A stretch of DNA of 6,197 bases from assembly GCA_029556545.1 (NCBI GenBank), contig JAKQEQ010000048.1, positions 1 to 6,197 of the forward strand, given 5' to 3'. This DNA comes from Candidatus Hydrogenedentota bacterium (GTDB lineage: Bacteria > Hydrogenedentota > Hydrogenedentia > Hydrogenedentales > JAGMZX01). The translations under genes were made by a program, and so were the position numbers. Shown here piece after piece: positions 1 through 6,197 of the stretch. The notes beneath the pieces were generated by a model. That model did not search any database, was not told the DNA's origin, and saw nothing but the letters and a program-made list of their open reading frames with translations. The first letter of the stretch is position 1. Every line of letters begins with the position of its first letter.

Positions 1-1623
1 CCACGTGCGGGGATGGTTCGGCTCGAAGGTCACGAAACGGGACGAATCCCCGACGGCGCGTTCCATGTAGATCATGAGGCGCCGGACGTTCACCCGGTCC
101 ACGGCGGACGGCTGCTGGAGCAGCGTCCGCTGCCCCCAGACGTTCACGCCGGAGTCCGGGAACACGGCGATGACGTTGACGCCTTCAGGATAGAGCACGT
201 CGCGGTCGGCGCGTTGCGTGAGATACGCCACGCCCTGGACGTTGAAAACGCGGCCCCGGTCGATGCCCGCGGGCGCAGACCATACGTAGGCTTTCTGGTC
301 GTTCCGGGCGTAGCAGCCCGCAACCGCGCCCGACGGCGGCACGAGCTTCTCATGGCCGCTGATCGGGTCCTGGATGCGCAGCCACGGCCAGTACACCGCG
401 CCGTAGGACGAGTTGAACGCCTCGTGGCTGTAGCCGCCCTGGCCGCGCCGGAAGTCCAACGCCTCTTGCGGCGTCAGGCCCATCGGCGTGTCCAGGATGC
501 AGAACACGTCCTTGCGCAGTTCGGCGTAGGTGAGAGCGGCGTTCAGGACCGCGCCCGTGGTCACGCCGGGGATGCACAGGAGGTTCAGGTCGAACACGTC
601 CTCGAAGGCGCTGAAGCCGGTATGCTGGGAATGGTCGCCAATGTAGTCCTCGTCGGCAAGGCCGGCGAGGCCGTCATCGCCGCCAGTGAGCGTGAACTGG
701 CCCACGGCGGGCCGGTGCTGTGCCGTGGCGGTCCCCGTGGTCTTGTCCTCGACCGTGATGTATTCCGAGTCGCCGTTCACGGCGAGTTCGACGTAATTCG
801 CCGCGGTCGGCGACATGGACAGATCCTTGAAGACCTCGACGATCTCGTTCCTGTGCCGGACGATGAGGTTGAACTCCGTATCTGGAGACCGCGAACCGTT
901 CTCCAGTTGCACGGCAATGCGGTCGCCCCATACGCCCTCGTCCACGGCCCGGATCGACAGCGCGTCCTGCGGGTCCAATCCGCCCGCGAGGTGAGTCACC
1001 GCGGCAGGCGTCACCACGCCGGTATCCGTCCCGGCAACCGTGACCAGCGCCGCGGCTTCCGTCTTGGCCATGACAGCGGCCACGACCTGAGCGACGGTAG
1101 AAGTCGCGTTGCCCTCGTTGTCTGTGGCGAGGTTCACGGTGATCGCCTCGCCCGTCACTTCGACCGACAACGGGGTGTCGTTGCCGAAGGCCGCAAGGGT
1201 GACGGCGATGTCGTTGCCCGCCGCGCCTGCCGTCACGGCCTGCCAGAGGATGCGGTCCGTGCCGGATGCGCCCGTCGCGAGCGATGCCTTGACGGTGTTT
1301 CGGTTCTTGAGCGTGACAGCGCTGCGCACCGCGCTGAGCGTGGTCTTGTCCAGCGGGTCGGTGTAGTGGGCGATGCGGTTCACCCAGAGCTGCGCGCCGC
1401 CGTTGTCGAAGAAAGCGCGCGCGGCGTAGGCGAGGTAGCCCGACTGGACATAGCCGCCGAAACGCCGGACGAACTGTTCCCAACTGGTCACGAGCGTCGG
1501 CTTGTTGATCGGGCCGCGTTCCGCGACGCCGAGCATGCCGCACGCGGACGTGGACAACTGTTTGACGTAGTAGCTGAAATCCGTTTCGCGGATGGTGACG
1601 CCGGGAGAAAGATAGGTGGGCAT
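1..1623 (-). CDS. Phage tail sheath protein, C-terminus cut off by window edge
   Basis: Subunit of the contractile sheath that polymerises around the tail tube and shortens at infection to drive the tube through the host envelope. My translation of the complement from the ATG at 1621-1623 is open for 541 codons to the window edge. The N-terminus has the typical sheath start (YLSPGVTIRE, residues 4-13). It is followed by AERGPINKPTLVTSWEQF (34-51) and YLAYAARAFFDNGG (63-76), a block typical of sheath proteins. A variable insertion occupies roughly residues 85-300. The subtilisin-like sheath core follows (DTPMGLTP near 378, SSYGAVYWPWL near 403). The C-terminal domain begins near RTLLQQPSAVDRVNVRRLMIY (about 495-515). 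Roughly the last 100 residues expected for the family are missing. An AAGGAG ribosome binding site (1631-1636) lies 7 nt before the ATG, inside the end of the preceding gene. Its presence makes the virion a myovirus-type particle or tail-like device. Identification is secure. Confidence 0.95.
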   Translation of the reverse strand, partial: MPTYLSPGVTIRETDFSYYVKQLSTSACGMLGVAERGPINKPTLVTSWEQFVRRFGGYVQSGYLAYAARAFFDNGGAQLWVNRIAHYTDPLDKTTLSAVRSAVTLKNRNTVKASLATGASGTDRILWQAVTAGAAGNDIAVTLAAFGNDTPLSVEVTGEAITVNLATDNEGNATSTVAQVVAAVMAKTEAAALVTVAGTDTGVVTPAAVTHLAGGLDPQDALSIRAVDEGVWGDRIAVQLENGSRSPDTEFNLIVRHRNEIVEVFKDLSMSPTAANYVELAVNGDSEYITVEDKTTGTATAQHRPAVGQFTLTGGDDGLAGLADEDYIGDHSQHTGFSAFEDVFDLNLLCIPGVTTGAVLNAALTYAELRKDVFCILDTPMGLTPQEALDFRRGQGGYSHEAFNSSYGAVYWPWLRIQDPISGHEKLVPPSGAVAGCYARNDQKAYVWSAPAGIDRGRVFNVQGVAYLTQRADRDVLYPEGVNVIAVFPDSGVNVWGQRTLLQQPSAVDRVNVRRLMIYMERAVGDSSRFVTFEPNHPRTW

Positions 1624-1626
1624 GGG

Positions 1627-1941
1627 TCAGCTCCTTTTCCTGCGCGCGACGCGCGCGGTGTCCGGGGCGGCCGCCTGGCCGGAATCGAATCCGAGTCGGC
1701 TGCGGACGGCGCTTTCCAACGCTGGGTCGGTCGGGACGCCGGGGGGCTGCGGCGTGTCGGCAACAGCGGTCTCGTTAACAGGGGTCAGGCTCACGGCGCC
1801 GCGCCGGGCTGCGGCCTGCATCTCCGCAGACACATCGTCGCCGGGCAGACGCAGGACTTGACGCGGCCCCAGGTGCAGTCCGCGCCCGTTCCGCGTGTGC
1901 AGCGACAGCGGTTGGAACAGCAGGTTCTTCACTTCAATCAT
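1627..1941 (-). CDS. Small phage protein of unknown function, similar to the small gene after the capsid
   Basis: A 104-residue protein encoded between the tail terminator and the sheath. I do not recognise a named family. The N-terminal half looks like a small beta-rich fold (VKNLLFQPLSLHTRNGRGLHLG, then a turn to SAEMQAAARRGAVSLT). The C-terminal half is low in complexity, rich in Ala, Pro and Arg, and ends in a basic RVARRKRS tail. The N-terminal half aligns with the 115-residue product of 5492-5839: VKN, then GL-L-G, then S--MQ-A---G. The start at 1941 follows an AGAGGA site (1952-1957) separated by an A6-C5 run, a spacer of about 10 nt. It lies 16 nt after the tail-terminator stop and 3 nt before the sheath start, and its last codons carry the sheath ribosome binding site, so expression is probably coupled. 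There is no signal peptide or membrane segment. A structural or assembly role is inferred from position only. Confidence 0.85.
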   Translation of the reverse strand: MIEVKNLLFQPLSLHTRNGRGLHLGPRQVLRLPGDDVSAEMQAAARRGAVSLTPVNETAVADTPQPPGVPTDPALESAVRSRLGFDSGQAAAPDTARVARRKRS

Positions 1942-1957
1942 GGGGGTTTTTTCCTCT

Positions 1958-2512
1958 CTATGGCTGCGGACCGAAGACGGCGTCTTCGGCGACGCCGTCC
2001 CGGAACTCGAAAATCCGCGTGTCTATGAGCTTCCCCTCACGCACGGCGTCGCCATATACCGGGCAATCCTCGATACGGCACCGCCCCGATGCCTGCCGCA
2101 GGTTGGACAGGTTCACGCGGCGCCCCGCGCCCAGGGGGACAAGCAGGGTGAGGTTGAGCGCGCCCCGGTCGCCGACGGACAGCGTGGGGTGCGCCTGAAA
2201 GAAACGGACCGCCTTTTCCTGCATGTCGATGATCGACGGGGCGTCGCCCGCCGTGGCGATCAGGTCGAAGTCCAGGTGATACAGCCGGGGATGGGCCGTT
2301 TCCGTGAAGGTCATGGCGTCCCGGTCATCGAGAAGGAGAGGGGCTGGACAGCGGCGGGCGGCGTCTTCGATTGGCGTGGGGCCTTGCAGGACAAGACTCG
2401 GAACCTTGGGCGCCTCGAACACATCGTCCGGGGGGACGAGAACGGCATTGGGGGCAATCTCCGCCTTGACCAGGCGGATGAAGGTCTCGACCACTTCGCG
2501 CAACAGTGTCAT
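1958..2512 (-). CDS. Probable phage tail terminator protein
   Basis: A 184-residue protein, probably the ring that caps the head-proximal end of the tail tube and fixes tail length. The assignment rests on position, after a gp10-like tail-completion gene and before the sheath, and on overall pattern. An N-terminal helix (MTLLREVVETFIRLVKAE) is followed by beta strands with RLYHLDFDLIATAG. A helix for chain length and packing then follows (IIDMQEKAVRFFQAHPTLSV), and a C-terminal strand set contains NLSNLRQASGRCRIEDCPVYG. That order of elements fits terminator proteins, but no catalytic signature exists to confirm it. I chose the ATG at 2512 because a GGAG site (2521-2524) lies 8 nt upstream and the reading frame before it does not look coding. 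A longer in-frame start exists at 2614. The gene is separated from its expected upstream neighbour by the inserted FRG gene. An alternative is another minor tail or connector protein. Confidence 0.82.
   Translation of the reverse strand: MTLLREVVETFIRLVKAEIAPNAVLVPPDDVFEAPKVPSLVLQGPTPIEDAARRCPAPLLLDDRDAMTFTETAHPRLYHLDFDLIATAGDAPSIIDMQEKAVRFFQAHPTLSVGDRGALNLTLLVPLGAGRRVNLSNLRQASGRCRIEDCPVYGDAVREGKLIDTRIFEFRDGVAEDAVFGPQP
1971..1999 (-). repeat. Two overlapping, mutually exclusive inverted repeats in the end of the tail-terminator gene
   Basis: Two perfect inverted repeats share bases. GACGGCGTC (1976-1984) pairs with GACGCCGTC (1991-1999): 9 bp with a 6-nt loop. CCGAAGAC (1971-1978) pairs with GTCTTCGG (1982-1989): 8 bp with a 3-nt loop. 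In the minus-strand transcript they cannot form together. No U-run follows, so neither is a standard intrinsic terminator. They sit in the last codons of the tail-terminator gene, about 35-55 nt before the next start. GC-rich coding sequence can produce such repeats by chance. Confidence 0.5.
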
Positions 2513-2520
2513 TCGTTCGT

Positions 2521-2524
2521 CTCC
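2521..2524 (-). promoter_or_regulatory. Ribosome binding site that decides the tail-terminator start
   Basis: GGAG on the minus strand, 8 nt before the ATG at 2512. It supports this start over the longer in-frame ATG at 2614, which has no comparable site. Its first two bases also belong to the stem at 2523-2554, so the structure could limit translation. Confidence 0.65.
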
Positions 2525-2554
2525 GGTAAACCTCGTTCGGAGGTTACTTACCGG
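2523..2554. repeat. Bulged 12-bp inverted repeat upstream of the tail-terminator gene
   Basis: CCGGTA (2523-2528) pairs with TACCGG (2549-2554), and AACCTC (2529-2534) pairs with GAGGTT (2540-2545). This leaves a 5-nt loop (2535-2539) and a 3-nt bulge (2546-2548). In the minus-strand transcript the hairpin lies directly before the tail-terminator start and takes in part of its GGAG. On the plus strand no gene precedes it and no T-run follows, so it is not an obvious terminator. It could be an RNA control element, a processing site, or a remnant at the edge of the inserted segment. Confidence 0.55.
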
Positions 2555-2748
2555 AAAAGACCATGAGATTGGATGAAGGCGTGGCCGGAGTGCGACGGCA
2601 TGATCTATACTCATGTCCTCAATTGGAGGCGTTCAGGTGTACGCAGCGCAATGGACGGGTTATGAGAAGAAGGTTCTTATGCCGATCCCTATGAGAAGCC
2701 GACATTTCATGCGGCTCAATGTAATGTGAGGCGGTGGGGGTTAACCAG

Positions 2749-4035
2749 ATGAAATCGTTCAGCAGTCCACAATCCGCAGCTCGAGATGTCCACGAACTTC
2801 TGGACTACCTCTGGGATCAACACGAGCCTCACTTCCTGTATCGAGGACAAACACGCGAGTACCCCGGTCCGCTGTTACCCTCAGCCTACCGGGGGAAGCA
2901 CGTTGGTCTATCCTGCAGTACAGGCGCGCTTCATGCGCATGCCAGATCCCTGCGCGCAGTCGGCAGGAGATTCTGTGAGGTGCGGTTGTTCAAAAATTTC
3001 GACGACATCTTCCTCGCATACTCCTGTGAGGACACCATCCGGGATCATGATGAGGTGAGCTTGCTCCACAACATCACTTATCATGACGCTATGGCAAGGA
3101 GAATAGGAACTGAGGGTTTCGAGACGGCCATTCGCAGGTCGGTACATCCCGCTCTGCTAACGCGCTTCGAGCATCGCCTGCCGCTTTGGGAACGTGTCGT
3201 CACCGCGCAGCATAAGGGACTCCTTCGACTCAATGGAGCGAATCAGTTTTTTGGCTTTCGAGTCGGTCAAACATTGGCCCAGCATTACATCGAAAGTTCG
3301 GAGTTCCTTGACGCGACTCGCTCGCCGACCATTGCGGCATTCTTTGCAAACTACGCTGCGCCCGAAGTGGTTCGACAACAACATGGTCTCCATCACGACG
3401 CCTCGACCGAGATCGGGATCATATACCGCTTCTTCGCTCCTGCCGCGAATGACACGCCACTTCAATTCGACTACTATAGCGCACCGGGTTATATCGATGC
3501 CGTCGCGGTTGCTGAAACACTTGTCACCTCGCGCCCTGACAGCCAGACCACTTGGTCGCCCGATGACTTCATCTTCCTGTACAAGATGACCGGTGGTCAT
3601 CGCGATTGGAAGTTGCTCGCACTACCCAGCGGCAGCATTCCAGACACGAGGATTGGCCGCCAGGAGGCTGCCTTCTTAGTACCCGATGAAGTCCACGACG
3701 AAAGCCGCGACCCGCACACAGGCCACCAGCATGTGCGATATCAGGCAATAGAGGACCTATCGGCGAGAGATGGCGTGAATCTCTTCTACTTCCTGCGGCG
3801 GAGGACTGGTCTTGGAGACGCGAGGGTCTCCGAAAGCTACCTCTGGCCATCCGACGAGCAGCCCGAGCAAATGTTTACTGGGTTGTTCCACAACATGGTT
3901 GATGCGGAGGACATCATCCGATCTCGCAAGATTATCCTTGGACGGGTCTTTGAGCCTGATCACTGGTATCCCGCTCGCCATGATCTGATCCGCGAGAAGG
4001 CTCCGAATCTGACTGGACGGGGGATCGCCACCTAA
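2749..4035 (+). CDS. FRG-domain protein, cargo (moron-type) gene in a phage tail operon
   Basis: A 428-residue FRG-domain protein of unknown biochemical activity. Family signatures are visible. The FRG-type motif FLYRGQ lies at residues 29-34, followed by LLPSAYRG (42-49). A helical middle leads to AQHYIESSEFLDATRSP (177-193) and TIAAFFA (194-200), the conserved QHY-x-LD-T-SP-x-A-FFA block. RQEAAFLVP begins at 304, like the R-Q-A-F segment late in these domains. The final 100 residues look like a separate family-specific tail. No signal peptide or membrane segment is seen, so it is probably cytoplasmic. I favour the ATG at 2749, preceded by GGTGGGGG at 8 nt spacing. An in-frame GTG at 2734 would add five residues. 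It runs opposite to all the virion genes, is flanked by noncoding DNA, and has less GC-rich codon use (many ATA, AGG, TTT and GAT codons), all signs of separate acquisition. A role in host defence or superinfection exclusion is inferred from this cargo layout, not from sequence. Its TAA stop lies in an attC-like box. Confidence 0.93.
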   Translation: MKSFSSPQSAARDVHELLDYLWDQHEPHFLYRGQTREYPGPLLPSAYRGKHVGLSCSTGALHAHARSLRAVGRRFCEVRLFKNFDDIFLAYSCEDTIRDHDEVSLLHNITYHDAMARRIGTEGFETAIRRSVHPALLTRFEHRLPLWERVVTAQHKGLLRLNGANQFFGFRVGQTLAQHYIESSEFLDATRSPTIAAFFANYAAPEVVRQQHGLHHDASTEIGIIYRFFAPAANDTPLQFDYYSAPGYIDAVAVAETLVTSRPDSQTTWSPDDFIFLYKMTGGHRDWKLLALPSGSIPDTRIGRQEAAFLVPDEVHDESRDPHTGHQHVRYQAIEDLSARDGVNLFYFLRRRTGLGDARVSESYLWPSDEQPEQMFTGLFHNMVDAEDIIRSRKIILGRVFEPDHWYPARHDLIREKAPNLTGRGIAT

Positions 4036-4089
4036 CAAGCGGATCAACCTGACCACGCTGCGCGTCGCAGGTTATCCGCACCATTGAGC
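4030..4089 (+). repeat. Stem-loop after the FRG gene with integron attC-like layout
   Basis: The hairpin is GCGGAT (4039-4044), a single bulged C (4045), AACCTG (4046-4051), a loop with an inner ACGC/GCGT stem (4055-4058 with 4062-4065), then CAGGTT (4068-4073) and ATCCGC (4074-4079). Outside it, ACCTAAC (4030-4036) fits the attC R'' consensus RYYYAAC and includes the FRG stop codon. Seven bases separate it from TCAACCTG (L''-like), and CAGGTTA (L'-like) is followed after 8 bases by ATTGAGC (4083-4089), which fits GTTRRRY except for the first base. The extra C before AA in L'' is the attC hallmark that gives an extrahelical base. Against attC, the central spacers GCGGA and TCCGC pair with each other, and the core G is an A. 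A plain transcript-end hairpin is the alternative; no T-run follows. Confidence 0.4.
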
Positions 4090-4091
4090 GC

Positions 4092-4110
4092 TCAGGATAG
4101 TGCGTCCTGA
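4092..4110. repeat. Short 6-bp hairpin in the convergent intergenic region
   Basis: TCAGGA (4092-4097) and TCCTGA (4105-4110) are complementary with a 7-nt loop. The element lies between the convergent 3' ends of the FRG gene and the tail-completion gene. It lacks a T-run on either strand, so termination is possible but not demonstrated. The rest of the interval up to 4170 shows nothing recognisable beyond a short open frame on the minus strand. Confidence 0.35.
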
Positions 4111-4170
4111 CGGGTGAGGCGGTTGCTTGTCCGTAGTGGGGTTCGCGTACTATGCGCATTTTCGCCATCT

Positions 4171-4665
4171 TCACCCACCGTCGAGAGCTGCGCGGATGGC
4201 TCTGCGATAGTTGTCCGAGACCTGGTCGCGATACTTTTCCATCGTGGGATGCAGGAAGGGGCGCGGCGGGATGACGATGGTTGAGCCGTTCGGCATGGTG
4301 ATGGTCGCGCCATACTCCATGATCGCGGCGATGTTGACCATGTCTTCGCCGTCCTTGTTGACCGTCCCGCGCAGGAGTCCCACGAACGCATGGTCGGCCA
4401 AAATCCGCTGGGTGATGGAATTGAGCAGGAAGCCCGTATCGATAAGGGCCTTGCCGGAACCTTTGCGTTCGATGGTGCTCTCGGCCAGCGGCGGGAACGG
4501 CACGCCGCCCGGCGCCTGCGCAACGATGCCCCGCTTGATTTCCCTGACCAGCAACAGCGCGTTCTGAATGGTGGCCTGACGGATGGCTTTGGCGAACCGC
4601 GCGCCGGGGTTGTTCTCCAGCCGCGCCTTGACTTTATCCCAGTCTCCAAACCGTCTAACCGGCAT
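4171..4665 (-). CDS. HK97 gp10 / virion-morphogenesis-like tail-completion protein
   Basis: A 164-residue protein of the broad group that includes HK97 gp10 and the Mu and P2 virion morphogenesis or tail-completion proteins, which act at the head-tail joint. The family pattern is clear. A long N-terminal amphipathic helix (about 24-50) is followed by PFPPLAESTIERKGSGKALI (56-75) and DTGFLLNSI (76-84), the conserved LxxxTxxxKGSxxxLIDTGxLxxSI block. Then come IAAIMEYGA (112-120) and IPPRPFLHP (132-140), the usual EYG and PPRPFL signatures, and a C-terminal helix. The ATG at 4665 overlaps the stop of the preceding gene by 11 nt. Only a weak GTGAAG site precedes it, consistent with translational coupling. 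Length and position are normal for the family. It is the last virion gene before the inserted FRG gene, and its 3' end faces that gene's 3' end. Family membership is confident; the exact step in assembly is inferred. Confidence 0.9.
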   Translation of the reverse strand: MPVRRFGDWDKVKARLENNPGARFAKAIRQATIQNALLLVREIKRGIVAQAPGGVPFPPLAESTIERKGSGKALIDTGFLLNSITQRILADHAFVGLLRGTVNKDGEDMVNIAAIMEYGATITMPNGSTIVIPPRPFLHPTMEKYRDQVSDNYRRAIRAALDGG

Positions 4666-5020
4666 GATGCTTCACAAATTTGATCACCTTGTGCGTGATC
4701 GCGCCGAAAAGGCGTTCTTCTTTCACCGTCTGCACGCGGTACGTTTCCGCGCCCACCTGGATTCGGTCTTCCGGGCGCACGTCCGCGTCCGGCAATACAC
4801 AAGCCGTGGCGTCAATCTTCTGTGCAAGGTCTTCCGCGGGTGTCGGAACGAACTCCAAGGGGAGGGGATCGCCGACCGGTGCATACGGCGCATCGTCCGT
4901 GCCATACAACCGTTCGCCGTCCGAAGCCCGCAGCAGGACTGCGTTCTGACCGGACGCGAAAATCAAATCCCGCACATCCGCGCCCGCTTCGGCTTTCTCA
5001 TTCGGACTCAATAGGGCCAC
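4655..5020 (-). CDS. Probable head-closure (stopper) protein of the head-tail connector
   Basis: A 121-residue protein, probably the ring that closes the portal channel after packaging and receives the tail. The C-terminal half has the beta-rich pattern common in these proteins: CVLPDADVRPEDRIQVGAET (74-93), then YRVQTVKEERLFGAITHKVI, then FVKHH. That is a strand, the D-I-G-Y-V hairpin, and a closing strand with a basic end. The N-terminus is helical and shorter than in some relatives. The likely start is a GTG at 5020 with GGAGG (5031-5035) 10 nt upstream. An in-frame TTG a few codons later also overlaps the upstream stop and cannot be excluded. The gene overlaps the adaptor gene by 13 nt and the tail-completion gene by 11 nt, typical of a coupled connector block. 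The assignment rests on pattern plus gene order, so other head-tail joining functions are possible. Confidence 0.85.
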   Translation of the reverse strand: MALLSPNEKAEAGADVRDLIFASGQNAVLLRASDGERLYGTDDAPYAPVGDPLPLEFVPTPAEDLAQKIDATACVLPDADVRPEDRIQVGAETYRVQTVKEERLFGAITHKVIKFVKHHAG

Positions 5021-5487
5021 AGGTGCGGGTCCTCCAATGGTTCGAGGTCGATGCCCTGCTCGTAGAGGACGGGCCGGAATTCAGGAGAAATGATGTAGCC
5101 GTCGTCGTCATGGACGCCGGGCGTCATTTGCGCCACACGCTGCCGGTACTGGAGCGTGAGCGACTCTTCCAGTTCCGCCCACTGTTTGGGCTGACCCGTC
5201 TTATTGACGCTCTTGTCGCCGCTGGAGAAAGAGAACGCATTCGCCGTCGCTGCGCGCATAATCTGGCAGGCGTTGATTTGCCCCAGGAGCAGGAGCAGTT
5301 CCCGCGCTTCGCCTTCCGGCTCCGGCGTGATCTCTCCGCCCGTCACGGCAAGCGTGATGCGCAAGTCCCGTCCAAGACGGAGCGCCCCCTTCAAGAGACA
5401 CCGCGCCAGGACCTCGTCGGCGAAGAGGGTCTTCTCCGGGTCGGCGAGGTCCTGGCGCAGCGTGGATACTAAGTCCGCCAGCGGCAT
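5008..5487 (-). CDS. Probable head-tail adaptor (gp6-like connector) protein
   Basis: A 159-residue protein, mostly helical, probably the adaptor ring bound directly under the portal. The layout fits this class. MPLADLVSTLRQDLADPEKTLFADEVLARCLLKGALRL (first 38 residues) gives two helices joined by the F-x-D-E-x-L motif common to connectors. A strand pair follows (ITLAVTGGEITPEP), then a long helix (ARELLLLLGQINACQIMRAA) and a helix of the ELEESLTLQYRQRV type. The C-terminal arm is acidic and aromatic (ISPEFRPVLYEQG, ending PHLWPY). I chose the ATG at 5487, four bases after the stop of the upstream gene, because the longer open frame to 5568 overlaps that gene and its extra residues are Arg-rich and not coding-like. 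The site before the ATG is a weak GGGGTG, so it probably relies on coupling. It overlaps the next gene by 13 nt. Family assignment is by architecture and position, not by a diagnostic motif. Confidence 0.85.
   Translation of the reverse strand: MPLADLVSTLRQDLADPEKTLFADEVLARCLLKGALRLGRDLRITLAVTGGEITPEPEGEARELLLLLGQINACQIMRAATANAFSFSSGDKSVNKTGQPKQWAELEESLTLQYRQRVAQMTPGVHDDDGYIISPEFRPVLYEQGIDLEPLEDPHLWPY
5031..5035 (-). promoter_or_regulatory. Ribosome binding site supporting a GTG start for the stopper gene
   Basis: GGAGG on the minus strand, 10 nt before the GTG at 5018-5020 and inside the coding end of the adaptor gene. It is the reason for preferring GTG over the TTG a few codons downstream, though the spacing is slightly long. 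Confidence 0.5.
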
Positions 5488-5491
5488 GGGA

Positions 5492-5839
5492 TCACCCCGT
5501 GTTGGAACCGAGTTCCTGCAGACGCGCGTTGATGGCCGCGACCACGCTCCGGCGTTTCTCCGCCGCAAGCCACGACCTCAGCCGTTCCGCGTCCGTTTCC
5601 GCCTGGACGCGCGCCACGGCGTCGGGCGCCTGCAGGGCGGCAAGGCTCTCCGGCGTATCGGTCTCCGGCGCTCCGGCAACAGGGGCGTCATCGCGCACCA
5701 CGACAAGGTGGCCCGAGGCCACGGCGCGCTGCATTTGGGGGCTGAGCGAGGCGGCTCCGGCCACCTCGCCCCGCTTGAGTTCGAGTCCGGCATCCGTGAC
5801 GAGCAGCATGCCGGCGCGTACGTTCTTCACTTGGACCAT
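5492..5839 (-). CDS. Small phage protein of unknown function encoded after the capsid gene
   Basis: A 115-residue protein between the capsid and adaptor genes; no named family is recognised. The first 50 residues look like a compact beta domain (VKNVRAGMLLVTDAGLELKR, then GEVAGAASLSPQMQRAVASG and HLVVV). An Ala, Pro and acidic linker (about 51-75) follows, then a charged C-terminal helix (AETDAERLRSWLAAEKRRSVV and on). The N-terminal part resembles the product of 1627-1941, and both genes share the 11-base start segment AAGTGAAGAAC. This suggests a duplicated domain used at two points of the virion. The C-terminal helix is absent from the other copy. A strong GGGAGG site precedes the ATG by 9 nt, right after the capsid stop. 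Position after the capsid would suit a decoration, head-fibre or connector-linked protein, but that is inference. No signal peptide or membrane segment is present. Confidence 0.85.
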   Translation of the reverse strand: MVQVKNVRAGMLLVTDAGLELKRGEVAGAASLSPQMQRAVASGHLVVVRDDAPVAGAPETDTPESLAALQAPDAVARVQAETDAERLRSWLAAEKRRSVVAAINARLQELGSNTG

Positions 5840-5854
5840 GTGCGGCAGCCTCCC

Positions 5855-6197
5855 TTATCCGAGAATCCGGATCTTGACCAGAATCTCCGGGCGGGTGACG
5901 CCCTGGCCCAGTTCCATCCACACGAGCCAGCCGGTCTTGAACTGCGTCTTGACCTCGATGGACTCCGTGGTGAGCGTCTCGCGAATGGGCATCTTGCCGA
6001 CCTCGGCGTCCGGCACGAGGATGATCTCGTCCATCGCCGCCGCGGCGGTCAACAGGATGCCGCCCGTGCCGTAATTCTTGATGACGCCCTTGGCGCGCAA
6101 CTCGGCCTTCGTCTCGGGGTCGAGGTTCCACGAACGCATATCGTTGAACCGCCGCCCGCGCATGACGATGTACTTCACGGACATCTCCAGGTCCTCG
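5855..6197 (-). CDS. Probable phage major capsid protein, C-terminal end only
   Basis: Open from the right window edge for 114 codons to the TAA at 5855-5857. The gene starts outside the window, and the internal ATG at 6184 should not be taken as the start because the frame continues before it (EDLE). The visible end reads MSVKYIVMRGRRFNDMRSWN, a short basic stretch, then YGTGGILLTAAAAMDEIILV, PDAEVGKMPIRETLTTESIE and VKTQFKTGWLVWMELGQGVT. Strand-rich C-terminal ends with a ligand-like 'IL-T-AM--I--VPD' strand and a 'W-VWMELGQGV' strand are typical of major capsid proteins with the HK97 fold. The identification is strengthened by the adaptor, stopper and tail-completion genes directly downstream. 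Without the N-terminal and central domains the capsid family cannot be named, and another head protein is possible. Confidence 0.8.
   Translation of the reverse strand, partial: EDLEMSVKYIVMRGRRFNDMRSWNLDPETKAELRAKGVIKNYGTGGILLTAAAAMDEIILVPDAEVGKMPIRETLTTESIEVKTQFKTGWLVWMELGQGVTRPEILVKIRILG

Follow-up and report, generated by a model that had tools for sequence, protein, structure and literature searches.

The FRG-domain gene in the window (the entire 6197-bp contig C175 of a MAG with its nearest relatives in Candidatus Hydrogenedentota) is, in our reading, the cargo of a temperate contractile-tailed phage. Comparison with relatives gives good support for a moron: a gene that was acquired independently and placed between virion genes. 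On balance, we think that it is a prophage-borne moron at a recurrent cargo seam, where the last head-neck gene gives way to the element ahead of the tail unit, and that its product, an FRG protein with a predicted ADP-ribosyltransferase fold, stops rival phages by abortive infection. This reading is carried by computed results: the gene is inserted, relatives lack it or have something else in its place, the same slot elsewhere often has cargo of antiviral type, and the FRG protein keeps the invariant residues. The antiviral function itself is likely, judging from FRG family membership, the antiviral-type slot cargo of relatives, and a published prediction.

Gene layout of the window

The assembled part of the phage element amounts to 6.2 kb. 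For convenience, loci of relatives are designated by L and a number. The features of the window are as follows.

1–1623, minus strand: tail sheath gene (PF04984, phrog_23), truncated by the contig end
1958–2512, minus strand: virion gene at the tail-terminator position, identity by position only
2513–2557, minus strand: conserved tail-unit leader; its promoter-like core, TCCGGTAAGTAACC, occupies 2555–2542
2558–2748: non-phage DNA that flanks the passenger upstream, beyond the end (2557) of homology to L014, L015, and L016
2749–4035, plus strand: passenger, an FRG-domain gene of 428 aa with an ATG start; alternative GTG start at 2734
4036–4170: downstream flank of the passenger, with a hairpin without a T tract at about 4039–4079
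4171–4665, minus strand: neck1 (tail-completion) gene (phrog_222, E 8e-34)
5855–6184, minus strand: major head protein, C-terminal part (phrog_2522); the contig ends there

On the minus strand, the order is the end of the major head protein, three small genes, neck1, the gap, the gene at the terminator position, a small gene, and the sheath. These neighbours are packed or overlapping and form the virion block of a contractile-tailed phage. The stretch 2513–4170 is exactly the gap from the ATG of the downstream virion gene (2512, minus strand) to the stop codon of neck1 (4171), and it contains one convincing gene, at 2749–4035 on the plus strand. An earlier note on this DNA had described a lone plus-strand FRG gene among virion genes that are all on the minus strand, tightly packed, and often overlapping; the layout of the open reading frames and a match to PF08867 (E 1.1e-7) bear out this description. 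As to the flanking identities given there, the tail-completion gene stands by its match to phrog_222, and the tail terminator is a name by position only, since no family match is found for the product of 1958–2512.

The composition of the FRG gene is lower than that of every neighbour in both GC (0.56 vs 0.60–0.70 in the flanking genes) and GC3 (0.62 vs 0.69–0.92), consistent with the less GC-rich codons noted earlier. The gene-free flanks of the insert have GC contents of 0.52 (2558–2748) and 0.59 (4036–4170). The counts of sigma-70-like promoters and of terminators for the FRG gene equal chance in the window.

The junction in relatives

For the wider comparison, more distant relatives were drawn from IMG/VR and from the genomes of species, among them Desulfosarcina, Acidobacteriota, and Phycisphaerae. 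The census of the junction comprises 84 loci having both flanking genes, and its counts are of sequences, not of independent events, as the loci are not dereplicated. Nothing lies between the flanking genes in 60 of the 84 loci, where the stop codon of neck1 and the next start are −14 to 112 bp apart. A conserved co-directional gene of 148 aa fills the junction in nine loci; for L100, one of the nine, the measured gap is short because the neck1 frame reads on. Variable cargo, in about 12 distinct sets, is present in 15 loci, the window included. The FRG gene of the window is found at none of the 60 empty and 23 other loaded loci. Therefore, the empty junction is the ordinary state and the FRG gene is an addition. 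A conserved virion component was considered as an alternative identity and is rejected, as the FRG gene occurs in no relative.

The 148-aa junction protein belongs to one sublineage (L101, 10506–10952; relatives L082, L090, L093, L099, and L107). It is probably secreted and has no Pfam match.

The earlier note had read the locus as a moron and had proposed a comparison of the same operon in relatives. The comparison agrees with that reading, with the same junction empty or differently loaded. In particular, the flanks of the insert are about 85% identical in DNA to those of L014 (same genus) and L015, and the cargo between them is different. The cargo of L014 is 5.3 kb in length and encodes TPR and membrane proteins; that of L015, as of L027, is 3.5 kb in length and encodes an RmrA-like regulator, a PIN protein, and an ADP-ribosylglycohydrolase. 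The window, L014, and L015 all have open virion genes, and the flanking proteins are mostly above the DNA in identity (90% for neck1 and sheath, 96–98% for the head protein). This conservation speaks against a simple wreck, despite the damaged or fragmentary flanks of L016 and L017.

Cargo elsewhere in the slot

The cargo found at the same junction in other loci is listed below.

L037: SIR2-like protein, GC 0.44 vs 0.66
L017: TIR protein, matching PDC-S66 and ThsB
L027, L033, and L035: RmrA and PIN proteins (with the ADP-ribosylglycohydrolase too in L015 and L027)
L043: TPR-GreAB-C-PIN protein
L098, with L104 and L109 alike: C5 methyltransferase
L038: 23S-IVP protein
L094: cation efflux and CsoR-like gene, with transposase fragments
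L018 and L041: TetR-HlyD-ABC-TolC operon
L014 and L016: TPR proteins

Roughly half of the about 12 cargo sets are of antiviral type, known or predicted. The cation efflux genes, the TetR-HlyD-ABC-TolC operon, and the TPR proteins are plainly non-antiviral. It is thus well supported that the slot is a variable-cargo site of the phage that takes many unrelated systems, antiviral ones among them. The cargo is antisense to the virion genes, as in the window, in L014, L016, L027 (part), L033, L035, L037, L038, and L041; some of the cargo elsewhere is co-directional with them. The RmrA–PIN pair of L027 is about 72% identical in amino acids to that of L033 and L035, which belong to phages of distant hosts, while the terminator-like protein of L033 and L035 is only about 60% identical to that of the window. 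Therefore, cargo moves between lineages. L035, of the same phage group, has a further insertion of 4.2 kb (5774–10001) between another two neck-region genes (g5 and neck1).

The 5.4-kb TetR-HlyD-ABC-TolC cargo of L041 is flanked by a 37-bp direct repeat (10442–10478 and 15788–15824), which covers the neck1 end together with the upstream half of the promoter-like element. Insertion by a site-specific recombinase is rejected as a general rule, because long direct repeats at the cargo ends are present only in L041. An integron cassette is also rejected, as no attC pair is found by pattern and no integron-integrase match in the genome exceeds the cut-off. The stop codon of the FRG gene overlaps an attC-like half box, and a bulged hairpin comes next.

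A promoter-like element at late seams

A conserved non-coding element, consisting of CCGACA, 13 bases, and TCCGGTARGTA(A/T)CC, lies just upstream of the tail unit. Most sublineages have it, whether the junction is filled or empty; those in which neck1 directly adjoins or overlaps the following gene have no copy at this place. Across the loci studied, TCCGGTA[AG][GAT]TA has 107 copies on the late-gene strand and none on the other strand, compared with 0 to 3 in shuffled sequence, and a CCGAC box is positioned 14 bases upstream of the TCCGGTA core in 105 of 108 cases. After removal of near-identical copies, 25 are left. There are several copies per phage, typically placed immediately ahead of a late gene (the MELFATDL... 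gene, the terminator-like gene, or the MDLDTFKP... gene). Copies are located at 2542–2555 (minus strand) in the window, at 5105 and 10507 in L083, and at 268, 3623, 10511, and 19449 in L036, and at least 120 IMG/VR stretches carry the element.

The element looks like a late promoter or operator of the phage group, and we treat it as a putative one. An RNA hairpin is less likely. The pairing of TCCGGTA with a downstream partner is slightly higher than in shuffles (5.28 vs 4.68 of 7), and no Rfam family matches the element; a structured RNA leader is rejected on these two grounds.

The window, L014, and L027 retain the TCCGGTAAGTAA half of the element, with the edge of the insert directly at this half (2557/2558 in the window), and are without the CCGACA half. 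Another copy in the genome G047, before an unrelated late gene, is also without CCGACA. Therefore, the insert cannot be blamed for the missing CCGACA, and we do not claim it as the cause of the loss.

According to mechanical ORF calls, other late seams are also filled in some phages.

L028, 1723–3285, antisense: Eco57I-type methylase, at the late seam before the MELFATDL gene
L045, 1132–3144, antisense: C5 methylase and DUF4928, at the late seam before the MELFATDL gene
L031: iron-dependent repressor, at another late seam
L128 (G047 contig C118), 10241–11200, antisense: protein of 319 aa with no Pfam match, carried by the prophage that also has L015, immediately upstream of another copy of the element

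The 319-aa protein of L128 may be akin to DUF3800. Described from these mechanical calls, the phage group appears to have several late-region seams open to cargo, of which the FRG slot is one. What is new here is that a strictly strand-oriented recurring element marks the seam, and that in some phages cargo is present at further seams of this kind. A bolder proposal, which we put forward only tentatively and consider rather doubtful, is that CCGACA-N13-TCCGGTARGTA acts as a phage-specific late promoter or as a guide for cargo entry. The seams would then be docking places for swappable antiviral cargo at which virion expression stays unbroken, and the FRG gene would be one docked passenger.

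The FRG protein

The FRG protein scores 33 bits against Pfam FRG (PF08867), above the curated cut-off of 25. The match covers the second motif only (residues 175–200), since an insertion of about 100 residues separates the first two FRG motifs. The PADLOC candidate models PDC-S15 give a weak match (E 7e-6). In an alignment of 32 sequences, comprising the window protein and 31 phage-borne FRG proteins, all invariants of the family are kept: R32, G33, R48, Q178, H179, D188, A196, F199, R301, Q305, and F309. The window protein thus has the motif order of the family (YRG, QH..LD..A..FA, RIxxQ). Unlike the family, it reads IESSEFLDA for the canonical GLPTRLLDW and contains the insert between the first two motifs, and no close homologue of it is found. 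Judged by these motifs, the FRG protein is divergent but complete.

No relative of the protein is found in the 60 related genomes, phage records, and viral contigs searched, or in a sequence search of the PDB. A search of 395 genomes of the phylum of Desulfosarcina alkanivorans, run without a positive control and therefore weak evidence, also returns no relative. The best match on plasmids, a weak one, is a Rhizobium FRG protein encoded near SIR2, nucleoside deoxyribosyltransferase, and P-loop genes. Phage-borne FRG genes as such are not rare: 65 viral contigs carry one according to one motif scan, and PADLOC has candidate models for the family.

The earlier statement that FRG proteins have no settled biochemical activity has to be amended. 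FRG has been placed in the ADP-ribosyltransferase superfamily, with possible NADase activity and a role as antiviral effector proposed (Iyer, Burroughs, and Aravind; PMC9503650). The same work groups FRG with effectors of prokaryotic immune systems, ties the superfamily to conflict systems, and reports that ADP-ribosyltransferases with NADase activity are under-represented in viruses. The single-sequence fold of the window protein (pLDDT 34) is unusable and was set aside. The alignment-based model has a mean pLDDT of 57, with its confident parts mainly around the motifs, and Foldseek with this low-confidence model returns no significant match (best E 2.6). In a second-look structural alignment (VIA), 17 of the 17 rows among the matches listed are ADP-ribosyltransferases, with a best Z of 4.9, which is below the level that proves a shared fold. 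Together with the published assignment, the modelling gives weak support to an ADP-ribosyltransferase-like fold. From this we infer the predicted NAD+ chemistry of the FRG protein, which is a candidate activity only.

Function of the FRG gene

In the mechanism that we propose, the prophage would be maintained in its host with the virion genes silent, and the FRG gene would be transcribed against these silent genes, such that the FRG protein is made in the lysogen. Infection of the lysogen by a rival phage would activate the protein. The activated enzyme may consume NAD+ or transfer ADP-ribose to a target, and the growth of the rival would be blocked at the cost of the cell.

A passenger at this seam could also aid the lysogen otherwise, through stress response, toxin-like addiction, or competition with other bacteria. 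The cation efflux and CsoR-like gene of L094 and the TetR-HlyD-ABC-TolC operon of L041 lie in the same slot, and the P2 hotspots carry non-defence genes too (PMC9122126), consistent with such a benefit. However, the conflict-system ties of the FRG superfamily (PMC9503650) and the antiviral type of about half of the other cargo sets point to defence, and no antitoxin partner gene adjoins the FRG gene in the window. We consider a benefit of another kind possible but not probable. An insert that is mere debris is less probable still. In a decaying prophage, virion genes are dispensable and any DNA may land, and both the fragmentary flanks of L016 and L017 and the fact that the element is known over 6.2 kb only in the genome of the window are compatible with decay. 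But the window, L014, and L015 have open virion genes, with proteins mostly more conserved than the DNA, the inserts always land at the same seam, and the FRG protein has lost none of the family invariants, which makes neutral debris unlikely.

The protein might also serve the phage during its own growth, as a counter-defence or infection-stage effector that ADP-ribosylates host targets. Phages do modify host proteins with ADP-ribosyltransferase effectors (reviewed in PMC9503650), and placement among late genes would permit late expression, given an antisense promoter. Nevertheless, the FRG gene is antisense to the late unit and absent from relatives, and FRG is placed with prokaryotic immune effectors (PMC9503650), which makes an infection-stage role very improbable. 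An antiviral moron that acts by abortive infection is the explanation that we prefer.

This explanation would have practical consequences. Cargo of a hotspot can be suspected to be antiviral ahead of known biochemistry. The seam, defined by two core genes and a short repeated element, offers a route to mine uncultured phages of Desulfobacterota, Hydrogenedentota, Acidobacteriota, and other hosts for new antiviral genes. In addition, a divergent phage-borne FRG protein joins the set, and the predicted NAD+ chemistry of the family then becomes directly testable.

Comparison with known systems

Morons are known in lambdoid and P2 phages, and fun/Z of P2 lies among tail genes. The FRG gene resembles these morons in being a single gene of foreign composition between virion genes that is absent in relatives. 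It differs from them in that its promoter-like and terminator-like counts are at chance and that the hairpin 3′ of the gene has no T tract.

The defence hotspots of P2-like phages and P4-like satellites (PMC9122126) are the closest precedent. They likewise occupy a fixed site, with cargo of similar size (about 3 kb), and hold many unrelated small systems, several of them antiviral, TIR included, in addition to non-defence cargo. The nearest tested case is a TIR-containing cargo of a P2-like hotspot, by which the lysogen is protected (Rousset et al. 2022, PMC9122126). The P2 site is close to cos, with the replication gene A on one side and the portal gene Q on the other, whereas the slot of the window is located inside the virion block, between neck and tail. 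Moreover, the slot belongs to another phage lineage and, unlike the P2 and P4 hotspots, is marked by a recurring promoter-like element. The site is probably a variant of the already known phage defence hotspots, in a little-known group of tailed phages.
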